DNA of 64,000 nt from Pseudomonadota bacterium (lineage in GTDB: Bacteria; Pseudomonadota; Gammaproteobacteria; Burkholderiales; Rhodocyclaceae): contig JAFEFC010000004.1 of NCBI GenBank assembly GCA_018240785.1, positions 27,003-91,002 on the forward strand, in the 5' to 3' direction. The position numbers and the translations under genes are program-made. The notes beneath the pieces are model-generated. The model worked only from the letters and a program-made list of their open reading frames with translations. It was not told where the DNA came from and searched no databases. This document shows, piece by piece, positions 1-64,000 of this stretch (position 1 is its first letter; every line of letters begins with the position of its first letter).

Positions 1-36
1 ATCCCCTTCATGCTTTCTGGCAGCGGACTCTCGGGC

Positions 37-750
37 TCAGGCCTGCTTGTTCTTTCCCGCTTCCTTGGCGATCGACTTCTCGTAGCGGACGTCGCTGCCG
101 CGCACGAGGAAGACCACGAACTCGGCGATGTTCTTGGCGTGATCGCCGATGCGCTCGATCGATTTGGCGATGAACAGCAGATCGAGGCTGTTGGTGATGG
201 TTCGCGGGTCTTCCATCATGAAGGTGATGAGCTGGCGCATCGTCCCCTTGAAGTTCGCGTCGACTTCCGCATCCTGCTGCTTGATCGCGTCGATGCTCGA
301 CGCGTCGGCCCGCGCGAAGCCGTCGAGCGCACTGCGCAGCATGTCCAGCGCGATCGCGGCGCTGTGGCCGAGTTCCACCCGCGGCGAGATGGGCTGGTCG
401 CCGCCATGCAGGCGCTTGGCCGCCTTCGCGATCTTCTTCGCCTCATCGCCGATGCGCTCGAGATCGGATGCCGACTTCACCACCGTCATTACCAGACGCA
501 GGTCGACCGCGGTCGGCTGACGCTTGGCAATGATGTGGTTGCATTCCTCATCGATCTGCATCTCGAGCAGGTTGATGCGGTGGTCGCTCTCGATCACCTG
601 ATCCAGCAGGGCGATGTTTCCCGACTTCAGGCCTTCGATCGCGTTCGCGACTTGTGTCTCGACCAGGCCGCCCATATTGAGCACGCCGCTGCGTATCTCC
701 TCGAGCTCGGAGTCGAACTGTCGGTAAGTGTGTGTGTTCATTGTCGCCAT
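37..750 (-). CDS. phoU: Phosphate signalling protein PhoU
   Basis: PhoU is a cytoplasmic regulator that links the Pst phosphate transporter to the PhoR/PhoB two-component system. The protein is 237 residues when started at the ATG at 750; a second in-frame ATG at 741 would give 234. Both are close to the usual family length of about 235-240. It shows the two repeated three-helix PhoU domains. Each carries a metal-binding signature of the type E-R-I-G-D: DLERIGDEAKKIAKA in the first half and SIERIGDHAKNIAEF in the second. It is transcribed away from rpiA with only 37 bases between them. No pst genes are in view. The reading frame stays open upstream of 750 but that part has no PhoU character. 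Confidence 0.95.
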   Translation of the reverse strand: MATMNTHTYRQFDSELEEIRSGVLNMGGLVETQVANAIEGLKSGNIALLDQVIESDHRINLLEMQIDEECNHIIAKRQPTAVDLRLVMTVVKSASDLERIGDEAKKIAKAAKRLHGGDQPISPRVELGHSAAIALDMLRSALDGFARADASSIDAIKQQDAEVDANFKGTMRQLITFMMEDPRTITNSLDLLFIAKSIERIGDHAKNIAEFVVFLVRGSDVRYEKSIAKEAGKNKQA

Positions 751-787
751 GGTCCAATCCAGGTCGCAGGAGCATACCTGCAGAATG

Positions 788-1474
788 TTAACGTCTTGTT
801 GCGTAGGCCGATGCGTCGCGCACAAGCCGCTCGACGCCACCGGCACCGGCGAGCAGCAGCACGTCGGCACCGCGGCTGGCGAACAGTCCATTCGTGACGA
901 CGCCGACGATCTGGTTGATCTCGCGCTCGACGGCGCAGGGGTCGGTGATGGCAAGGCCATGCACGTCGAGGATCAGGTTGCCGTTGTCGGTGACGAAATT
1001 CTCACGCACGCGCGGTTGTCCGCCAAGCCGTGCCAGCTCGCGGCTCACATGCGACCGGGCCATCGGGATCACCTCCACCGGCAGCGGGAAGCTGCCCAGG
1101 GTGTCGACGCGCTTGCTGGCGTCACAGATGCAGACGAAGCGGTCCGCTACTGCGGCGACGATCTTCTCGCGCGTGAGCGCGCCGCCGCCGCCCTTGATCA
1201 TGCAGAAACGGCCGTCGATCTCGTCCGCGCCATCCACATAGACCGGAATCTGCTCGATGCCGTTGAGGTCGAAAACCGCAATGCCATGCGCCCTCAGCCG
1301 CGCGGAACTTGCCTCGGAGCTCGACACCGCGCCGCGGATGCGAGAACGCATCGCCGCCAGGCCGTCGATGAAGTGATTGACGGTCGACCCCGTGCCGACG
1401 CCGACGATGGTGTCGTCGATGATGTAGTCGAGTGCGGCGAGCGCCGCGGCTTTCTTCAGTTCGTCCTGTGTCAT
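788..1474 (-). CDS. rpiA: Ribose-5-phosphate isomerase A
   Basis: RpiA interconverts ribose 5-phosphate and ribulose 5-phosphate in the non-oxidative pentose phosphate pathway, in the cytoplasm. The 228-residue product has the expected family length. It contains the conserved GVGTGSTV phosphate loop near residue 25, the VDGADEIDG motif with the catalytic aspartates in the middle, and the [11 protein letters not shown] motif just after it. The ATG at 1474 is chosen over a TTG 18 bases upstream because the protein then begins at the family's normal N-terminus ([11 protein letters not shown]). It lies between moeA and phoU on the same strand with short gaps, so the three may be cotranscribed, although their functions are unrelated. 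Confidence 0.96.
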
Positions 1475-1525
1475 CGGGTTTTCCGGTTGCAAGGCGTGAG
1501 CATGTGGGTGCAGCTTGCGCCGGGC

Positions 1526-2773
1526 TCAGGCGAGTCCGGCGAAAGGCTGAACGAGGACCGGTTCGCCGGGCTCGATGCCGGCGCAGTCCTCGGGCAGCAC
1601 GATGAAGCAGTCGGCCTCGGACATCGAGCGCAGCACGCCCGAGCCCTGCGCGCCGGCCAGCGTTACCGACAGTCGGGCGCCGTCGCGCAGCAGCTTGCCG
1701 CGCATGAACTCGCAGCGGCCTGGCTGCTTGCGGATGGCCACCTCGCAGGGCACCGCGAAATGCTGTGCCGCCGGGAGCGGCGACACGCCCATCATCTGCA
1801 GCAGCGCGTCCTGCACGAACTGGTAGAACGCCACCAGCACCGCCACCGGGTTGCCGGGCAGGCCGAACAGCACCGCATTGCCGACCCGGCCGAAGGCCAT
1901 CGGCCGGCCGGGCTTGATGGCCAGCTTCCAGAACACGACTTCGCCCATGCGCGACATCATGTCGCGGATGAAATCCGCTTCACCGACGGAGACGCCGCCG
2001 CTGGTGATCACGACGTCGGCTGCGCTGGAGGCTTCGCGGAAGGCGTCTTCCAGGGCTGCCGGGTCGTCGGCTACCACGCCCATGTCCAGCAACTCGCAGC
2101 CCAGCCGGCTCAGCGCGCCAAACAGGGTGTAGCGGTTGCTGTCGTAGACCTGGCCAGGGGCCAGCGGGCGGCCGATGGAGGCGATCTCGTCGCCGGTGGA
2201 GAAGAATGCGACTCGCAGGCGTCGCTGCACCGCCACCTCGGCGATGCCGAGCGACGCGATGAGGCCGAGCTCGGCTGGCCCGCAGCGCGTCCCGGCCGCC
2301 AGCGCCACGCCGCCCAGCGGCAGGTCCTCGCCGGCGCGGCGCAGGTTCTGGCCGGCTTTCTGACCGGACGGAACGAAGAGGCGGTCGCCCTCGCGACGGA
2401 CCGCTTCCTGCACGACGATGGTGTCCGCGCCCTCGGGGATGGCAGCGCCGGTCATGATGCGCAGCGCCTGGCCGGCGCCGACGATGCCTGAAAATGGCCG
2501 GCCGGCGAAGGCCGTCCCCACCACATGCAGGACGGTGTCGCCTTCGGCGGCAAGGTCGGCGGCGCGCACCGCGTAACCGTCCATGGCCGAGTTGTCGTGC
2601 GCGGGCACGTTGCAGGGCGCGATCACGTCCTCGCACAGCACGCGGCCGAGCGCGGCGCGCACTGCGACGCGTTCCCATCCACTGACCGGGGAGATGCTGT
2701 CGAGAATGATCCTGCGTGCGGCGGCGACACTGACCTGGTTGCGTGCAGTGTCTGCGGGGCGGTCCTTGGGCAT
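1526..2773 (-). CDS. moeA: Molybdopterin molybdenumtransferase MoeA
   Basis: MoeA inserts molybdate into adenylylated molybdopterin, the last common step of molybdenum cofactor synthesis. The 415-residue protein has the normal length. It shows the N-terminal signature NVPAHDNSAMDGYAVRA, the MTGAAIPEGADTIV region, the MoCF-like domain with VITSGGVSVGEADF, and the substrate-binding stretch KPGRPMAFGR followed by GLPGNPVAV. The ATG at 2773 gives the family N-terminus; upstream codons in the open frame look unrelated. It partners with the Mog-like adenylyltransferase found at 30.0 kb and would serve molybdoenzymes such as MsrP at 31.4 kb. A 113-base divergent intergenic region separates it from the DUF455 gene. 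Confidence 0.96.
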   Translation of the reverse strand: MPKDRPADTARNQVSVAAARRIILDSISPVSGWERVAVRAALGRVLCEDVIAPCNVPAHDNSAMDGYAVRAADLAAEGDTVLHVVGTAFAGRPFSGIVGAGQALRIMTGAAIPEGADTIVVQEAVRREGDRLFVPSGQKAGQNLRRAGEDLPLGGVALAAGTRCGPAELGLIASLGIAEVAVQRRLRVAFFSTGDEIASIGRPLAPGQVYDSNRYTLFGALSRLGCELLDMGVVADDPAALEDAFREASSAADVVITSGGVSVGEADFIRDMMSRMGEVVFWKLAIKPGRPMAFGRVGNAVLFGLPGNPVAVLVAFYQFVQDALLQMMGVSPLPAAQHFAVPCEVAIRKQPGRCEFMRGKLLRDGARLSVTLAGAQGSGVLRSMSEADCFIVLPEDCAGIEPGEPVLVQPFAGLA

Positions 2774-2819
2774 CTGTTGTGATCCGTGTTGCGATCGACG
2801 GTGCAACTGGTTTCCTTTT

Positions 2820-2832
2820 ACCACAATGTGGT
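2820..2832. promoter_or_regulatory. Short palindrome in the moeA / DUF455 divergent spacer
   Basis: The sequence accaca-a-tgtggt is a perfect 6+6 base inverted repeat with one central base, placed 47 bases upstream of the moeA start and 55 bases upstream of the DUF455 start. It could be an operator for either gene. There is no direct evidence for a bound regulator. Confidence 0.25.
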
Positions 2833-2873
2833 GCCGGATAGGCAGCGCAGCGGGGAAGGCGCAGCGGCTTTGG

Positions 2874-2879
2874 TACACT
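2874..2879 (+). promoter_or_regulatory. Possible -10 element of the DUF455 gene
   Basis: TACACT stands eight bases before the ATG at 2887. A start site six to seven bases downstream would fall on or just before the ATG, giving a leaderless or nearly leaderless mRNA. I see no convincing -35 hexamer and no Shine-Dalgarno sequence before this ATG. Confidence 0.35.
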
Positions 2880-2886
2880 TGCGCGC

Positions 2887-3690
2887 ATGAACGCATCGAT
2901 TCACGACGCCGCACTCCACGCCCTGTTGCGGTGTGATCCGGACCAAAAATGCGCAGCAACGCAGGCAGTGCATTCGGCCTGCACGCAGGGGCGTCTGCAG
3001 GCGGTGGCAGGGCCGGACCGCGCCGAACCGATCATCGTGCCGGGGCGGCCGCAGCGGCCGAGCCTGGTCGACGGCCGCGATGTGCCCCGGCGCGGCATCG
3101 GCAGCCGCGAGGGGCATGCGGCGCTGCTGCACGCCATCGCGCATATCGAATTCAACGCGATCAATCTCGCGCTCGATTGCGTGCATCGCTTCCGCAGCAT
3201 GCCGTCCGCCTTCCACCACGACTGGCTGCAGGTGGCGGCCGAAGAGGCTCACCATTTCGGCCTGGTGCGTGCGCGCCTGCAGGCGCTCGGTTTCGATTAC
3301 GGCGATTTCCCCGCGCACAACGGCCTGTGGCTGATGGCCTGCCGCACCGCGCATGACCTGCTGGCGCGCATGGCGCTGGTTCCTCGCGTGCTGGAAGCGC
3401 GTGGGCTCGATGCGACGCCGCCCATCATGGCGAGGCTGAGATCGATCGGCGACGAACGGAGCGTTGCGGTGCTCGAAGTCATCCTGCGCGATGAAATCGG
3501 CCATGTCGCCATCGGCGACCGCTGGTTCCGGCTCCTGTGCGCACAGCGCGGCCTGGAGCCGGAGGCCACTTACCTCGCGTTGATCGACAGTTTCGATGCG
3601 CCACGCCCGCATCCGCCGCTGCATCGCGAGGCGCGGCGTGCGGCGGGGTTCAGCGATGCGGAGCTCGACGCCCTGTCCGGCGGGCGTTGA
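2887..3690 (+). CDS. DUF455 family ferritin-like protein
   Basis: This 267-residue protein belongs to the DUF455 family of ferritin-like four-helix proteins, whose biochemical role is not established. Conserved acidic/histidine pairs that would be di-metal ligands are visible: HIEFNAINLAL near residue 87, AEEAHHFGLVRARL near residue 120 and LRDEIGHVAIGDRWF near residue 203. These resemble the E-x6-E-x2-H layout of ferritin-like oxidases. The length is normal for the family. The start at 2887 is the only ATG giving the usual N-terminus, and it lacks a clear ribosome binding site (see the -10 element just upstream). It converges with ccsB. I cannot assign a substrate. Confidence 0.85.
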   Translation: MNASIHDAALHALLRCDPDQKCAATQAVHSACTQGRLQAVAGPDRAEPIIVPGRPQRPSLVDGRDVPRRGIGSREGHAALLHAIAHIEFNAINLALDCVHRFRSMPSAFHHDWLQVAAEEAHHFGLVRARLQALGFDYGDFPAHNGLWLMACRTAHDLLARMALVPRVLEARGLDATPPIMARLRSIGDERSVAVLEVILRDEIGHVAIGDRWFRLLCAQRGLEPEATYLALIDSFDAPRPHPPLHREARRAAGFSDAELDALSGGR

Positions 3691-3720
3691 GCAGCACGCT
3701 GGCGCGGCGCCTTGCGGGGG

Positions 3721-3780
3721 CAGGGCTTCGGAGGGCAGGGCTTCGGAGGGCAGGGCTTCGGAGGGCAGGGCTTCGGAGGG
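3721..3780. repeat. Four tandem copies of a 15-base unit
   Basis: Four perfect head-to-tail copies of cagggcttcggaggg fill 3721-3780, followed by a partial fifth copy (cagg). They lie in the 130-base convergent spacer between the DUF455 gene and ccsB, and no gene depends on them. The copy number is likely to vary by replication slippage. Confidence 0.95.
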
Positions 3781-3820
3781 CAGGCGCGCGGGCGCAGCAA
3801 CGAGCGCTGTGCCACGCGGC

Positions 3821-4996
3821 TCACAGCGAGCCGTAGGAGTGCAGGCCCGACAGGAACATGTTGACGCCGAGGAAGGCAAACGTGACCACGACGAGGCCGA
3901 CCACCGCCCACCACGCCAGCATCGATCCGCGCAGGCCCTTGGTCAGGCGCATGTGGAGCCAGGCCGCGTAGTTCAGCCACACGATCAGCGCCCAGGTCTC
4001 CTTGGGGTCCCACTGCCAGTAGGTGCCCCAGGCTTCGGCCGCCCACAGTGCGCCGAGGATGGTGGCGATGGTGAAGAAGGCGAAGCCGATGGCGATCGCC
4101 TTGTACATCACGTCTTCCAATACCCGCAGCGGCGGCAGGCGGCTGGCGAGCACGCCGCGCTCGGCCAGCAGATATGCGCTGCCCACCATTGCCGACAAGG
4201 CGAAGGCCCCATAGCCGATGAAGTTGGTCGGGACGTGCACCTTCATCCAGTAGGACTGCAACGCCGGGATCAGCGGCTGGATCTGGTGAGCTTCGCGCGT
4301 GAAGGTGTACCACAGCAGGAAGCCCACTGCGGCCGAGATGACCGTCAGCACGAAAGCGCCCAGTCTGCGCGTGCCGTAGCGCAGCTCGTAGTACAGGTAG
4401 AGCAGCGCGGTGAGCAGGCTGAACAGCACGAAGACTTCATACAGGTTGCTGATGGGGATGTGGCCGATGTCCGGCCCGATCAGGTAGGACTCGTACCAGC
4501 GCACGAAGAGGCCGCTGGTGCCCATCGTCACCGCAGCCCAGGTCAGCACGTTGCCGGTCCTTTCGGCGAAATCCGAGCGCAGCGCAAGCCCCAGCCAGTA
4601 GGCCGCGGTGGCCATGAAGACCAGCGCGCTCATCCACATGATCGCCGTCTGGCTGGAGATCAGGTACTTGAGCAGGAAGGATTGTTCCGCACGCGCAAGC
4701 TCGCCCTGATAGAGCGCGATGCTCGCCAGCGACACTGCCGCGACGGCGGCAAGGAAGGGGCGAAAGGCCTTCCAGTGCCAGCCGACCGCCATCAGGATCG
4801 GAACGTGCAGCAGCAGGATGCCCTTGTCGTAGACGTCCATCGATGCACCGTACTGCTGCAGCGCAAAGAATGCGCCGAGCACCAGTGCGGCGGCATAGAG
4901 CCAGTCGCCAAGGCCCAGGCTGCGCAGCCAGTCTCCAGAGCGTGGCGAGGCGCCGCCGGGTTGCGGTTGGTGGGAGGTGCGGGCCAGTTCCATCAT
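3821..4996 (-). CDS. ccsB: System II cytochrome c biogenesis protein, WWD-domain subunit (CcsB/CcsA type)
   Basis: This polytopic inner-membrane protein is the haem-handling subunit of the System II (Ccs) machinery that attaches haem to CXXCH motifs in the periplasm. It is 391 residues long with about eight hydrophobic segments. The diagnostic WWD haem-binding motif is visible near residue 320 (WGTYWQWDPKETWALIVW). Conserved histidines flank it: HVPTNFIGYG before and the WLHMRLTKG segment after. Nomenclature differs between groups: the WWD protein is called CcsA in chloroplasts and many bacteria and CcsB in several proteobacterial annotations. The resB gene lies directly upstream, 12 bases away, so the two form one transcription unit and one complex. 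Confidence 0.94.
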   Translation of the reverse strand: MMELARTSHQPQPGGASPRSGDWLRSLGLGDWLYAAALVLGAFFALQQYGASMDVYDKGILLLHVPILMAVGWHWKAFRPFLAAVAAVSLASIALYQGELARAEQSFLLKYLISSQTAIMWMSALVFMATAAYWLGLALRSDFAERTGNVLTWAAVTMGTSGLFVRWYESYLIGPDIGHIPISNLYEVFVLFSLLTALLYLYYELRYGTRRLGAFVLTVISAAVGFLLWYTFTREAHQIQPLIPALQSYWMKVHVPTNFIGYGAFALSAMVGSAYLLAERGVLASRLPPLRVLEDVMYKAIAIGFAFFTIATILGALWAAEAWGTYWQWDPKETWALIVWLNYAAWLHMRLTKGLRGSMLAWWAVVGLVVVTFAFLGVNMFLSGLHSYGSL

Positions 4997-5008
4997 GCGT
5001 CTCGCGAT

Positions 5009-7054
5009 TCAGGTTGGGCGGTTTTCGGGGGCGGCGAAGAGCTCGCGCAGCCCGTCGACGTGGCGCTGGAAGGTCTCGTCCACATCGATGGCCTTGCGGT
5101 TGGACGACATCGCCATCAGCACTTCGTTCGGCTTGATCAGCACGAAAAGACGCCGCTCCCGTATGTAGAGCATAGCGAACACGCCGAGCACCAGCAGCAA
5201 TGAGCCGAGGAAAACCAGTGCCTTGCCGGGCGAGCGGGTTGCCTGCAGCACGGTGGCCTGGCGCTCGTCGTAGGCGGTGAGCTGGAGGTATACCGGCGCG
5301 CCGTAGAACAGGCTGTCGGAAAGCGCTGCGATGCTGTCGCGCAGGAAGACGGCATTGTTCTCGTCCAGCGCCGGCGCGGCCTGGCCGCTGCGTTCGCGCG
5401 TCATCAGCCAGGCTTCCCACACGGCGCCCTGCATGATCTTGACGAACACGTCGGCGGCGCGCTCGCGTTCGGCTGCAGGGACCGTGGCCTCGATGAAGCG
5501 GCCGATGGACTCGTACCCGCGGTCGGCGAACAGCGTCAGCGTGTGTTCGACCGTCTGAGTGAGGCGGTCGCGCATGCCGTTGTCGGCTGCACTTGTGCCC
5601 GCGGCGCTGCGCGCTGCGACGCGCTGCGCCAGTTGGGCACGCAGCGCGGGATCAAAGACGATGTCGTGCAGGGCGAACCACGTCTCCGCCTTGCCCTCGG
5701 CGTCGAGCGGAATGCGCATGTAGCGGAAGGCTTCGGCCTGGCTGTCGCGTGTTCCCGAATAAAGATACCAGCGGCCTTGCTGCTCGATCGGCATCATGTA
5801 ATTGTTGAATTCGCGCGCCTGGCCGGCTTCGTCGCGCAGCTTGAAGGTGTAGCTCGGGCCGATGTTGCGCAGGTTCTTCTGCGTCGGCGATTTAGCGCCG
5901 CTGCCCAGGTGCTGCTCGAAACGAGCCATGCCCGATGCCGGCGCGTCGTTGTCCTTCGCCGTGCCCATGTCCTCGACGTTGAACGCCCGGAACTGCGTCA
6001 GTTCGAGTGTGTAGCGCGCATTCCCGGCGAGGAGCGGCACGGTGTCGCCGACTGCGCCCTGCATGGTCGTCAGTCGCGGCACGCCATGCGCCAGGCCATG
6101 GACGGCCAGACTGAGCACCGAGCCGCCGTCCTCGAAGCTGGACTGGTACAGGGTGATGCCGCGGTATTCGAAGGGCTTGTTGACTTCGATCGTGCGCTCG
6201 AGCGCCTTGCCGCTGTCGTCGGTGATCAGGATGTCACTGGCGAAGCGCTTGGGCATCCCGTTTTCGTAGTGATCGATGTGGAAGCGCTTCAGCGAGATCG
6301 AGAAGGGCAGCTCCTGCAGCAGGATGCCGTCGCCGACGTTGAGCACCGCGGTGCTTGCCGAGCGACCCTCGGGGATGAACACGTTGCCGCGGAAGCTGGG
6401 GTTGCCGGTGCCCAGGCGTGCGGAGGCCGGGATGTCGGCGATCAACTGGTTGCCGGACGTCGCCTGCTTGCCACCGGTGGCCATCTGCAGCTTGAGCGGC
6501 AGGTCGCCGTCGAGCAGACCGCCGACGCAGATCAGTACGATCGCGCCATGGGCAAGGAAGTAGCCGGCACGGCCAGCGCTGCCCTGTTTGGCGGCGAGCA
6601 GCACATGGTCCTCGCGCTCGCTCGCGCGGAAGCGGAAACCGGAGCGTGCAAGATAGGCGCGAGCGCGATCCAGCGAGACAGTGACGCCGCTTGCGGGCAC
6701 CATGCTTGCCTGATGGCTGAACTGCCGCAGCGAAGCTTCGCGCGCATGCTCGCGGAAGCTTCGCATCTCGCGCAGCATCGGCCGTGTCTGGCGGATGATG
6801 CACAGCGAGGTCGACACCACCAGGAACGCCAGGATGACGAGAAACCAGCTCGCGTTGTAGACGGAGTAGATGCCGAGCTTCTCGAACACCGGGAACCAGA
6901 ACGGGCCGAACTGGTTCAGGTAGGCATTGAAGGGCTCGTTCTGTTTCACCACCGTGCCGACCACCGATGCGATCGCAAGGATGGTGAGCAGGCTGATGGC
7001 AAAACGCATCGAGCTCAACAGCTCGAACAGGGCGCGCGCAGTGCCGCGTTGCAT
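5009..7054 (-). CDS. resB: Cytochrome c biogenesis protein ResB / Ccs1
   Basis: ResB is the membrane partner of the WWD protein in System II cytochrome c maturation; it is thought to help keep the apocytochrome thiols and haem reduced. The 681-residue product has three N-terminal membrane helices (residues about 18-35, 70-90 and 160-185). A long periplasmic domain of roughly 380 residues follows, then a fourth helix near residue 615 (KALVFLGSLLLVLGVFAML). The N-terminal LLSSMRFAISLLTILAIASVVGT and the NEPFNAYLNQFGPFWF segment are typical of the family. The length matches betaproteobacterial homologues. It sits between cytochrome c4 and ccsB on the same strand; a terminator-like hairpin at 7125-7158 separates it from the former. 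Confidence 0.94.
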   Translation of the reverse strand: MQRGTARALFELLSSMRFAISLLTILAIASVVGTVVKQNEPFNAYLNQFGPFWFPVFEKLGIYSVYNASWFLVILAFLVVSTSLCIIRQTRPMLREMRSFREHAREASLRQFSHQASMVPASGVTVSLDRARAYLARSGFRFRASEREDHVLLAAKQGSAGRAGYFLAHGAIVLICVGGLLDGDLPLKLQMATGGKQATSGNQLIADIPASARLGTGNPSFRGNVFIPEGRSASTAVLNVGDGILLQELPFSISLKRFHIDHYENGMPKRFASDILITDDSGKALERTIEVNKPFEYRGITLYQSSFEDGGSVLSLAVHGLAHGVPRLTTMQGAVGDTVPLLAGNARYTLELTQFRAFNVEDMGTAKDNDAPASGMARFEQHLGSGAKSPTQKNLRNIGPSYTFKLRDEAGQAREFNNYMMPIEQQGRWYLYSGTRDSQAEAFRYMRIPLDAEGKAETWFALHDIVFDPALRAQLAQRVAARSAAGTSAADNGMRDRLTQTVEHTLTLFADRGYESIGRFIEATVPAAERERAADVFVKIMQGAVWEAWLMTRERSGQAAPALDENNAVFLRDSIAALSDSLFYGAPVYLQLTAYDERQATVLQATRSPGKALVFLGSLLLVLGVFAMLYIRERRLFVLIKPNEVLMAMSSNRKAIDVDETFQRHVDGLRELFAAPENRPT

Positions 7055-7124
7055 GCTGGTCTCTGAAGAAGGAAGGCTTGCGCCGGATCGGCTGGCGTCA
7101 GCCCGGCGTATCAGGCCGACGGCT

Positions 7125-7158
7125 GAAAAGAAAAAGGGGCGGCCATCACCACCCCCTT
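7125..7158 (-). terminator. Rho-independent terminator after cytochrome c4
   Basis: On the minus strand an AAGGGG...CCCCTT stem with an inner GG/CC extension is followed by a T-rich run (complement of gaaaagaaaaa). It lies 26 bases beyond the cytochrome c4 stop codon and before resB. It would therefore end or attenuate transcription between the abundant cytochrome and its maturation genes. Confidence 0.7.
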
Positions 7159-7183
7159 CTTGATTGCTCCGATGCCTGCAGGA

Positions 7184-7813
7184 TCAGCGCAGGCCGGCCG
7201 CGTAGTCGGCGACGGCCTTCATCTCGGGATCGGTCATCTTGAGCGCGATCATGCGCATCATGCGGTTCGGATCGTTGGCACGGACACCGTCGCGGAACGA
7301 CTTCAGTTGCGCTTCGGTGTAGTCGGCGAACTGGCCCGAGAGGCGCGGGTACTGCGCCGGCAGGCCGGCACCGGCCGGGCCGTGGCACGCCGCACAGGCG
7401 GGGACGCCCTTGGCCGGGATGCCACCGCGCCAGATCTTCTGGCCTTGGTCGACAGTGGCCACGTTCTTGGCCGGCTCGGGCTTCAGCGTCTGCGACGAGA
7501 AATACTCGGCCAGGCCTTTCATGTCAGACTCTTCCAGGCCGGCAGCCATTGCCGACATGATGGCGTTTTCACGCACGGCCTTCTTGCCGTCCCAGCTCTT
7601 GAACTCGTGCAACTGCTTGTAGAGGTAGTCGGCGTGCTGCCCTGCCAGCTTCGGGTTGGCCGGGATCGCGCTGTTGCCGTCCGCGTTGTGGCAGCCCGCG
7701 CAGACCGTCTCTGCAGTCTGCTTCGCCTTGGCGAGGTCGGGAGCCGGCGTCTGGGCCTGAAGGCTGCCGGCAACCAGCAGCAGCGACGAAAGCAGCAGGG
7801 AACGCTTCATCAT
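7184..7813 (-). CDS. Dihaem cytochrome c4, periplasmic
   Basis: Cytochrome c4 is a periplasmic two-haem electron carrier that feeds terminal oxidases. The 209-residue precursor starts with a Sec signal peptide (MMKRSLLLSSLLLVAGSLQAQ). It has two CXXCH haem sites in two similar halves: CAGCH near residue 39 and CAACH near residue 138. The likely axial methionines lie in the NAIMSAMA and NRMMRMIA segments. Size and architecture match cytochrome c4 (about 190-210 residues). The gene stands directly upstream of resB-ccsB, the machinery that attaches its haems, an arrangement common in betaproteobacteria. It is divergent from engB, with a 122-base spacer that must hold its promoter. Confidence 0.93.
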   Translation of the reverse strand: MMKRSLLLSSLLLVAGSLQAQTPAPDLAKAKQTAETVCAGCHNADGNSAIPANPKLAGQHADYLYKQLHEFKSWDGKKAVRENAIMSAMAAGLEESDMKGLAEYFSSQTLKPEPAKNVATVDQGQKIWRGGIPAKGVPACAACHGPAGAGLPAQYPRLSGQFADYTEAQLKSFRDGVRANDPNRMMRMIALKMTDPEMKAVADYAAGLR

Positions 7814-7935
7814 GATGTCCTCTGAAAGCCGTGAGTGAATGTTTCAAACGCGGTATTCTATCCCATGAAATGCGCCTTGCGCGATGCGATGTAGGCCTCA
7901 GCCCGCAGTCCAGCAGGTTTTCACCCGGTTTTTTC

Positions 7936-8586
7936 ATGTCATTGTTCCGCAACGCACAATTCGAGATCTCGATCGCCAAACCTTCCGGCCTCCCGCCGCT
8001 GAGCGGCGCGGAGATCGCCTTCGCAGGGCGTTCCAACGCCGGCAAGTCCAGCGCGATCAACACGCTGGCGGGGCATGTGAGGCTCGCCTTCGTGTCGAAG
8101 ACGCCGGGGCGCACGCAACTGATCAACTTCTTCCGCCTCAACTGCGGCGCCTTGCTGGTCGATCTGCCCGGCTACGGCTATGCCGCCGTGCCGGAGAAGA
8201 TCCGCCGCCAGTGGCAGGGGCTGATCGAGGCCTACCTGAAGAAGCGTGAGAGCCTGATCGGCCTGGTGCTGATCATGGACGTGCGCCGTCCGCTCACCGA
8301 CCTCGATCGGCAGATGATCGACTGGTTCGCGCCCTCCGGTCGGCCGCTTCACGTGCTGCTCACGAAGAGCGACAAGCTGTCGCGTGGCGCAGCGAGTGCG
8401 ACACTGCAGGCCGTGCGGCGGGAGCTGGCCGGGTTTGGGCCGCAGGTGACCGTGCAGCTCTTCTCCAGCCTCAAGAAGGCCGGCGTGGAGGAAACCGAGC
8501 GCATCATCGCCGGCTGGCTGGGGTTGGGCGCGGCCGATGGCAGCGCCGGCAGGCAGGAAACAAAAACCCCCGACCAGGGGATATAG
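7936..8586 (+). CDS. engB: Ribosome biogenesis GTP-binding protein EngB (YsxC/YihA)
   Basis: EngB is an essential TrmE-Era-EngA-like GTPase needed for assembly of the large ribosomal subunit. The 216-residue protein has all G motifs: G1 GRSNAGKSS near residue 33, G2 threonines in KTPGRTQLINFF, G3 DLPGYGYA, G4 TKSDKL and G5 SSLKKAG. The ATG at 7936 gives the family N-terminus; the frame is open further upstream but that part is not conserved. The C-terminal tail after residue 200 is short and polar. Its last codons overlap the U-tract terminator of a candidate minus-strand small RNA. hemB follows on the same strand after about 220 bases. Confidence 0.95.
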   Translation: MSLFRNAQFEISIAKPSGLPPLSGAEIAFAGRSNAGKSSAINTLAGHVRLAFVSKTPGRTQLINFFRLNCGALLVDLPGYGYAAVPEKIRRQWQGLIEAYLKKRESLIGLVLIMDVRRPLTDLDRQMIDWFAPSGRPLHVLLTKSDKLSRGAASATLQAVRRELAGFGPQVTVQLFSSLKKAGVEETERIIAGWLGLGAADGSAGRQETKTPDQGI

Positions 8587-8665
8587 CCGGGGGTGAAAAT
8601 GCCTTACTGGGGGGTAAGGCACCCGCTCAGGGAGGTGAAGCGGGAGACGGCTCAGCACCATCTGC
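8561..8665 (-). ncRNA. Candidate small RNA with C-rich hairpin loops
   Basis: Read on the minus strand, this stretch holds three hairpins. The first has stem cccgct/agcggg (8622-8627 with 8639-8644) and loop tcacctccctg. The second has an eight-pair perfect stem (8600-8607 with 8614-8621) and loop ccccca. The third has a seven-pair stem acccccg/cgggggt (8566-8572 with 8588-8594), a loop containing atcccct, and a run of five T directly after it. The third is a classic Rho-independent terminator on the minus strand, yet no minus-strand protein gene precedes it. C-rich loops complementary to Shine-Dalgarno sequences are typical of several proteobacterial trans-acting small RNAs. A weak -10 (TATCTT, 8671-8676) would give about 105 nucleotides; I see no good -35. 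Confidence 0.45.
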
Positions 8666-8751
8666 ACTCTAAGATAGACCATCGCGCAAGAAGTTCATGA
8701 TCGATTTCGTTTCTGCATGTTTTTCGGAGCCGGGGTGAGCGCCGGTGCTGA

Positions 8752-9822
<1,071 letters not shown>

Positions 9823-9878
9823 GGCCCGCCCCAGCCGGGTCGCCGCGCGCGCGGGCGGCCCGCCTGGCAATGAGCGCC

Positions 9879-10526
9879 TCAGCCCGCCAGCCGTCCGCTG
9901 TTTCGGCGCAGATCCAGGATGGAGCGGATCTTCAGGTCCACATAGGCCGGCTGCGTGAGTCCCCGCCCGACCAGCACCGTATGCATGCCCAGGCGGCGCG
10001 CGGTGCGCAGGTTGACGGCGGAGTCTTCCACCATGATGCAGCGGCGGGGGTTGAGGCGCCGGCTGGCGATCAGCTTGCGATAGCCGCGGATGCCCGGCTT
10101 GGGCTGATAATCGAGGTCCTCGATCCCCACCACCTCCTCGAACTCGCGCCGGATGCCCATGATCTCCAGCACGGCCTCGGCGTAGTGCCGCGGCGCGTTG
10201 GAAAACACCATCTTGCGGCCGGGCAGGCGGCGCAGCATGCCGCGCAGGGCGCGTTCGAACACCATCATCTCGTGCAGCCGGTCGAAACTGTGCGTCTCGA
10301 CGAGGAAATGCCGCGGATCGGTGCCATGGTGCCGTATCAGCCCCAGCAGCGTGGCGCCGTAGCGCCGCCAGTAGTGCATGCGCAATGCGTTCGCCTCATC
10401 GCGGTCGAGCGCCAGATGCCGCTGCAGATACGCGGTCATGCTGCGGTTGATGTGCGGAAAGATGTGCGGGCTGGCGTCGTGCAGCGTGTTGTCGAGGTCG
10501 AAGAGCCAGACGGGGGCGAGGGACAT
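9879..10526 (-). CDS. HAD-family pyrimidine 5'-nucleotidase
   Basis: This 215-residue cytoplasmic hydrolase belongs to the haloacid dehalogenase superfamily, subgroup of pyrimidine 5'-nucleotidases (Sdt1/SSM1-like). Motif I is WLFDLDNTLHDA at the N-terminus, with the nucleophile Asp and acid/base Asp two residues later. Motif II is the Ser in KMVFSNAPRHY; motif III/IV is the Lys in QPKPGIRGY and the acidic MVEDSAVNL. A small helical cap lies between motifs I and II. The substrate is inferred from the family only; broad phosphatase activity is possible. It lies 32 bases downstream of the methyltransferase gene on the same strand, so the two are probably cotranscribed. Confidence 0.85.
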   Translation of the reverse strand: MSLAPVWLFDLDNTLHDASPHIFPHINRSMTAYLQRHLALDRDEANALRMHYWRRYGATLLGLIRHHGTDPRHFLVETHSFDRLHEMMVFERALRGMLRRLPGRKMVFSNAPRHYAEAVLEIMGIRREFEEVVGIEDLDYQPKPGIRGYRKLIASRRLNPRRCIMVEDSAVNLRTARRLGMHTVLVGRGLTQPAYVDLKIRSILDLRRNSGRLAG

Positions 10527-10558
10527 GGTGCGCTCGAGGAGGCGAGGGGACGGCCCGT

Positions 10559-11518
10559 TCAGGCGGCGCCCGGGCTGCCGGGTCGGGGCTGGAAGCGGAT
10601 GATGGCGCGACCGTCGTCGGTGGTCTTGGGCGCAGCCTTCCAGGCGTGTCCCTGGATCACCTCGAACGTCGCCGGCAGGCGGCCGTCGCGGCGCAGGCGC
10701 TCGTAGGCGGCCCGCGCCGCAGCCCAGCCGGCACGTCCGGCCAGCCCGCGCGGGCGTGCCGTGCTGGCATTCGTGCTGCCGGTGGCGCGCAGGTCGGCGA
10801 GCAGGCCGTCGATGTCGGCATAGGTCAGCGTCACCATCTCCATGTCCATCACCGGGTCGGCAAAACCGGCCTTCACCAGCGCATCGCCGATGTCATGCAT
10901 GTCGATGAAGCGGTGTACGCGTTCGCCTGCGGCGGCTGGCAGCGCGGCGCGCAATTCGCGCAGCGTGTCCGGACCCAGGGTCGAGAACATCAGCATGCCG
11001 CCGACCTCGAGCACGCGGTGGATCTCCTTCAGCGCAGGCAGCGGCTCGTCGAGCGCCGTGAGCATCAGGTTGGACCACACCATGCCCATGCTGCCGCGTG
11101 CGAAGGGCAGGGCGCAGGCGTCCGCTGCGACCGCAGGCAGCGGCTTGCCGGTGCCGCCGAGCAAGCGCCGCAGCAGGCTTCCCTGCGCAGCGGCGGCCCG
11201 CCGCGCACGGGCGCGTGCGAGCATCGGCAGGGCGAAATCCGCCGCGATCAACTGCGCCTCGGGGAAGCGCTCGCCCAGGCGCGGTAGGTCGGGACCAGTG
11301 CCGCAGCCGAGGTCGAGGACGCGCGCAGGGGCGATGCGGATGTAGTCCAGGCGCTCGTCCATGCGTCGGGCGATCTCGCGGATCAGCGGGTCGGCGCCGT
11401 CCGAGCTTGCGGCCGCGCGACCGTAGCGATGCCGCACCAGGCGCCGGTCGAGGCGAAAGTCGCCGTGTCCTTCCGTGGGCGTCGCGTCGGCCATGGAGTC
11501 TTGCGAGGAGGTTGTCAT
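10559..11518 (-). CDS. BioC-like SAM-dependent methyltransferase
   Basis: This 319-residue protein is a class I methyltransferase. The SAM-binding motif I is RVLDLGCGTGPDLPRL near residue 67, with the acidic loop AADFALPML at the end of strand 2. Motif IV-like residues follow in FARGSMGMVWSNLMLTAL, and the post-motif GGMLMFSTLGPDTLREL is characteristic of BioC, the malonyl-ACP O-methyltransferase of biotin synthesis. The N-terminal DRRLVRHRYGRAAASSD also fits BioC (FxRAAxxYD-like). It is longer than typical BioC (about 250-300) because of an insertion around residues 115-130 and a C-terminal extension. No other bio genes are in view, so the specific function is likely but not certain. It is divergent from comF. 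Confidence 0.75.
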   Translation of the reverse strand: MTTSSQDSMADATPTEGHGDFRLDRRLVRHRYGRAAASSDGADPLIREIARRMDERLDYIRIAPARVLDLGCGTGPDLPRLGERFPEAQLIAADFALPMLARARARRAAAAQGSLLRRLLGGTGKPLPAVAADACALPFARGSMGMVWSNLMLTALDEPLPALKEIHRVLEVGGMLMFSTLGPDTLRELRAALPAAAGERVHRFIDMHDIGDALVKAGFADPVMDMEMVTLTYADIDGLLADLRATGSTNASTARPRGLAGRAGWAAARAAYERLRRDGRLPATFEVIQGHAWKAAPKTTDDGRAIIRFQPRPGSPGAA

Positions 11519-11622
11519 GCGTCGGATTCGGGAGGGTCGAGGGGATGGGGCACCTCGCCGGCGCGCCGGCCGTGCCGGCGGCGGCCTGCCAGGCAGCCTG
11601 CTGCGCTGAATTGACCGTTGTC

Positions 11623-12414
11623 ATGGATCGGCATCCACGCTCTAATTGGGAGCGTGGTCCGAAAAGCCCGAATGTTCTGCCAGCGGTCGAAACCTTGTCA
11701 AACGCCCCCGATACCCTGCGCGGCCTGCTGCTGCATGTCGCCGACCTTCTGATGCCCCAGGAGTGTTTCGTGTGCGGCAGCCTGGCTGGTGGCGAGGCGG
11801 TGTGCGCGCCGTGCCGCGCGGAACTGCCGAATCATCCTGCCGCCGCCTGCCCGGTGTGCGCGGAGCCGACCGGTGGTGGCGGCATCTGCGGCCGCTGCCA
11901 GCGACGACGGCCGGCGTTCGATGCGACGCGTGCGGTGTTTGATTACGCGTTTCCGGTCCAGACCATGCTGCACGCGCTCAAATACGGCCATCGCCTCGCG
12001 CTGGCGGACTTCTTCGCTGCCGAGCTGACCCGCCTGGCGGCGGACCTGCGGCTGCAGGCTGACGTGATCCTGCCCATGCCGCTGCATCCGCGCCGACTGG
12101 CCGAGCGCGGCTTCAACCAGGCGGTTGAACTTGCGCGGCCATTGGCGCGGGCCGTCGGGCTGCCGCTCGAACTGGGCGCCGTCCGTCGTGTGCGCAACAC
12201 GGTGGCGCAGGTGGATCTTGATCGCGAAGCGCGGCTGCGCAATCCGCGCGGCGCCTTTACCTGCGGCGCGTCGATGCAGGGGCTGAGGATTGCGGTGGTG
12301 GACGACGTGATGACGACGGGCGCAACGCTGGACGAGCTCGCGCGCGTGCTCAAGCAGCAAGGCGCGGCATGGGTCGGCAATTTCGTCGTCGCCCGCACGC
12401 CGATGCCGGATTGA
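11623..12414 (+). CDS. comF: ComF-family amidophosphoribosyltransferase-like protein
   Basis: ComF proteins are needed for natural transformation in several bacteria, where they act in the cytoplasm during uptake of single-stranded DNA. The 263-residue protein has an N-terminal double zinc ribbon: CFVCGS...CAPCR and CPVCAEP...CGRCQRR within residues 48-95. A PRTase domain follows, with the PRPP loop VVDDVMTTGATLDEL near residue 225 and the conserved ERGFNQAVELA segment near residue 165. The ATG at 11623 is the first good start; a TTG at 11695 is an alternative. It follows the divergent methyltransferase gene and precedes trmL on the same strand. Confidence 0.88.
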   Translation: MDRHPRSNWERGPKSPNVLPAVETLSNAPDTLRGLLLHVADLLMPQECFVCGSLAGGEAVCAPCRAELPNHPAAACPVCAEPTGGGGICGRCQRRRPAFDATRAVFDYAFPVQTMLHALKYGHRLALADFFAAELTRLAADLRLQADVILPMPLHPRRLAERGFNQAVELARPLARAVGLPLELGAVRRVRNTVAQVDLDREARLRNPRGAFTCGASMQGLRIAVVDDVMTTGATLDELARVLKQQGAAWVGNFVVARTPMPD

Positions 12415-12526
12415 GCTAGAGTTCCGCCTCCCGGCTTGCCTTCCGCCCCCGCGATGCGTGCCATCGTCCGCGCCCGACCGCTGTTCCAGCCTGTCGGACG
12501 CGGTGCCAGGTGCGCGCCCCCTACCG

Positions 12527-12991
12527 ATGTTCGATATCGTCCTGTACCAACCCGAGATTCCGCCCAACACCGGCAATGTGATCCGCCTGTCGGCCAACGC
12601 CGGGGTGCGGCTGCATCTGGTCGAGCCGCTCGGGTTCGACCTGTCCGACAAGCATCTCGCGCGCGCCGGGCTCGACTATCACGACCTTGCCCACGTCACC
12701 GTTCATCCCGACTGGGCGGCCTGCCGCGCACACCTCGCGGGACGGCGCCTGTTTGCGCTGACGACCAAAGGCAGCCGCCGTCACGATGCCGTCGCCTACC
12801 GCGAGGGTGATGTGCTGGTGTTCGGGCCGGAGAGCCGCGGCCTGCCGCCCGAGGTACTGGACGGGTTTGCGCCGGAATTCAGGCTCCGTATCCCGATGCG
12901 GCCGACGAATCGCAGCATCAACCTGTCCAACGCGGTGGCGGTGGTGGTGTACGAAGCCTGGCGGCAGCACGGGTTTGCAGGGGCAGCGTAG
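12527..12991 (+). CDS. trmL: tRNA (cytidine/uridine-2'-O-)-methyltransferase TrmL
   Basis: TrmL is a SPOUT-class methyltransferase that modifies the wobble ribose of leucine tRNAs. The 154-residue product has the usual length. It contains FDIVLYQPEIPPNTGNVIRL at the N-terminus, LVFGPESRGLPPEVL in the knot region and IPMRPTNRSINLSNAVAVVVYE at the C-terminus, which together form the SAM-binding trefoil knot. The ATG at 12527 is chosen because the protein then begins exactly at the conserved MFDIVLY; the frame is open upstream without similarity. It converges on gpsA, with small hairpins in the 100-base spacer. Confidence 0.95.
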   Translation: MFDIVLYQPEIPPNTGNVIRLSANAGVRLHLVEPLGFDLSDKHLARAGLDYHDLAHVTVHPDWAACRAHLAGRRLFALTTKGSRRHDAVAYREGDVLVFGPESRGLPPEVLDGFAPEFRLRIPMRPTNRSINLSNAVAVVVYEAWRQHGFAGAA

Positions 12992-13017
12992 GGACAGCTC
13001 AATGCAATGCGTGATTG

Positions 13018-13055
13018 CCGGGCTCTCGCGGTGCCCGGTGGACCGCCGGGCGGTC
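13018..13055. terminator. Two small hairpins between trmL and gpsA
   Basis: The spacer between these convergent genes holds ccgggc/gcccgg (13018-13023 with 13033-13038) and an almost gapless gaccgcc/ggcggtc (13041-13047 with 13049-13055). Neither is followed by a T run, so a role as a two-way terminator is only plausible. Confidence 0.3.
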
Positions 13056-13091
13056 TCGAGCCAACGGCCTGGCGCGACGGCGGCAGCCCGT

Positions 13092-14102
13092 CTATTCGTG
13101 GCGGGGGTCGCGTGCCAGCAACTGCTCGACCGCAGTGCGGGCGCTGAGATCATGATGCAGCAGGGCATCCACCGCTTCACAGATCGGCATCTCGACCTGC
13201 AGCCGGCGGGCGAGCCTGACGACTTCGCGGGCTGTCGACACCCCTTCCGCGACGTGGCCGAGGTCGCGCAGGATGTCGGCCAGGGTCTTGCCCTGTGCGA
13301 GCGCGAGACCCACGCGGCGGTTGCGTGACAGGTCGCCGGTGCAGGTCAGGATGAGGTCACCCATGCCCGCCAGCCCCATCAGCGTCTCCGTGCGGGCACC
13401 GAGGGCGCGGCCCAGGCGTGAGATCTCGGCGAGGCCGCGGGTGATCAGCGCTGCGCGGGCATTGAGGCCGAAGCCCATGCCGTCGGACACGCCAGCCGCG
13501 ATCGCCATCACGTTCTTCACCGCGCCGCCGATCTCGCAGCCGACCACGTCGGTATTCGCGTAGATGCGCAGCCTCGGCTGATGAAGCACGGCGACCCATT
13601 CTTCAGCGAAGGCGGCGTCGGCGGCGGCGAGAGTGATCGCGGTGGGCAGGCCGCGTGCCACCTCAGCCGCGAAGCTCGGGCCGGTCAGCGCGCCACTTCG
13701 TTCGTCGCCGCCGAGTTCCTCCCGGATGATTTCATGCGGCAGCTTGCCGCTTCCCGCCTCGAGCCCCTTGCAGGCCCACAGCAGCGGCGTGCCGGGGGTC
13801 AGGCGGCGCAGCGTCCGCACCGTCTCGCGCAGGCCCGCCAGCGGCGTGACGACCAAGTGTAGATCGGCATCGCGGGCAGCCTGCGCGAAGTCGGGCGCGA
13901 ACTCGAGCGCGTGGCTGAGCGGGATGCCGGGCAGGTAGCGCGCGTTCTCGCGCGCACGCCCCATTTCCTCGACCTGTCGCGGGTCGCGCGCCCACAGCCG
14001 CACGCGATGGCCGTCGGCGAAAGCCTGCGCCAGCGCCGTACCCCACGCGCCAGCGCCGAAGACGCTGATCCGGCAGCTGCTGCCGCTGGCCGCATGCGTC
14101 AC
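13092..14102 (-). CDS. gpsA: NAD(P)-dependent glycerol-3-phosphate dehydrogenase
   Basis: GpsA reduces dihydroxyacetone phosphate to sn-glycerol 3-phosphate, the backbone of membrane phospholipids. The 336-residue enzyme has the Rossmann motif ISVFGAGAWGTALAQ near residue 12, the WACKGLEAGSG and LTGPSFAAEVARGLPTA motifs, and the catalytic lysine in EIGGAVKNVMAIAAG near residue 185. The start is a GTG at 14102 whose GTGA overlaps the TGA of the upstream SH3-domain gene, a typical translational coupling; no ATG lies at a suitable place. It is the last gene of a five-gene run rhodanese-grxC-secB-SH3-gpsA. Confidence 0.94.
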   Translation of the reverse strand: MTHAASGSSCRISVFGAGAWGTALAQAFADGHRVRLWARDPRQVEEMGRARENARYLPGIPLSHALEFAPDFAQAARDADLHLVVTPLAGLRETVRTLRRLTPGTPLLWACKGLEAGSGKLPHEIIREELGGDERSGALTGPSFAAEVARGLPTAITLAAADAAFAEEWVAVLHQPRLRIYANTDVVGCEIGGAVKNVMAIAAGVSDGMGFGLNARAALITRGLAEISRLGRALGARTETLMGLAGMGDLILTCTGDLSRNRRVGLALAQGKTLADILRDLGHVAEGVSTAREVVRLARRLQVEMPICEAVDALLHHDLSARTAVEQLLARDPRHE

Positions 14103-14563
14103 AGGCCCCAGACCTCGTTCACGCGGATGTAGCCGCTCGCGCCGTCGGCGTGGCGCACTTTGGCCCAGCCATCTGCGGGCGCGTCGGCGAGCTCGAGCAG
14201 GACATCCTTGGCGGCTTCGAATACCGCCGCAGACGACTCGGTGGGCTGCTTGCGGATCACGGCGCGTGTTGCGCTGACCTGGACGGTGCGCTTGGTGCTG
14301 AGTGCGCTGCGCTCGATCCAGTTGATCGAACCGGCCGGCTCGCGCACCTTGATCCACTTGTCGAGGCTCACGATGACCTCCACTGGCGTGCCGGTGGCGA
14401 CGATGAACAGCCGCTTGCCTTTCTCCGAAGGCGAGTCGTACAGGATGGCGGGCGCCGACACCGAGCGGTATTCGATCGCATGGACGATGCCGCTCGCGCC
14501 GAGACCGCAGGCCAGTGCGAGCGCGGCGCCGAAGCGCCGGCACAGGGCAGGGGCGTTCAGCAT
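14099..14563 (-). CDS. Exported bacterial SH3-domain protein
   Basis: This 154-residue protein has a signal peptide (hydrophobic stretch FGAALALACGLGASGIVHA) followed by two SH3b-type repeats of about 55 residues. Signs of the fold include SEKGKRLFIVATGTPVEVIVSLDKWIKVRE in the first and DVLLELADAPADGWAKVRHADGASGYIRVNEVWGL in the second. Such domains bind cell wall or proteins in the periplasm; the exact role is unknown. The gene lies between secB and gpsA, with a 4-base stop/start overlap with gpsA and 7 bases to the secB stop, so it belongs to the same operon. Confidence 0.85.
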   Translation of the reverse strand: MLNAPALCRRFGAALALACGLGASGIVHAIEYRSVSAPAILYDSPSEKGKRLFIVATGTPVEVIVSLDKWIKVREPAGSINWIERSALSTKRTVQVSATRAVIRKQPTESSAAVFEAAKDVLLELADAPADGWAKVRHADGASGYIRVNEVWGL

Positions 14564-14570
14564 GATGCGC

Positions 14571-15032
14571 TCACTGGATGGGCACTTCGCCCGATTCGCG
14601 GCCCGCCTGCTCGCGCTGGGCCTGGTACAGGGCCTCGAAGTTCACCGGCGCGAGAAGGACGGGCTGGAAGCCGGCGCGGGTGACGGCATCGGAGACCGTC
14701 TCGCGGGCATAGGGGAAGAGGATGTTGGCGCAGCCGATCATCATCACCGGCTCGAGATCGCCTTCCGGGATGTTGCGGATCTGGAACACGCCGCCCTGGG
14801 CGACTTCCACCAGGAACACATTGCGGTCGCCGCCGAGCTTTGCCGTCACGGTGACGGTGAGCACCACTTCGAAAAGGCCTTCGTCGAGCCCGCGGCCCTC
14901 GGTGCGCAACTGGATGTTGATTTCGGGCGTCTCGCGCTCGAGGTAGATCTGCGGGGCGCCCGGCACTTCGAGCGACAGATCCTTGACGTAGATCTTTTCG
15001 ATGGAGAAGACGGGTTGCGCGTTTTCGGTCAT
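14571..15032 (-). CDS. secB: Protein-export chaperone SecB
   Basis: SecB is a cytoplasmic tetrameric chaperone that keeps precursor proteins unfolded and hands them to SecA. The 153-residue product has the normal length and the conserved segments FSIEKIYVKDLSLEVPGAP near the N-terminus, NVFLVEVAQGGVFQIRNIP in the centre and GCANILFPYARETVSDAVTRAGFQPVLLAPVNFEALY towards the C-terminus. The ATG at 15032 gives the usual start MTENAQPVFSIEK. The neighbours grxC upstream and gpsA downstream reproduce a gene order widespread in proteobacteria. Confidence 0.96.
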   Translation of the reverse strand: MTENAQPVFSIEKIYVKDLSLEVPGAPQIYLERETPEINIQLRTEGRGLDEGLFEVVLTVTVTAKLGGDRNVFLVEVAQGGVFQIRNIPEGDLEPVMMIGCANILFPYARETVSDAVTRAGFQPVLLAPVNFEALYQAQREQAGRESGEVPIQ

Positions 15033-15105
15033 TTCAAATTTCCGGGAGTGGGACTGCGGGGTGGATATCTGCGGGGGTTTCGCCCGCTGGGATGGGCGCG
15101 TGCGC

Positions 15106-15381
15106 TCAGGCCGTCTCGCCGCGTAGCAGCGGGTCGAGCCGGCCCTCGCGGTCGAGGGCGTAGAGATCGTCGCAACCGCCGACATGGTAGTCGCCGATGA
15201 AGATCTGGGGAACCGTGCGGCGGCCGGTCAGGGTCATCATCTCGTCGCGGCGCACGGGATCGAGGTCGATGCGGATCTTCTCGAGGCTGGTCACGCCCTT
15301 GCGCTGAAGCAACTGCTCCGCCCGCACGCAGTAGGGGCAGACGGCGGTGGAATACATCCGGATGGCAGGTTGCATGGTCAT
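15106..15381 (-). CDS. grxC: Glutaredoxin 3
   Basis: This 91-residue glutaredoxin uses glutathione to reduce disulfides in cytoplasmic proteins. It contains the dithiol active site CPYC (MYSTAVCPYCVRAEQLL) near residue 14, the TVPQIFIGDYHVGGCDDL cis-proline and GG motif near residues 55-72, and the normal length of the GrxC group. The start at 15381 overlaps the rhodanese stop codon in an ATGA, so the two genes are translationally coupled; a second ATG two codons further on is an alternative. It sits in the rhodanese-grxC-secB run. Confidence 0.93.
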   Translation of the reverse strand: MTMQPAIRMYSTAVCPYCVRAEQLLQRKGVTSLEKIRIDLDPVRRDEMMTLTGRRTVPQIFIGDYHVGGCDDLYALDREGRLDPLLRGETA

Positions 15382-15794
15382 TTCCTCTTGCGGCTGATGG
15401 GCTGCCCGGCCTTTTCCCATTCGGCCAGTCCGCCGCGCAGGTTGTAGAGCTTCTCGAAGCCCGCCTTCTTGAGCTGGGACAGCGCCGATGCCGAGCGGGT
15501 ACCGCTGGCGCAGCACAGGATGACCGGGCGGCTCTTGAACTTGTCGAGCTCGCCCGCGCGACGCGAAATCTCGCCGAGTGGCACATGGCGGGCATTGGGA
15601 ATGTGGCCCTGGGCGTATTCGCCCTGCTCGCGCACATCGATCACGATGGCGTCCTCGCGGTTGATCAGCAAGGTGGCCTCGACTGGGGACAGCAGGCTCT
15701 TGTCGCCCTGGCTGCGCGCCAGATCCACCAGCAGCCAGGCACCGCTGGCAGCCGCGAGCGCCGCCCAGTACCAGTTTTGTTGCAGGAATTCCAC
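15378..15794 (-). CDS. Membrane-anchored rhodanese-like sulfurtransferase
   Basis: This 138-residue protein has one N-terminal membrane helix (WYWAALAAASGAWLLVDLA, residues about 8-26). A single rhodanese domain follows: the central VIDVREQGEYAQGHIPNARHVPLGEI and the active-site loop ILCCASGTRSASAL, with the catalytic cysteine being the second Cys of ICC or its neighbour. Such proteins carry persulfide sulfur. It lies 26 bases downstream of an ArsR repressor that has the cysteine spacing of persulfide sensors, much like the ygaV-ygaP pair of E. coli. It overlaps grxC by 4 bases. Membrane topology is inferred from the hydrophobic segment. Confidence 0.88.
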   Translation of the reverse strand: MEFLQQNWYWAALAAASGAWLLVDLARSQGDKSLLSPVEATLLINREDAIVIDVREQGEYAQGHIPNARHVPLGEISRRAGELDKFKSRPVILCCASGTRSASALSQLKKAGFEKLYNLRGGLAEWEKAGQPISRKRK

Positions 15795-15819
15795 GAAATA
15801 CGTGCTCCGTCAGTTGGGG

Positions 15820-16146
15820 TCAGGAATCGGTAGGGATGCCGCAGAACACTTCGCGCATCAGGCCGATGAGCTGCAGCGTGCGCTGGTCGCCGACACGGTA
15901 ATAGACGCGGTTGGCGTCCTTGCGCGTCTGCAGGACGCCCTTGTCGCGAAGGATCGCCAGATGCTGCGAGATGTTGCTCTGCGAGGTGCCGACAGCCTCC
16001 ACGATATCCTGCACGCAGACCTCGCTGTCGCCGAGCACGCAAAGGATCTTCAACCGCAGTGGGTGGGCGATGGCCTTGAGCGCGCGCGCCGCAGTCTCGA
16101 TGTGCTCGTCTTTCTCGATGAGCGCGAGGATGTCGTCTTTATTCAC
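15820..16146 (-). CDS. ArsR-family repressor, SqrR/BigR/YgaV-like persulfide sensor
   Basis: This 108-residue protein is an ArsR/SmtB winged-helix repressor; the recognition helix is in GTSQSNISQHLAILRDKGVL. The metal-site signature of arsenic sensors (ELCVCDL) is not matched. Instead it has Cys36 in LKILCVL and Cys102 in REVFCGIP, a spacing of 66 residues, the same as the redox cysteines of SqrR (41/107) and BigR (42/108), which sense persulfides. A third cysteine, Cys44, is also present. It heads the rhodanese-grxC-secB-SH3-gpsA run, with the rhodanese 26 bases away. Persulfide sensing is an inference from cysteine position and neighbours. Confidence 0.85.
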   Translation of the reverse strand: MNKDDILALIEKDEHIETAARALKAIAHPLRLKILCVLGDSEVCVQDIVEAVGTSQSNISQHLAILRDKGVLQTRKDANRVYYRVGDQRTLQLIGLMREVFCGIPTDS

Positions 16147-16173
16147 GAGTGGGGGCCGGGTCCGACAAAAGCA

Positions 16174-16190
16174 GTAGTATAAAATATTGC
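16174..16190. promoter_or_regulatory. AT-rich candidate operator / -10 upstream of the ArsR repressor
   Basis: The run agtataaaatattgc is the only strongly AT-rich patch in this neighbourhood. On the minus strand it contains TATACT (16176-16181), a good -10 about 30 bases before the repressor start, inside an imperfect dyad of AATATTTTATA type. SqrR/BigR-type repressors bind AT-rich dyads overlapping their own promoters, so this is the natural place for autoregulation. No clear -35 is seen. Confidence 0.4.
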
Positions 16191-16370
16191 ACTCTGCTCA
16201 TGCTCGGATAGCGGGCGCCACTTTGTCGTGCCGGCGCCTGCATCGCAATCGGAAACTCGCGCACCATGTACCACTCGTCTTCGCTCCACGCCCGCTACTG
16301 CCCCCACGGCAAGCAAGGAGGGCGCGCCGCGCGGGCCCGCCATCCCGGCCCGGCGAGGGGTTGAGTTTCG

Positions 16371-17855
16371 GTGGGCGCGAAGTGCCGCAGCGGTGCGATC
16401 GTGCGTGCTGCGCTGATCTCCCTGGTGCTGCCGGTGGCGGCCGCCGGCCTGCCCGGCCTGGCCGGTGCGCAATCCGGCGGCGACCTCACCGACAAGCGTT
16501 CGGATCTCGACGACCTCAAGCGACGCATTCGCGACCTGCAGAAGGAGATGGCGCAGACCGAAGCGTCGCGCTCGGGTGCTGCGGACGCGGTAGCCGAAGC
16601 GGAGCGCGCGGTGTCGCGCGTGCAGCGCAGCCTGCGTGAGGTCGAGGGCCAGCGCGGCAATGCCGAAAAGGAGATTGCGTCGCTCGAGGAGCAGCAGCAG
16701 GCGGTGCTCGCGCGTATTGCGATGCGCCAGGGAGAGCTTGGCGACTGGCTGCGCCGCCATTACATGCACGGACCGGCGGACGGCGTCGCGCCGCTGCTGG
16801 CCGAGCGCGATCCGAACCAGATCGCGCGCGACGCGCATTATCTCGAGCATCTCGGCCGCGCGCGGCTGGCGCTGATCGAGGGGCTGCGCTCGGACTTGCG
16901 CGACACCCGCGCGCGGGCGACCGACATCGCCGCGCGCCGCGACCGCCTTGCGGCGCTCGAATCCGAACAGCGCCGTCAGCAGGGCGAGCTCGAGTCCGTC
17001 CATGCCCAGCGGCGGCAAGCCCTTGCCGCACTCTCGGCTCAACTGCGGGATCAGCGCAAGGAAGTGACCGACCTGCAGCAGGACGAGCAGCGCCTTGCGC
17101 GCCTCATCGACACCCTGGTCAGGCGCGCACGCGAGCAGGCGGCGCGCGAGGCGGCCCGCCGGGCGGCCGAGCAACGCGCCGCCGAACGCCGCGCCGCCGA
17201 ACTGAAGGCGGCGGAACAGCGTGCGGCTGCACAACGCGCAGCGGAGCAGCGTGCGGCGGACCAACGCGCGGCCGAACAGCGGGCTGCCCAGGCCCGATCG
17301 GGCGAGATTACGCCCGCGCCGGCGGCTGCTGCGGCTGCCGCGCGGACCGAAGTGGCGTCCTCCCCGCCGAGTGCGCCGGCGCCTGCTCCGGCGCGCCGTG
17401 CCGAGCCGGTGGTCGCGGAGGTGGCGCGCAGTGCCGGGCCGACGCCCACCGGCGTCAGTTTCGGCCAGTTGCGGGGCCAACTGCATCTGCCGGTGCGCGG
17501 AGAACTGATCGGACGTTTCGGTGCTCAAAGGGCGGAAGGCGGAACCACCTGGAAGGGCGTGTTCGTTCGCGCTGCCGGGGGCAGCGAGGTGAGGGCGGTT
17601 GCCGCTGGCGAAGTCGTGTATTCCGACTGGCTGCGCGGCTATGGCAACCTGCTGATCATCGACCACGGCAGCGATTACCTGTCCGTATATGGCAACAACG
17701 ACGCCCTGCTGAAGGAAGTGGGCGCCGTGGTGAAGGGCGGGGATGTCGTCGCCAGCGTCGGGGCGGGCGGAAGCTCGGCGGATTCGGGTTTATACTTCGA
17801 GATCCGCCATCAGGGCCGGCCGCTCGATCCCATGCAGTGGGTCAGGCTCAGATAG
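16371..17855 (+). CDS. EnvC-like murein hydrolase activator (M23/LytM domain)
   Basis: This 494-residue exported protein has an N-terminal signal peptide (AALISLVLPVAAAGLPGLAGAQ). A long coiled coil (residues about 40-260) follows, then an Ala/Arg/Glu-rich repeat of the type RAAEQRAAERRAAELKAAEQ (about 265-305), a proline/alanine linker, and a C-terminal LytM/M23 domain (about 375-494). The LytM domain keeps GRFG and HGSDYLSVYGNN but lacks the first zinc histidine of active enzymes (GTTWKG instead of H-x3-D). That suggests an EnvC-type activator of amidases at the division site rather than a peptidase. The start is a GTG; upstream ATGs are not in frame. ctpA follows 49 bases downstream. Confidence 0.87.
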   Translation: MGAKCRSGAIVRAALISLVLPVAAAGLPGLAGAQSGGDLTDKRSDLDDLKRRIRDLQKEMAQTEASRSGAADAVAEAERAVSRVQRSLREVEGQRGNAEKEIASLEEQQQAVLARIAMRQGELGDWLRRHYMHGPADGVAPLLAERDPNQIARDAHYLEHLGRARLALIEGLRSDLRDTRARATDIAARRDRLAALESEQRRQQGELESVHAQRRQALAALSAQLRDQRKEVTDLQQDEQRLARLIDTLVRRAREQAAREAARRAAEQRAAERRAAELKAAEQRAAAQRAAEQRAADQRAAEQRAAQARSGEITPAPAAAAAAARTEVASSPPSAPAPAPARRAEPVVAEVARSAGPTPTGVSFGQLRGQLHLPVRGELIGRFGAQRAEGGTTWKGVFVRAAGGSEVRAVAAGEVVYSDWLRGYGNLLIIDHGSDYLSVYGNNDALLKEVGAVVKGGDVVASVGAGGSSADSGLYFEIRHQGRPLDPMQWVRLR

Positions 17856-17904
17856 GAATGGCGGCGCAAGGCGTCGTGCAGGCATCTTCTCCGATGGAGT
17901 ATTC

Positions 17905-19284
17905 ATGGGCAGCAAGCTGAAGCAGTTCGGACTCGTCATGACGGGCGTGTTCGCCGGCGTGATGATCAGCCTCAATTTCTCCGCCAATGCCGACAAGGTT
18001 GCGCTCGCACCCTTGCCAGTCGAGGAGTTGCGTGCGTTCGCCGACGTGTTCAGTGCGATCAAGCAGGGTTATGTCGAACCTGTCGAGGACAAGAAGCTCA
18101 TCACCGACGCCATCAGCGGCATGTTGTCCGGGCTCGACCCGCACTCGGCCTATCTGGATGCCGAAGCCTTCAAGGAGCTGCAGGTTGGCACGCAGGGCGA
18201 GTTCGGCGGCCTCGGCATCGAAGTCGGCATGGAGGACGGTTTCGTCAAGGTGGTGTCGCCGATCGAGGACACGCCAGCCTTCCGCGCCGGCGTGAAGACC
18301 GGCGATCTCATCGTCAAGCTCGATGACACGCCGGTCAAGGGCATGAGCCTGAACGATGCGGTCAAGCGCATGCGCGGGAAGCCCAAGACCGACATCACGC
18401 TGACCATCATGCGCAAGGGCGAGAACCGCCCCATCGTGATCACGCTGACGCGCGAGGTCATCAAGGTGCAGAGCGTCAAGTCCAAGCTGGTCGAGCCGGG
18501 CTATGGCTATGTGCGCGTTGCACAGTTCCAGGAGAACACCGCATCGTCGCTGGTCCAGCACCTCGACAAGCTGGCCAAGGGCAACGACCTGAAGGGGCTG
18601 GTGCTGGACTTGCGCAACGACCCGGGCGGCCTGCTGCACGGCGCGGTGGGCGTGGCGGCGGCTTTCCTGCCGTCGAACACGCTGGTGGTGTCCACCGACG
18701 GACGTACCGAGGACGCCAAGCGTGAATACCGTGCTTCGCCCGAGGACTACCTGCGCGGCTCGCGGGATGACTTCCTGCGCCACCTGCCGCCGGTCGTGCG
18801 CGATCTGCCGATGGTGGTGCTGGTCAACGGTGGCTCGGCGTCAGCTTCCGAGATCGTCGCCGGCGCGCTGCAGGATCACAAGCGCGCCGTCGTGATGGGC
18901 ACCCAGACCTTCGGCAAGGGCTCGGTCCAGACCATCCTGCCGCTCAACAACAATACAGCGATCAAGCTCACCACTGCGCGCTACTACACGCCGAGCGGAC
19001 GTTCGATCCAGGCCAAGGGCATCGAGCCGGACATCGTCGTCGAGGACACCGCGAACGGCTCGGGCAAGCGGCTGCGCGAAGTCGATCTGCAGCGTCATCT
19101 CGGCAACGACAAGGATCCGGGCGCGGAGCGCAAGGCGGAGCAGAAGGACAAGGCCGCAACGCCGGCAGAAGATGAGGCGGTCGAGACGCCCCGCTTCGAA
19201 CTGGCGGGCAAGGATGACCGCCAGCTCGACCAGGCGATCAACCTTCTCAAGGGATTGCAGATCGTCCAGAATAAAAACAAGTAA
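17905..19284 (+). CDS. C-terminal processing peptidase, S41 family, with PDZ domain
   Basis: CtpA-type proteases trim C-termini of periplasmic and envelope proteins. The 459-residue product starts with a membrane/signal segment (FGLVMTGVFAGVMISLNFSANA). A PDZ domain (about residues 90-170: GEFGGLGIEVGMEDG) and the S41 protease core follow. The catalytic serine is in NGGSASASEIVAGAL near residue 312 and the lysine in GTQTFGKGSVQTILPL about 25 residues later. A charged linker rich in Lys and Glu (about 400-430) precedes the C-terminus. It is directly downstream of the EnvC homologue, a pairing frequent in proteobacteria, so both probably act in cell-wall turnover. Confidence 0.93.
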   Translation: MGSKLKQFGLVMTGVFAGVMISLNFSANADKVALAPLPVEELRAFADVFSAIKQGYVEPVEDKKLITDAISGMLSGLDPHSAYLDAEAFKELQVGTQGEFGGLGIEVGMEDGFVKVVSPIEDTPAFRAGVKTGDLIVKLDDTPVKGMSLNDAVKRMRGKPKTDITLTIMRKGENRPIVITLTREVIKVQSVKSKLVEPGYGYVRVAQFQENTASSLVQHLDKLAKGNDLKGLVLDLRNDPGGLLHGAVGVAAAFLPSNTLVVSTDGRTEDAKREYRASPEDYLRGSRDDFLRHLPPVVRDLPMVVLVNGGSASASEIVAGALQDHKRAVVMGTQTFGKGSVQTILPLNNNTAIKLTTARYYTPSGRSIQAKGIEPDIVVEDTANGSGKRLREVDLQRHLGNDKDPGAERKAEQKDKAATPAEDEAVETPRFELAGKDDRQLDQAINLLKGLQIVQNKNK

Positions 19285-19298
19285 ATGCAGGGAGCCGC

Positions 19299-19751
19299 AT
19301 GATGCGTCGGGAAACCGCCTACAAGCTGGCCGGCAGGCATCATGAGCACCCCGCGCCCGGAAGCGGGCTGACCAAGCAGCGCGAACTGCGCTTCAAGGCG
19401 ATGCCGCCCGGCCAGGTCGAACGTGCGTGGCAGGCCCTCAGAATGCTCAAGGGCCTGCATGTGGAGCGCAGCGACCGCGCGCACGTAGTGATCGTGCGCT
19501 ATTCGGTGCTCGACTACTCGCTCGAGGTGCTCGAGGATGCGCTGCGCGACGCCGGATTCGCCCTCGACAATACGCTGTACATGAAGCTTGTCCGCGCGCT
19601 GGTGTATTTCACCGAGGAAACCCAGCGTCACAACCTGGTCTCTCCCGAACGGCTGATCAAGCAGTCTAACGAGGTCTACATCCAGGCCTGGAACCATCAC
19701 GTGCACGGCGATCACGACGACACGCCGCCGGAGCTTCGCGAATACAAGTAA
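19299..19751 (+). CDS. Conserved hypothetical protein, possibly ferredoxin-like fold
   Basis: I do not recognise a named family for this 150-residue cytoplasmic protein. It starts with ATG preceded by ggag at a good distance, 14 bases after the ctpA stop. The middle part (residues about 33-80: ALRMLKGLHVERSDRAHVVIVRYSVLDYSLEVLEDALRDAGF) has the beta-alpha-beta rhythm of heavy-metal-associated or ferredoxin-like domains but lacks their CXXC motif. The C-terminal third is rich in His, Asp and Glu (HHVHGDHDDTPPELREYK). It lies between ctpA and the thiF/moeB gene and is probably cotranscribed with ctpA. Confidence 0.75.
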   Translation: MMRRETAYKLAGRHHEHPAPGSGLTKQRELRFKAMPPGQVERAWQALRMLKGLHVERSDRAHVVIVRYSVLDYSLEVLEDALRDAGFALDNTLYMKLVRALVYFTEETQRHNLVSPERLIKQSNEVYIQAWNHHVHGDHDDTPPELREYK

Positions 19752-19847
19752 GGCAGGACGACAGGAGGGCGGGCACGAGTCGCGCGGCAACATTCCGCCA
19801 CGCACCGGCGCCAACTTCGAGTCTGCATCTTGGTGCGCCCATCGGAC

Positions 19848-20621
19848 ATGAACGACGATCAACTGCTGCGCTACAGCCGCCATATCCTGCTGCCTGAAAT
19901 CGACGTTGCCGGCCAGGAATCCATCCTCGGCGCGCGGGTGCTCGTCATCGGTGCCGGGGGGCTCGGCTCGCCGGCGGCCATGTATCTTTCGGCGGCTGGT
20001 GTCGGCACGCTGGCGCTTGCCGATCACGACACCGTCGATCTGACCAACCTGCAGCGCCAGATCCTGCATTCGGCCGAGTCGATCGGCAGGCTGAAAGTCG
20101 AATCGGGGCGCGACACCCTGCACCGCCTCAATCCCCATTGCCGCGTGGAGACGATTGCGCAGCGCCTTGAAGGCGAGGCGCTGGCCGAACAGATTGCGGC
20201 GGCCGACGTGGTGCTCGACTGCTGCGACAACTTCGCCACCCGCCATGCGGTGAACCGTGCATGCGTGCGCCATCGCAAGCCGCTGGTGTCCGGTGCGGCG
20301 ATCCGCTTCGACGGCCAGGTGTCCGTTTTCGACCTGCGCCACGCCGATTCAGCCTGCTATCACTGCCTGTTTCCCGAAGGCGAAGATGTCGAGGAGGTGC
20401 GCTGCGCGGTGATGGGCGTGTTCGCGCCGCTGGTCGGCATCATCGGTGCGGTGCAGGCAGCCGAGGCGCTCAAGCTGATCGTGGGCTGCGGCGAACCGCT
20501 GGCCGGGCGTCTGCTGCTGCTCGAGGGCTTGTCGATGACCTGGCGCAGCGTGGCCTACGGCAAGGATCCAGGCTGCGCCGTGTGCGGCCAGCCTGCGCAG
20601 CAGCCGACGCCGCCCCTATGA
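19848..20621 (+). CDS. ThiF/MoeB/HesA family adenylyltransferase
   Basis: This 257-residue enzyme belongs to the E1-like family that adenylates the C-terminal glycine of sulfur-carrier proteins (ThiS or MoaD). The Rossmann ATP site is VLVIGAGGLGSPAAMYLSAAG near residue 32, followed by the conserved acidic/arginine loop DHDTVDLTNLQRQILH and the adenylation Asp in LDCCDNFATRHAVN. Two zinc CXXC pairs are present: CYHC near residue 172 and CAVC at the C-terminus. ThiF and MoeB cannot be separated by sequence inspection here. The ATG at 19848 is preferred over a TTG 18 bases upstream. Its last bases overlap the end of ribD on the other strand. Confidence 0.9.
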   Translation: MNDDQLLRYSRHILLPEIDVAGQESILGARVLVIGAGGLGSPAAMYLSAAGVGTLALADHDTVDLTNLQRQILHSAESIGRLKVESGRDTLHRLNPHCRVETIAQRLEGEALAEQIAAADVVLDCCDNFATRHAVNRACVRHRKPLVSGAAIRFDGQVSVFDLRHADSACYHCLFPEGEDVEEVRCAVMGVFAPLVGIIGAVQAAEALKLIVGCGEPLAGRLLLLEGLSMTWRSVAYGKDPGCAVCGQPAQQPTPPL

Positions 20622-21737
20622 GCTTTGCCCGTCCGGCGCCTGGCCGCCATGGACGAGGCGGGCGAGCAGCCTGAGGTCGTTGCCGATGCTGCGCAGGTCG
20701 TGGATGCGCAGGCGCAGCGCGTCGTCGAGTCGGGCAAGTTCGGGCAGGCGGAACAGACCCTGGGCCGCATCCCCGACCAGCATCGGCGCAACGTAAAGCA
20801 GCAGTTCGTCGACACAATGCGCGCGCAGCAGCGAACCGTTCAGCTTCATGCCGGCCTCGGCGTGGATCTCATTGAGACCGCGGTCGGCGAGGGCCTGCAT
20901 CAGTCGCTGAAGGTCGACCTTGCCGGCTGCATCCGGCAACACTTCCACCCGATGCCCGTCGGCTTCCAGTGCCCGAATGCGGGCCCCATCCTCCGCGGCG
21001 GTTGCGATCAGGATGGGCTCGCCCTGCAGGATGCGCGCCTGGGGCGGGATGTCCAGCCTGGCGTCCACGACGATGCGCAAGGGCTGCCGCTCGCAAGGTA
21101 CGGCGCGCACGGTGAGTTGCGGATCGTCCTCGCGCACGGTGCCGATGCCGGTCAATATGGCGCAGGCGCGTGCCCGCCAGCGGTGACCGTCGCGGCGCGC
21201 GGCTTCGCCGGTGATCCATTGGCTGACGCCGTTGTTCAGCGCAGTCTTGCCGTCCAGCGTGCTCGCCGCCTTCAGCCGCAGCCAGGGGCGGCCGCGCGTC
21301 ATGCGCGACACGAAGCCGATGTTGAGTTCTCGTGCCTCGCCCTGCAGCAGACCGTGCTCGGTGAGGATGCCGGCCGCACGCAGGCGTGCGAGTCCGCGGC
21401 CGGCGACGAGCGGATTCGGATCTTCCATTGCCGCCACCACACGTCCGACGCCGGCATCGATCAGCGCATCGGCGCAGGGCGGGGTGCGGCCGAAGTGAGA
21501 GCATGGTTCGAGGGTCACGTAGGCGGTGGCGCCGCGCGCGGCACCGCGCGCCATCGACAGTGCGTGGACCTCGGCATGAGGTTCGCCGGCGCGCCGGTGC
21601 CAGCCTTCGCCGACAATCTGGCCGTCCTTCATCAGCACGCAGCCGACGCGGGGGTTCGGCGAGGTCGTCTCCAGGCCACGCGCAGCGAGCGCGAGCGCCC
21701 GGGCCATCGCCGCGTGGTCAGTTGCCGAAAAGGTCAT
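20616..21737 (-). CDS. ribD: Riboflavin biosynthesis bifunctional deaminase/reductase RibD
   Basis: RibD carries out the second and third steps of riboflavin synthesis: deamination of the pyrimidine and reduction of the ribosyl side chain. The 373-residue protein has the N-terminal cytidine-deaminase fold with zinc motifs HAEVHAL (about residue 53) and [15 protein letters not shown] (about 80). The reductase domain starts near residue 150, with [15 protein letters not shown] and the WITGEAAR segment. Length is normal. Its start overlaps the end of nrdR by 20 bases and its stop overlaps the convergent thiF/moeB gene. The order glyA-nrdR-ribD is common in betaproteobacteria. Confidence 0.96.
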
Positions 21738-22233
21738 TCTCGGAGTCGGCGGCAGGTTGCGCGGGCGGACGGCCGCGCTTGGGACGGGCCTGCACTTCCC
21801 GGATCACTTCGGAGAATTCGTCCACGTCGGCGAAGTTGCGATACACCGACGCAAAGCGGATATAGGCGACCTTGTCGAGCTGCTTGAGCTCCTTCATCAC
21901 CAGTTCGCCGACTTTCTCACTTGGTACTTCCTGCTCGCCCATCGACAGCAGGCGGCCTTCGATGCGGTCGACGGCGGCCTCGATCGCCTCCATGGTGACG
22001 GGGCGCTTGCGCAGCGCGAGCTTCATGCTGCCGGCGAGCTTGTCGTGGTCGAACTCGGTGCGATTGCCGTTGCGCTTGACGATGTGCGGCATCTTGAGGT
22101 CGATGCGCTCGTAGGTGGTGAAGCGCTTGTCGCAGTTGACGCAGCGACGGCGACGCCTCACGACGTCGCCGTCCTCGTTCTCGCGCGTGTCGGTGACCTG
22201 AGTGTTCGGGTCGCCGCAGAAGGGGCACTTCAT
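21718..22233 (-). CDS. nrdR: Transcriptional repressor NrdR
   Basis: NrdR represses ribonucleotide reductase genes in response to the ATP/dATP balance. The 171-residue product has the N-terminal zinc ribbon (CPFC near residue 3 and CVNC near residue 31) and an ATP-cone domain from residue 49 ([22 protein letters not shown]) to about 140. It continues with [15 protein letters not shown] and a charged, proline-rich tail that makes it slightly longer than the usual 150-160 residues. The ATG at 22233 opens directly on the MKCPFC motif. It overlaps ribD by 20 bases and follows glyA after 46 bases. Confidence 0.96.
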
Positions 22234-22279
22234 GGCTGGTCGGGCGCGAAGGGCAGGGCATGCACCCTGCCCGGGGCGC

Positions 22280-23530
22280 TTACTTGCCGTACACCGGGAA
22301 CTTGGCGCACAGCTCTGCGACCTGGCCGCGCACGCGTGCGAGCACCGCCTGATCATCCGGCGCGTCGAGCACGTCGGCGATGAGGTGGGCGATCTTCTCG
22401 GCCTCGATCTCGGTGAAGCCACGGGTGGTCATCGCCGGCGAGCCGATGCGGATGCCGGAGGTGACGAAGGGCTTTTCCGGATCGTTCGGGATCGCGTTCT
22501 TGTTTACCGTGATGTGGGCGCTGCCGAGCACCGCTTCGGCAGCCTTGCCGGTGATCTTCTTCGGGCGCAGGTCCACCAGGAACACGTGGCTCTCGGTGCG
22601 CCCGGACACGATGCGCAGGCCGCGCTCTTCGGACAGCACGCGCGCCATCACGCGGGCGTTGGCGATGACCTGCTCCTGATAGTTGCGGAACTCGGGCGAA
22701 GCCGCTTCCTTGAAGGCGACCGCCTTGCCCGCGATCACATGCATCAGCGGGCCGCCCTGCAGGCCAGGGAAGATGGCGGAGTTGATCGCCTTCTCGTGCT
22801 CGGCCTTCATCAGGATGATGCCGCCGCGCGGGCCGCGCAGGGTCTTGTGCGTGGTCGAGGTGACGACGTCGGCGTGCGGCACGGGGCTCGGGTAGAAACC
22901 CGCCGCGATCAGGCCGGCATAGTGCGCCATGTCCACCCAGAAGATGGCGCCGACTTCCTTCGCGATCTTCGCGAAACGCTCGAAGTCGATGCGCAGCGAG
23001 TAGGCCGAGGCGCCGGCGATGATGATGCGCGGCTTGTGCTCGCGCGCCATCGCTTCCATCCGGCCGTAGTCGATCTCTTCCTTCTCGTTCAGGCCGTAGG
23101 CGACGACATTGAACCACTTGCCCGACATGTTCAGCGGCATGCCATGGGTGAGGTGGCCGCCTTCGGCCAGGCTCATGCCCATGATGGTGTCGCCGGGCTT
23201 GGCGAAGGCCATCAGGACTGCCTGGTTCGCCTGCGAGCCCGAGTTTGGCTGCACGTTCGCTGCCTCGGCGCCGAACAGCTTCTTCAGGCGATCGATCGCC
23301 AGTTGTTCAGCAATATCGACATGTTCACACCCGCCGTAGTAACGCTTGCCCGGATAGCCTTCCGCATACTTGTTCGTGAGCTGGGAGCCCTGGGCTTCCA
23401 TCACGGCGTGGGAGACGTAGTTTTCCGATGCGATCAGTTCGATGTGATCTTCCTGGCGGCGGTTCTCCGCCTGAATGGCGGCCCACAGCTCGGGATCGAC
23501 CTTGGCGAGGGTGTCTTGCGAGGAGAACAT
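22280..23530 (-). CDS. glyA: Serine hydroxymethyltransferase
   Basis: GlyA converts serine and tetrahydrofolate to glycine and methylene-tetrahydrofolate, the main source of one-carbon units. The 416-residue PLP enzyme has the standard length. The PLP lysine is in [16 protein letters not shown] near residue 228. Also visible are [10 protein letters not shown] near the N-terminus, the [13 protein letters not shown] motif and the C-terminal [16 protein letters not shown]. The start at 23530 ([10 protein letters not shown]) matches the family; upstream codons are not conserved. It is followed on the same strand by nrdR and ribD. Confidence 0.97.
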
Positions 23531-23633
23531 GGAGCAGACTCTGAAGAGGGTTGATTTCGGACGCAAATTCTACCATGCGAGCGCACGTCGGGCTCCGCCG
23601 CGGCGCAGGCGGGCTGCGCCGGTTCAGGCCGAT

Positions 23634-24302
23634 TCAGGCATTTGGCAGTTCGTCCAGCGCCTGCGCCAGGTGGCGCTCGTCGCCCCAGTGGATCAGGCGC
23701 CAGTGCCCCGCGTCGTGCTCGATCCAGTTCAGTGCGGCATTGGGGATCACGAAATCGCGTGGCGTGTGCAGTGGCTTGGCGGCCGCGAGGCGGTGGGCGA
23801 TATCGAGCACGCCACCGTGGGTGACGACGAGCACGTGCTGCCCGGTGTGGCGCTGCGCGATGTCGACCAGGGCTTCCGTCACGCGTGCGGCGAAGGCAGC
23901 GAGGCTTTCACCCTGTCCGGGAATGGGCTGGTCGAGCTCGCGCGCCTTGAAGCGCGCATAGGCCTCGGGATGACGCCTGGCCGCCTCATCGTAGGTGAGG
24001 CCCTGGAAGTCTCCGTAATGGCGCTCTCGCAGGCGTTGCTCGGTCAGCAGCGGTTGCTGGCGCTGCGCGGCAATCGCCTGCGCGGTGACTTGCGCGCGCT
24101 GCAGGTCGCTGCTGTACATCGCGCTGAAATGGAAGGCTGCCAGGCTGTGCGCGGTGCTCTGTGCCTGGGCATGACCCCTCTGGTTCAGCGGGATGTCGAT
24201 GTGGCCCTGAAGGCGCCGCTCGGCATTCCAGCTCGTCTCGCCATGGCGGACGAGGCAGATCCTGCAAGCGTTGGGGGTGAAAGCTTGGATGTGCCTGTTC
24301 AT
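23634..24302 (-). CDS. Histidine phosphatase family protein (phosphoglycerate-mutase-like)
   Basis: This 222-residue cytoplasmic enzyme has the branch-1 histidine phosphatase signature ICLVRHGETSWNAERRLQGH near residue 14, with the phosphorylated histidine in RHG. The second histidine is in VLVVTHGGVLDIAHRL near residue 160, with the conserved SSDLQRAQVTA and ERHYGDFQG segments between. It could be a GpmB-like phosphatase or an alpha-ribazole phosphatase (CobC); no cobalamin genes are adjacent, so I leave the substrate open. It is divergent from the TRAP permease genes. Confidence 0.88.
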   Translation of the reverse strand: MNRHIQAFTPNACRICLVRHGETSWNAERRLQGHIDIPLNQRGHAQAQSTAHSLAAFHFSAMYSSDLQRAQVTAQAIAAQRQQPLLTEQRLRERHYGDFQGLTYDEAARRHPEAYARFKARELDQPIPGQGESLAAFAARVTEALVDIAQRHTGQHVLVVTHGGVLDIAHRLAAAKPLHTPRDFVIPNAALNWIEHDAGHWRLIHWGDERHLAQALDELPNA

Positions 24303-24465
24303 TGATACGTAATCGCCCTAGGTTGGCGCAAACCCGCCCCATGCAATAATCTTCGCGCCCTTTGGCTCCGTTTCACGTTCGTGGAACTCGTGGAGCGCTC
24401 TCCTGCGGAGCCGGATGCATGTGTCCGCCGGAATCCGAACCGATATTTCTTTCGAGGAGCTTCTT

Positions 24466-25059
24466 GTGTCCTTCCTGCTTAGCCTCTCCCGGTTGATCGA
24501 CTGGATCAACGAACGGGTCGGTCGAGGCGTGCTGTGGCTGGTACTGATCGCGGTGGTGATCAGCGCAGGCAATGCGCTCGTCCGCAAGCTGTTTAACACA
24601 AGTTCGAACGCCCTGCTCGAGATCCAGTGGTATCTGTTTGCAGCGATCTTCATGCTTGCCGCGGGTTACACCTTCCTGCGCAACGAGCACGTGCGCATCG
24701 ACGTCGTCACCAGCCACCTGTCGCCCCGAGGGCAGAACATCGTGGACATCATCGGCATCCTGTTCTTCCTGATGCCGATGGTCGGGCTGGTGCTGTGGCT
24801 GTCGTGGTCGCCCTTCATGCTGTCGTTCAAGTCCGGCGAGATGTCGGCCAACGCGGGCGGCCTGATTCGCTGGCCGGTGAAGCTGCTGCTGCCGGTGGGC
24901 ATGACGTTGATTTTCCTGCAGGCAATCTCGGAATTGATCAAGCGCATCGCCTTCCTTGCCGGCCACATCCCCAATCCGCTCGACAAGCGCAACGGGCCTT
25001 CGGCCGAAGAGGAGCTCGCCGCCTCGATCACGGCGCAGAAGCAAGGGGAGGCGCAATGA
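24466..25059 (+). CDS. TRAP transporter small permease (DctQ type)
   Basis: This is the four-helix membrane subunit of a tripartite ATP-independent periplasmic transporter. The 197-residue product has hydrophobic segments near residues 20-40, 48-68, 92-115 and 137-160 and the family's WYLFAAIFMLAAGYTFLRNEHVRIDV motif. The start is a GTG at 24466 with gaggag nine bases upstream; the frame continues upstream without similarity. The stop overlaps the large permease start (ATGA). It works with the large permease just downstream and most likely with the TakP-like binding protein encoded convergently. Confidence 0.9.
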   Translation: MSFLLSLSRLIDWINERVGRGVLWLVLIAVVISAGNALVRKLFNTSSNALLEIQWYLFAAIFMLAAGYTFLRNEHVRIDVVTSHLSPRGQNIVDIIGILFFLMPMVGLVLWLSWSPFMLSFKSGEMSANAGGLIRWPVKLLLPVGMTLIFLQAISELIKRIAFLAGHIPNPLDKRNGPSAEEELAASITAQKQGEAQ

Positions 25060-26690
25060 CCCAGTTCCTGATCGCCAACATGGCGCCGGTGATGTTCGCG
25101 GCACTCGTGTTCTTCCTGTTGCTGGGTTTCCCGGTGGCGTTCGCGCTCGCCGCCAATGGCATCCTGTTCGGCCTCGTCGGCATCGAGCTCGGCCTGCTCA
25201 GCCCGGCGCTGTTCCAGGCCCTGCCGGAGCGCATCTTCGGCATCATGGCCAACGACACGCTGCTGGCCATCCCGTTCTTCACCTTCATGGGGCTGATCCT
25301 CGAGCGCAGCGGCATGGCCGAGGACCTGCTCGACACGATCGGCCAGCTCTTCGGGCCGATCCGCGGCGGCCTCGCCTATGCGGTGATCTTCGTCGGCGCA
25401 TTGCTGGCGGCAACCACCGGCGTGGTGGCGGCTTCGGTGATCTCCATGGGGCTCATCTCGCTGCCGATCATGATGCGCTACGGCTACGACCACCGCATCG
25501 CCTCCGGCGTGATCGCGGCCTCGGGCACGCTGGCGCAGATCATCCCGCCCTCGCTGGTGCTGATCGTGCTTGCGGACCAGTTGGGCCGCTCGGTCGGTGA
25601 CATGTATCAGGGCGCGCTGCTGCCCGGCCTGGTGCTGACAGGCCTGTACGTAGGCTACATCCTGCTGGTCACCATCTTCTGGCCGAAAGCGGCGCCCGCG
25701 ATGCCGCCTGAGGCAAGGACGATCCGCGAAGTCGATGGCGCCAGCGGCCTGCGCTCGCTTGGCGTGCTGCTGGTGCTGTCGGTCGGCGTGGCCTGGCTGT
25801 TTGCGCAGTGGTTTGGCGCAGGCAAGGCCAAGGACGAGGTCATCGTGATCGGTGCGCTGGTGGCGATCGGCTTCGCCTTCGTCGCCGCGATCATCAACCG
25901 CGTGACCGGCATGGGCCTGCTGTCGAGGATGGCCGAGCGTGTCACCTTTGTGCTGATCCCGCCCCTCGGCCTGATCTTCCTCGTGCTGGGTACGATCTTC
26001 ATCGGCGTCGCGACCCCGACCGAAGGGGGTGCGATGGGTGCCGTCGGCGCCGTGCTGATGGCATTGTCGCGCAAGCGCCTGTCGTTGGGCTTGCTCAGGC
26101 AGGCGATGGACTCCACGACCAAGCTGTCGTGCTTCGTGGTGTTCATCCTGATCGGCTCCACCGTCTTCGGTCTCACCTTCCGCGGCGTCAATGGCGACCT
26201 GTGGGTGGAACACCTGCTGATCTCCATGCCAGGCGGCCAGACCGGCTTCCTGATCGCGGTGAACATCCTCGTTTTCCTGCTCGCCTTCTTCCTCGATTTC
26301 TTCGAGCTTGCGTTCATCATCGTGCCGCTGCTGGCACCGGTGGCGGACAAGCTGGGGATCGACCTGATCTGGTTCGGCGTGCTGCTGGCGGTGAACATGC
26401 AGACTTCCTTCATGCACCCGCCGTTCGGCTTCGCGCTGTTCTTCCTGCGCTCGGTGGCGCCGCCCAAGGTCAAGACCACGGAGATCTACTGGGGCGCCGT
26501 GCCTTTCGTGATCATCCAGATCATCATGGTCGCGCTGATCATCATGTTCCCCAACCTGATCTCGCACGAGGTTGCCAAGGGTGGGGGCAAGCCGGCCGAG
26601 CTCCAGCTCGAGCTGCAGTTGCAGCAGGGGGGTGGAGGCGGTGACGGGGGCACGCCCGACCTGCTGCAGCAATTGCAGGGGCAGAAATGA
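25056..26690 (+). CDS. TRAP transporter large permease (DctM type)
   Basis: This 544-residue inner-membrane protein has about 12 hydrophobic segments and is the translocating subunit of a TRAP transporter. It uses the sodium gradient to import organic acids delivered by the binding protein. Typical DctM segments include PFFTFMGLILERSGMAEDLLDTI, GALLAATTGVVAASVISMG and the QIIPPSLVLIVLAD motif. It is longer than usual (about 430) owing to a central linker around residues 225-300 and a C-terminal tail rich in Gly, Gln and Leu after residue 505 (for example LQLELQLQQGGGGGDGG). It overlaps the small permease gene by 4 bases. A strong terminator follows at 26739. Confidence 0.93.
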   Translation: MTQFLIANMAPVMFAALVFFLLLGFPVAFALAANGILFGLVGIELGLLSPALFQALPERIFGIMANDTLLAIPFFTFMGLILERSGMAEDLLDTIGQLFGPIRGGLAYAVIFVGALLAATTGVVAASVISMGLISLPIMMRYGYDHRIASGVIAASGTLAQIIPPSLVLIVLADQLGRSVGDMYQGALLPGLVLTGLYVGYILLVTIFWPKAAPAMPPEARTIREVDGASGLRSLGVLLVLSVGVAWLFAQWFGAGKAKDEVIVIGALVAIGFAFVAAIINRVTGMGLLSRMAERVTFVLIPPLGLIFLVLGTIFIGVATPTEGGAMGAVGAVLMALSRKRLSLGLLRQAMDSTTKLSCFVVFILIGSTVFGLTFRGVNGDLWVEHLLISMPGGQTGFLIAVNILVFLLAFFLDFFELAFIIVPLLAPVADKLGIDLIWFGVLLAVNMQTSFMHPPFGFALFFLRSVAPPKVKTTEIYWGAVPFVIIQIIMVALIIMFPNLISHEVAKGGGKPAELQLELQLQQGGGGGDGGTPDLLQQLQGQK

Positions 26691-26738
26691 CCCAGACCGG
26701 CCGGTACTTCGGTGCCGGCCGGAGGCAGGAACGAAAAG

Positions 26739-26766
26739 AAACCGCACCGAAGTGCGGTTTTTTTTT
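26739..26766. terminator. Strong bidirectional terminator between the TRAP permease and binding-protein genes
   Basis: A perfect nine-pair stem aaaccgcac/gtgcggttt with a cgaa tetraloop is followed by six more T on the plus strand. On the minus strand the stem is followed by a T-rich run (complement of acgaaaag). It lies 48 bases after dctM and 27 bases beyond the end of the convergent takP-like gene, so it can end transcripts from both sides. Confidence 0.92.
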
Positions 26767-26773
26767 GGCAGCC

Positions 26774-26803
26774 GTGCTTAACGCTGCGGTGCTTAACGCT
26801 GCG
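26774..26803. repeat. 15-base tandem duplication across the binding-protein stop codon
   Basis: Two perfect adjacent copies of gtgcttaacgctgcg (26774-26788 and 26789-26803) span the stop codon of the TRAP binding-protein gene. The inner copy holds the functional TAA (minus strand) and the outer copy repeats it just downstream. It looks like a recent slippage duplication and does not change the protein. Confidence 0.9.
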
Positions 26804-27944
26804 TTTGCACGAAGCGGTCCATGCTGGCTTCCGCGACGCTGAACCAGGCGTTCTCAGTTTTGCGGTACTTGTCGTAGGCGGCGAAGATCTTGGCGAAGGC
26901 CGGATTCTTGCCGGACTCCTCGTTGTAGAACTCGAATGCCGCCTTGTAGGCAGCTTTCAACACGTCGTCCGGAAAGGCGTGCAGCTTGGCACCGTTCGAC
27001 AGTAGCCGGGCGAGGGCCTGCGGGTTCTTGTCGTCGTACGAGGACATCATCGTCACGTTGGCTTCGTGCGCCGCCGCGCGGAACGCCGACTGGTAGATCT
27101 TGGGCAGCTTGTCCCATTCGGCCTTATTGACGAAGAAATGGATCGCCGGGCCCGGCTCCCACCAGCCCGGGTAATAGTAGTTCGGCGCGACCTTGTAGAA
27201 GCCAAGCTTCTCGTCGTCGTACGGACCCACCCACTCGGCGGCATCGATGGTGCCCTTTTCCAGCGAGGGGTAGATGTCACCGCCCGCGATCTGCTGCGGG
27301 ATTGCGCCGATGCGCGCGAACACCTCTCCTCCGAGGCCGGCGATGCGCATCTTCAGGCCTTTTACGTCGTCCAGCGATTTCACCGGGTTGCGGAACCAGC
27401 CGCCCATCTGCACGCCGGTGTTGCCGCCGGCGAAGGACACCACGTTGTAGTTGCTGTAGAACTCGTCGAGCAAGGCCTGGCCGCCGCCGAACTGCAGCCA
27501 TGCGTTCATCTGCCTGGCATTGAGGCCGAAGGGCACCGAGGTGCCGAAGCCGAAGGTCTTGTCCTTGCCCACGTAGTAGTACGAGCAGGTGTGGCAGGCT
27601 TCAACGGTGCCTTGCTGCACCGCGTCGAGCGCCTGCAGGCCGGGAACGATCTCCCCGCCGGGGAACACGCGGATGTCGAACTTGCCGTCCGTCATCTCGC
27701 GCAGGCGGTTCGCCAATGTCTCCGCACCGCCGAAGATGGTGTCGAGGCTCTTGGGGAAGCTGGACGTGATGCGCCACTTGACTTCCGGCAGGCCGGTGTG
27801 GACCGCTGGTGCTCCTGCGGGGGCGCCCGCCGGAGGCGCGGCGGGAGCGGCGGCTTGTTCCGTCTTGCCGCAGGCGGCAAGGCCCACGGCCGCTCCGGCT
27901 GCCAATCCAGCGCCGGCTTTCTTCAGAAATGAGCGACGTTCCAC
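26793..27944 (-). CDS. TRAP transporter solute-binding protein, TakP-like
   Basis: This 383-residue protein is the extracytoplasmic receptor of the TRAP system. The N-terminus has a twin-arginine-like start (ERRSFLKKAGAG) and then a lipobox-like LAAC at residues about 22-25, so it may be exported by Tat and lipid-anchored. An Ala/Pro/Gly linker follows. The core begins WRITSSFPKSLDTIFGGAE and includes GVQMGGWFRNPVKSLDDVKGLKMRI, with the carboxylate-binding arginine, and DAAEWVGPYDDEKLGFYK. These match the alpha-keto-acid binder TakP of Rhodobacter. Unusually it is encoded convergently to the dctQM genes rather than upstream of them. Substrate is inferred as an alpha-keto acid such as pyruvate. 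Confidence 0.9.
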   Translation of the reverse strand: MERRSFLKKAGAGLAAGAAVGLAACGKTEQAAAPAAPPAGAPAGAPAVHTGLPEVKWRITSSFPKSLDTIFGGAETLANRLREMTDGKFDIRVFPGGEIVPGLQALDAVQQGTVEACHTCSYYYVGKDKTFGFGTSVPFGLNARQMNAWLQFGGGQALLDEFYSNYNVVSFAGGNTGVQMGGWFRNPVKSLDDVKGLKMRIAGLGGEVFARIGAIPQQIAGGDIYPSLEKGTIDAAEWVGPYDDEKLGFYKVAPNYYYPGWWEPGPAIHFFVNKAEWDKLPKIYQSAFRAAAHEANVTMMSSYDDKNPQALARLLSNGAKLHAFPDDVLKAAYKAAFEFYNEESGKNPAFAKIFAAYDKYRKTENAWFSVAEASMDRFVQTQR

Positions 27945-28021
27945 GTTGTCTCCTAGTCGTGGTTGAGGGATGAATACATCAGCGAATGATTATAGACACG
28001 GCAATCAGACCGGTGCTCACG

Positions 28022-28044
28022 GAAAACCCCAGCCCCGCAGGGGC
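28022..28044 (-). terminator. Weak terminator-like hairpin after pmbA
   Basis: On the minus strand gcccc-tgc-ggggc is followed by a short G run and then TTTT, four bases beyond the pmbA stop. The stem is short, so termination efficiency is doubtful. Confidence 0.35.
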
Positions 28045-28047
28045 AGG

Positions 28048-29388
28048 TCAGCGGCCGGCGACCTTCATGCGTTCGATGAGCAGCGAGCCGCAATGCTTGG
28101 CGCCGCGCGGCAGGGCATCGTTGCCGACGGCGACGATGCCGTGGAACATGTCGCGCAGGTTGCCGGCAATGGTGATCTCTTCCACCGCGTGCTTGATGCG
28201 GCCCTTTTCAATCCAGAAGCCTGCCGCACCGCGCGAGTAGTCCCCCGTGACGTAATTCACGCCGTGACCCAGCAGTTCGGTGACGAGCAGGCCGCGGTCC
28301 ATCCTGCGCATCAGCGCCGGCAGGTCGTCGTCGCCTGACTTCACGCGCAGGTTGTGCGAGCCGCCGGCGTTGCCGGTGGTCTGCATGCCCAGCTTGCGGG
28401 CCGAGTAGGCCGACAGGAAGTAGCCCTGCAGCACGCCGTCGGTCACCACCTCGCGGTCGTGGGTCGCCACGCCCTCGTTGTCGAAGGGGCTGGAGCCGAA
28501 TGCCTTCTTCAGGTGCGGCCGCTCGGAGATGCTGACGACCGGCGAGAACACCGGCTGGCCAAGGCTGTCCAGCAGGAAGCTGGACTTGCGGTACAGGGAG
28601 CCGCCGCTGACCGCCTGCACGAAATTGCCGATCAGCGCGACCGCCAGCGGCGCCTCGAAGATCACCGGCACCTCGCAGGTGCGGATCTTCTTCGCGCCCA
28701 GGCGCGCCAGTGCGCGCTCGCCGGCGATGCGGCCGATGTCCTCGGCCGACATCAGCTCGGCCGCGTCGCGGCGCGAGTCGTACCAGTATTCCCGCTGCAT
28801 GGCGTCGCCCTCGCCGGCGATCACCGAGCACGACAGGCCATGCCGGCTGCTGGCGTAGCCGCCGATGAAGCCGTGGCTGTTGGCCGACACGAAGTGCGCC
28901 TGCTGGATCGAGGTGCTGGCGCCTTCCGAGTTGGTGATCTTGGGGCTCACCGCGAACGCGGCCTCCTCGCAGCGGCGCGCCAGCGCAATGGCGTCATCCA
29001 CCTCGATATCCCACGGATGGAACAGGTCGAGGTCCGGGCAGTCCTTCGCCATCAGCGCAGCGTCCGCAAGCCCCGCGCACGGGTCGGGCGCGGTGAAGCG
29101 CGCGATCGACAGCGCGGCATCCACGGTCGCCTTGAGCGCGGCCTTCGAAAAGTCCGACGTGCTCGCGTAACCGCGCTGCTGGCCCAGATAGACGGTAACG
29201 CCGACGCCCTTGTCGCGGTTGTATTCGATGGTGTCGACCTCAGCCTTGCGTATCGACACCGATTGCCCGAAACCTTCCGACACGTCGGTGGCGCATGCGG
29301 AGGCGCCGCGCTTCTTCGCGTACTTGAGGATGTCGGTGGCGATCTCGCGCAACTGCGCCTGGGAGAAGGAAAAGCCTTGTTCGGACAT
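28048..29388 (-). CDS. pmbA: Metalloprotease PmbA (TldE)
   Basis: PmbA/TldE is the non-catalytic partner of the TldD protease; together they degrade unfolded peptides and mature modified peptides such as microcins. The 446-residue product has the normal length. It shows the family segments GFGQSVSIRKAEVDTIEYNRDKGVGVTVYLG near the N-terminus, LGAKKIRTCEVPVIFEAPLAVALIGNF in the middle and GVNYVTGDYSRGAAGFWIEKG near the C-terminus. It lacks the HExxxH zinc motif of TldD, as expected. tldD is not in the window. The ATG at 29388 (MSEQGFSF) is preferred over one 21 bases upstream. It is divergent from darP. Confidence 0.95.
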   Translation of the reverse strand: MSEQGFSFSQAQLREIATDILKYAKKRGASACATDVSEGFGQSVSIRKAEVDTIEYNRDKGVGVTVYLGQQRGYASTSDFSKAALKATVDAALSIARFTAPDPCAGLADAALMAKDCPDLDLFHPWDIEVDDAIALARRCEEAAFAVSPKITNSEGASTSIQQAHFVSANSHGFIGGYASSRHGLSCSVIAGEGDAMQREYWYDSRRDAAELMSAEDIGRIAGERALARLGAKKIRTCEVPVIFEAPLAVALIGNFVQAVSGGSLYRKSSFLLDSLGQPVFSPVVSISERPHLKKAFGSSPFDNEGVATHDREVVTDGVLQGYFLSAYSARKLGMQTTGNAGGSHNLRVKSGDDDLPALMRRMDRGLLVTELLGHGVNYVTGDYSRGAAGFWIEKGRIKHAVEEITIAGNLRDMFHGIVAVGNDALPRGAKHCGSLLIERMKVAGR

Positions 29389-29413
29389 GGACGGGAGCGG
29401 GTGGGGCAAGGGC

Positions 29414-29419
29414 TATAAT
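29414..29419 (+). promoter_or_regulatory. -10 element of the darP-mog operon
   Basis: A perfect TATAAT stands 34 bases before the darP ATG in the narrow divergent spacer with pmbA. No good -35 hexamer is found 16-18 bases upstream, where the sequence is acgggagcgg, so the promoter may rely on the perfect -10 alone. Confidence 0.5.
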
Positions 29420-29452
29420 CTTAACCCGTTCCCGCCAGCCCTCTACTTCGTG

Positions 29453-30052
29453 ATGCATTCCGATTCGCGCCGCCGCCATTCCGACCCTGCCGACGAACCG
29501 CCCGAGCCGCCAAGCAAGAGCAGCCTGAAGCGCGAGATGCATGCTTTGCAGGATCTCGGCGAGCAACTCGTCGCGCTCTCTGCCGAGCGGCTCAAGAAGG
29601 TACCGCTGCCCGAATCCCTCTACGAAGCCATCCGCGACGCGCAGCGCTTCAAGATGGAGGCGCGCCGGCGCCAGATGCAGTACATCGGCAAGCTGATGCG
29701 CAATATCGACCCCGGGCCCATCCAGGCCCAGCTCGACATCTTCAACGGCAACTCCGCGGCCGAAGTGGCGAAGATGCACCGCCTCGAGCGCCTGCGCAAC
29801 GAACTGCTGGAGGACGAGAAGGCGATCGGCGCCATTGCCGAGGCCTGGCCCGATGCCGACCTGCAATACCTGCGCACGCTGCGCCGCAACGCGCTGAAGG
29901 AGCGCGAGGCGGGCAAGCCGCCCAAATCCTTTCGCGAGATCTTCCGCGTGCTGCGCGAACTGGAGGAGGCCGCGGCGCCACGGGAGGACGTTGCGGCAGG
30001 CGACGAGGAAGCCGACGGCGCGGACATCGAGCGCAGCCGGGAGCAACCATGA
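29453..30052 (+). CDS. darP: Ribosome assembly factor DarP (YjgA, DUF615)
   Basis: DarP associates with late 50S ribosomal precursors and helps fold 23S rRNA. The 199-residue product is all-helical and highly charged. The family core runs from SKSSLKREMHALQDLGEQLV near residue 22 to KSFREIFRVLRELEE near residue 165, including RQMQYIGKLMRNIDPGPI. The acidic C-terminal tail (EEADGADIER) is a local feature. The ATG at 29453 is the family start. The stop overlaps the mog start in ATGA, so the two genes are translationally coupled. pmbA next to darP (yjgA) is the arrangement in E. coli too. Confidence 0.94.
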   Translation: MHSDSRRRHSDPADEPPEPPSKSSLKREMHALQDLGEQLVALSAERLKKVPLPESLYEAIRDAQRFKMEARRRQMQYIGKLMRNIDPGPIQAQLDIFNGNSAAEVAKMHRLERLRNELLEDEKAIGAIAEAWPDADLQYLRTLRRNALKEREAGKPPKSFREIFRVLRELEEAAAPREDVAAGDEEADGADIERSREQP

Positions 30053-30639
30053 GTGAACACCTCCGCATCGGCCTGGTGTCGATCAGCGACCGCGCCTCGG
30101 ACGGGCGCTATGAAGACCAGGGCATTCCCGCGCTGAAGGACTGGCTCGGCAAGGCGCTGACCTCTCCCTGGAGCGCAGAGGCGCGGCTGATCCCCGACGA
30201 GCGCCCGCTGATCGAGCGGACGCTGATCGAACTGGCGGACGATGCGGGCTGCTCGCTGATCCTCACCACTGGTGGCACCGGGCCGGCGCCGCGCGACGTC
30301 ACCCCCGAAGCCACGCTGGCGGTGGGCGACAAGGAGATGCCCGGCTTCGGGGAGGAGATGCGCCGCATCAGCCTGAATTTCGTGCCGACGGCGATCCTGT
30401 CGCGCCAGGTGGCGGTGATCCGCGGCAAGAGCCTCATCGTCAATCTGCCCGGCCAGCCCAAGTCCATCCGCGAGACCCTCGAAGGGGTGCGCGCCGCCGA
30501 CGGCAGCGTGCGCCATGTGGGCATCTTCGCCGCCGTCCCCTACTGCGTCGACCTGATCGGCGGGCCCTACATCGAGACGGACGATGCGGTGATCAAGGCC
30601 TTCCGGCCGAAGAGCGCCATCCGCCCCAGGCAGGCCTGA
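30049..30639 (+). CDS. mog: Molybdopterin adenylyltransferase (Mog type)
   Basis: Mog adenylates molybdopterin before molybdate insertion by MoeA. The 196-residue protein has the MoCF fold with LILTTGGTGPAPRDVTPEAT near residue 80, the KEMPGFGEEMRRISL segment and VNLPGQPKSIRETLEGV near residue 140. Length matches Mog/MogA rather than the shorter MoaB. The first residues IGLVSISDRASDGRYEDQGIPAL are typical of Mog. It overlaps darP by 4 bases. Together with moeA at the start of the window and the molybdoenzyme MsrP about 1.7 kb downstream, it shows an active molybdenum cofactor pathway. Confidence 0.93.
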   Translation: MSEHLRIGLVSISDRASDGRYEDQGIPALKDWLGKALTSPWSAEARLIPDERPLIERTLIELADDAGCSLILTTGGTGPAPRDVTPEATLAVGDKEMPGFGEEMRRISLNFVPTAILSRQVAVIRGKSLIVNLPGQPKSIRETLEGVRAADGSVRHVGIFAAVPYCVDLIGGPYIETDDAVIKAFRPKSAIRPRQA

Positions 30640-30660
30640 GCCGGGCGCGCCGGCCGCGCC

Positions 30661-31347
30661 TCACTTGCCGGTCGGCACGATGCGGATCACGCGGCCCTTG
30701 TAGGCCGGCACCGGCGGCGGCACCGCTTGCTGCCGGCGCCGTTCCAGTTCGCGCCACCAGGCGCGCAGGATCAGCAGCCACGCCAGCGCGAAGGCGTACA
30801 GCATCGGCTCGCGCACGTCGGCCTTCACCAGCCACCAGTAATGGACCACGCCCAGGATGGCGATCCCATACACGGAGCGGTGCAGCGCCTGCCACTTGCG
30901 CCCGCCCAGGCGGCGGATGGACCAGGCGTTGGAGGTGAGCGCCAGCGGCGTCATCAGCACCAGCGCGGCGAAGCCCACGGTGATGAAGGGGCGCTTCAGG
31001 ATGTCGTGTGCAATCGCCGTCCAGTCGAAGAACTGGTCCAGCCACACATAGGTCGTCAGGTGCGCACAGCCGTAGGCGAAGGCGAACAGGCCCAGCATGC
31101 GGCGCAGGCGCAGCAGCCAGTTGAGGCCGGTGAAGCGGCGTAGCGGCGTGACGCACAGCGTGATCAGCAGGAAGCGCAGCGTCCAGTCACCGCTGGCGCG
31201 GGTGATGGTCTCGATCGGGTTGGCGCCCAGGGTGTCGTCCTGCCAGCCAAGCGCGAGGCGCAGCGCCGGCATCAGGCAGAGGGCGAAGAGGGCAGCCTTG
31301 ATCGACGCGATCTGCGTCCGGCTGGGCATTTGCAGCATGTTCATCAT
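30661..31347 (-). CDS. msrQ: MsrQ, haem-binding membrane subunit of the MsrPQ methionine sulfoxide reductase
   Basis: MsrQ passes electrons from the respiratory chain to periplasmic MsrP. The 228-residue protein has about six membrane helices. The conserved haem-ligand histidines lie in FAYGCAHLTTYVWLD (about residue 94) and ALHRSVYGIAILGVVHYWW (about 155-170). The family motif LGANPIETITRASGDWTLRFL is near residue 40. The start is one of the first two methionines. It follows msrP by 23 bases on the same strand, forming the msrPQ operon that repairs oxidised methionines in envelope proteins. Confidence 0.95.
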   Translation of the reverse strand: MMNMLQMPSRTQIASIKAALFALCLMPALRLALGWQDDTLGANPIETITRASGDWTLRFLLITLCVTPLRRFTGLNWLLRLRRMLGLFAFAYGCAHLTTYVWLDQFFDWTAIAHDILKRPFITVGFAALVLMTPLALTSNAWSIRRLGGRKWQALHRSVYGIAILGVVHYWWLVKADVREPMLYAFALAWLLILRAWWRELERRRQQAVPPPVPAYKGRVIRIVPTGK

Positions 31348-31370
31348 TGCGTCGGGGCTCAGAGTCGGGC

Positions 31371-32318
31371 TCAGAAATTGGCGCGCAGATCCATGCCCTG
31401 GTAGAGGCTGGCGACCTGCTCGGCGTAACCATTGAACATCAGCGTCGGCCGCTTGCGGAACTCGCCGATGCGCCGCTCGGTGGCCTGGCTCCAGCGCGGG
31501 TGGTCAACCTGCGGGTTCACATTCGAGTAGAAGCCGTACTCATGCTTTGCCGCCTTGTTCCAGGCGGTGGCGGGCTGCTTGTCGGTCAGGCGGATGGTGA
31601 CGATGGATTTCGCGCTCTTGAAGCCGTACTTCCACGGCACCACCAGCCTTATCGGGGCGCCGTTCTGGTTCGGCAGCACCTCGCCGTAAAGGCCGACCGC
31701 CAGCAGGGTCAGCGGGTGCATCGCCTCGTCCAGGCGCAATCCCTCGGTGTACGGCCAGTCGAGCACTGGCAGGCGGCTCATCACCTTGGGGTCGTGCAAG
31801 GTGACGAATTCCACGTATCTGGCGCTGCCGAGCGGCTCGACCTGCTTGAGCAGGCTGGCGAGCGGCAAGCCGACCCAGGGAATCACCATCGACCAGCCTT
31901 CCACGCAGCGCATGCGGTAGATGCGCTCCTCGAGCGGGGCCAGGCGCAGCAGCTCGTCGATGTCGAAGGTGCGTGGTTTGCCGGCGAGACCTTCGACCCG
32001 CACTGTCCATGGGCGCGTGATCAGGCGGCCAGCGTTCTCGGCCGGATCGCTCTTGTCGGTGCCGAATTCGTAGTAGTTGTTGTAGGTGGTGACGGCCTTG
32101 TAGGGGGTCTTCTCCTCGCTGGTGCTGAACGGCGAGGCGCCGAGCGGGCCAAGCTTGGGCGCGGCCGTCACGGCCGCCTCGGCGCTCGGCAGCGCGCCAC
32201 CAAGTGCGCCGGCAGCAAGCAGCAGCCCGGCATCGCGCAGGAATCGGCGGCGCTCCTCGAACAGGGTGCGGGGGGTGATTTCGGATGGCAGGATGTCGGA
32301 AGGACGTTGGATGAGCAT
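31371..32318 (-). CDS. msrP: MsrP, periplasmic molybdenum-containing methionine sulfoxide reductase
   Basis: MsrP reduces methionine sulfoxide in periplasmic proteins using a molybdopterin centre. The 315-residue precursor has a twin-arginine signal ([23 protein letters not shown], residues about 20-42). The molybdenum-ligating cysteine is in [18 protein letters not shown] near residue 132. Further family segments are [19 protein letters not shown] and the C-terminal [16 protein letters not shown]. The start [16 protein letters not shown] is that of the family, although no clear ribosome binding site precedes it; an ATG 30 bases upstream is an alternative. msrQ follows. Its cofactor comes from the pathway represented here by mog and moeA. 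Confidence 0.95.
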
Positions 32319-32403
32319 GATTGCGGGGCTTGGTCGGGGTTGTTTCATCGGCAGTCGGGCAGGGGCGCCGGCGCCTCTGGGTCTGCAGCGATCTTCGGCA
32401 GCC

Positions 32404-32422
32404 GGCGCCAAGGGGTGGCGCC
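32404..32422. other. Perfect 7+7 hairpin upstream of msrP
   Basis: ggcgcca and tggcgcc form a perfect inverted repeat around a five-base centre (agggg), 86 bases before the msrP start. It could be an operator, a leader hairpin, or the end of the small-ORF transcript; no T run follows. Confidence 0.4.
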
Positions 32423-32480
32423 TGTCACGTGCGTGGCTTCTGTCGCTTGCCGGGATGTGACTCCCGCAGCGCGATTCGGT

Positions 32481-32655
32481 TCAAGGGACGGGTGGTCGAT
32501 ATACCGCTTCGGCCACTGGCAACAGCAGCTCACGTGTGGTCATGCCGGCCGGGGTCATCAGTACGCCGTCCCGCGTCATCGCCGGCGCCGTGCCGGAATG
32601 GCCGTACATGCCGGAGCAGGGCGAGCGGTGCCAGCAGCGTGCGCTCGGTATTCAT
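32481..32655 (-). other. Possible small protein gene with a frameshift, upstream of msrP
   Basis: An ATG at 32655 has a good ribosome binding site (agggagacgcacc) and opens a 41-codon frame ending at 32530 (MNTERTLLAPLALLRHVRP...). In the next frame a 42-codon stretch from 32609 to 32481 reads MYGHSGTAPAMTRDGVLMTP and so on, with strongly GC-biased third positions. Joining the first 15 codons of one to the second by a one-base shift would give a single small protein of about 57 residues. It may be a real gene with a natural or assembly frameshift, a decayed remnant, or chance. I recognise no family. Confidence 0.3.
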
Positions 32656-32761
32656 GGTGCGTCTCCCTCTGTGGGTCGTGTCCGGTGAGTACCCGGGAAC
32701 GCGTGTTCATTCCCCTTCGCCGTGGAATCCTGTGCAAAACCAGCGGGGCGGCGACTTCGGC

Positions 32762-32767
32762 TAGAAT
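32762..32767 (+). promoter_or_regulatory. -10 element of aroG
   Basis: TAGAAT lies 36 bases upstream of the aroG ATG and differs from the consensus at one base. The region where a -35 would fall (agcggggcgg) has no recognisable hexamer. Confidence 0.4.
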
Positions 32768-32803
32768 CCCTCTCTCCCCTCTGACCTAGCACAGACTGCC
32801 AGC

Positions 32804-33889
32804 ATGCCTGCTTCCATGAAGATCCACATCGACGACGTCCGCATCAAGGAGATCAAGGAACTCGTGCCGCCGGCCCACGTGCTGCGCGAGTTTCCGGCTA
32901 CCCCCAGGGCGGCGGAGGTCGCCTACGACGCGCGGCAGGCGATTCACCGCATCCTTTACGGTGCCGACGACCGGTTGCTGGTGGTGATCGGGCCATGCTC
33001 GATCCACGATGCCCAAGCGGCGCTGGAATATGCGCACAAGCTCAAGGCGGAGGCCGACCGGCTCAGGAACGACCTGCTGATCGTGATGCGGGTGTACTTC
33101 GAGAAGCCGCGCACCACCGTGGGCTGGAAGGGGCTGATCAACGATCCCTACCTGGACAACAGCTTCCGCATCAACGAGGGCGTGCGCCTGGCACGCAAGC
33201 TGCTGTGGGAGATCAACGAGCTCGGCCTGCCGGCGGGCACCGAGTTCCTCGACATGATCACGCCGCAATACATCGCCGACCTCATCAGTTGGGGCGCGAT
33301 CGGCGCGCGCACGACCGAGAGCCAGGTGCATCGTGAGCTGGCATCCGGCCTGTCTTGTCCGGTGGGCTTCAAGAACGGTACCGATGGCAACGTGAAGATC
33401 GCGGTGGATGCGATCAAGGCGGCGCAGTCGCCGCATCATTTCCTGTCGGTGACGAAGGCGGGGCATTCGGCCATCGTGTCGACGCGCGGCAACGAGGATT
33501 GCCATGCCATCCTGCGCGGCGGCAAGAGCACCAACTACGACGCGGCAAGCGTCGAGGCGGCGTGCAAGGATCTGGCCGCGGGTGGCGTGCCGGCGAAGGT
33601 GATGATCGATTTCTCGCATGCCAACAGCCGCAAGCAGCATCGCCTGCAGATCGAGGTGGCGCGCGACGTGGGGGTGCAGATGGCGAATGGGGACGATCGC
33701 ATCATCGGCGTGATGGTGGAGTCGCATCTGAAGGAGGGGCGTCAGGACCTGATGCCGGGCAAGGAGCTCGAATACGGCAAGAGCATCACCGATGCCTGCA
33801 TCGGCTGGGAGGACAGCGTGGTCGTGCTCGACGTGCTCGCCGAGGCGGTGCGCCAGCGCCGGGTGAAGCGGGCAACGCAGTTCGAGTGA
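32804..33889 (+). CDS. aroG: 3-deoxy-7-phosphoheptulonate synthase (DAHP synthase, class I)
   Basis: This enzyme condenses phosphoenolpyruvate and erythrose 4-phosphate, the first step of aromatic amino acid synthesis. The 361-residue protein is of the AroG/AroF/AroH type. It has LLVVIGPCSIHDAQAALEYA near residue 60 with the metal-binding cysteine, the PEP-binding MRVYFEKPRTTVGWKGLINDP segment, and the metal ligands in MIDFSHANSRKQH near residue 268 and GVMVESHL near 305. The feedback inhibitor cannot be told from inspection. A second ATG at 32816 is a possible start. A clear terminator follows. Confidence 0.95.
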   Translation: MPASMKIHIDDVRIKEIKELVPPAHVLREFPATPRAAEVAYDARQAIHRILYGADDRLLVVIGPCSIHDAQAALEYAHKLKAEADRLRNDLLIVMRVYFEKPRTTVGWKGLINDPYLDNSFRINEGVRLARKLLWEINELGLPAGTEFLDMITPQYIADLISWGAIGARTTESQVHRELASGLSCPVGFKNGTDGNVKIAVDAIKAAQSPHHFLSVTKAGHSAIVSTRGNEDCHAILRGGKSTNYDAASVEAACKDLAAGGVPAKVMIDFSHANSRKQHRLQIEVARDVGVQMANGDDRIIGVMVESHLKEGRQDLMPGKELEYGKSITDACIGWEDSVVVLDVLAEAVRQRRVKRATQFE

Positions 33890-33914
33890 GTCCTGCTTCC
33901 CATGAGCGTGATCG

Positions 33915-33939
33915 AGGCCCGCTGCGTGCGGGCCTTTTT
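33915..33939 (+). terminator. Rho-independent terminator of aroG
   Basis: A perfect eight-pair stem aggcccgc/gcgggcct with a five-base loop (tgcgt) is followed by TTTT, 26 bases after the aroG stop. Confidence 0.9.
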
Positions 33940-34209
33940 GCGCGCACGCAATCGGTGATCGGAGGCCCGCGAGCTGTTGGCCCGCGGCGGACGCGCGGGG
34001 TGTTCCCTCCGCCGGCTGCGGAACTCGCCCTTCAGGCTCGGACAGTCCTCGCCGGCTCCGGGAACACCCCGCGCGTCCGCCGCTACCGTGCGCCAATCCC
34101 CGGAGTGCCGGTGTTCCGCGTCCTGAGCTGGCGATCGAATCCCCGCGTTGCGCCCGGGGCCGGTGTGGGAGCGGACCTGGCCGCGATTCGGTTCGATCCG
34201 CGCTGAATC
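33940..34209. other. Spacer between the aroG terminator and dinB
   Basis: The 270-base stretch is dominated by the long inverted repeat at 33984-34083. I find no convincing protein frame; the plus-strand frame that stays open through it is a continuation of an aroG shadow. I see no LexA-type box (CTGT-N8-ACAG) before dinB. Confidence 0.6.
33984..34083. repeat. Long inverted repeat, perfect 24-base arms
   Basis: The arms at 33984-34007 and 34060-34083 are exact reverse complements for 24 bases; the left arm begins gcggcggacgcgcggggtg. They enclose 52 bases that contain the stretch cgcccttcaggctcggacag. Transcribed, it would make a very stable cruciform or stem-loop. It has the look of a dispersed palindromic intergenic element, but only one copy is seen in this window. 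Confidence 0.9.
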
Positions 34210-35343
34210 ATGCGCAAGATCATCCACTGTGATTGCGACTGCTTCTACGCCGCAGTCGAGATGCGCGACGACCCCTCGCTCGTCGGCAAGCCGCTGGCGG
34301 TCGGCGGGCGGGCGGAGGAGCGCGGCGTGATCGCCACCTGCAACTACGAGGCGCGGGCCTTCGGCGTGCATTCGGCGATGTCGACCGCGCGCGCACTCAA
34401 GCTGTGCCCGCAACTGATCCTGCTGCCGCCGGACTTCACCCGCTACCGCGAGGCCTCGCGCCGCATCCTCGCTATCTACCGTGACTACACGCCGCTGGTG
34501 GAGCCGCTGTCGCTGGACGAGGCCTATCTCGACGTGACTGGCGTCGACTGCTGCCGCGGCTCGGCGACGCTGATGGCTCAGGAGATTCGCTCCCGCATTC
34601 GTGACGAAGTCGGCATCACCGCGTCGGCGGGCATCGCGCCGAACAAGTTCCTCGCCAAGGTGGCGAGCGACTGGAACAAGCCCGACGGGCAGTTCGTGGT
34701 GCGGCCGCAGGATGTCGACGCCTTCGTCGCCGCGCTGCCGGTGAAGAAGATCTTCGGCGTCGGCAAGGTCACCGCGGCAAAGCTGAACCGGCTCGGGGTG
34801 CAAACCTGTGGCGACCTGCGCGCGTGGAGCCTCGCCGACCTGGCGCGCGAGTTCGGCAGTTTCGGCGCCAGCCTGCACCGGCTGTGCCGCGGCATCGACG
34901 ACAGGCCGGTGCGGCCGGACCGCATCCGCAAGTCGCTGTCGGTGGAGACGACCTACACCGTCGACCTGCCCGATCTCGCCGCCTGCCGCGAGGCGATGCC
35001 GGCGCTCATCGACGAGTTCAGGCGGCGCTTCGCACGGGCCCGGGAGACACGGCCGGTGCACAAGGCAGTGGTGAAGATCAAGTTCTCCGATTTCAGCCAG
35101 ACGACGGTGGAGTGTGTGTCGAGCGCGCCGGACGACGTGCTGTGGCTGGCATTGCTCGACGAAGGCCATGCGCGGCGTGCGCGTCCGGTGCGGCTGCTGG
35201 GCGTGGGCGTGCGCTTCGCGGAGGAGGAGGAAAATTCCGGATCGCATGGCCAGATCGGGCTGTTCGACGACGCGTCGGCGTGCGACGATATCAGCGAGCC
35301 GGACATTCAAACGACAAACCGACCTTCGAGGTCATCATCATGA
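34210..35343 (+). CDS. dinB: DNA polymerase IV (DinB, Y family)
   Basis: DinB is a low-fidelity DNA polymerase that copies past damaged bases. The 377-residue protein has the palm motifs IIHCDCDCFYAAVEMRDDP at the N-terminus and LSLDEAYLDVTG near residue 101, which together give the catalytic Asp and Asp-Glu. The GIAPNKFLAKVASDWNKPDG segment and the helix-hairpin-helix FGVGKVTAAKLNRLGV follow. A likely beta-clamp-binding motif, QIGLFD, is near residue 350, followed by a short polar tail. The tail overlaps the start of the ABC transporter gene (ATGA), an unusual coupling for dinB. Residue 9 is Cys where many Y-family enzymes have Ile or Val (DCDCFYA). Confidence 0.95.
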   Translation: MRKIIHCDCDCFYAAVEMRDDPSLVGKPLAVGGRAEERGVIATCNYEARAFGVHSAMSTARALKLCPQLILLPPDFTRYREASRRILAIYRDYTPLVEPLSLDEAYLDVTGVDCCRGSATLMAQEIRSRIRDEVGITASAGIAPNKFLAKVASDWNKPDGQFVVRPQDVDAFVAALPVKKIFGVGKVTAAKLNRLGVQTCGDLRAWSLADLAREFGSFGASLHRLCRGIDDRPVRPDRIRKSLSVETTYTVDLPDLAACREAMPALIDEFRRRFARARETRPVHKAVVKIKFSDFSQTTVECVSSAPDDVLWLALLDEGHARRARPVRLLGVGVRFAEEEENSGSHGQIGLFDDASACDDISEPDIQTTNRPSRSSS

Positions 35344-37214
35344 CCGAGCCGACCTCCGCCGCTCTCGAGGATCCGCAGCCTCACCCGCCCGCCGTCGCCA
35401 TCGACGAAGCCCACGTCCCGCACGAACGCCCCGTCAGCCTGCCGGCCCTCTACAAGGCGCTGTGGCATCACGCGGAAGGGATGCGCAAGGTGATCCTGGG
35501 CGCCTTCCTGCTGTTGCTCGCATCGCAGCTCTTCAAGCTGTTCGTGCCCTGGCTTGCCGGCAATGCGATCAACGCCATCCAGTCGGGCGGCTTGGGTTCG
35601 TTGCCTTCTGCGGCACGCTGGCTCGCGCTGGTGTTCGCTGCCATCGTCGCGAGCTGGCTGCTGCACGGGCCGGGTCGCATCCTGGAGCGCAACGTCGCGC
35701 TGAAGGTGCGCGAGCGGCTGTCGGGCCTGCTCGTGGGGCGGCTGATGTCGGCGCCGCTGGCCTGGCATGAGAGCCATCATTCCGGCGAAGTCACCCACCG
35801 CGTGCAGCAGAGCACCCATGCGCTCTACGACTTCGCGCAGAGCCAGTTCATCTACCTGCAGAACACCGTGCGGCTGGTCGGCCCGATCATCGCGCTGTAC
35901 CTGATCTCGTCGCTGGTCGGCTGGGTGGCGATCGTCGGCTACGGCCTCATCGGCCTGCTGATCACGCGCTTCGACCGCGTCATGATGCGCCTCGCCGTCG
36001 ACGAGAACCGTGCCGAGCGCGCGTATTCCGCTGCGCTGGTGGATGTGCTGGGCAACGTGCTATCGGTGCTGGCGCTGCGCCGCGGCGAAGGCGTGACGCG
36101 GCTGATCGGCGATCGGCTGGTGGCGGTGTTCGGCCCGCTCAAGCGCAGCATCGTGCTGAACGAGGTCAAGTGGTGCTCGGTGGATCTGCTCGCGAGCATG
36201 CTGTGGTGCGTGCTGGTGGCGGTGTATGCGGCCGAGGCTTCCGGCGCGATCGGCGGCGCGGCGGTGGGCGCAGCCGCGTCCGGTATCGCGCTGGGCAAGG
36301 TGTTCATGGTGTACGAATACTCGCAGCAGGCGGGCGGCGTGATCACCGCGATCGCCGCGCACTTCCAGTCGCTGGCGCGCCAGCGCGCGGATTACGCCGC
36401 TGCGCAGCCGCTGTTCGAGGCGCGCGAGGTCGAGGTGCCGGTGGTGCGTTCTTCCTCTTCGGACCACTGGCAGCGCCTGCAGATCGAAGGACTGCGCTTC
36501 GCCCACGCCGGCACGCGCGAAGGGGCGGGTCTTTACATTGACAACCTCGAGCTCGAGCGCGGTCGCCACTACGCCCTGATCGGCCCGAGCGGCGGGGGCA
36601 AGAGCACGCTGCTGCGCCTGCTTGCCGGGCTCGACGAGGCAGCCGAGGGCTCGCTGCATTTCGATGGCGCGCGCGAGTCCGATCCGGCGTCCACCCTGCG
36701 CACCATCGCGACGCTGATCCCGCAGCAGGCCGAGATGTTCGAGGGCACGCTGGCCGAAAACCTGCTGCTCGGCGGCAGCGCGGGGCCGGAACGGATCGCC
36801 GCGGCATTGCGTGCCACCTGTGCCGATCCGCTGGTCGATGGCCTCAAGAGCGGGCTCGCCACCCGGGTCACCGAGGGCGGCTCGAACTGGTCAGGCGGCC
36901 AGCGCCAGCGTCTGGCTCTGGCGCGCGGGGTGCTGGCGGCCGAAGGTTCGTCGCTGGTGCTGTTCGACGAGCCCACCAGCAGCCTCGATCCGGAGACGGA
37001 AGCGAAGGTCTATGGGCGGCTCTTCGAGCACTTCGCCGATGCCACGCTGATCTCGTCGGTACACCGCCTGCATCTGCTTGACCGCTTCGACGGCGTGATC
37101 CTGATGCGCGCGGGCAGGGTGGAGGCGACGGGTAGCGCGTGGCAGCTGGCTCAGTCTTCCGCGCTGTTCCGCGAGATGCTGGCAGCGCAGGGCGAGGCGA
37201 ACACGGGAAGCTGA
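35340..37214 (+). CDS. ABC transporter half-transporter, permease fused to ATPase
   Basis: This 624-residue protein is an exporter-type ABC half-transporter, expected to act as a homodimer in the inner membrane. About six membrane helices cover residues 50-320. The C-terminal nucleotide-binding domain starts near 380 and has Walker A GPSGGGKST near 420, the signature WSGGQRQR near 515, Walker B SLVLFDEPTSSLD near 540 and the H-loop SSVHRLH. The N-terminal 35 residues are a Pro/His-rich cytoplasmic extension. Substrate is unknown. It overlaps dinB by 4 bases, so the two are probably cotranscribed. Confidence 0.9.
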   Translation: MTEPTSAALEDPQPHPPAVAIDEAHVPHERPVSLPALYKALWHHAEGMRKVILGAFLLLLASQLFKLFVPWLAGNAINAIQSGGLGSLPSAARWLALVFAAIVASWLLHGPGRILERNVALKVRERLSGLLVGRLMSAPLAWHESHHSGEVTHRVQQSTHALYDFAQSQFIYLQNTVRLVGPIIALYLISSLVGWVAIVGYGLIGLLITRFDRVMMRLAVDENRAERAYSAALVDVLGNVLSVLALRRGEGVTRLIGDRLVAVFGPLKRSIVLNEVKWCSVDLLASMLWCVLVAVYAAEASGAIGGAAVGAAASGIALGKVFMVYEYSQQAGGVITAIAAHFQSLARQRADYAAAQPLFEAREVEVPVVRSSSSDHWQRLQIEGLRFAHAGTREGAGLYIDNLELERGRHYALIGPSGGGKSTLLRLLAGLDEAAEGSLHFDGARESDPASTLRTIATLIPQQAEMFEGTLAENLLLGGSAGPERIAAALRATCADPLVDGLKSGLATRVTEGGSNWSGGQRQRLALARGVLAAEGSSLVLFDEPTSSLDPETEAKVYGRLFEHFADATLISSVHRLHLLDRFDGVILMRAGRVEATGSAWQLAQSSALFREMLAAQGEANTGS

Positions 37215-37313
37215 CGGGCCGCAGTGCCGGCTGGCACCGCAGGGCCAGGTCGCCGACGCGGATGGCGTCGCTCCTGCGAGAACGTCTGGAGCGAGGACCA
37301 TGGACAGCAAACG

Positions 37314-37340
37314 ACAACGCCACCCGAAGGTGGCGCTGTT
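37314..37340. terminator. Hairpin between the ABC transporter and porin genes
   Basis: gccacc-cgaa-ggtggc with an extra C-G pair makes a seven-pair stem closed by a stable tetraloop, extended by a further imperfect part. It lies in the 148-base convergent spacer, 22 bases beyond the porin stop, and could end transcription from either side. The flanking T content is low. Confidence 0.5.
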
Positions 37341-37362
37341 CATGCGATCGAGATGGAATCGA

Positions 37363-38415
37363 TCAGAAGCTGTGGCGCATGCCGACGGCGAATTCCGTCT
37401 TGTCGCCCAGTTGGGCGCCGTCCTTGACCGCGTTGCTGTACTGGCTGGCGTAGGCGTACAGGCTGGTGCGCTTCGACAGGCCGTGGTCGTACACCACGGC
37501 GAAGCCGCTGCGATTGTCGTCGTAGGCTTTGCTCTTGAACTCGTTGATGTTGCGGGCGGCGTTGGCGCGCTGGTAGGTCGCCATCAGCTTGCCGGCGCTG
37601 CTGACCGGCACGGTGACGCCGGCCATCCAGGCGCGCTCGGTATCGGCGGCGTCCATGAAGTTGCGGTTCTTCAACTGGCCGTAGCCGAGGTGGGCCTTGA
37701 CCACGCCGAAGTCGTAGGTGGCGCCAAGGGCGACGTTCTTGATCGTCTCACCGGTGGCGGCGGTCTTCGTGCTGTCGGAGGCGCGGGCCTGGTCATAGGT
37801 CAGCACCGCCATCAGCGGACCATTGCGGTAGCGCAAGCCGGCGGTGACGGCGCGTTCGTTGTTGTCACTGCCGGAAACTTCCGACCCGTCGCGTCGGGTC
37901 GAATAGCCCACCGCACCCTGAAAGCCTGAGAAGCTCGGCGAGTAGTAGAGCACCGAGTTGTCCAGGCGTTCGGCGACGTTGTCGTAGCCGAAGATGGTCT
38001 TCGGGTTCGCCTGCGAGTAGTTGGTGCCCCACGGTGTCACGCCGCCGCCGAACCACTCGTAGCCCAGCGCGTTCTGGCGGCCGGCACGCACTTCGCCGAA
38101 CTCGCCCGACACGCCGACCCAGCTCTGGCGGCCGAAGGTGCGTCCGCTCTGGTCCGATTCGCCGGTGTCGGCCTTGATGCCCTGTTCGAGCAGGAAGTTG
38201 GCCTTCAGGCCGTTGCCCAGATCTTCGGTGCCGCGGAAGCCGAGGCGCGAACCCGAGGAGATGCCGCTGTCGATCGCGTTGCGGTTCTTCTGGCCGTCGG
38301 CCTTCTGGTACAGGTAGCCGAGATCCATGATCCCGTACACGGTGACGTTGGTCTGGGCGAAAGCAGCGCCGGACAGGCCCGCGGCAATCGCGCCGGCAAT
38401 GAGAGTCTTTTTCAC
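37363..38415 (-). CDS. Outer-membrane porin, betaproteobacterial trimeric type
   Basis: This 350-residue protein is a 16-strand general porin that lets small solutes cross the outer membrane. The signal peptide MKKTLIAGAIAAGLSGAAFA is cleaved before QTNVTVYGIMDLGY, the typical start of betaproteobacterial porins. It has the constriction-loop region (WFGGGVTPWGTNYSQANP), alternating beta-strand patterns throughout and the C-terminal phenylalanine in EFAVGMRHSF required for assembly. Length is normal. A hairpin is present in its presumed leader at 38458-38475. Confidence 0.95.
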   Translation of the reverse strand: MKKTLIAGAIAAGLSGAAFAQTNVTVYGIMDLGYLYQKADGQKNRNAIDSGISSGSRLGFRGTEDLGNGLKANFLLEQGIKADTGESDQSGRTFGRQSWVGVSGEFGEVRAGRQNALGYEWFGGGVTPWGTNYSQANPKTIFGYDNVAERLDNSVLYYSPSFSGFQGAVGYSTRRDGSEVSGSDNNERAVTAGLRYRNGPLMAVLTYDQARASDSTKTAATGETIKNVALGATYDFGVVKAHLGYGQLKNRNFMDAADTERAWMAGVTVPVSSAGKLMATYQRANAARNINEFKSKAYDDNRSGFAVVYDHGLSKRTSLYAYASQYSNAVKDGAQLGDKTEFAVGMRHSF

Positions 38416-38457
38416 TGTTGGATCCTGATGTTTATGAAGGATGGGGAAAGGCGAGCG

Positions 38458-38475
38458 GGCCCGCGACGGCGGGCC
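38458..38475. other. Hairpin in the porin leader region
   Basis: ggcccgc-gacg-gcgggcc is a perfect seven-pair stem with a four-base loop, 43 bases upstream of the porin start. Further upstream, two TGACAG direct repeats lie near 38495-38515. Either could matter for porin control; I see no convincing promoter hexamers. Confidence 0.4.
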
Positions 38476-38629
38476 GTTCGACGCTTTCGACTCTGACAGT
38501 GAAATGTGACAGCCTGGTTAAATGGTTGTTATTTGCAACAGAGAAGCGGGCGAGCTGTGGCGCAACCCAGACAGTGTTGCCGTGTCCAGTACGGGAGATG
38601 CGCGTACGCCGCCGTCGGCTCGCCTCGGG

Positions 38630-39181
38630 TCAGGCGTTCTTGCGCTTCTGCCACAACACGTCGCCACGGCCACCGGCACGGTTCAGCACGCGGCCGAGCA
38701 CGAACAGCAGGTCCGACAGGCGGTTCAGGTACTGGCGCGGTCCGTCGTTGACCGCTTCTTCGAGCGCCAGCGCGACCAGCGCGCGTTCGGCGCGGCGGCA
38801 CACGGTGCGCGCATGATGGGCGAGCGCCGCGGCGCGCGTGCCGCCGGGCAGGATGAAGTCCTTCAGCGGCTCCAGCGGCTCGTTCAGGCGGTCGAGCTCG
38901 TTCTCGAGATGGGTCACCTGCTTGTCGGTGATCATGCTCATGCCCGGGATGCATACCTCGCCGCCGAGGTCGAACAGGTCGTGCTGCGCGTCGGTGAGCA
39001 GGGCGCGCACGTCATCCGGCAGTTCCTCGCACAGCAGCAGGCCGATGATGGCGTTGGTCTCGTCGACTTCACCCAGCGCGTGGATGCGCAGGCTGTTCTT
39101 CGATACGCGCTTGCCGTCGCCCAGGCCGGTGGTGCCGGCGTCGCCGGTGCGAGTGTAGATCTTGGAAAGGCGGTGTCCCAT
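38630..39181 (-). CDS. Cob(I)alamin adenosyltransferase, PduO type
   Basis: This enzyme transfers the adenosyl group of ATP to cob(I)alamin to make adenosylcobalamin. The 183-residue product has the PduO/MMAB signature: KIYTRTGDAGTTGLGDGKRV near residue 7 for ATP binding, VDETNAIIGLLL near residue 39, and RRAERALVALA...QYLNRLSDLLFVLGRVLN near the C-terminus with the conserved arginine and asparagine. Length is normal. A TATAAT -10 and a palindrome lie just upstream. It would serve B12-dependent enzymes elsewhere in the genome; no cobalamin genes are adjacent. Confidence 0.93.
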   Translation of the reverse strand: MGHRLSKIYTRTGDAGTTGLGDGKRVSKNSLRIHALGEVDETNAIIGLLLCEELPDDVRALLTDAQHDLFDLGGEVCIPGMSMITDKQVTHLENELDRLNEPLEPLKDFILPGGTRAAALAHHARTVCRRAERALVALALEEAVNDGPRQYLNRLSDLLFVLGRVLNRAGGRGDVLWQKRKNA

Positions 39182-39199
39182 GGCAGTCCTTGTCGGTGG

Positions 39200-39220
39200 T
39201 TGACGTGAACGTCAATTATA
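39200..39220 (-). promoter_or_regulatory. Promoter -10 and overlapping palindrome of the adenosyltransferase gene
   Basis: On the minus strand TATAAT (39215-39220) is followed at once by a perfect seven-base inverted repeat TTGACGT-tc-ACGTCAA (39200-39215), placed where transcription would start. This is a classic repressor position. The -35 is unclear. Confidence 0.5.
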
Positions 39221-39299
39221 GGGGTAAGGGGTCCAAATTGACTTCGCTGCGGGCCCGGCATACGATGCGATACGCACTGTATTACAGGAAGTCCTCGAC

Positions 39300-39563
39300 A
39301 TGACCCTGTCGATCCGCCTCGATCCCGAGCTCGAGTCCGAACTTGCGCGCGCCGCCGCGCAGACCGGGCGCAGCAAGAGCGAGCTGGTGAAGGCCAGCTT
39401 GCGAGAGTATCTCTCCCGCATCGCACCGCGGAAGACGCCCTACGAGCTTGGCAAGGACCTGTTCGGCGATCCGTCCTCCGCTGCGCCGACGCTCGACCTT
39501 ACCAGCAAGGAGCGCATCCGCAACACCGTCGTGGAGCGGCTGCGTGCTGAGAACGATCGCTGA
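39300..39563 (+). CDS. Ribbon-helix-helix antitoxin (CopG-like)
   Basis: This 87-residue protein begins MTLSIRLDPELESELARAAA and continues GRSKSELVKASLREYL, a standard ribbon-helix-helix DNA-binding domain in residues 1-45. The C-terminal half (ELGKDLFGDPSS...SKERIRNTVVERL) is the type that wraps around a toxin. The PIN toxin gene overlaps its end by 20 bases, so the pair forms one unit. Antitoxins of this kind repress their own promoter; the upstream catacgatgcgatacgcactgtat region (39258-39280) contains short GATACG-like repeats that could be the operator. Confidence 0.88.
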   Translation: MTLSIRLDPELESELARAAAQTGRSKSELVKASLREYLSRIAPRKTPYELGKDLFGDPSSAAPTLDLTSKERIRNTVVERLRAENDR

Positions 39564-39960
39564 CTCCGGGCCACTGATCGCGCTGTTCGAGCCGGCCGAG
39601 CGCAATCACGCACGCGTGCGCAGCTTCATCGAGGATTACGAGGGCGCGCTGCTGACCACCTGGCCGGTGCTGACCGAAGTCGGTCATATGCTCGGTCATT
39701 CGGTCGATCGCCAACTCGCCTTCCTGCAGTGGGTGGAGCGCGGCGGCGTGGAGGTCACCACGCCCGGCGCGGGTGCCGTCTCGCTGATCCGCCAGCTCTC
39801 CGAAAAATACCGCGACCTGCCGATGGACATCGCCGACGGGTCGCTCATTGTGCTCGCGCTCGAAAGTGGCGTGCGCGACATCCTGACACTCGACCGGGAT
39901 TTCGACGTCTATCGTCTGCCCGATCGCTCTCGATTCAACAACATCCTGGCCTCAACCTGA
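39544..39960 (+). CDS. PIN-domain toxin (VapC-like ribonuclease)
   Basis: This 138-residue protein is a PIN-domain RNase. The acidic metal ligands are visible: [15 protein letters not shown] at the N-terminus (Asp), [11 protein letters not shown] near residue 41 (Glu), [14 protein letters not shown] near residue 96 (Asp) and [14 protein letters not shown] near residue 117 (Asp). The start is a GTG at 39544 inside the antitoxin gene; no ATG is suitable. The stop codon ends one base before the alaS ATG, so the toxin operon appears to read straight into alaS. Length is normal. Confidence 0.88.
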
Positions 39961-39961
39961 C

Positions 39962-42631
39962 ATGAAATCAGCCGAAATCCGCGATGCCTTCCTCAAGTTC
40001 TTCGAATCCAAAGGCCACCAGATCGTGGCCTCCAGCTCGCTCGTGCCGCACGAGGATCCGACGCTGCTGTTCACCAATGCCGGCATGAACCAGTTCAAGG
40101 ACGTCTTCCTCGGCTTCGACAAGCGTCCCTACACCCGCGCCACCACTTCGCAGAAGTGCGTGCGCGCCGGCGGCAAGCACAATGACCTCGAGAACGTCGG
40201 CTACACCGCGCGCCACCACACCTTCTTCGAGATGCTCGGCAACTTCAGCTTCGGCGATTACTTCAAGCGCGACGCCATCTCTTACGCGTGGGAACTGCTC
40301 ACCGAGGTCTTCAAGCTGCCCAAGGACAAGCTGTGGGTCACCGTGTATGCGGAAGACGACGAGGCCTACGACATCTGGACCAAGGAAGTCGGCGTGCCCG
40401 CCGAGCGCGTGATCCGCATCGGCGACAACAAGGGCGCGCGCTACGCGTCCGACAACTTCTGGATGATGGGGGACACCGGCCCCTGCGGCCCCTGCACGGA
40501 AATTTTCTACGATCATGGTGAGCACATCTGGGGCGGCCCTCCGGGATCGCCCGAGGAGGACGGCGACCGCTACATCGAGATCTGGAACAACGTGTTCATG
40601 CAGTTCAACCGCGACGAGCAGGGCGTGATGCATCCGCTGCCCAAGCCCTCGGTCGACACCGGCATGGGCCTGGAGCGCATCTCGGCGGTGCTGCAGGGCG
40701 TGCATGCCAACTACGAGATCGACGTGTTCCAGGCGCTGATCAAGGCCGCTGCGCGTGAGACTTCCGGGGGCGACATGGACTCGCCGTCGCTGAAGGTCCT
40801 GGCCGACCACATCCGCGCCTGCTCCTTCCTGATCGCCGACGGCGTGATCCCGGGCAATGAAGGGCGCGGCTACGTGCTGCGCCGCATCATCCGCCGCGCC
40901 ATCCGCCACGGCTACAAGCTGGGCGCGCGCGCGGCCTTCTTCCACAAGCTGGTGCCTGACCTGGTCGCCGAGATGGGTGCCGCCTATCCGGAGCTGAAGG
41001 AAGGCGAGCGCCGCATCACGGACGTGCTGCGCCAGGAGGAAGAGCGCTTCTTCGCCACCATCGAGAACGGCATGGCCATTCTTGAAGCCGAACTTGAGGT
41101 GCTCGAAAATGCTCACGTAGGGGAGGCCAGTGGATTTTCTTCGACAAAGTTTGGGACGCCTACAGCCGTCGTTTTCAGTGGCGACACCGCGTTCAAGCTC
41201 CACGACACCTTCGGCTTCCCGCTCGACCTCACCGCCGACGTCTGCCGCGAGCGCGGCGTGACGGTGGATGCGCCCGCCTTTGACGCCGCGATGGCGCGGC
41301 AGAAGGAGCAGGCGCGCGCCGCCGGCAAGTTCAGGATGGCCGCCAACCTCGAATACGAGGGGCCGGAAACCGTCTTCCATGGCTACGAGCTGCTCGAGGA
41401 GAAGGGCAACATCCTCGCGCTGTACAAGGACGGCACGCCGGTCAATGAACTGCTCGAGGGCGAGATGGGCGTGGTGGTGCTCGATCACACGCCGTTCTAT
41501 GCCGAGTCCGGCGGCCAGGTCGGCGACCGTGGCGAGCTGCGCGGCGCGGCCGGCATCTTCGGCGTCGAGGACACGCAGAAGATCCAGGCCGCGGTGTTCG
41601 GCCACCACGGCGTGGTGCGCACCGGAAGACTGGCGGTGGGGCAGGGCGTCGCCGCCCGCGTCGACGTCGCTGCGCGCGCCGCCACCGCGCGCAACCACTC
41701 GGTTACCCACCTGATGCACAAGGCGCTGCGCGAGGTGCTAGGTACCCACGTGCTGCAGAAGGGTTCGCTGGTCGATCCCGACAAGACGCGCTTCGACTTC
41801 GCCCACACGGCGCCGATGAGCGCCGAGGAGATCCGCGAGGTCGAGGAGATCGTCAACCGCGAGATCCTCGCCAACACCGACACCAAGGCCGAGTTGATGG
41901 GGCTGGAGGCGGCGCAGAAGACCGGCGCGATGATGCTGTTCGGCGAGAAGTACGGCGACGAGGTGCGCGTGCTGTCGATCGGCAGCACCCGCGAGCTGTG
42001 TGGCGGCACGCACGTCGGGCGCACCGGCGACATCGGCCTGTTCAAGATCGTGTCCGAAGGCGGCGTCGCGGCGGGCATTCGCCGCGTCGAAGCCGTCACC
42101 GGCGAGAATGCGCTGCGCTACGCGCAGGAGCAGGAGCGCCGCGTGCAGGGCATGTCCGCGCTGCTGAAGGTGCAGCCCGACGAGGTGTCCGAGCGCGTCG
42201 CCGGCATCCTCGACAACGTGCGCGCGCTGGAGAAGGAACTCGCACGCCTGAAGAGCAAGCTCGCCTCCAGCCAGGGTGACGACCTCGCCAATCAGGCGGC
42301 CGAGGTCAAGGGCATCAAGGTGCTCGCCGCGGTGCTGGATGGCGCAGACGTGCCGACCCTGCGCGAAACCATGGACAAGCTGAAGGACAAGCTGAAATCC
42401 GCGGCCATCGTGCTGGCCGCGGTGGCCGACGGCAAGGTCAGCCTGATCGCCGGCGTCACCGCCGACCAGACCGGCAAGGTGAAGGCCGGAGAACTGGTCA
42501 ACTTCGTCGCCCAGCAGGTCGGCGGCAAGGGCGGCGGCCGTCCCGACATGGCCCAGGCCGGCGGCACCCAGCCGGAGAACCTGCCGGCGGCGCTGGCCGC
42601 GGTGAAGGACTGGGTGGCCGGGAAGCTTTAA
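39962..42631 (+). CDS. alaS: Alanyl-tRNA synthetase
   Basis: AlaRS charges tRNA(Ala) and edits mischarged serine and glycine. The 889-residue protein has the class II catalytic core in the first 240 residues ([44 protein letters not shown]). The editing domain follows with the zinc motif [12 protein letters not shown] (about residue 580) and [14 protein letters not shown] (about 680), then the C-terminal coiled coil and DHHA1 domain. It is 13-14 residues longer than the E. coli enzyme. The excess lies between residues 373 and 408 ([20 protein letters not shown] and after) and has codons of lower GC than the rest. It starts one base after the PIN toxin gene. Confidence 0.97.
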
Positions 42632-42640
42632 GCCGGCGAG

Positions 42641-42676
42641 CCGGCAGCGGGCGGCGTCAGTGCCGCCCGCTGCCGG
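42641..42676 (+). terminator. Large GC-rich hairpin after alaS
   Basis: A perfect 15-pair stem (ccggcagcgggcggc at 42641-42655 with its complement at 42662-42676) closes a six-base loop, starting nine bases after the alaS stop. No T tract follows, so it may act as an mRNA 3'-end stabiliser or a terminator in a GC-rich genome. It also lies downstream of the convergent MFS gene. Confidence 0.65.
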
Positions 42677-42768
42677 AGGATGTCAGCCGCGACCCGCAGG
42701 TGCAGGCCGCCCGCCAGGTTCGGGCCAGGTCCGGCAGGATCGAAACAGGGGCTTGAGTGCCCTGTCCG

Positions 42769-43977
42769 CTATGCGGATGGCTGCCGCGATGGCGAGGCCG
42801 TGCCGCCGCGCCACAGCCAGATGGATGTGATCGCCAGCAGTACGCTGGCTGCTGCGCTGGCCAGGCTCAAGGCATCCCATCCGGCGATTCGTGCGTCGCC
42901 GATGAGCCGCACGAGCAGCGGTCCGGCGATCTGGCCCGCGGCAAAGCCGGTGGTCATGCGGGCCAGCAGCGGTGTCGGATTCCCGGGCATGCGCTCGCGG
43001 GCCAGTTGGAGGCCCGCCATGGTGGTGACCATGAACGTCCCGCCGACCAGAACCGCAGAGGCTGCAAGCACCCACAAGGCCTGCTGCAACAGCGGAAGCG
43101 CAGTCCCCACCGCCATCACGCCCTGCGCGATCGCCCAGACCTTCCGGCGTGACCAGCCATGCAGCCTGTGCGCGGCAAAGGCAACGGACAGCGCCGCCGC
43201 CGTGCCGAAGATGGGCCAGGTGAGCCCGAACACGAGAGGGTCGGACACCAGGTGCCGCGCCATCGTGGGCAGGAAGGTCGCGGGGACGATGTAGCCGAAG
43301 CCGAACGCGCTGTAGCAGAGCACCACACCAAGATTCCCGCTCGCGCCTGACGGCGCGGCCGGCCTTCGTGCGTCGACAGGGCCTGAAGGCGCCGAGGCGG
43401 CAGGCTGCCGCGGCAGACTCCGGATGACATGCACGGCGCCGACGATGGCGAGCAGCCCGAGCTCCATCCAGAGCAACACCGCGGCCTGTGCGCCTCCCAG
43501 CCACGTCATGAGACCCGTTGCGGCGATGCCCAGACCGACTCCCGTGTAGATCCATCCCCCCAGGGAGGTGGCGTTCCGACGCGCCAGTTCTGGCAGGCAC
43601 CAGCTACTGGCGCACACCAGCACCCAGGCGCTGAAGACGCCCGCGCTGCCCCGCAGGACCAGGCCCAGCCAGGGGACCGATACGTTTCCCCAGACCATCG
43701 CGAGGGTCGTCGCGGCGACACCGATCAGCCCGATCTGCAGGCCGTGCCGGGGGCTGCGCGCAAACCACGACGCGCTGAGCGCCCCGAGGAGGTAACCGAT
43801 GTAGTTCGCAGTCGCCCATTCCGTTCCGGTCACGGCATCGAGGCTGCCATTGCGCAGCATCAGCGGCATCATCGGTGTGAAGGCGAACCGGCCGATGCCC
43901 ATGGCGATGGCCAGCGCAATCAGGCCGATGAAGACGATCGACCTGGGCGGCAGCGACGATTCGGAGCGTGTGACCAT
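42769..43977 (-). CDS. MFS transporter, YbfB/YjiJ family
   Basis: This 402-residue inner-membrane protein has 12 predicted membrane helices. It begins with IGLIALAIAMGIGRFAFTPMMPLMLR, the hallmark of the YbfB/YjiJ group of major facilitator transporters. Other features are the loop motif YIGYLLGALSASWF and a central hydrophilic linker (residues about 195-220, rich in Pro and Ala). The substrate is unknown; related proteins are often next to biosynthetic or regulatory genes. It is divergent from the Cys/Met-metabolism enzyme with a 125-base spacer, which may mean shared control and export of a sulfur amino acid or related compound. Confidence 0.88.
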   Translation of the reverse strand: MVTRSESSLPPRSIVFIGLIALAIAMGIGRFAFTPMMPLMLRNGSLDAVTGTEWATANYIGYLLGALSASWFARSPRHGLQIGLIGVAATTLAMVWGNVSVPWLGLVLRGSAGVFSAWVLVCASSWCLPELARRNATSLGGWIYTGVGLGIAATGLMTWLGGAQAAVLLWMELGLLAIVGAVHVIRSLPRQPAASAPSGPVDARRPAAPSGASGNLGVVLCYSAFGFGYIVPATFLPTMARHLVSDPLVFGLTWPIFGTAAALSVAFAAHRLHGWSRRKVWAIAQGVMAVGTALPLLQQALWVLAASAVLVGGTFMVTTMAGLQLARERMPGNPTPLLARMTTGFAAGQIAGPLLVRLIGDARIAGWDALSLASAAASVLLAITSIWLWRGGTASPSRQPSA

Positions 43978-44102
43978 GTTGAACTTAGACTCCGATTGCT
44001 GTGGTGGCCGTACCGCGAGGCTGCGCTAACAGGTGTCGCCATCATGTCGACCCGGATGCGGGACAATGCCGTCACCGCGTCAAGCTGATGTAAGGTTAAC
44101 CA

Positions 44103-45347
44103 ATGAAACCATTATCCGACAACCGCGCGCTGCGCACCGACAACCTCCACTCCGACCGTCGCTTCGGCGTCGAGCACGGCGGAATCCACAAGCCGATCCA
44201 CACCTCGGTGCAGTACGCGTTCGACCGCGTCGAGGACCTGATCGGGGCCTTCCAGGGTACCTACAAGGGAGGCTACCAATACGCCCGTCAAGGCACGCCG
44301 ACAACGGCCGCCCTCGAAGCCAGGATCACCGCGCTGGAGGATGGCGTGGGCACGGTGTGCTTCGCCACCGGGATGGGCGCGATCGCAGCGACCTTCCTCA
44401 CGCTGCTGCGCGCGGGCGACCACCTCGTCGCGAGCCGGTACATGTTCGGCAACACCAACAGCCTCCTCGACACGATCGGCGGCCTGGGTGTCGCGGTCGA
44501 CAAGGTCGACGCCTGTTCGGTCGAGGCGGTCGCGGCAGCGATCCGGCCTGAAACGCGCATGGTCTTCGTCGAGACCATCGCCAATCCGCGGACCCAGGTC
44601 GCCGATCTCGCGGGCATCGGCCAGTTGTGCCGCGAGCGCGGGCTGATCTACGTGGTCGACAACACGATCACGTCGCCGGCGCTGTTTCGGCCGCGTACGG
44701 TCGATGCGAGCCTGGTGATCAACTCGCTGACGAAGACGATTGCCGGCCACGGCGAAGCGCTCGGCGGTGCCGTCACCGATACCGGACTGTTCGACTGGGC
44801 TCGCTACCCGAACATCTTTCCGGCCTATCGCAAGGGAGACTCCCAAGCCTGGGGTCTGCTGCAGATCCGCAAGAAAGGCTTGCGCGACATGGGCGCAACG
44901 CTTGCATCGGACCAGGCGCATCGCATCGGCATCGGCAGCGAGACTCTGGCGCTGCGCATGAAGCAGAGCTGCAGCACGGCTCTCGCGCTGGCGCGGTGGC
45001 TCGAACAGCATCCGAAGGTCGGCGCGGTGCATTACCCCTTCCTGCCCTCACACGCCCAGCATGAGCGCGCCACGACCCTCTTCACTGCCGGGTCGTGGCT
45101 GTTGAGCTTCGAACTGCGCGACCCTTCGTCCATGGTTGACGTGCTCAACCGCCTCAGCTTGCCGCTCAAGGCCACTGGCCTTGGCGACACGCGCACCCTG
45201 GTCATCCCGGTCGCACCGACCATCTTCTGGGAAGCGGGCCCGGCGGCGCGCGCCACGATGGGCATTGCCGAAGGCTTGATCCGCGTGTCGATCGGTCTCG
45301 AAGACGAAGCCGACCTGATCGCGGATTTCAACCGCGCCCTTGAGTGA
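44103..45347 (+). CDS. Cys/Met metabolism PLP-dependent enzyme, cystathionine gamma-synthase-like
   Basis: This 414-residue enzyme belongs to the trans-sulfuration family. The PLP lysine is in VINSLTKTIAGHGEALGGAV near residue 210. Supporting residues are the YARQGTPTTAALEARIT segment near 60, the FATGMGAIAA phosphate-binding loop near 88 and YVVDNTITSP near 185. The C-terminal VIPVAPTIFWEAGPAARATMGIAEGLIRVSIGLED is typical of the group (SxGxE near the end). Gamma-synthase, O-acetylhomoserine sulfhydrylase and gamma-lyase activities cannot be separated by eye. It is divergent from the MFS carrier. The ATG is preceded by aaggttaacca. Confidence 0.88.
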   Translation: MKPLSDNRALRTDNLHSDRRFGVEHGGIHKPIHTSVQYAFDRVEDLIGAFQGTYKGGYQYARQGTPTTAALEARITALEDGVGTVCFATGMGAIAATFLTLLRAGDHLVASRYMFGNTNSLLDTIGGLGVAVDKVDACSVEAVAAAIRPETRMVFVETIANPRTQVADLAGIGQLCRERGLIYVVDNTITSPALFRPRTVDASLVINSLTKTIAGHGEALGGAVTDTGLFDWARYPNIFPAYRKGDSQAWGLLQIRKKGLRDMGATLASDQAHRIGIGSETLALRMKQSCSTALALARWLEQHPKVGAVHYPFLPSHAQHERATTLFTAGSWLLSFELRDPSSMVDVLNRLSLPLKATGLGDTRTLVIPVAPTIFWEAGPAARATMGIAEGLIRVSIGLEDEADLIADFNRALE

Positions 45348-45558
45348 CGGGGTTTGCCTGGCTTCGATCGCTTGGTGCTCTTCCCGAATGATGCTTCGTC
45401 CATGAATCGCGCGAGGTGCGGCGTGCTCCGATGGGCGCAGCCGCCGCGGGCGGCCGGACATTGACGAGGGCGGCCGGCGGCAGATGCCGGCTCTCAGATC
45501 CGGTGTAAGCTCGCAGCCTTGCCTGTGGTCGAGACCAATCCACCTTCCAGGAGCCTCC

Positions 45559-45963
45559 ATGCGCCGACTGCTGCCTCTGCTCGCCTTTGTTCACCTGCCC
45601 GTCGCACTGGCAGCCAGCCCGCAGGACGTCACCCTGCCGTCGGGCGTCATCGTCCAAACCTACCGCGAAGGTGAGCGCGGTGCTTCGCCGACGCCAGCAG
45701 ACGTGGTGCGGGTGCATTACCAGGGCACGCTCGCCGACGGTCGGCAGTTCGACAGCTCCTACACCCGCGGGCAGCCGGCGGAGCTGCCGCTGGAGGCGCT
45801 GATCCCGTGCTGGAAGGAGGTGCTGCAGCGCATGAAGCCGGGTGGCGCGGTGCGCATCGTGTGTCCGCCCGAGACGGCCTATGGCAGCCGCGGCGTGGCG
45901 GGCAAGATCCCGCCCGACAGCACCCTCAGCTTCGTGATCGAGCTGCTCGAGGTGAAGCACTGA
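45559..45963 (+). CDS. FKBP-type peptidyl-prolyl cis-trans isomerase, exported
   Basis: This 134-residue protein has a signal peptide (MRRLLPLLAFVHLPVALAA) and one FKBP domain. Key residues are VVRVHYQGTLADGRQFDSSY near residue 52, PLEALIPCWKEVLQRMKPGG near residue 77 and PPETAYGSRGVAGKIPPDSTLSFVIELLEV at the C-terminus. The ligand-binding Val-Ile is replaced by a Leu-Ile pair (EALIPCW), a common variant. It probably assists folding in the periplasm. An aggag ribosome binding site lies six bases before the ATG. It converges with the thioesterase gene. Confidence 0.93.
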   Translation: MRRLLPLLAFVHLPVALAASPQDVTLPSGVIVQTYREGERGASPTPADVVRVHYQGTLADGRQFDSSYTRGQPAELPLEALIPCWKEVLQRMKPGGAVRIVCPPETAYGSRGVAGKIPPDSTLSFVIELLEVKH

Positions 45964-45971
45964 GCCGGGAG

Positions 45972-46050
45972 GGCGCCCCCTCGTCCGCATCGATCGGTGT
46001 GGCTTCCGGCAAGCTGCTGCGCGCGGATGTCCGTGCGCGGCGGGGGCGCC
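45972..46050. terminator. Inverted repeat between the FKBP and thioesterase genes
   Basis: ggcgccccc (45972-45980) and gggggcgcc (46042-46050) are exact nine-base complements bracketing the whole convergent spacer. With a loop of 61 bases it is not a classic terminator but could still pair in transcripts from either side. Confidence 0.35.
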
Positions 46051-46863
46051 TTACTTCGCCGGAATCGGGTGCTTGGTGCGGAGTTCGTCGATCGCGACGT
46101 AGGTGAGCTTGGCCTCGGTCACCTTCACCACCACCGGGTTCTCCGGATTGCGTCGCGCATAGACTTCGACCTCGACCGTCACCGAGGTCGTGCCCACGTG
46201 CACGATCTCGGCATAGAAGCTGACGACGTCGCCGACCGACACCGGCTGCTTGAAGACGAAGGAATCCACCGCCACGGTCGCCACCTTCGAGCGCGCCTGG
46301 CGGATGGCCGGCACGGCGCCGGCGATGTCCACCATGGACATGATCCAGCCGCCGAAGACGTCGCCGGCCGGATTGAGGTCGGCAGGGAAGGGCACCACCC
46401 TGAGCACGAGCTCCTTGTCCGAGGGTTCGGCGCAGCCTCCGGGGGCGCACGCCGGGTCGGCTTCGCCCACCAGCCGTTTGTTGCCCTCGCCATCCACCGC
46501 CACATAGGTCAGGCGCGCCTCGGTCACCTTGACGGTCACCGGGTCGGCCGGGTGGCGCTCGGCGAACACATGCACGTCCACCGTGATCGAAGAGCGGCCG
46601 ACCGAAGCCACCGTCGAGTAGAAGCTCACCACGTCGCCGACCGACACCGGCTGCTTGAACAGGAAGGAATTCACCGCGACCGTGACCACGCGCGAGCTCG
46701 CGCGTCGGATGGCCGGCATCGCCCCGGCGACGTCGACCATGGACATGATCCAGCCGCCGAACACGTCGCCGGCCGGATTCAGGTCGGCCGGCATCGGCAT
46801 CACGCGCAGGGCGAGGTGTTCGTCCGATGGAATCTCGGTCACTGCGATCGGGTGGTCGGCCAT
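46051..46863 (-). CDS. Acyl-CoA thioesterase with two tandem hotdog domains
   Basis: This 270-residue protein consists of two near-identical YciA-like hotdog domains of exactly 135 residues each, so it is an in-frame gene duplication. Both halves read PADLNPAGDVFGGWIMSMVD and FKQPVSVGDVVSFY, which hold the active-site Asn/Asp and CoA-binding residues. The repeat is visible in DNA with an offset of 405 bases. YciA enzymes hydrolyse acyl-CoA esters and normally form hexamers from single domains. It lies downstream of the old yellow enzyme gene on the same strand, after an 88-base gap, at the end of the NemR-like cluster. The start MADHPIAV has ggaga upstream. Confidence 0.9.
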   Translation of the reverse strand: MADHPIAVTEIPSDEHLALRVMPMPADLNPAGDVFGGWIMSMVDVAGAMPAIRRASSRVVTVAVNSFLFKQPVSVGDVVSFYSTVASVGRSSITVDVHVFAERHPADPVTVKVTEARLTYVAVDGEGNKRLVGEADPACAPGGCAEPSDKELVLRVVPFPADLNPAGDVFGGWIMSMVDIAGAVPAIRQARSKVATVAVDSFVFKQPVSVGDVVSFYAEIVHVGTTSVTVEVEVYARRNPENPVVVKVTEAKLTYVAIDELRTKHPIPAK

Positions 46864-46951
46864 GAATTTCTCCTGTGCGGGGTCGTCTCGACGCCAGGGC
46901 CGATCATGCCAAGAAACGCTCCTGCGATGTTGGAATGCCGCGCGTGCAGGC

Positions 46952-48049
46952 TCAGCCCGCCGCGTAGCGCTCCAGCCAGTGCGCATAGGGCGCAGGGAGC
47001 ACCCAGGACGGGCGTTCGATGCCCAGCGTGCGCGCGGCGTGGTACGTCCAGTGCGGGTTGGCGAGGTGGGCGCGGCCGACCATCACCAGGTCGAGCTCGC
47101 CGTTGCGCACGGTAGCGTCGGCCAGTTGCGGCGTGTCGATACCCCAGGCCGAGGCCACCGGGATGCCGGCCTCATTGCGCACGCGGCCGGCGATCGGCGC
47201 GAGGAAGGCGGGCGCCCAGGGCACCTGGGCGGTCGGCGTGGAGAAGCCGACGCTGACGCTGAGCAGATCCAGGCCCCGCTGCTTGAACTTGTGCGCGAGC
47301 TCGATGGACTCGGCCAGCGTCTGCTCGTCGCGGCCGTCGAACTCGATGACGCCGAAGCGCGCGGTCAGCGGCAGGCGCTCGGGCCACACTTCGCGCACTG
47401 CCGCCAGCGTCTCGAGCAGGAAGCGGCTGCGGTTCTCGAAACTGCCGCCGTAGGCGTCGGTGCGCTGGTTGGCGTGGACCGAGAAGAAGCTCTGGCCGAG
47501 GTAGCCGTGGGCGAAGTGCAGTTCCAGCCACTCGAAGCCGGCGTCGCGCGCACGACGCGCCGCGGCGACGAAATCCGCACGTACGCGGGCGATGTCGTCC
47601 ATCGTCATGGCGCGCGGCACCCTGGGCAGGTGCGCACCGAAGGCGACGGCCGAGGGCGAGATCGTCGGCCAGCCGCGCGGATCGTCCGCGGCGATGTGAT
47701 CGTCACCTTCCCACGGGCGGTTGGCGCTCGCCTTGCGGCCGGCGTGGCCGATCTGGATGCCGGGCACCGCGCCGGCGGCCTTGATCGACGCGGCGATGGG
47801 CGCCAGCGCCTCGGCCTGCGCGTCGTTCCACAAGCCCAGGCAGGCCGGCGTGATGCGGCCTTCGGGCGACACCGCGGTCGCCTCCACGATCACCAGGCCG
47901 GCGCCGCCGCGGCCGAGGCTGGCGAGATGCACGCGGTGCCAGTCGTTGGCGACGCCGTCGGTCGCCATGTACTGGCACATCGGCGGCACCGCGATGCGGT
48001 TGCGCAGGGTCACATCCTTGAGTTTGAACGGTTCGAACAGCGAAGACAT
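46952..48049 (-). CDS. NADH:flavin oxidoreductase, old yellow enzyme family (YqjM/NemA-like)
   Basis: This 365-residue FMN enzyme reduces activated C=C bonds in electrophiles such as enones, maleimides and nitro compounds. It begins SLFEPFKLKDVTLRNRIAVPPMCQYMA, with the YqjM-type cysteine near residue 26. The catalytic histidine pair is in QIGHAGRKAS... and ELHFAHGYLGQSFFS near residue 180, followed by NQRTDAYGGSFENRSRFLLE and the C-terminal LVMVGRAHLANPHW. It lies 59 bases downstream of the YqhD-like gene on the same strand, in a group controlled by a NemR-like repressor, which fits a role in electrophile detoxification. Confidence 0.93.
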   Translation of the reverse strand: MSSLFEPFKLKDVTLRNRIAVPPMCQYMATDGVANDWHRVHLASLGRGGAGLVIVEATAVSPEGRITPACLGLWNDAQAEALAPIAASIKAAGAVPGIQIGHAGRKASANRPWEGDDHIAADDPRGWPTISPSAVAFGAHLPRVPRAMTMDDIARVRADFVAAARRARDAGFEWLELHFAHGYLGQSFFSVHANQRTDAYGGSFENRSRFLLETLAAVREVWPERLPLTARFGVIEFDGRDEQTLAESIELAHKFKQRGLDLLSVSVGFSTPTAQVPWAPAFLAPIAGRVRNEAGIPVASAWGIDTPQLADATVRNGELDLVMVGRAHLANPHWTYHAARTLGIERPSWVLPAPYAHWLERYAAG

Positions 48050-48108
48050 GGGTTCGGTTTCCTTGAGGTGAATCGGGGGCGATGGAGCGTGGGCGAGTCG
48101 GTTGCGGC

Positions 48109-49266
48109 TCACAGGCAGGCTTCGAGCACGCGGCGGCTCAGGGCGAGGTCCATGTCCTGGCGTTCGCCCAGCGCGGTCATGCCGTGGGCTTCGAGCTGGG
48201 CGAGCAGGCGCGGCACCGCCTCGGCACCGATGGCGTAGTCGGCGAAGCGCGTCTTGACGCCGAGCGACTCGAAGAAGGTCCGCGTCTGCGCGATGGCGGT
48301 GTCGATGCGCTCATCGGCGCCGCCCGAATGGATGTTCCACACGCGCGCCGCGTACTGCAGCAGCTTGTCGCGCTTGGCCTCGCGGCGCAGGTCCATCATC
48401 GCCGGCAGCACGATCGCCAGCGTCTGAGCATGGTCCAGGCCGTACAGCGCGGTGATCTCGTGTCCCAGCATGTGCGTCGCCCAGTCCTGCGGCACGCCGG
48501 CGCCGATCAGGCCGTTCAGCGCCTGGGTGGCGGTCCACATCAGGTTGGCGCGTACGTCGTAGTCCTGCGGGCTGGCCAGCGCGCGCGGCCCGATCTCGAT
48601 CAGCGTCTGCAGCAGCGCTTCGGCGTAGCGGTCCTGCACCGGCGCGTTGGCGGGGTAGGTCAGGTATTGCTCCATGACGTGGATGAAGGCGTCCACCACG
48701 CCGTTGGCGACCTGGCGCGGCGGCAGCGAGTAGGTCTTCACCGGATCGAGAACCGAGAACACCGGGAACACGAGCTCGCTCGAGAATGCGAGCTTGGCCT
48801 GCAGCGACTTGCGGCTGATGACCGAGAAGCAGTTCATCTCCGACCCGGTCGCCGGCAGCGTGAGCACGCAGCCCATCGGCAGGGCACGGCTGACGACGCT
48901 GCCGCCCTGTTCCAGGATCTGCCACGGATCGCCATCGTACGGCGCAGCGGCGGCGACGAACTTGGTGCCGTCGATGACCGAGCCGCCACCGACCGCGAGC
49001 AGGAAGTCGAGCTGCTCGCTGCGGATCAGCGCCACCGCCTGGATCAGCGTCTCGTAGCTGGGGTTGGGCTCGATGCCGCCGAAGCGGCGTACCGTGCGCT
49101 GGCCCAGCGCGGCCTCGACTTCGGCCAGGGTGCCGTTGCGCTCGGCGCTGCCGCCGCCGTAGAGCACCAGTACGCGTGCATCGGCGGGCACCAGTTCGTC
49201 GAGGCGCGTGATGCTGCCCTGGCCGAAGACGATGCGGGTGGGGTTGTAATAGTCGAAGTTCTGCAT
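48109..49266 (-). CDS. Iron-containing alcohol dehydrogenase, YqhD-like aldehyde reductase
   Basis: This 385-residue enzyme belongs to the group III metal-dependent dehydrogenases and resembles YqhD, the NADPH-dependent reductase of short toxic aldehydes such as methylglyoxal and acrolein. The N-terminus FDYYNPTRIVFGQGSI and LLAVGGGSVIDGTKF (nucleotide site, near residue 92) are characteristic. The metal ligands are an Asp in NGVVDAFIHVMEQYL (about residue 193) and histidines in HMLGHEITALYGLDHAQTLAI (about 265-280). A NemR-type operator stands 46 bases upstream of its ATG, so it should be induced with the regulator by electrophiles. Confidence 0.93.
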   Translation of the reverse strand: MQNFDYYNPTRIVFGQGSITRLDELVPADARVLVLYGGGSAERNGTLAEVEAALGQRTVRRFGGIEPNPSYETLIQAVALIRSEQLDFLLAVGGGSVIDGTKFVAAAAPYDGDPWQILEQGGSVVSRALPMGCVLTLPATGSEMNCFSVISRKSLQAKLAFSSELVFPVFSVLDPVKTYSLPPRQVANGVVDAFIHVMEQYLTYPANAPVQDRYAEALLQTLIEIGPRALASPQDYDVRANLMWTATQALNGLIGAGVPQDWATHMLGHEITALYGLDHAQTLAIVLPAMMDLRREAKRDKLLQYAARVWNIHSGGADERIDTAIAQTRTFFESLGVKTRFADYAIGAEAVPRLLAQLEAHGMTALGERQDMDLALSRRVLEACL

Positions 49267-49311
49267 TGCGGACTCCTTTGCCGCGGCGTGTGCGGCCTTG
49301 GATGATAAGAA

Positions 49312-49328
49312 TTAGACTGGTCGTCTAA
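49312..49328. promoter_or_regulatory. NemR-like operator upstream of the YqhD-like gene
   Basis: TTAGAC-tggtc-GTCTAA is a perfect six-base inverted repeat around five bases, 46 bases before the start codon of the reductase gene. It matches the copy before the regulator gene at 14 of 17 positions and resembles the E. coli NemR box (TAGACC-N4-GGTCTA). Confidence 0.8.
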
Positions 49329-49361
49329 TCGTCGGGCAAAATTTTGACAACGGCAGGTCGA

Positions 49362-49955
49362 TCATGCGGACAGCCGCTGCAGGGTGGCCGCCCAGGCCTG
49401 GTCCAGGGGGCTGGCGTTGCGCTGCAGCTTGGCCAGCAGGCTGGCGCCCAGCCACATCTGGTAAAGCATGCGCGCGCTCGCATCGGCATCGAGCTGCGGC
49501 AGGGTGGCGTCGGCGACGCCGGCGGCGATGCAGCCAGCCAGCCGTCCGATGATGCGCTCGGTACCATCGCGCAGCGTCACCCGCATCGCCTCCGACAGGT
49601 CGGCGACTTCGGCACCCAGCTTCACCACCAGGCATTTCTGCTCGTCGCCTTCTTCCGCCTGCGTCGCCCGCCACTGCTGGAAATAGCGCAACAGGCGCTC
49701 GCGAGCAGTCAGGCCCGGCGCCTCAAGGAGGGCGTCGAGCTGGCGCAGGTAGCTGTCGAAATAGTCCTCCAGCAGCGCCTGACCGAAGCGTTCCTTGGAC
49801 TTGAAGTAGTGATAGAACGAGCCCTTGGGCACCTCGGACGCCTGCAGCAGCTCGTTCAGGCCGACGCACGAAAAGCCCTTCGCCGCGATGATGCGGTTGC
49901 CGGTGTCGAGGATGTGCTGGCGGGTATCGGCGTGGCGGGAGCTCATGCTTGGCAT
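49362..49955 (-). CDS. nemR: TetR-family repressor, NemR-like electrophile and chlorine sensor
   Basis: This 197-residue repressor has an N-terminal helix-turn-helix (GLNELLQASEVPKGSFYHYFKSKE, residues about 32-55) nearly identical to that of E. coli NemR. The sensor segment KCLVVKLGAEVADLSEAMR (about 107-125) aligns with the NemR segment that holds its redox cysteine, Cys106; here it is Cys108. A lysine at about 176 (ASLLAKLQRN) matches the lysine with which that cysteine forms a reversible bond. The downstream genes encode a YqhD-like reductase and an old yellow enzyme, the classic NemR targets. Operators lie before its own start and before the reductase. The start may also be the ATG at 49946. 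Confidence 0.88.
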   Translation of the reverse strand: MPSMSSRHADTRQHILDTGNRIIAAKGFSCVGLNELLQASEVPKGSFYHYFKSKERFGQALLEDYFDSYLRQLDALLEAPGLTARERLLRYFQQWRATQAEEGDEQKCLVVKLGAEVADLSEAMRVTLRDGTERIIGRLAGCIAAGVADATLPQLDADASARMLYQMWLGASLLAKLQRNASPLDQAWAATLQRLSA

Positions 49956-49966
49956 TCTAGGTGCAA

Positions 49967-49983
49967 TTAGACCAGTCGTCTAG
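49967..49983. promoter_or_regulatory. NemR-like operator upstream of the regulator gene
   Basis: TTAGAC-cagtc-GTCTAG lies 11 bases upstream of the nemR start and differs from the operator before the YqhD-like gene at only three positions. Its place over the expected promoter suggests autoregulation. Confidence 0.8.
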
Positions 49984-50048
49984 AGCCGAGGCGTTGGCGC
50001 GGGCAAAGGGGTTGAGTTCGATGAGCGCCATTGCCTCTTGCTGGCGTG

Positions 50049-50076
50049 GCGGCGTCGCGATGCATCGCGACGCCGC
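50049..50076. repeat. Perfect 28-base palindrome
   Basis: The sequence gcggcgtcgcgatg followed directly by its exact reverse complement spans 50049-50076 with no central spacer. It lies in the 169-base spacer between nemR and the phosphomannomutase gene, 49 bases beyond the latter's stop. It could form a hairpin at the 3' end of that mRNA or be a protein-binding site. Confidence 0.9.
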
Positions 50077-50124
50077 AGGCCGGTGACCCCTGAAGGGAGG
50101 GCGTCGGTCCAGCGGCGAACGGTG

Positions 50125-51522
50125 TCAGAACGGCAACACCAGCCCCGGCCATACGCCGTCGATGGCGGCGCGGAAGGCGGCCTGGATGCGGGCCAGCGCA
50201 GCCGCATCGTCCGCCTCGAAGCGCAGCACGACGACCGGCGTGGTGTTCGACGGGCGCGCCAGGCCGAAGCCGTCGGCGTATTCCACGCGCACGCCGTCGA
50301 TGGTGATTGTCTCCATCGCGCCGTCGAAGCGCGCGGCTTCCTTCAGCCGCTTCACCAGTTCGAAGGGTTCGCCCTCGGCCATCTTGAGGTTCAGTTCCGG
50401 CGTGCTCACCGCGTTGGGCAGCGCCTTCAGCGCGGCGTTGGCGTCGGCGCGGGCGGACAGGATCTCCAGCAGGCGCGCGCCGGCGTACAGGCCGTCGTCG
50501 AACCCGTACCAGCGCTCCTTGAAGAACATGTGGCCGCTCATCTCGCCGGCCAGCGGCGCTCCCGTTTCCTTGAGCTTGGCCTTCACCAGCGCATGGCCGG
50601 TGTTCCACATCGTCGGCCGGCCGCCGCGGGCGCGGATCCAGGGCGCGAGGCTGCGGGTGCATTTGACGTCGAAGATGATCTCGCCGCCCGGCACGCGCGA
50701 CAGCACGTCCTCGGCGAACAGCATCAACTGGCGGTCGGGGTAGATGATCTCGCCGTCCTTGGTGACCACGCCAAGGCGGTCGCCGTCGCCGTCGAAGGCC
50801 AGGCCCAGCTCGGCATCGGTGTCGCGCAGCGCGCGGATCACGTCCTGCAGGTTCTCGGGCTTGGACGGATCGGGGTGGTGGTTGGGGAAGCTGCCATCGA
50901 CTTCGCAGAACAGTTCCACGACCTCGCAACCCAGGCGGCGGAACAGTTCTGGGGCGATGCCGCCGGCGACGCCGTTGCCGCAGTCGACGACGATCTTCAG
51001 CGGCCGTGCCAGCTTCACGTCGCTGGCGACGCGGTCCACGTAGGCGGCGGCGACCTCGGCCTGGCGCAGTGCGCCCGGCGCGGCGGCGCGTACAAGCTCG
51101 TCGTCGGCGATGCGCCGGCGCAGCGACTGGATCATGTCGCCATACAGCGTCTGGCCGCCGAGCACCATCTTGAGGCCGTTGTAGTCGGGCGGATTGTGGC
51201 TGCCGGTGACCGACACGCAGGAGTCGCAGCCGAGCTGGTAAGCGGCAAAATAGGTGAGCGGGGTGGGCACGCAGCCGATGTCGATGACGTCGACACCGGC
51301 GGCGCGGATGCCGTCGGCCAGCGCGCCGGCGAGCGCCGGACCGGACAGGCGGCCATCGCGGCCGACCGCGATCGTCTTCTGGCTGCGCGCCACGGCCTCG
51401 GAGCCGAGCGCATGGCCGATCGCGCGCACCGCGTCGGGGGTGAGCACGGTATCGACGATGCCGCGGATGTCATAGGCCTTGAAGATTTCAGGGGCGGGCG
51501 GGGCGTGCAGGTGTTGGGTCAT
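50125..51522 (-). CDS. Phosphomannomutase / phosphoglucomutase (AlgC/ManB type)
   Basis: This 465-residue enzyme interconverts 1- and 6-phosphates of mannose and glucose, feeding lipopolysaccharide and exopolysaccharide synthesis. The phosphoserine is in CVSVTGSHNPPDYNGLKMV near residue 108, the magnesium loop is LAFDGDGDRLGVVTKDGEI near residue 243, the sugar-binding loop is GEMSGHMFFKERWYGFDDG near residue 325, and the phosphate-binding loop is RPSNTTPVVVLRFEA near residue 430. All four domains are present. The ATG at 51522 (MTQHLHAPPAPEIFKAYDIRG) is preferred over one 33 bases upstream. It is followed by a perfect palindrome. Confidence 0.93.
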   Translation of the reverse strand: MTQHLHAPPAPEIFKAYDIRGIVDTVLTPDAVRAIGHALGSEAVARSQKTIAVGRDGRLSGPALAGALADGIRAAGVDVIDIGCVPTPLTYFAAYQLGCDSCVSVTGSHNPPDYNGLKMVLGGQTLYGDMIQSLRRRIADDELVRAAAPGALRQAEVAAAYVDRVASDVKLARPLKIVVDCGNGVAGGIAPELFRRLGCEVVELFCEVDGSFPNHHPDPSKPENLQDVIRALRDTDAELGLAFDGDGDRLGVVTKDGEIIYPDRQLMLFAEDVLSRVPGGEIIFDVKCTRSLAPWIRARGGRPTMWNTGHALVKAKLKETGAPLAGEMSGHMFFKERWYGFDDGLYAGARLLEILSARADANAALKALPNAVSTPELNLKMAEGEPFELVKRLKEAARFDGAMETITIDGVRVEYADGFGLARPSNTTPVVVLRFEADDAAALARIQAAFRAAIDGVWPGLVLPF

Positions 51523-51598
51523 GTCGGGATCCGGATGGAGCGGGTGATCTGTCACGAAAGTCGGGGCTTCTCGTTGCGATGCGGCGCGCGCGAGTATG

Positions 51599-52576
51599 TC
51601 ACGGCCCGCTGACGCGCTTCGTGTCGAAGTGCTTCATCAGCCTTGCGGCGAGCCAGTCCTGGTTCCCCGGCCAGGGGCCGACCAGAAAACCGACGTGTCC
51701 GCCCTCGGCGGAGCGTTCGAACGCCATCGCGGGCGACAGCTCGTCGGCCGCAGGCAACGCAGCCGGCGGCACGAAGCTGTCATTGGCGGCATTGAGCAGC
51801 AAGGTGGGGCAGGTGATCGCGCCCAGCCATGGCTTGCTGGAGGCGCGGCGCCAGTAGTCGTCGGCGCCGGCAAAGCCGTGAACCGGCGCAGTATAGGCGT
51901 CGTCGAATTCGTACAGGTTGCGTGCGCGACGGATGCGCTGCGCGTCGAACAGGCCGGGATGGCGCTCGCACTTTGCCAGCGCCTTGCGCTTCAGTGTGTC
52001 GAGAAAGTGCAGCGTGTAGAGACGGTTGAAGCCGCGGCCCAGGGCGTGGCCGGAGATCGTCAGGTCGAGCGGCGGGCACACCGCGGCGGCGGCCTGCAGC
52101 AGCGAGCCGGCCTGCGCGCCGCCCTCGCCCAGCCACTTCAGCAGCGCATTGCCGCCCAGCGACACGCCGGCGGCGAACAATGGCGCGTCGCCGGCGATGC
52201 ACCGCAGGCGGCGCAGGATCCAGTCGATCTCGTCACTGTCGCCCGAGTGATAGGCGCGCGCCAGCCGGTTCGGCGTGCCGGAGCAGCCGCGGAAGTGCGG
52301 TACCACGCCGCGCCAGCCGCGCTCGCTGGCCGCCCGCATCAGCGTGCGCGCGTAGTGAGAGCGGCTGGAGCCTTCCAGACCGTGGAACAGCACCACCAGC
52401 GGCGCATCGTCGCGCCCGCCGGGCGCCCAGTCGAGGTCGATGAAATCGCCGTCCGGCGTGTCCCAGCGCTCGCGACGGTAGGCGGGCAGCGCACCCTTGC
52501 GCGCCAGCGGCCATATCGTCTGCAGATGGCTGCCGGGCAGCCACCAGGGGGCGCGGTAGGCGGACGGCCGGTTCAT
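51599..52576 (-). CDS. Alpha/beta-fold hydrolase, YheT family
   Basis: This 325-residue cytoplasmic protein is an AB-hydrolase-4 family member like E. coli YheT. The oxyanion loop is VVLFHGLEGSSRSHYARTL near residue 60. The nucleophile serine is in FAAGVSLGGNALLKWLGE near residue 137, the acid in LLLNAANDSFVPP near 265 and the histidine in SAEGGHVGFLVGP near 293. The N-terminus PWWLPGSHLQTIWP is diagnostic. The natural substrate is not known. It stands between phosphomannomutase and the zinc-finger gene on the same strand, with a terminator upstream at 52651-52679. Confidence 0.9.
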   Translation of the reverse strand: MNRPSAYRAPWWLPGSHLQTIWPLARKGALPAYRRERWDTPDGDFIDLDWAPGGRDDAPLVVLFHGLEGSSRSHYARTLMRAASERGWRGVVPHFRGCSGTPNRLARAYHSGDSDEIDWILRRLRCIAGDAPLFAAGVSLGGNALLKWLGEGGAQAGSLLQAAAAVCPPLDLTISGHALGRGFNRLYTLHFLDTLKRKALAKCERHPGLFDAQRIRRARNLYEFDDAYTAPVHGFAGADDYWRRASSKPWLGAITCPTLLLNAANDSFVPPAALPAADELSPAMAFERSAEGGHVGFLVGPWPGNQDWLAARLMKHFDTKRVSGP

Positions 52577-52650
52577 CGGTGGCGGGCGTGGAGATCTTGG
52601 CCGAGGAAGGATTGAGCGGAGGAAGGATTGCGCAGCGGGACGGTCGCGTC

Positions 52651-52679
52651 AAAAGGAAACGGGGGCGTGACGCCCCCGT
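52651..52679 (-). terminator. Rho-independent terminator after the zinc-finger gene
   Basis: A perfect nine-pair stem acgggggcg/cgcccccgt with a three-base loop is followed on the minus strand by TTTCCTTTT. It ends the ilvE-zinc-finger transcript, 30 bases beyond the latter's stop. Confidence 0.85.
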
Positions 52680-52709
52680 GCCTGATCCACCTTCAGCGTT
52701 CCGCCAGGC

Positions 52710-52910
52710 TCAGTGATGGCCCTTCGGGCGCTCGCCGGCAAAAACGTAGTGCGCGCTGCAATACGGGCACACCACCTCGCCCGTCTTCAGTACATCGAGG
52801 AACACACGCGGGTGCCGCGCCCACAGCGGCGCGCCGGGCGGCGGGCAGTGAAGCGGCAGATCCTTGGCGTGGATCACGACGGCCTGCGTCTTGTCGGTGT
52901 TCTCAACCAT
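52710..52910 (-). CDS. Small zinc-finger domain protein
   Basis: This 66-residue protein has the pattern of the CHCC zinc-finger family: HCPPPGAPLW near residue 21, HPRVFLDV near residue 33 and the pair CPYCSAHYVF near residue 48, giving one His and three Cys ligands. Related proteins include a subunit associated with mitochondrial complex I (NDUFS6-like) and many bacterial small proteins of unknown role. The gene lies 20 bases after ilvE on the same strand and is followed by a good terminator, so the two form a unit. Confidence 0.88.
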   Translation of the reverse strand: MVENTDKTQAVVIHAKDLPLHCPPPGAPLWARHPRVFLDVLKTGEVVCPYCSAHYVFAGERPKGHH

Positions 52911-52930
52911 GGTGGTGTTCCCCTCGGGTC

Positions 52931-53851
52931 TCAGATGTAAGCGAGCCAGTTGTCATATTCCGGCGCCTTGCCGCCGACCACGTCGAAGAAGCGCGCCTGG
53001 ATCTTCGCCGTGACCGGGCCGCGCTTGCCCTCGCCGATCTTGCGGTCGTCGAGTTCGCGGATCGGCGTGACTTCGGCGGCGGTGCCGGTGAAGAAGGCCT
53101 CGTCGGCGAGGTAGATGTCGTCGCGGGTCAGGCGCTTGGTGGTGACGTCGTAGCCGAGTTCGCGCGCGATGGCGTGGATCGAGTCGCGGGTGATGCCGGT
53201 CAGCGCCGAGGCGATCTCGGGTTCGTAGATCTTGCCGTCGCGCACGATGAAGAGGTTCTCGCCCGCGCCCTCGGCGACGAAGCCCTGGTTGTCGAGCAGC
53301 AGCGCTTCGTCGTAGCCCTGGCGGGTGACTTCGAGGTTGGCGAGGATGGAGTTCGGGTAGGTGCCCGACAGCTTGGCGCGCGGCATCGTCGAGTTGACGT
53401 GGTGCCGGGTGTAGGACGACACCTTCACGCGGATGCCCTTTTCCAGGCCTTCCTCGCCGAGGTAGGCGCCCCAGGGCCAGGCGGCGATGATGACGTGCAC
53501 CTTGGCGCCGATGGTGGAGATCCCCATCTTTTCCGAGCCGTAGAAGGCGAGCGGGCGCAGGTAGCAGGATTCCAGCTTGTTGGCGCGCACGACTTCCTTC
53601 TGCGCCTCCATGAGTTCATCCTTCGAGTACGGGATGTCCATCATGTAGATCTTCGCCGAGTTCATCAGCCGCTGGGTGTGCTCGGCGAGACGGAAGATGG
53701 CGGTGCCCTTGGCCGTGTTGTACGCGCGGACGCCCTCGAATACGGCCAGGCCGTAGTGCAGGGAATGGGTCAGGACGTGCGTGGTCGCCTCGCGCCACGG
53801 AACGAGCTTTCCGTCTTGCCAGATGAAACCGTCGCGGTCAGCCATGGACAT
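52931..53851 (-). CDS. ilvE: Branched-chain amino acid aminotransferase
   Basis: IlvE exchanges amino groups between glutamate and the branched-chain 2-oxo acids, the last step of leucine, isoleucine and valine synthesis. The 306-residue enzyme is a fold-type IV PLP protein with the catalytic lysine at about residue 160 (MPRAKLSGTYPNSILAN). It also has HSLHYGLAVFEGVRAY near residue 30 and GFVAEGAGENLFIVRDG near residue 190. Length is normal. ATGs at 53851 and 53845 are both possible; the first has gttggag upstream at a suitable distance. The zinc-finger gene follows after 20 bases. Confidence 0.95.
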   Translation of the reverse strand: MSMADRDGFIWQDGKLVPWREATTHVLTHSLHYGLAVFEGVRAYNTAKGTAIFRLAEHTQRLMNSAKIYMMDIPYSKDELMEAQKEVVRANKLESCYLRPLAFYGSEKMGISTIGAKVHVIIAAWPWGAYLGEEGLEKGIRVKVSSYTRHHVNSTMPRAKLSGTYPNSILANLEVTRQGYDEALLLDNQGFVAEGAGENLFIVRDGKIYEPEIASALTGITRDSIHAIARELGYDVTTKRLTRDDIYLADEAFFTGTAAEVTPIRELDDRKIGEGKRGPVTAKIQARFFDVVGGKAPEYDNWLAYI

Positions 53852-54022
53852 GATTCGGATCTCCAACTCGAGAAATGTATGAAACGGCCCGGCCAGCCCG
53901 GGCAGAACTTTCAGATTCTAGCGCAAAGGAGGGCCGTTAATGCGCCCGACTCGCGTGCCGGCAGCCTTGATCCGGCTTTTGGCGCGGTAGAATTCGGGCT
54001 CGTCGCCGATGGAGCCCCTTGC

Positions 54023-54475
54023 ATGGACCGAAGCTGGAAACCGAACGTCACCGTTGCCGCCGTCATCGAGCGTGACGGGCGCTTCCTGCTCGTGGAAGAG
54101 GAAACCCCGGAGGGCCTGCGCTTCAATCAGCCCGCCGGGCACCTCGAAGAGGGCGAATCGCTGCTCGAGGCCAGCGTGCGCGAGGCGCTGGAAGAAACCG
54201 CGCACCACTTCGTGCCCGAATATCTTGTCGGCATCTACCAGTGGCCGCGGCCGCAGGGCGACATCACGTATCTGCGCTTTGCCTTCGGTGGCCAGGTCAC
54301 CGGCGAGGAAAGCGGTCGGGCGCTCGATGCGGGCATCGTGCGCCCGCTGTGGATGACGCGCGACGAACTCGTCGCCACCCGCGAGCGCCACCGCAGCCCG
54401 CTCATCCTGCAGTGCGTGGACGACTGGATCGCCGGGCGGCGCTACCCGCTCGAGCTGCTCCGGCATTACGCCTGA
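54023..54475 (+). CDS. NUDIX hydrolase, NudJ-like
   Basis: This 150-residue enzyme is similar to the E. coli phosphatase NudJ, which hydrolyses thiamine pyrophosphate precursors and nucleoside di- and triphosphates. The N-terminus KPNVTVAAVIERDGRFLLVEEET is close to NudJ. The NUDIX box is GHLEEGESLLEASVREALEETAHH: the glutamates are all present but the last Gly of the box is Ala. The C-terminal RSPLILQCVDDWIAGRRYPLELL is also NudJ-like. In E. coli nudJ stands directly before mnmA; here one unknown gene separates them. The ATG at 54023 is the natural start. Confidence 0.88.
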   Translation: MDRSWKPNVTVAAVIERDGRFLLVEEETPEGLRFNQPAGHLEEGESLLEASVREALEETAHHFVPEYLVGIYQWPRPQGDITYLRFAFGGQVTGEESGRALDAGIVRPLWMTRDELVATRERHRSPLILQCVDDWIAGRRYPLELLRHYA

Positions 54476-54488
54476 GCGGGCCGGGCCG

Positions 54489-55304
54489 ATGCGTCGTCTG
54501 CTGGCGGTGGTGATGCTGTGTTTGTTGGCGTCGGCCGCGTTTGCCGCGCCGCGTGCGCCTGCGCGGCCCGTCGTGGCGCTGGCCAAGGCGCAGCCCGGGG
54601 GGCATCCGGCGACGACGCGGGCGCCTGCGCCCGAGCCCATGGTCGATGATACTTTCCGCATCTGCTTCAATTACGGCTGCATGACCGAGCAGGACGTGTC
54701 GGTCCCGGGCGGAACGCTGGACACCCTGCGCCAGTGGCTGGCGTCGGCGCCCGATGCCGCCGCCGAGCGCGCCGTGCTCGCGCAGGCGGTGGGCATGCTG
54801 CTGGCCGAGGCGGGCCGGCAGACGCCGGTGGCGGCGGATCGCGGCGGCAATTTCCTCGACCAGGAAGTCGAGGGGCGCATGGACTGCATCGATCACTCCA
54901 CCTCCACCACCCGCATCTTGCGGATGATCGAGGCCCACGGCTGGTTGCGCTTCCACCAGGTGCTGGAGCCTGCGCGCCGCACCCGGCTGATCATGCAGCA
55001 CTTTGGCGCGGTGGTGGAGGAGGTCGCGCCGCGCCGGCCCGCGCCCGAGCATGCGCGGCCGGCTGCCGTGCCGGACTACATGGCGGTGATGCTCGCGCAG
55101 TGCGACTGCGCCGAGGTGATGAACGACGTCCGGCGGCCGGATACGTCCGCCGATGGTACGCAAGAATCTGCCGGTCGGCCGGCCGACGACGCGGACGCCG
55201 GCAACCGATACGTGGTCGACAGCTGGTTCGTCGACAATGGCGAAGCGGCCATCGTGCTGCCGCTTGCGGAATGGCTAGAGGGAGGTGGACCGAATGTCCA
55301 GTAA
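54489..55304 (+). CDS. Secreted protein of unknown function
   Basis: I do not recognise a characterised family for this 271-residue protein. It has a signal peptide ([19 protein letters not shown]) and then a Pro/Ala-rich stretch to about residue 50. The mature part contains six cysteines, in [11 protein letters not shown] near residue 58, [10 protein letters not shown] near residue 137 and AQCDCAEVM near residue 205, so disulfides or a metal site in the periplasm are likely. A conserved-looking core covers residues 55-170. The gene follows nudJ by 13 bases and overlaps the mnmA start region by 11 bases, so it is in the same operon. Confidence 0.8.
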
Positions 55305-56418
55305 GCAGGATCCGAACGGGATGAAAGTGGTTGTCGGCATGTCCGGCGGAGTGGATTCGTCGGTGACCGCGTTGCTGTTGAAGCAGCAGGGCTTTGATGT
55401 GACCGGCCTGTTCATGAAGAACTGGGAGGACGACGACGACGACGAGTACTGCTCGACGCGCCAGGACCTGGTCGATGTGGCCTCGGTATGCGACGTGATC
55501 GGCATCGACCTCGAGGTGGTGAACTTCAGTGCCGAGTACAAGGACCGGGTGTTCGCCGACTTCCTGCGCGAATACGAGGCGGGCCGCACGCCCAACCCCG
55601 ACATCCTGTGCAACTCCGAGATCAAGTTCCGCTGCTTCCTCGACCACGCCATGCAACTGGGCGCCGAGCGCATCGCCACCGGCCACTACGCCCAGGTGCG
55701 CCAATGGAACAACGACGGCCGCACCGAATATCAGTTGCTGAAGGCCGAGGACGGCACCAAGGACCAGAGCTACTTCCTGTACCGCCTCAACCAGGAACAA
55801 CTGGCGAAGACGATGTTCCCGCTGGGCACACTGTACAAGCGCGAGGTGCGCAAGATCGCCGAGCAGGCCGGGCTGCACGTGGCGACGAAGAAGGATTCCA
55901 CCGGGATCTGCTTCATCGGCGAACGTCCGTTCCGCGAATTCCTGATGCGCTACCTGCCGACCAAGCCGGGCGAGATCCGCGCGCTCGACGACGACCGCGT
56001 GCTGGGCGAGCACCAGGGCCTGATGTACCACACCATCGGCCAGCGCAAGGGCCTGCACATCGGCGGCATCAAGGGTAACCAGGACGACGCCGGCGAGCAC
56101 GACGCCTGGTACGTGGCGAAGAAGGACGTGAAGGCCAACGTGCTGTACGTGGTGCAGGGCCACGACCACCCGGCGCTGCTGAGGGATCGCCTGGTCGCCA
56201 CCGACCTCAACTGGATCGCCGGCCGCGACCCGCACACGCACTGGGTGTACACCGCCAAGCCGCGCTACCGCACGCCCGACATGCCGTGCGAGATCGATGT
56301 CATTGCCGACGGCCGCGCCGAGATCGCCTTCGCGCAGCCGCAATGGGCGCTGACCCCGGGCCAGAGCGTGGTGGTGTATGAATCGAAGGTCTGCCTGGGC
56401 GGCGGCGTGATCGTCTGA
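55294..56418 (+). CDS. mnmA: tRNA-specific 2-thiouridylase MnmA
   Basis: MnmA adds sulfur to uridine 34 of Lys, Glu and Gln tRNAs. The 374-residue enzyme has the PP-loop [20 protein letters not shown] near residue 12. The two catalytic cysteines are in [12 protein letters not shown] (about residue 107) and [16 protein letters not shown] (about 207). The tRNA-binding segments [10 protein letters not shown] and [13 protein letters not shown] are also clear. Length is normal. The ATG at 55294 has ggaggtgg eight bases upstream and is preferred over a GTG nine bases earlier. It overlaps the upstream unknown gene by 11 bases. Confidence 0.96.
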
Positions 56419-56423
56419 GCGAC

Positions 56424-56876
56424 ATGCACATCTGGGTCGATGCCGACGCCTGCCCCGGCGTCATCAAGGACATTCTGTTCCGTGCCTCCGCGCGCACCGG
56501 ACGTTCGCTCACGCTGGTCGCGAACCAGTATCTGCGCGTGCCCGCCTCGGCCCACGTCAGGATGATCCAGGTGCCCGGTGGCTTCGACGAAGCGGACAAG
56601 TACATCGCTGCCCACGTCCAGGCGGGCGATCTCGTCATCACCGCCGACATCCCGCTCGCCGCCGACGTCGTTGCGCGCGACGCCCATGCGCTGTCGCCCA
56701 AGGGCGAGCTCTTCGGCAAGGAGAACATCCGCGAGCTGCTCGACATGCGCAACTTCATGGACACGTTGCGCAACACCGGTGTCGATACCGGCGGACCGGC
56801 GCCGTTCAGCGCCGCCGACCGGCAGGCCTTCGCCAACCGGCTCGACCGGCTGCTGCAGTCGTCGGCGCGCGGCTGA
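56424..56876 (+). CDS. YaiI/YqxD family protein (DUF188, UPF0178)
   Basis: This 150-residue cytoplasmic protein is a clear UPF0178/DUF188 member. It has the N-terminal MHIWVDADACPGVIKDILFRAS, the central VPGGFDEADKYIAAHVQAGDLVITADIPLAADVV and the RDAHALSPKGELFGKENIRELL segment. The fold is PIN-like, with conserved acidic residues (Asp6, Asp8 and the TADIPLA Asp), so nuclease activity is possible, but no function is established. It lies five bases after mnmA and is probably the last gene of that operon. Confidence 0.92.
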   Translation: MHIWVDADACPGVIKDILFRASARTGRSLTLVANQYLRVPASAHVRMIQVPGGFDEADKYIAAHVQAGDLVITADIPLAADVVARDAHALSPKGELFGKENIRELLDMRNFMDTLRNTGVDTGGPAPFSAADRQAFANRLDRLLQSSARG

Positions 56877-56979
56877 GCAGCGGCGGCCGAGCATCAGTCG
56901 GCGGCCGGTCACAGACTCGCCGGGCATTGTGCGCCCGAGGCGGGAGCAGGATCGAACGCCGCCGGCAAGGCGCCGAATC

Positions 56980-56996
56980 TTTACGACATTTTTACG
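56980..56996 (+). promoter_or_regulatory. KdpE-box-like sequence upstream of the short kdpD
   Basis: TTTA-cgacat-TTTTACG has the same two half-elements and the same six-base spacing as the E. coli KdpE site before kdpFABC as I recall it (TTTA-N6-TTTTACA). It lies 71 bases before the kinase gene in an otherwise GC-rich region. Binding by the KdpE encoded downstream would mean autoregulation. Confidence 0.45.
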
Positions 56997-57066
56997 CGTC
57001 GGTTGCCAGAATGGCAGCGTACCTGGACGGGTTACCCTCTTCCCTCCCCGTCGTCGGAAACGCCAG

Positions 57067-58596
57067 ATGCCGTTCGATACCCCCGCCCGCGAGAAGGATC
57101 TCAATGCCACGCAGCGCATCGCGTTGACGGTGGTCGCTTGTGCCGGGACGACGCTCCTGGCGACACCGTTCCTTGGCTATCTCGATCTGGCCAACATCGT
57201 GATGCTGTTCCTGCTCACGGTCCTGCTGGTCGCCGTGAAGCTGGGACGCAATGCGGCCATCCTGGCTTCGGTCCTCAGCGTCCTCTGCTTCGATGTCTTC
57301 TTCGTTCCGCCACGATTCTCGCTGGCGGTCAGCAACATCCAGTACCTGGTCACCTTCGCAGCCATGCTGGTGACGGCCCTGACGACCACGCATTTCACCT
57401 CCGCACTGCGTCACCGGGCGCGGGAGGCCCTGCAGCGGGAGCTGCGCACGCAGGCCTTGTACCAGCTTGCCAGGCGGCTTGCCGGCGCGCTGGCGGTCGA
57501 ACAGGTCGTCGAGATTGCTGAAGCCTTCGTACGCTCGCAACTGTCCGCGCGGTCGGTCCTGCTCCTCCCCGACGGCGAAGGCAGGACACTCAAGGCGGCC
57601 CCGGCGGGTGTCCCGCTGCCGACCGAACCGCACCTCGCACACATTGCCTTCGACAGCGGCGAGCGCGTGCGCAGCGGTGAGGTGCGCGGCTTGGGCTATG
57701 CCGACCTGTACTTCCCGCTCAAGGCATCGATGCGGATCTGTGGCGTGCTGGCCGTTGCCTTTGACGAGCAGGCAGGCGAGCCCGGCGACGATTCGCTGTC
57801 CTTGCTCGACGCGGTGGCTTCCCTGATTGCCGTCGCGCTCGAGCGCCTGCGCTATGTCGAGGTCGCACAGGATGCGGAAGTGAAGATGCTGACCGAGCGG
57901 CTGCGCAGTTCGATTCTGTCGGCGCTCTCCCATGACTTGCGGACTCCGCTGACCGCCATGGTCGGCCTTGCCGACTCGCTGTTCCTGGTCAAGCCGGCCT
58001 TGCCCGGTGAGGCACTGGAAACCGCGCAAGCCCTGCATGAGCAGGCCGAGCGTCTGGCCGGCCTGGTCGGCAACCTGCTGGACATGGCGAGGCTCAATGC
58101 CGGCGAGGTGACGCTGCGTCGCGAGTGGCAGCCGCTCGAGGAGGTGGTCGGCGCCAGCATCAAGCTGCTGGGCAATGCCCTGGCGGGGCATCCGCTGAAG
58201 GTCACGCTCGACAAGGCACTGCCGCTGCTGGAGTTCGATGCGGTGCTCATCGAGCGCGTGCTGTGCAACCTGCTGGAGAATGCGGCCAAGTACTCGCCGG
58301 CACAGGGGCCGATCGAGCTTCGGGCGAGGCAGTCCGGCGTGGCCGTGGAGGTGGCCGTGCTCGACCATGGCCCGGGCTTTCCAGCGCAGCGTCGTGACGA
58401 ACTCTTCAACATGTTCGTGCGCGGCCATGGCGAATCCGCCAAGCCCGGCACCGGGCTGGGGCTCGCGATCTGCAAGGCGATTGTCGAGGCGCATGGCGGC
58501 ACGATCGAGGCGGACAACCGGCCCGAAGGCGGTGCGCTGGTCCGCTTCACCTTGCCCGTGGGCAATCCGCCGAGCATCGAGGAGGAACTGGCATGA
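57067..58596 (+). CDS. KdpD-like sensor histidine kinase lacking the N-terminal KdpD/Usp domains
   Basis: This 509-residue membrane kinase matches only the C-terminal half of KdpD. It starts with the four-helix DUF4118 membrane domain (LTVVACAGTTLLATPFLGYLD, NIVMLFLLTVLLVAVKLG and following). A GAF-like domain (about residues 130-265), the H-box SILSALSHDLRTPLTAMVG near residue 284 and the ATPase N, G1 and G2 boxes (LCNLLENAAKYSP, DHGPGFP, GTGLGLAICKAIVEAHGG) follow. The normal N-terminal region of about 370 residues, with its Walker motif and universal-stress domain, is absent and the upstream DNA does not encode it. It overlaps kdpE by 4 bases. Confidence 0.9.
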   Translation: MPFDTPAREKDLNATQRIALTVVACAGTTLLATPFLGYLDLANIVMLFLLTVLLVAVKLGRNAAILASVLSVLCFDVFFVPPRFSLAVSNIQYLVTFAAMLVTALTTTHFTSALRHRAREALQRELRTQALYQLARRLAGALAVEQVVEIAEAFVRSQLSARSVLLLPDGEGRTLKAAPAGVPLPTEPHLAHIAFDSGERVRSGEVRGLGYADLYFPLKASMRICGVLAVAFDEQAGEPGDDSLSLLDAVASLIAVALERLRYVEVAQDAEVKMLTERLRSSILSALSHDLRTPLTAMVGLADSLFLVKPALPGEALETAQALHEQAERLAGLVGNLLDMARLNAGEVTLRREWQPLEEVVGASIKLLGNALAGHPLKVTLDKALPLLEFDAVLIERVLCNLLENAAKYSPAQGPIELRARQSGVAVEVAVLDHGPGFPAQRRDELFNMFVRGHGESAKPGTGLGLAICKAIVEAHGGTIEADNRPEGGALVRFTLPVGNPPSIEEELA

Positions 58597-59282
58597 CGAC
58601 GCCAGCCAGGGTTCTCGTCGTCGAAGACGAGAAACAGATCCGCCGCTTCGTTCGCGTGGCGGTGGAGGAAGAAGGCTGCGAGGTGGTCGAGGCGGAGACC
58701 AGGGCGGAGGGCTTGCTCGAAGCGGGTGCGCGGCAACCCGCCTTGCTGATTCTGGACCTGGGTCTGCCGGACGGAAACGGAATCGACCTGATCCGCGACC
58801 TGCGCGGCTGGTCCGACATTCCGGTGCTCATCCTTTCGGCACGTTCGCAGGAGCACGACAAGATCGATGCGCTGGATGCCGGGGCCGACGACTATCTGAC
58901 CAAGCCGTTCAGCGTGGGCGAGCTGCGAGCGCGTGTCCGGGCCTTGCTCAGGCGTGGCAGCCGCAGCGCGGAGTCAGCCTCGCCCGTCATCGCGTTCGGG
59001 CAGGTTGTCGTTGACCTGTCGCGACGGCTGGTGACGCGCGACGGCGCGGAAGTCCATCTGACGCCGATCGAATATCGCCTGCTGACGGTATTGGTCGGGC
59101 ACCCCGGCAAGGTGCTTACCCAACGCAAGCTGCTGCGCGAGATCTGGGGGCCGTCGTATGTCGAGAGCAGCCACTATCTCCGGGTCTACGTCGGCCATCT
59201 CCGACAGAAGCTGGAAGACGACCCGACGCAACCCAAACACTTTCTGACCGAAACCGGCATCGGCTATCGCTTCCAGCCGTAA
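58593..59282 (+). CDS. kdpE: Response regulator KdpE (OmpR/PhoB family)
   Basis: KdpE is the DNA-binding partner of KdpD. The 229-residue protein has a receiver domain with the acidic pocket VLVVEDEKQIRRFVRVAVEEEG at the N-terminus, the phosphorylated aspartate in LLILDLGLPDGNGIDLI near residue 52, and the Lys in DYLTKPFSVGELRARVRALLRR near residue 108. A winged-helix domain follows (EYRLLTVLVGHPGKVLTQRKLLREIWG...YLRVYVGHLRQKLEDDP). The C-terminal QPKHFLTETGIGYRFQP is typical of KdpE. It overlaps the kinase gene by 4 bases and the kup start follows after nine bases, so all three are in one operon. Confidence 0.94.
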   Translation: MTTPARVLVVEDEKQIRRFVRVAVEEEGCEVVEAETRAEGLLEAGARQPALLILDLGLPDGNGIDLIRDLRGWSDIPVLILSARSQEHDKIDALDAGADDYLTKPFSVGELRARVRALLRRGSRSAESASPVIAFGQVVVDLSRRLVTRDGAEVHLTPIEYRLLTVLVGHPGKVLTQRKLLREIWGPSYVESSHYLRVYVGHLRQKLEDDPTQPKHFLTETGIGYRFQP

Positions 59283-59291
59283 GGGGACATC

Positions 59292-61172
59292 GTGCACATC
59301 GAACAGGACAAGGGGCGTCTCGCGACGCTGACCCTGGCTGCGCTCGGCATCGTGTATGGCGACATCGGAACGAGTCCGCTGTACTCCGTCAAGGAAGTCT
59401 TCGGTAGCGCGCACCACCCCGTACCGATCACGCCGGAAAACGTCCTCGGGATCCTCTCGCTGTTCTTCTGGTCGCTCATCATCGTGGTGACCGTGAAGTA
59501 CGTGTCCTTCGTCATGCGCGCCAACAACAAGGGCGAAGGCGGCATCATCGCGTTGATGACCCTGGCGCTGCACGACGGAAAGCCCGGCACCTGGCAACAG
59601 AAGCTGCTGGTCATGCTCGGCCTGTTCGGCGCTGCCCTCTTTTATGGTGACGGCGTGATCACGCCGGCCATTTCGGTCCTGTCGGCGGTCGAGGGGCTGG
59701 AGATCATGACTCCGGCTTTCAAGCCCTACATCGTCCCTGTCTCGTTGCTCATCCTGAGCGGCCTGTTCCTGTTCCAGCGCAAGGGCACGGCCAGCGTCGG
59801 CGCCCTGTTCGGGCCCGTCATGGTGTTGTGGTTTGCAGTCCTCGCGATCTTCGGTCTGCTCTCCATCGCCCAGAACCCCTCGGTGCTGGCCGCGATCAAC
59901 CCGCTGCATGCGTTCCATTTCCTGCTGGGCAATGCCATGCTCGGCTTCCTCGCCCTCGGGGCCGTCGTGCTGTGCATCACGGGTGCCGAGGCACTCTATG
60001 CCGACATGGGGCATTTCGGAGCGAGGCCGATCCAGTACGCCTGGCTGGGTTACGTGATGCCGGCCCTGCTCATCAACTATTTCGGCCAGGGCGCGCTGCT
60101 GCTGGCGGATCCCGGCGCGATCGAGAACCCTTTCTATCTGCTGGCGCCGGAGTGGGCGCGCTACCCGATGGTCATCCTGTCAACGGTCGCCACCGTGATC
60201 GCGTCGCAAGCGGTCATTTCCGGTGCCTTCTCAATCACCCAGCAGGCCATCCAGATGGGCTACACGCCACGCCTCGAGATCCAGCACACCTCCGACAAGG
60301 AGATCGGCCAGATCTATCTGCCGGCCATCAACTGGCTGCTGCTGATTTCCATCATTGCCCTGGTCATCGAGTTCGGTTCGTCGTCCAATCTGGCTGCGGC
60401 GTACGGCATCGCCGTGACCGGCACGATGCTGATCACCAATGTGCTGGCAATTGCCGTTGCCGTGAGACTCTGGAACTGGCACCCGGCGCGTGCCATCCTG
60501 GGTGCGCTTCCCTTCATCTGCATCGATCTTGGATTCTTCCTCGCCAATTCGGTCAAGATTCCCGATGGTGGCTGGTTCCCTCTTGCCTTCGGGCTGGCCA
60601 TCTTCATCCTGATGACCACCTGGAAACGCGGGCGCGAATTGCTGACACGTCGCCTCGGTGAAGAAGCGATGGAACTCGAGCCGTTCATTTCCGGCATCGT
60701 CGCCGACGGCGTCGAGCGCGTGCCGGGTACGGCAGTGTTCATGACACCGACCCCGGAGACTGTCCCCCACGCGATGCTGCACAGCCTCAAGCACTACAAG
60801 GCATTGCACGAGCAGGTGGTGATCCTGAGCGTGCGGGTCTTCGACGTCCCCTATGTGCCGGATGCGGAGCGCGTCGAAGTGAAGCGCCTGAACGGCAACT
60901 TCAGCCAGGTGACCGTGCTGTATGGTTTCAAGGACGAGCCGGACATTCCGTTGGCGCTGTCGATGTGCGCCGAGGCCGGGCTGACGCTCGACATGATGGA
61001 TACCTCGTTCTTCCTCGGACGCGAGACCCTGATTCCCAGGCTGCGCTCGGAAATGGCGTACTGGCGGGAGCTCCTGTTCATCGCCATGTTCCGCAATGCC
61101 GGCAGTGCGACCGCATTCTTCCGGATTCCATCGAATCGTGTCGTGGAGCTCGGTTCGCAGGTCGTGCTCTAG
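59292..61172 (+). CDS. kup: Potassium uptake protein Kup
   Basis: Kup is a proton-coupled low-affinity potassium importer. The 626-residue protein has 12 membrane helices and a C-terminal cytoplasmic domain of about 170 residues. Diagnostic segments are LAALGIVYGDIGTSPLYSVKEVF near residue 15, with the conserved Asp-Gly-Thr-Ser loop, GDGVITPAISVLSAVEGLE near residue 120 and the ALYADMGHFGARPIQYAW motif near 235. The start is a GTG at 59292 preceded by aagggga. It sits nine bases after kdpE, an uncommon arrangement, since KdpDE normally controls kdpFABC. That suggests this short KdpD/KdpE pair governs Kup here. Confidence 0.95.
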   Translation: MHIEQDKGRLATLTLAALGIVYGDIGTSPLYSVKEVFGSAHHPVPITPENVLGILSLFFWSLIIVVTVKYVSFVMRANNKGEGGIIALMTLALHDGKPGTWQQKLLVMLGLFGAALFYGDGVITPAISVLSAVEGLEIMTPAFKPYIVPVSLLILSGLFLFQRKGTASVGALFGPVMVLWFAVLAIFGLLSIAQNPSVLAAINPLHAFHFLLGNAMLGFLALGAVVLCITGAEALYADMGHFGARPIQYAWLGYVMPALLINYFGQGALLLADPGAIENPFYLLAPEWARYPMVILSTVATVIASQAVISGAFSITQQAIQMGYTPRLEIQHTSDKEIGQIYLPAINWLLLISIIALVIEFGSSSNLAAAYGIAVTGTMLITNVLAIAVAVRLWNWHPARAILGALPFICIDLGFFLANSVKIPDGGWFPLAFGLAIFILMTTWKRGRELLTRRLGEEAMELEPFISGIVADGVERVPGTAVFMTPTPETVPHAMLHSLKHYKALHEQVVILSVRVFDVPYVPDAERVEVKRLNGNFSQVTVLYGFKDEPDIPLALSMCAEAGLTLDMMDTSFFLGRETLIPRLRSEMAYWRELLFIAMFRNAGSATAFFRIPSNRVVELGSQVVL

Positions 61173-61265
61173 CGTGCCAGCCGCGCATGGCGCGGGCTGG
61201 CGGCTTGATCGATGAGCCCAGGCCATGGCCGGCCTTGGGCCGGGCCGCATGGGGCTGGATCGCCT

Positions 61266-62240
61266 TCAGGTGCGCAGCGGGACGGCGCCGGCCAGCACCG
61301 CGCGGCCGGCGTTGCGCACCAGTTCGCCGTAGCGCGCGCAGCGCTCGATGTATTCGCCCGCGCTCTTGGGCATGGTCACACGGGCGCGGGTGATGTCGGT
61401 CAGAAGGTTGCGTCCCTGCACGATGAGGTGCAGCCCGTCGCTGGCCAGTTGCTGTTCGGCGGGGTTGGAGGTGTGCGCCAGCCTGGGCGCGAACAGGCCG
61501 AGCTCCTCGGAGGCGACGACGAAATCGGCCCACACGTCGAAGATGTCGGGGTCGGTACGCAGCGTCTCGCACTTGATCTTGGCGATGCGGGCGAAATTCG
61601 CGACCAGCGGCTCGACGCCCTGGAACATCGGGCTTGCGGTGAAGGTCGAGATCATCACCGCGGCGATCAGGTCGATGTCGCGCAGGGCTTGCGCGATCTT
61701 CACATAGCGGCTTTCGTAGAAGGCTTCGACCGGGATCGAGAAGGCGCGGAAAGGCTCGCCCCAGAGTTCGTCGATGCCTTCCTCGCCGCTGCGATGCAGC
61801 ACCAGCTTTCCCAGTTCCAGCGCCTCCTGCAGGCAGAAGCCGCATTCGCGCATCAGGGCATTGTCGGTGTCGATCTCGATGCCGAGTTCCTGCAGTTCGA
61901 CCAGCTTGGTGAAGATGTCGGTGGCGCGGTTGAACAGCGCGCCGGCCAGCATCGCGCCCTTGACCCGCTTGCGCGCCGGATCCTGCTCGCCGTCATAGGC
62001 GCGACGTGCGTCGCTGAGGCGTTTGCCGGGGATGTTGATGCCGTGCTCGACGTGGTTGAACAGGCGCCGGGTGAGTGCCTGGATCAGCGTCTTCTTGGTG
62101 CTGAGCGAATCGAGCGGCGGGTCGTAGACCTTGAGCCAGTAGCCGTCGTAATAGACGCGGCGCACGCCGTCGATGGTGTCGAGCGTGCCGTTGGGCAGGT
62201 CGGTGCTGGCCGCAGAGGGCGTGAGTTTGGCTGTATTCAT
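61266..62240 (-). CDS. Conserved hypothetical protein, about 324 residues
   Basis: I do not recognise a family. The product from the ATG at 62240 (MNTAKLTPSAASTDLPNG) is soluble and mostly helical, without a signal peptide or membrane helix. The first 60 residues include RRVYYDGYWLKVYDPPLDSLSTKK. A central part contains ETLRTDPDIFDVWADFVVASEELGLF near residue 240. The C-terminus ends SAGEYIERCARYGELVRNAGRAVLAG. Codon use and GC match the neighbours, so it is very likely a real gene. It converges with kup. sixA lies 124 bases downstream on the same strand. Confidence 0.8.
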   Translation of the reverse strand: MNTAKLTPSAASTDLPNGTLDTIDGVRRVYYDGYWLKVYDPPLDSLSTKKTLIQALTRRLFNHVEHGINIPGKRLSDARRAYDGEQDPARKRVKGAMLAGALFNRATDIFTKLVELQELGIEIDTDNALMRECGFCLQEALELGKLVLHRSGEEGIDELWGEPFRAFSIPVEAFYESRYVKIAQALRDIDLIAAVMISTFTASPMFQGVEPLVANFARIAKIKCETLRTDPDIFDVWADFVVASEELGLFAPRLAHTSNPAEQQLASDGLHLIVQGRNLLTDITRARVTMPKSAGEYIERCARYGELVRNAGRAVLAGAVPLRT

Positions 62241-62364
62241 CGCCGCAAACGTATCGGATCCCCGGTTGCGACCGATGGCCGCGATCACGGGACGAGCGAG
62301 GCGAGAATGCCAGTTCCGGCGCGTTTTGGCTACGGTGCCCGGCCTACGGCGGGGCGTCCGGACC

Positions 62365-62817
62365 TCAGGCGAAGTCTGCCGGGATCACCGCGCGCAACAC
62401 GGTCTGCGTTTCATGGCCGCGCACGCGGTTGGTGAACCACCACAGGGCGCCTTTCTTGATCGTCCAGTCGGCCTCGGCGCCGGAGAGCAGCAGCGCGCAC
62501 AGGCGGCCCAGCGCCGGCTGGTGGCCGACGACGAGGGCGGCGCCGCGCGCATCCGGCCAGCCGGTGGCGGCGAGGATATCGGATACGCCGCCGGTAGGCC
62601 CCAGCGCGGGCATGATCTGGAAGTTGTGGGTGAATGCGGCGGCCGTCTGGCGCGTGCGCAGCGTCGGGCTGGCATACACCTTGAGGTGCCTGGGGCGGTG
62701 CTCCTGCAGCCAGGCGGCCATCAGCCGCGCCTGCTTGCGCCCGCGATCGGTCAGCTCGCGGGTGTGGTCCGGGCTGCCCTCCACCGCTTCGGTGTGGCGC
62801 CACAACAACAGATCCAT
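62365..62817 (-). CDS. sixA: Phosphohistidine phosphatase SixA
   Basis: SixA removes phosphate from phosphohistidine residues, for example on histidine phosphotransfer domains or PTS proteins. The 150-residue product is the short form of the histidine phosphatase superfamily. The nucleophile is in MDLLLWRHTEAVEGSPD at the N-terminus (RHT rather than RHG), the second histidine in GAALVVGHQPALGRLCALLL near residue 100, and arginines in SPTLRTRQTAAAF near residue 48. The ATG at 62817 gives the family start; the open frame extends upstream without similarity. It lies 104 bases after the CHAD-domain gene and they may be cotranscribed. Confidence 0.92.
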   Translation of the reverse strand: MDLLLWRHTEAVEGSPDHTRELTDRGRKQARLMAAWLQEHRPRHLKVYASPTLRTRQTAAAFTHNFQIMPALGPTGGVSDILAATGWPDARGAALVVGHQPALGRLCALLLSGAEADWTIKKGALWWFTNRVRGHETQTVLRAVIPADFA

Positions 62818-62921
62818 GCCTCTCTCCGTCCTTGCAGGGGACGGCATGGTGGGGCTTTCCTGTTGCAGGGAGATGTCGGCGAGACCGCTTTCGGCCAGCG
62901 CGACCAGCGGCGGATCGGTGT

Positions 62922-64000
62922 TCACCATGGCGTCTTGCCCCACAGCAGAGGTTCGCAGTCGTGCAGCACGCGCCGTCGCAGACGTGCGTAGGTCGGCGCA
63001 TGCCAGCCGAGGAGGAAGGCGGCCGCGGCCCGCAGCCCGGCATCTTCGCCGGCCCAGGCGGCCAGCCGCCCGCGCGCGATGTCCACATCCTGCAGGAAGC
63101 CCAGGTCGCCCTGGGCGCGCGTCAGGTCCGCGGTGTAGCGCGCGGTGGCCTTCGCGGGGAACAGCGGCGCGAAGAACTCGATGCCGTAGCGCAACTGCTT
63201 GAAGCCGATGCGCAGCGCATGCAGGCGCGTCGGCTCGAGCGCTGCCGCGGCGTCGAACTGGCGCCGGCCGCGCTTGCGCAGGCGCGCCATGCGCAGGCGG
63301 GCGAAAGTGCGCAGATCGGCCGCGGCGGCCAGCGGGCCGGTAGGCAGGCGCAGCAGGGCGGCACTGAACTCCAGCATCAGGCGCCCCTGTTCGGCGGGGT
63401 CGAGATTGCGTTCCGCCTTGCGCCGTGCAGCGGCACGCGCATCCGCGGCCACGTGCAGCAGGCGCGCCATGCCGTCGGCCTCGGCGAGGCCCTCGGGTCG
63501 CACCGGCTCCAGCAGTTCCGTGTGCAGCACGTCGAGATCGCGCGCATCGCCGAAGCGCGCGGTGTTGTCGCGCAGGCGCACGTTCCATTCACCGACGAAT
63601 TCGGCCGGCAGTGCCGGCGCGAACGCTTTCAGCAGCGAGCGCAGGCGGCGCTGCGACACGCGCAACTGGTGGATGAAGTCCGGTTCGTGGCTGCGCGCGG
63701 CGCCGGCGGCATTGGCCTGCCACTGGCGCAGGCACGACAGCGCCAGGGTGCGGAAGGCGTCGATCACGTTCTGCTCGGCGCGCACCGCTGACGGCTCGGC
63801 GCGCAGCGGCGTGAACTCCTGCTGCAGGAAGAGGCGGTAGCCGCGCTCGGCCTTGGACAGGTCGGACGGCATCAGCGGGAGGTCGCGCGCCAGTTCGCAG
63901 GCGAGCTCGAGCAGGTCGAGCGGCGTGCCTTGCTCAAGCTCGAGTTCCAGCTCGCTGATCGTGTCGGTGTGCGTTTCCCCCTCCGCGCTGGTGGCCTCGA
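62922..64000 (-). CDS. CYTH-CHAD domain protein (inorganic triphosphatase-like), 5' end outside the window
   Basis: The gene runs off the right edge. The 359 residues visible begin in the last part of a CYTH domain (ISELELELEQGTPLDLLELACELARDLPL, with SKAERGYRLF just after), which in complete proteins such as YgiF hydrolyses triphosphates. The rest is a CHAD domain (about 270 residues) with conserved histidines: PDFIHQLRVSQRRLRSLLKAF near the start and LHALRIGFKQLRYGIEFF in the second half. CHAD domains bind polyphosphate. An internal ATG at 63872 is not the real start because the conserved CYTH sequence continues upstream of it. sixA follows on the same strand. Confidence 0.92.
   Translation of the reverse strand, partial: EATSAEGETHTDTISELELELEQGTPLDLLELACELARDLPLMPSDLSKAERGYRLFLQQEFTPLRAEPSAVRAEQNVIDAFRTLALSCLRQWQANAAGAARSHEPDFIHQLRVSQRRLRSLLKAFAPALPAEFVGEWNVRLRDNTARFGDARDLDVLHTELLEPVRPEGLAEADGMARLLHVAADARAAARRKAERNLDPAEQGRLMLEFSAALLRLPTGPLAAAADLRTFARLRMARLRKRGRRQFDAAAALEPTRLHALRIGFKQLRYGIEFFAPLFPAKATARYTADLTRAQGDLGFLQDVDIARGRLAAWAGEDAGLRAAAAFLLGWHAPTYARLRRRVLHDCEPLLWGKTPW

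Follow-up and report, generated by a model that had tools for sequence, protein, structure and literature searches.

The stretch of DNA analysed here, 64 kb long and called the window in what follows, belongs to an order that is taken as Burkholderiales, class Gammaproteobacteria, in the GTDB sense. Between engB and hemB, the minus strand of the window carries a predicted small RNA gene, which is convergent to the former and divergent from the latter (Table 1). Positions 8559-8647 of this strand match the Rfam family RF02837 (anti-hemB) with 74.9 bits, the cut-off being 49.5, over positions 1-81 of the 81 of the model; this is the sole match at gathering score returned by the Rfam search of the whole window. 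Judged by its sequence, the RNA at 8561-8664(-) is an ordinary new member of this catalogued family, also known as Burkholderia RNA 7 or ncS04, with which it shares loop 1 CCUCCCUGAGCGGG, the terminator, the engB-hemB synteny and a score over the cut-off. The original prediction had described a candidate small RNA; an sRNA gene with a Shine-Dalgarno complement in its loop is indeed present, and it proved to be RF02837 rather than an uncharacterised RNA. At lower scores, a search with E values up to 1, which covered 8400-8900, gave seven matches; the models of sX13 (RF02232) and alpha-r7, or ar7 (RF02342), reach 18.6 bits against a cut-off of 50, below membership, and 17.0 bits against a cut-off of 60, respectively. 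Spot 42 (RF00021) has no gathering match in the window and none at E up to 1 in 8400-8900.

Table 1. Features of the engB-hemB interval in the window (positions of the window)
Feature	Position	Strand	Basis
engB (EngB/YihA-type GTPase), convergent to the RNA gene	7936..8586	+	ORF
Intrinsic terminator (hairpin 8594-8566 with UCCCC in its loop, followed by a U tract)	8559..8594	-	Terminator scan, covariation, fold
Predicted anti-hemB transcript, ~104 nt	8561..8664, 3' end ~8561/8559	-	Rfam match, fold; 5' end inferred from the -10 element
Hairpin 2, loop CCCCCA at 8608-8613	8600..8621	-	Covarying stem; loop sequence shared by part of the order only
Hairpin 1; loop region with CACCUCCCUG at 8628-8637	8622..8644	-	Fold, alignment
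5' hairpin, outside the Rfam model (stem 8663-8657 / 8651-8645)	8645..8663	-	Folds; stem conservation in the order
TCTTA, -10 element, 16 nt from GAACTT	8670..8674	-	In 27/28 same-genus rows
GAACTT, -35 element, sigma-E/AlgU-like	8691..8696	-	Upstream in 28/28 same-genus rows
hemB, divergent from the RNA gene	8806..9822 (listed ORF from 8767; 8806 is an in-frame ATG)	+	ORF

In the excerpted text of PMC5688073, the anti-hemB RNA of B. cenocepacia is ncS04, a 105-nt RNA tabled among the strongly expressed candidates, with its function unassigned, and cited as Hfq-bound; the B. pseudomallei anti-hemB RNA is listed in the excerpt of PMC3521395. A full-text literature search for RF02837 returned no paper. 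Among titles and abstract openings, a scope that takes in few subscription journals, none joins anti-hemB with sX13 or ErsA and none reports a sigma-E promoter for anti-hemB. PmaR likewise has a C-rich loop, but the excerpt on it (PMC6234868) gave no link to anti-hemB, and the "anti-hemB" of the excerpt of PMC6515984 was discarded, being an antibody and not an RNA.

The 104 nt from 8664 to 8561 of the minus strand fold at -49.4 kcal/mol, whereas 200 shuffled sequences have a mean of -31.97 (sd 3.32) and none is as stable (z = -5.25); over the longer stretch 8550-8680, z is -3.60 for the minus strand and -1.59 for the plus strand. A terminator scan of 7500-9800 gave two matches (mean of shuffles, 1.3), both on the same minus-strand hairpin, which overlaps the last engB codons. 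Thus, fold and scan place on the minus strand the three hairpins, the three loops and the U-tract terminator that the original prediction had put there. Its extent of 8561-8665 was right as to location, but it missed a fourth hairpin, at the 5' end, and the predicted transcript runs from about 8664 to 8561/8559. The six central bases of loop 1, CACCUCCCUG, have an unpaired probability of 1.0, and this unpaired core is complementary to a strong Shine-Dalgarno motif; the loop itself resembles, as we take it, the 3' tail of 16S rRNA.

Structure and sequence are kept among relatives. The Rfam model has matches at E <= 0.001 in 56 of 61 related genomes, the own genome included, 55 of them over the family cut-off; G026, the one genome of the genus that gave no match, is 77% complete. 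Among the matches listed, the closest named locus is that of a Thauera sp. MAG, at 79% over 5.6 kb, which makes Thauera or a near relative the probable source of the window. In an alignment of 48 sequences, window included, 94.1% of the cells are paired and 14 of 21 pairs have changed on both sides; none of 500 shuffles is as high on any of five measures, and with slid partners the paired fraction falls to 32-57%. The same alignment displays the three-stem RF02837 consensus with compensatory changes, and loop 1 is near-invariant among the relatives. Loss of the stems and loops in relatives, which the original prediction had named as evidence against itself, is therefore not what is seen, since the stems and loop 1 are kept.

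The three C-rich loops of the original prediction are present in the window, but they do not fare equally among relatives. In a second alignment of 109 rows, made of 26 rows of the order (26 of the 55 relatives, mostly from other genera) and 83 others, CUCCC in loop 1 is found in 25/26 rows of the order and 72/83 of the other rows, CCC in loop 3 in 24/26 and 54/83, and CCC in loop 2 in 7/26 and 70/83, so that all three loops are C-rich in 7/26 and 44/83 rows, respectively. Loop 1 is strongly conserved, but within the order of the window a C-rich loop 2 is no general feature. The window RNA is further distinguished from RF02837 by the covarying 5' hairpin described here, whose stem has several pair types at positions 4 and 6. 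All six positions of this stem pair in 42 of the order's 55 relatives; once the upstream sequence is shuffled, the figure is 4.1, and 9 at most. Since the signal outside the order is weakly above that of shuffles (15/77 against 6.3, with one of the 77 rows misplaced, and 16/52 against 4.8), the 5' hairpin is claimed for the order only.

The RNA extends well beyond the order. In a class sample of 274 genomes, own included, the Rfam anti-hemB model matches 71 genomes at E <= 1e-6, of which only 14 are over the cut-off; at gathering scores, the 29 new loci of the class search gave anti-hemB, one unrelated riboswitch and no other family. Among 70 genomes outside the order, EngB or PolA is found in the fetched stretch in 57, with EngB downstream and convergent in 40 and PolA upstream on the same strand in 39; EngB has the opposite arrangement in 4, and 13 have neither gene, four of these with cytochrome c4. 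A model built solely from the window's order (R1) and run on 95 chosen sources gave 109 matches in 408 kb. A further model (R2), whose alignment was fitted to the structure so that its pair counts lean towards that structure, matches at least 132 of the 274 class genomes at E <= 1e-4. Of the R2 matches listed, 64 are in genomes new with respect to the Rfam-model search, and 52 of these were fetched (E up to 3.0e-6), 12 weaker ones being left; none of the 52 was used in building R2, although some share families with genomes that were. EngB or PolA adjoins the RNA in 43 of them and neither in 9, EngB being convergent downstream in 35 and PolA upstream in 30. In a wider sample of the phylum, comprising 299 genomes, R2 has matches in 23 at E <= 1e-4, and the RNA is thus by no means present everywhere; five phylum-sample genomes outside the class, at E 2e-5 to 1e-4, were excluded from the counts.

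Upstream of the RNA gene lies the pair GAACTT-N16-TCTTA, which we liken to the sigma-E/AlgU consensus (GGAACTT-N15-18-TCNNA); neither this motif nor the 5' hairpin figured in the original prediction. The window lacks the strict form GGAACTT-N15-18-TC[TA]NA, as the site reads TGAACTT. A loose form, GAACT-N15-19-TC[TAC]NA, occurs in 48 of the 54 upstream regions taken from the order; outside it, a first set has this form at 44 of 77 matches, belonging to 41 of 70 genomes, and a second one at 33 of 51; 200 first-order Markov resamplings of the three sets (one row misplaced) gave means of 0.26, 0.35 and 0.23 and maxima of 3, 5 and 2, and the reverse strand (one row misplaced) gave 0, 0 and 1. Elsewhere in the 64 kb, the loose form recurs just once, at 17502 (+). 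The own genome encodes both RpoE (342.6 bits, NCBIfam cut-off 236.15) and Hfq (103.6 bits, cut-off 27).

The motif is not shared by the whole family. In named loci, which were selected by the exact loop pattern, both engB and hemB, the location typical of RF02837, are found in 103 of 120 among those listed, and the loose motif in only 40 of 119 among those listed. In its place, TATATGATA or TATATCATA is seen at the loci printed for Burkholderia, Paraburkholderia, Pandoraea and Trinickia; the window RNA, with its sigma-E-like promoter, thus differs from the printed Burkholderia loci, B. cenocepacia not being among them, and their TATATGATA-like -10. Some other named loci, for instance that of Thiobacillus (L101), are near-misses to the motif, and two sX13 genes are devoid of GAACTT. 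Because the motif is absent from Burkholderia-type loci and from the sX13 genes, the promoter is to be considered a property of part of the family. At seven Paraburkholderia, Burkholderia, Pandoraea and Trinickia loci (L042, L045, L048, L056, L069, L095 and L116), TATATGATA or TATATCATA stands where relatives have a sigma-E-like -10, an apparent promoter switch.

On the whole, we consider it likely that the window encodes a trans-acting anti-hemB sRNA, transcribed from a sigma-E-type promoter and blocking G-rich ribosome-binding sites through loop 1 under envelope stress. The promoter would start the RNA near 8664 and the intrinsic terminator would end it near 8561; the transcript would fold into the 5' hairpin, two further hairpins and the terminator, and loop 1 would pair with ribosome-binding sites of the GGGAGG type. 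Under envelope stress, such pairing would keep several mRNAs from being translated, probably with the help of Hfq. Repression of several mRNAs is proposed by analogy with the C-rich motifs of sX13, an RNA that, in the excerpted text of PMC3771888, is encoded downstream of polA, contains hairpins with C-rich loops and represses mRNAs with G-rich motifs near their translation starts; this activity depends on the C-rich motifs and on the G-rich ones of the targets, although compensating mutations did not restore repression. As sX13 is Hfq-independent (same excerpt), participation of Hfq in the window RNA is made less probable. For this RNA of a family already catalogued, the promoter motif points to a testable role in envelope stress.

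Control by sigma-E is suggested by the frequency of the motif in the upstream regions of the order, by the presence of RpoE in the genome and by the control of ErsA by sigma-22, described below; Hfq, also encoded in the genome, and ncS04, cited as Hfq-bound, are further points for the reading as a whole. Control by sigma-E is weakened by the absence of the strict consensus, by the low count among the named loci, by the Burkholderia-type loci with TATATGATA or TATATCATA and by ncS04, for which the qPCR table in the excerpt of PMC5688073 gives no significant change in any condition tabled. The last point, together with the constitutive expression of sX13 (excerpt of PMC3771888) and the TATATGATA-like -10 that replaces the motif in the printed Burkholderiaceae loci, would fit a constitutive sigma-70 sRNA, endowed with the same loop-1 mechanism, in which GAACTT/TCTNA is bound by another factor or is a relic. 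We judge this unlikely, since the three sets have kept both the internal spacing of the motif (17-18 nt in the order, GAACT being the starting point) and how far it lies from the RNA (median 50-52 nt); a sigma-70 promoter-like site is also lacking in 7500-9800, which has little weight, only 0.3 being expected by chance.

A second alternative would see in the anti-hemB sRNA a cis-antisense RNA acting on its neighbours, either on engB through the 3' overlap or on hemB, as the family name implies. The Rfam match and the engB reading frame have 28 nt in common, the gap from the RNA to the EngB match has a median of -17.5 (an overlap) in the order, and EngB flanks the RNA, as does an upstream and divergent HemB, in 50 of 55 relatives of the order each; moreover, hemB is a predicted target of Bc7 in the excerpt of a review (PMC6321483), and Bc7, going by the names, is probably the anti-hemB RNA. 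In the other orders, conversely, the RNA stops short of the EngB match, with medians of 42.5 and 34 nt in two sets, and the usual upstream neighbour is PolA (39/70 and 30/52 genomes). Since the RNA ends short there, the antisense overlap with engB looks incidental and is probably not what matters about the RNA. Conservation, furthermore, sits in the stems and in loop 1. Pairing of loop 1 with the hemB leader has an energy of -12.4 kcal/mol, a value reached by 30 of 300 shuffles, so that hemB as a target is poorly supported by pairing energy. Altogether, action in cis is regarded as improbable. That the locus is nothing more than a one-way terminator beside a few hairpins, giving rise to no RNA of its own, as its strong terminator might suggest, is scarcely credible, given that loop 1 and the three stems have been maintained, with compensatory changes, that directly upstream there is no known minus-strand gene to terminate, as the original prediction had remarked, but only unannotated minus-strand frames, and that the excerpt of PMC5688073 lists a transcript of 105 nt for the family member in B. 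cenocepacia.

The trans-acting sRNA of the window can be compared with several RNAs named in other bacteria. The likeness to sX13, raised in the original prediction, was a good lead, because model R1, built from the order only, recovers both genes over the sX13 cut-off (L267 and L266, E 6e-5 and 1e-3), and also L270 of G197 at 1.7e-4. In the class sample, the sX13 model has seven matches, two of them true; it coincides with the anti-hemB model in G142 and G294 and falls on the same copy as R1 in G231 and G197, while in G183 its match lies elsewhere than the anti-hemB one. The sX13 and anti-hemB models match each other's loci with polA synteny, and shared C-rich composition could aid such matches. 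In the excerpt of PMC3771888, alpha-r7 (RF02342) is described with three stem-loops bearing C-rich motifs at the polA locus, and it is already remarked there that this locus is common to sX13, Spot 42 and alpha-r7.

The original prediction had pointed to engB as a known home of regulatory RNAs, naming Spot 42 and ErsA. In E. coli the layout is polA-spf-yihA(engB), with yihA convergent to spf as engB is to the RNA here. In Pseudomonas aeruginosa, according to the excerpt of PMC8575079, the envelope-stress factor sigma-22 triggers ErsA, which is encoded in the spacer between polA and engB and binds anr through a U-rich unstructured domain. ErsA is likened to the window RNA by locus and description: the engB side and the loose promoter motif are present, but the other neighbour in the window is hemB and not polA. 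Spot 42 as a homologue, tried with R2, is not supported, spf scoring 14.3 bits and two other places in the same 8 kb scoring 20.1 and 14.3.

The shared locus and the cross-matching models suggest a single family behind the RNAs that carry separate names in Burkholderia and Xanthomonas, and possibly in Pseudomonas. A broader hypothesis, for which we see even chances, is that anti-hemB, sX13 and the unnamed RNAs, found in about half of the sampled class genomes, form one ancient, sigma-E-controlled family with an anti-Shine-Dalgarno loop, which has stood beside engB since before the split of beta- and gammaproteobacteria; ErsA, and perhaps Spot 42, would be diverged descendants, and the Burkholderia and Xanthomonas lineages would have lost the ancestral promoter.

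The exact complement of loop 1, CAGGGAGGTG, occurs 12 times in the own genome, once as the RNA gene itself, against 2 occurrences of the reversed pattern; none of these places in the own genome has a convincing start codon just downstream. The pattern CAGGGAGG-N4-9-ATG occurs 20 times, against 1 for its reverse. In five genomes of the genus taken together, CAGGGAGG-type sites are followed by 53 frames of at least 60 aa; among them, a livG-like gene alone is common to four genomes and three others are common to two. This livG-like ABC transporter gene, with CAGGGAGG ahead of 14 of its 19 close orthologues in the genus, is the only repeated target candidate; the count comprises orthologues with at least 86% identity, eight weaker ones (71% identity) having been dropped and 8 of 29 genomes having no match. 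The site falls within the final codons of the frame that precedes the gene, and may therefore have been conserved for a different reason.

Additional copies of the RNA were also noticed. In the own genome there are eight further matches, with E values of 0.003 to 9.4; seven of these eight places (L002-L008) are without EngB, HemB, cytochrome c4, ResB and the promoter motif. Two to five nearby copies are found at L228 (G231), L231 (G323), L250 (G302), L214 (G188), L232 (G208), L175 (G166), L255 (G322) and L256 (G210), a habit of tandem arrays in which some copies score only 22-28 bits. In G549, a genome of the same order, five R2 matches are distributed over contigs C10, C1 and C14 and possibly constitute a set of sibling RNAs.
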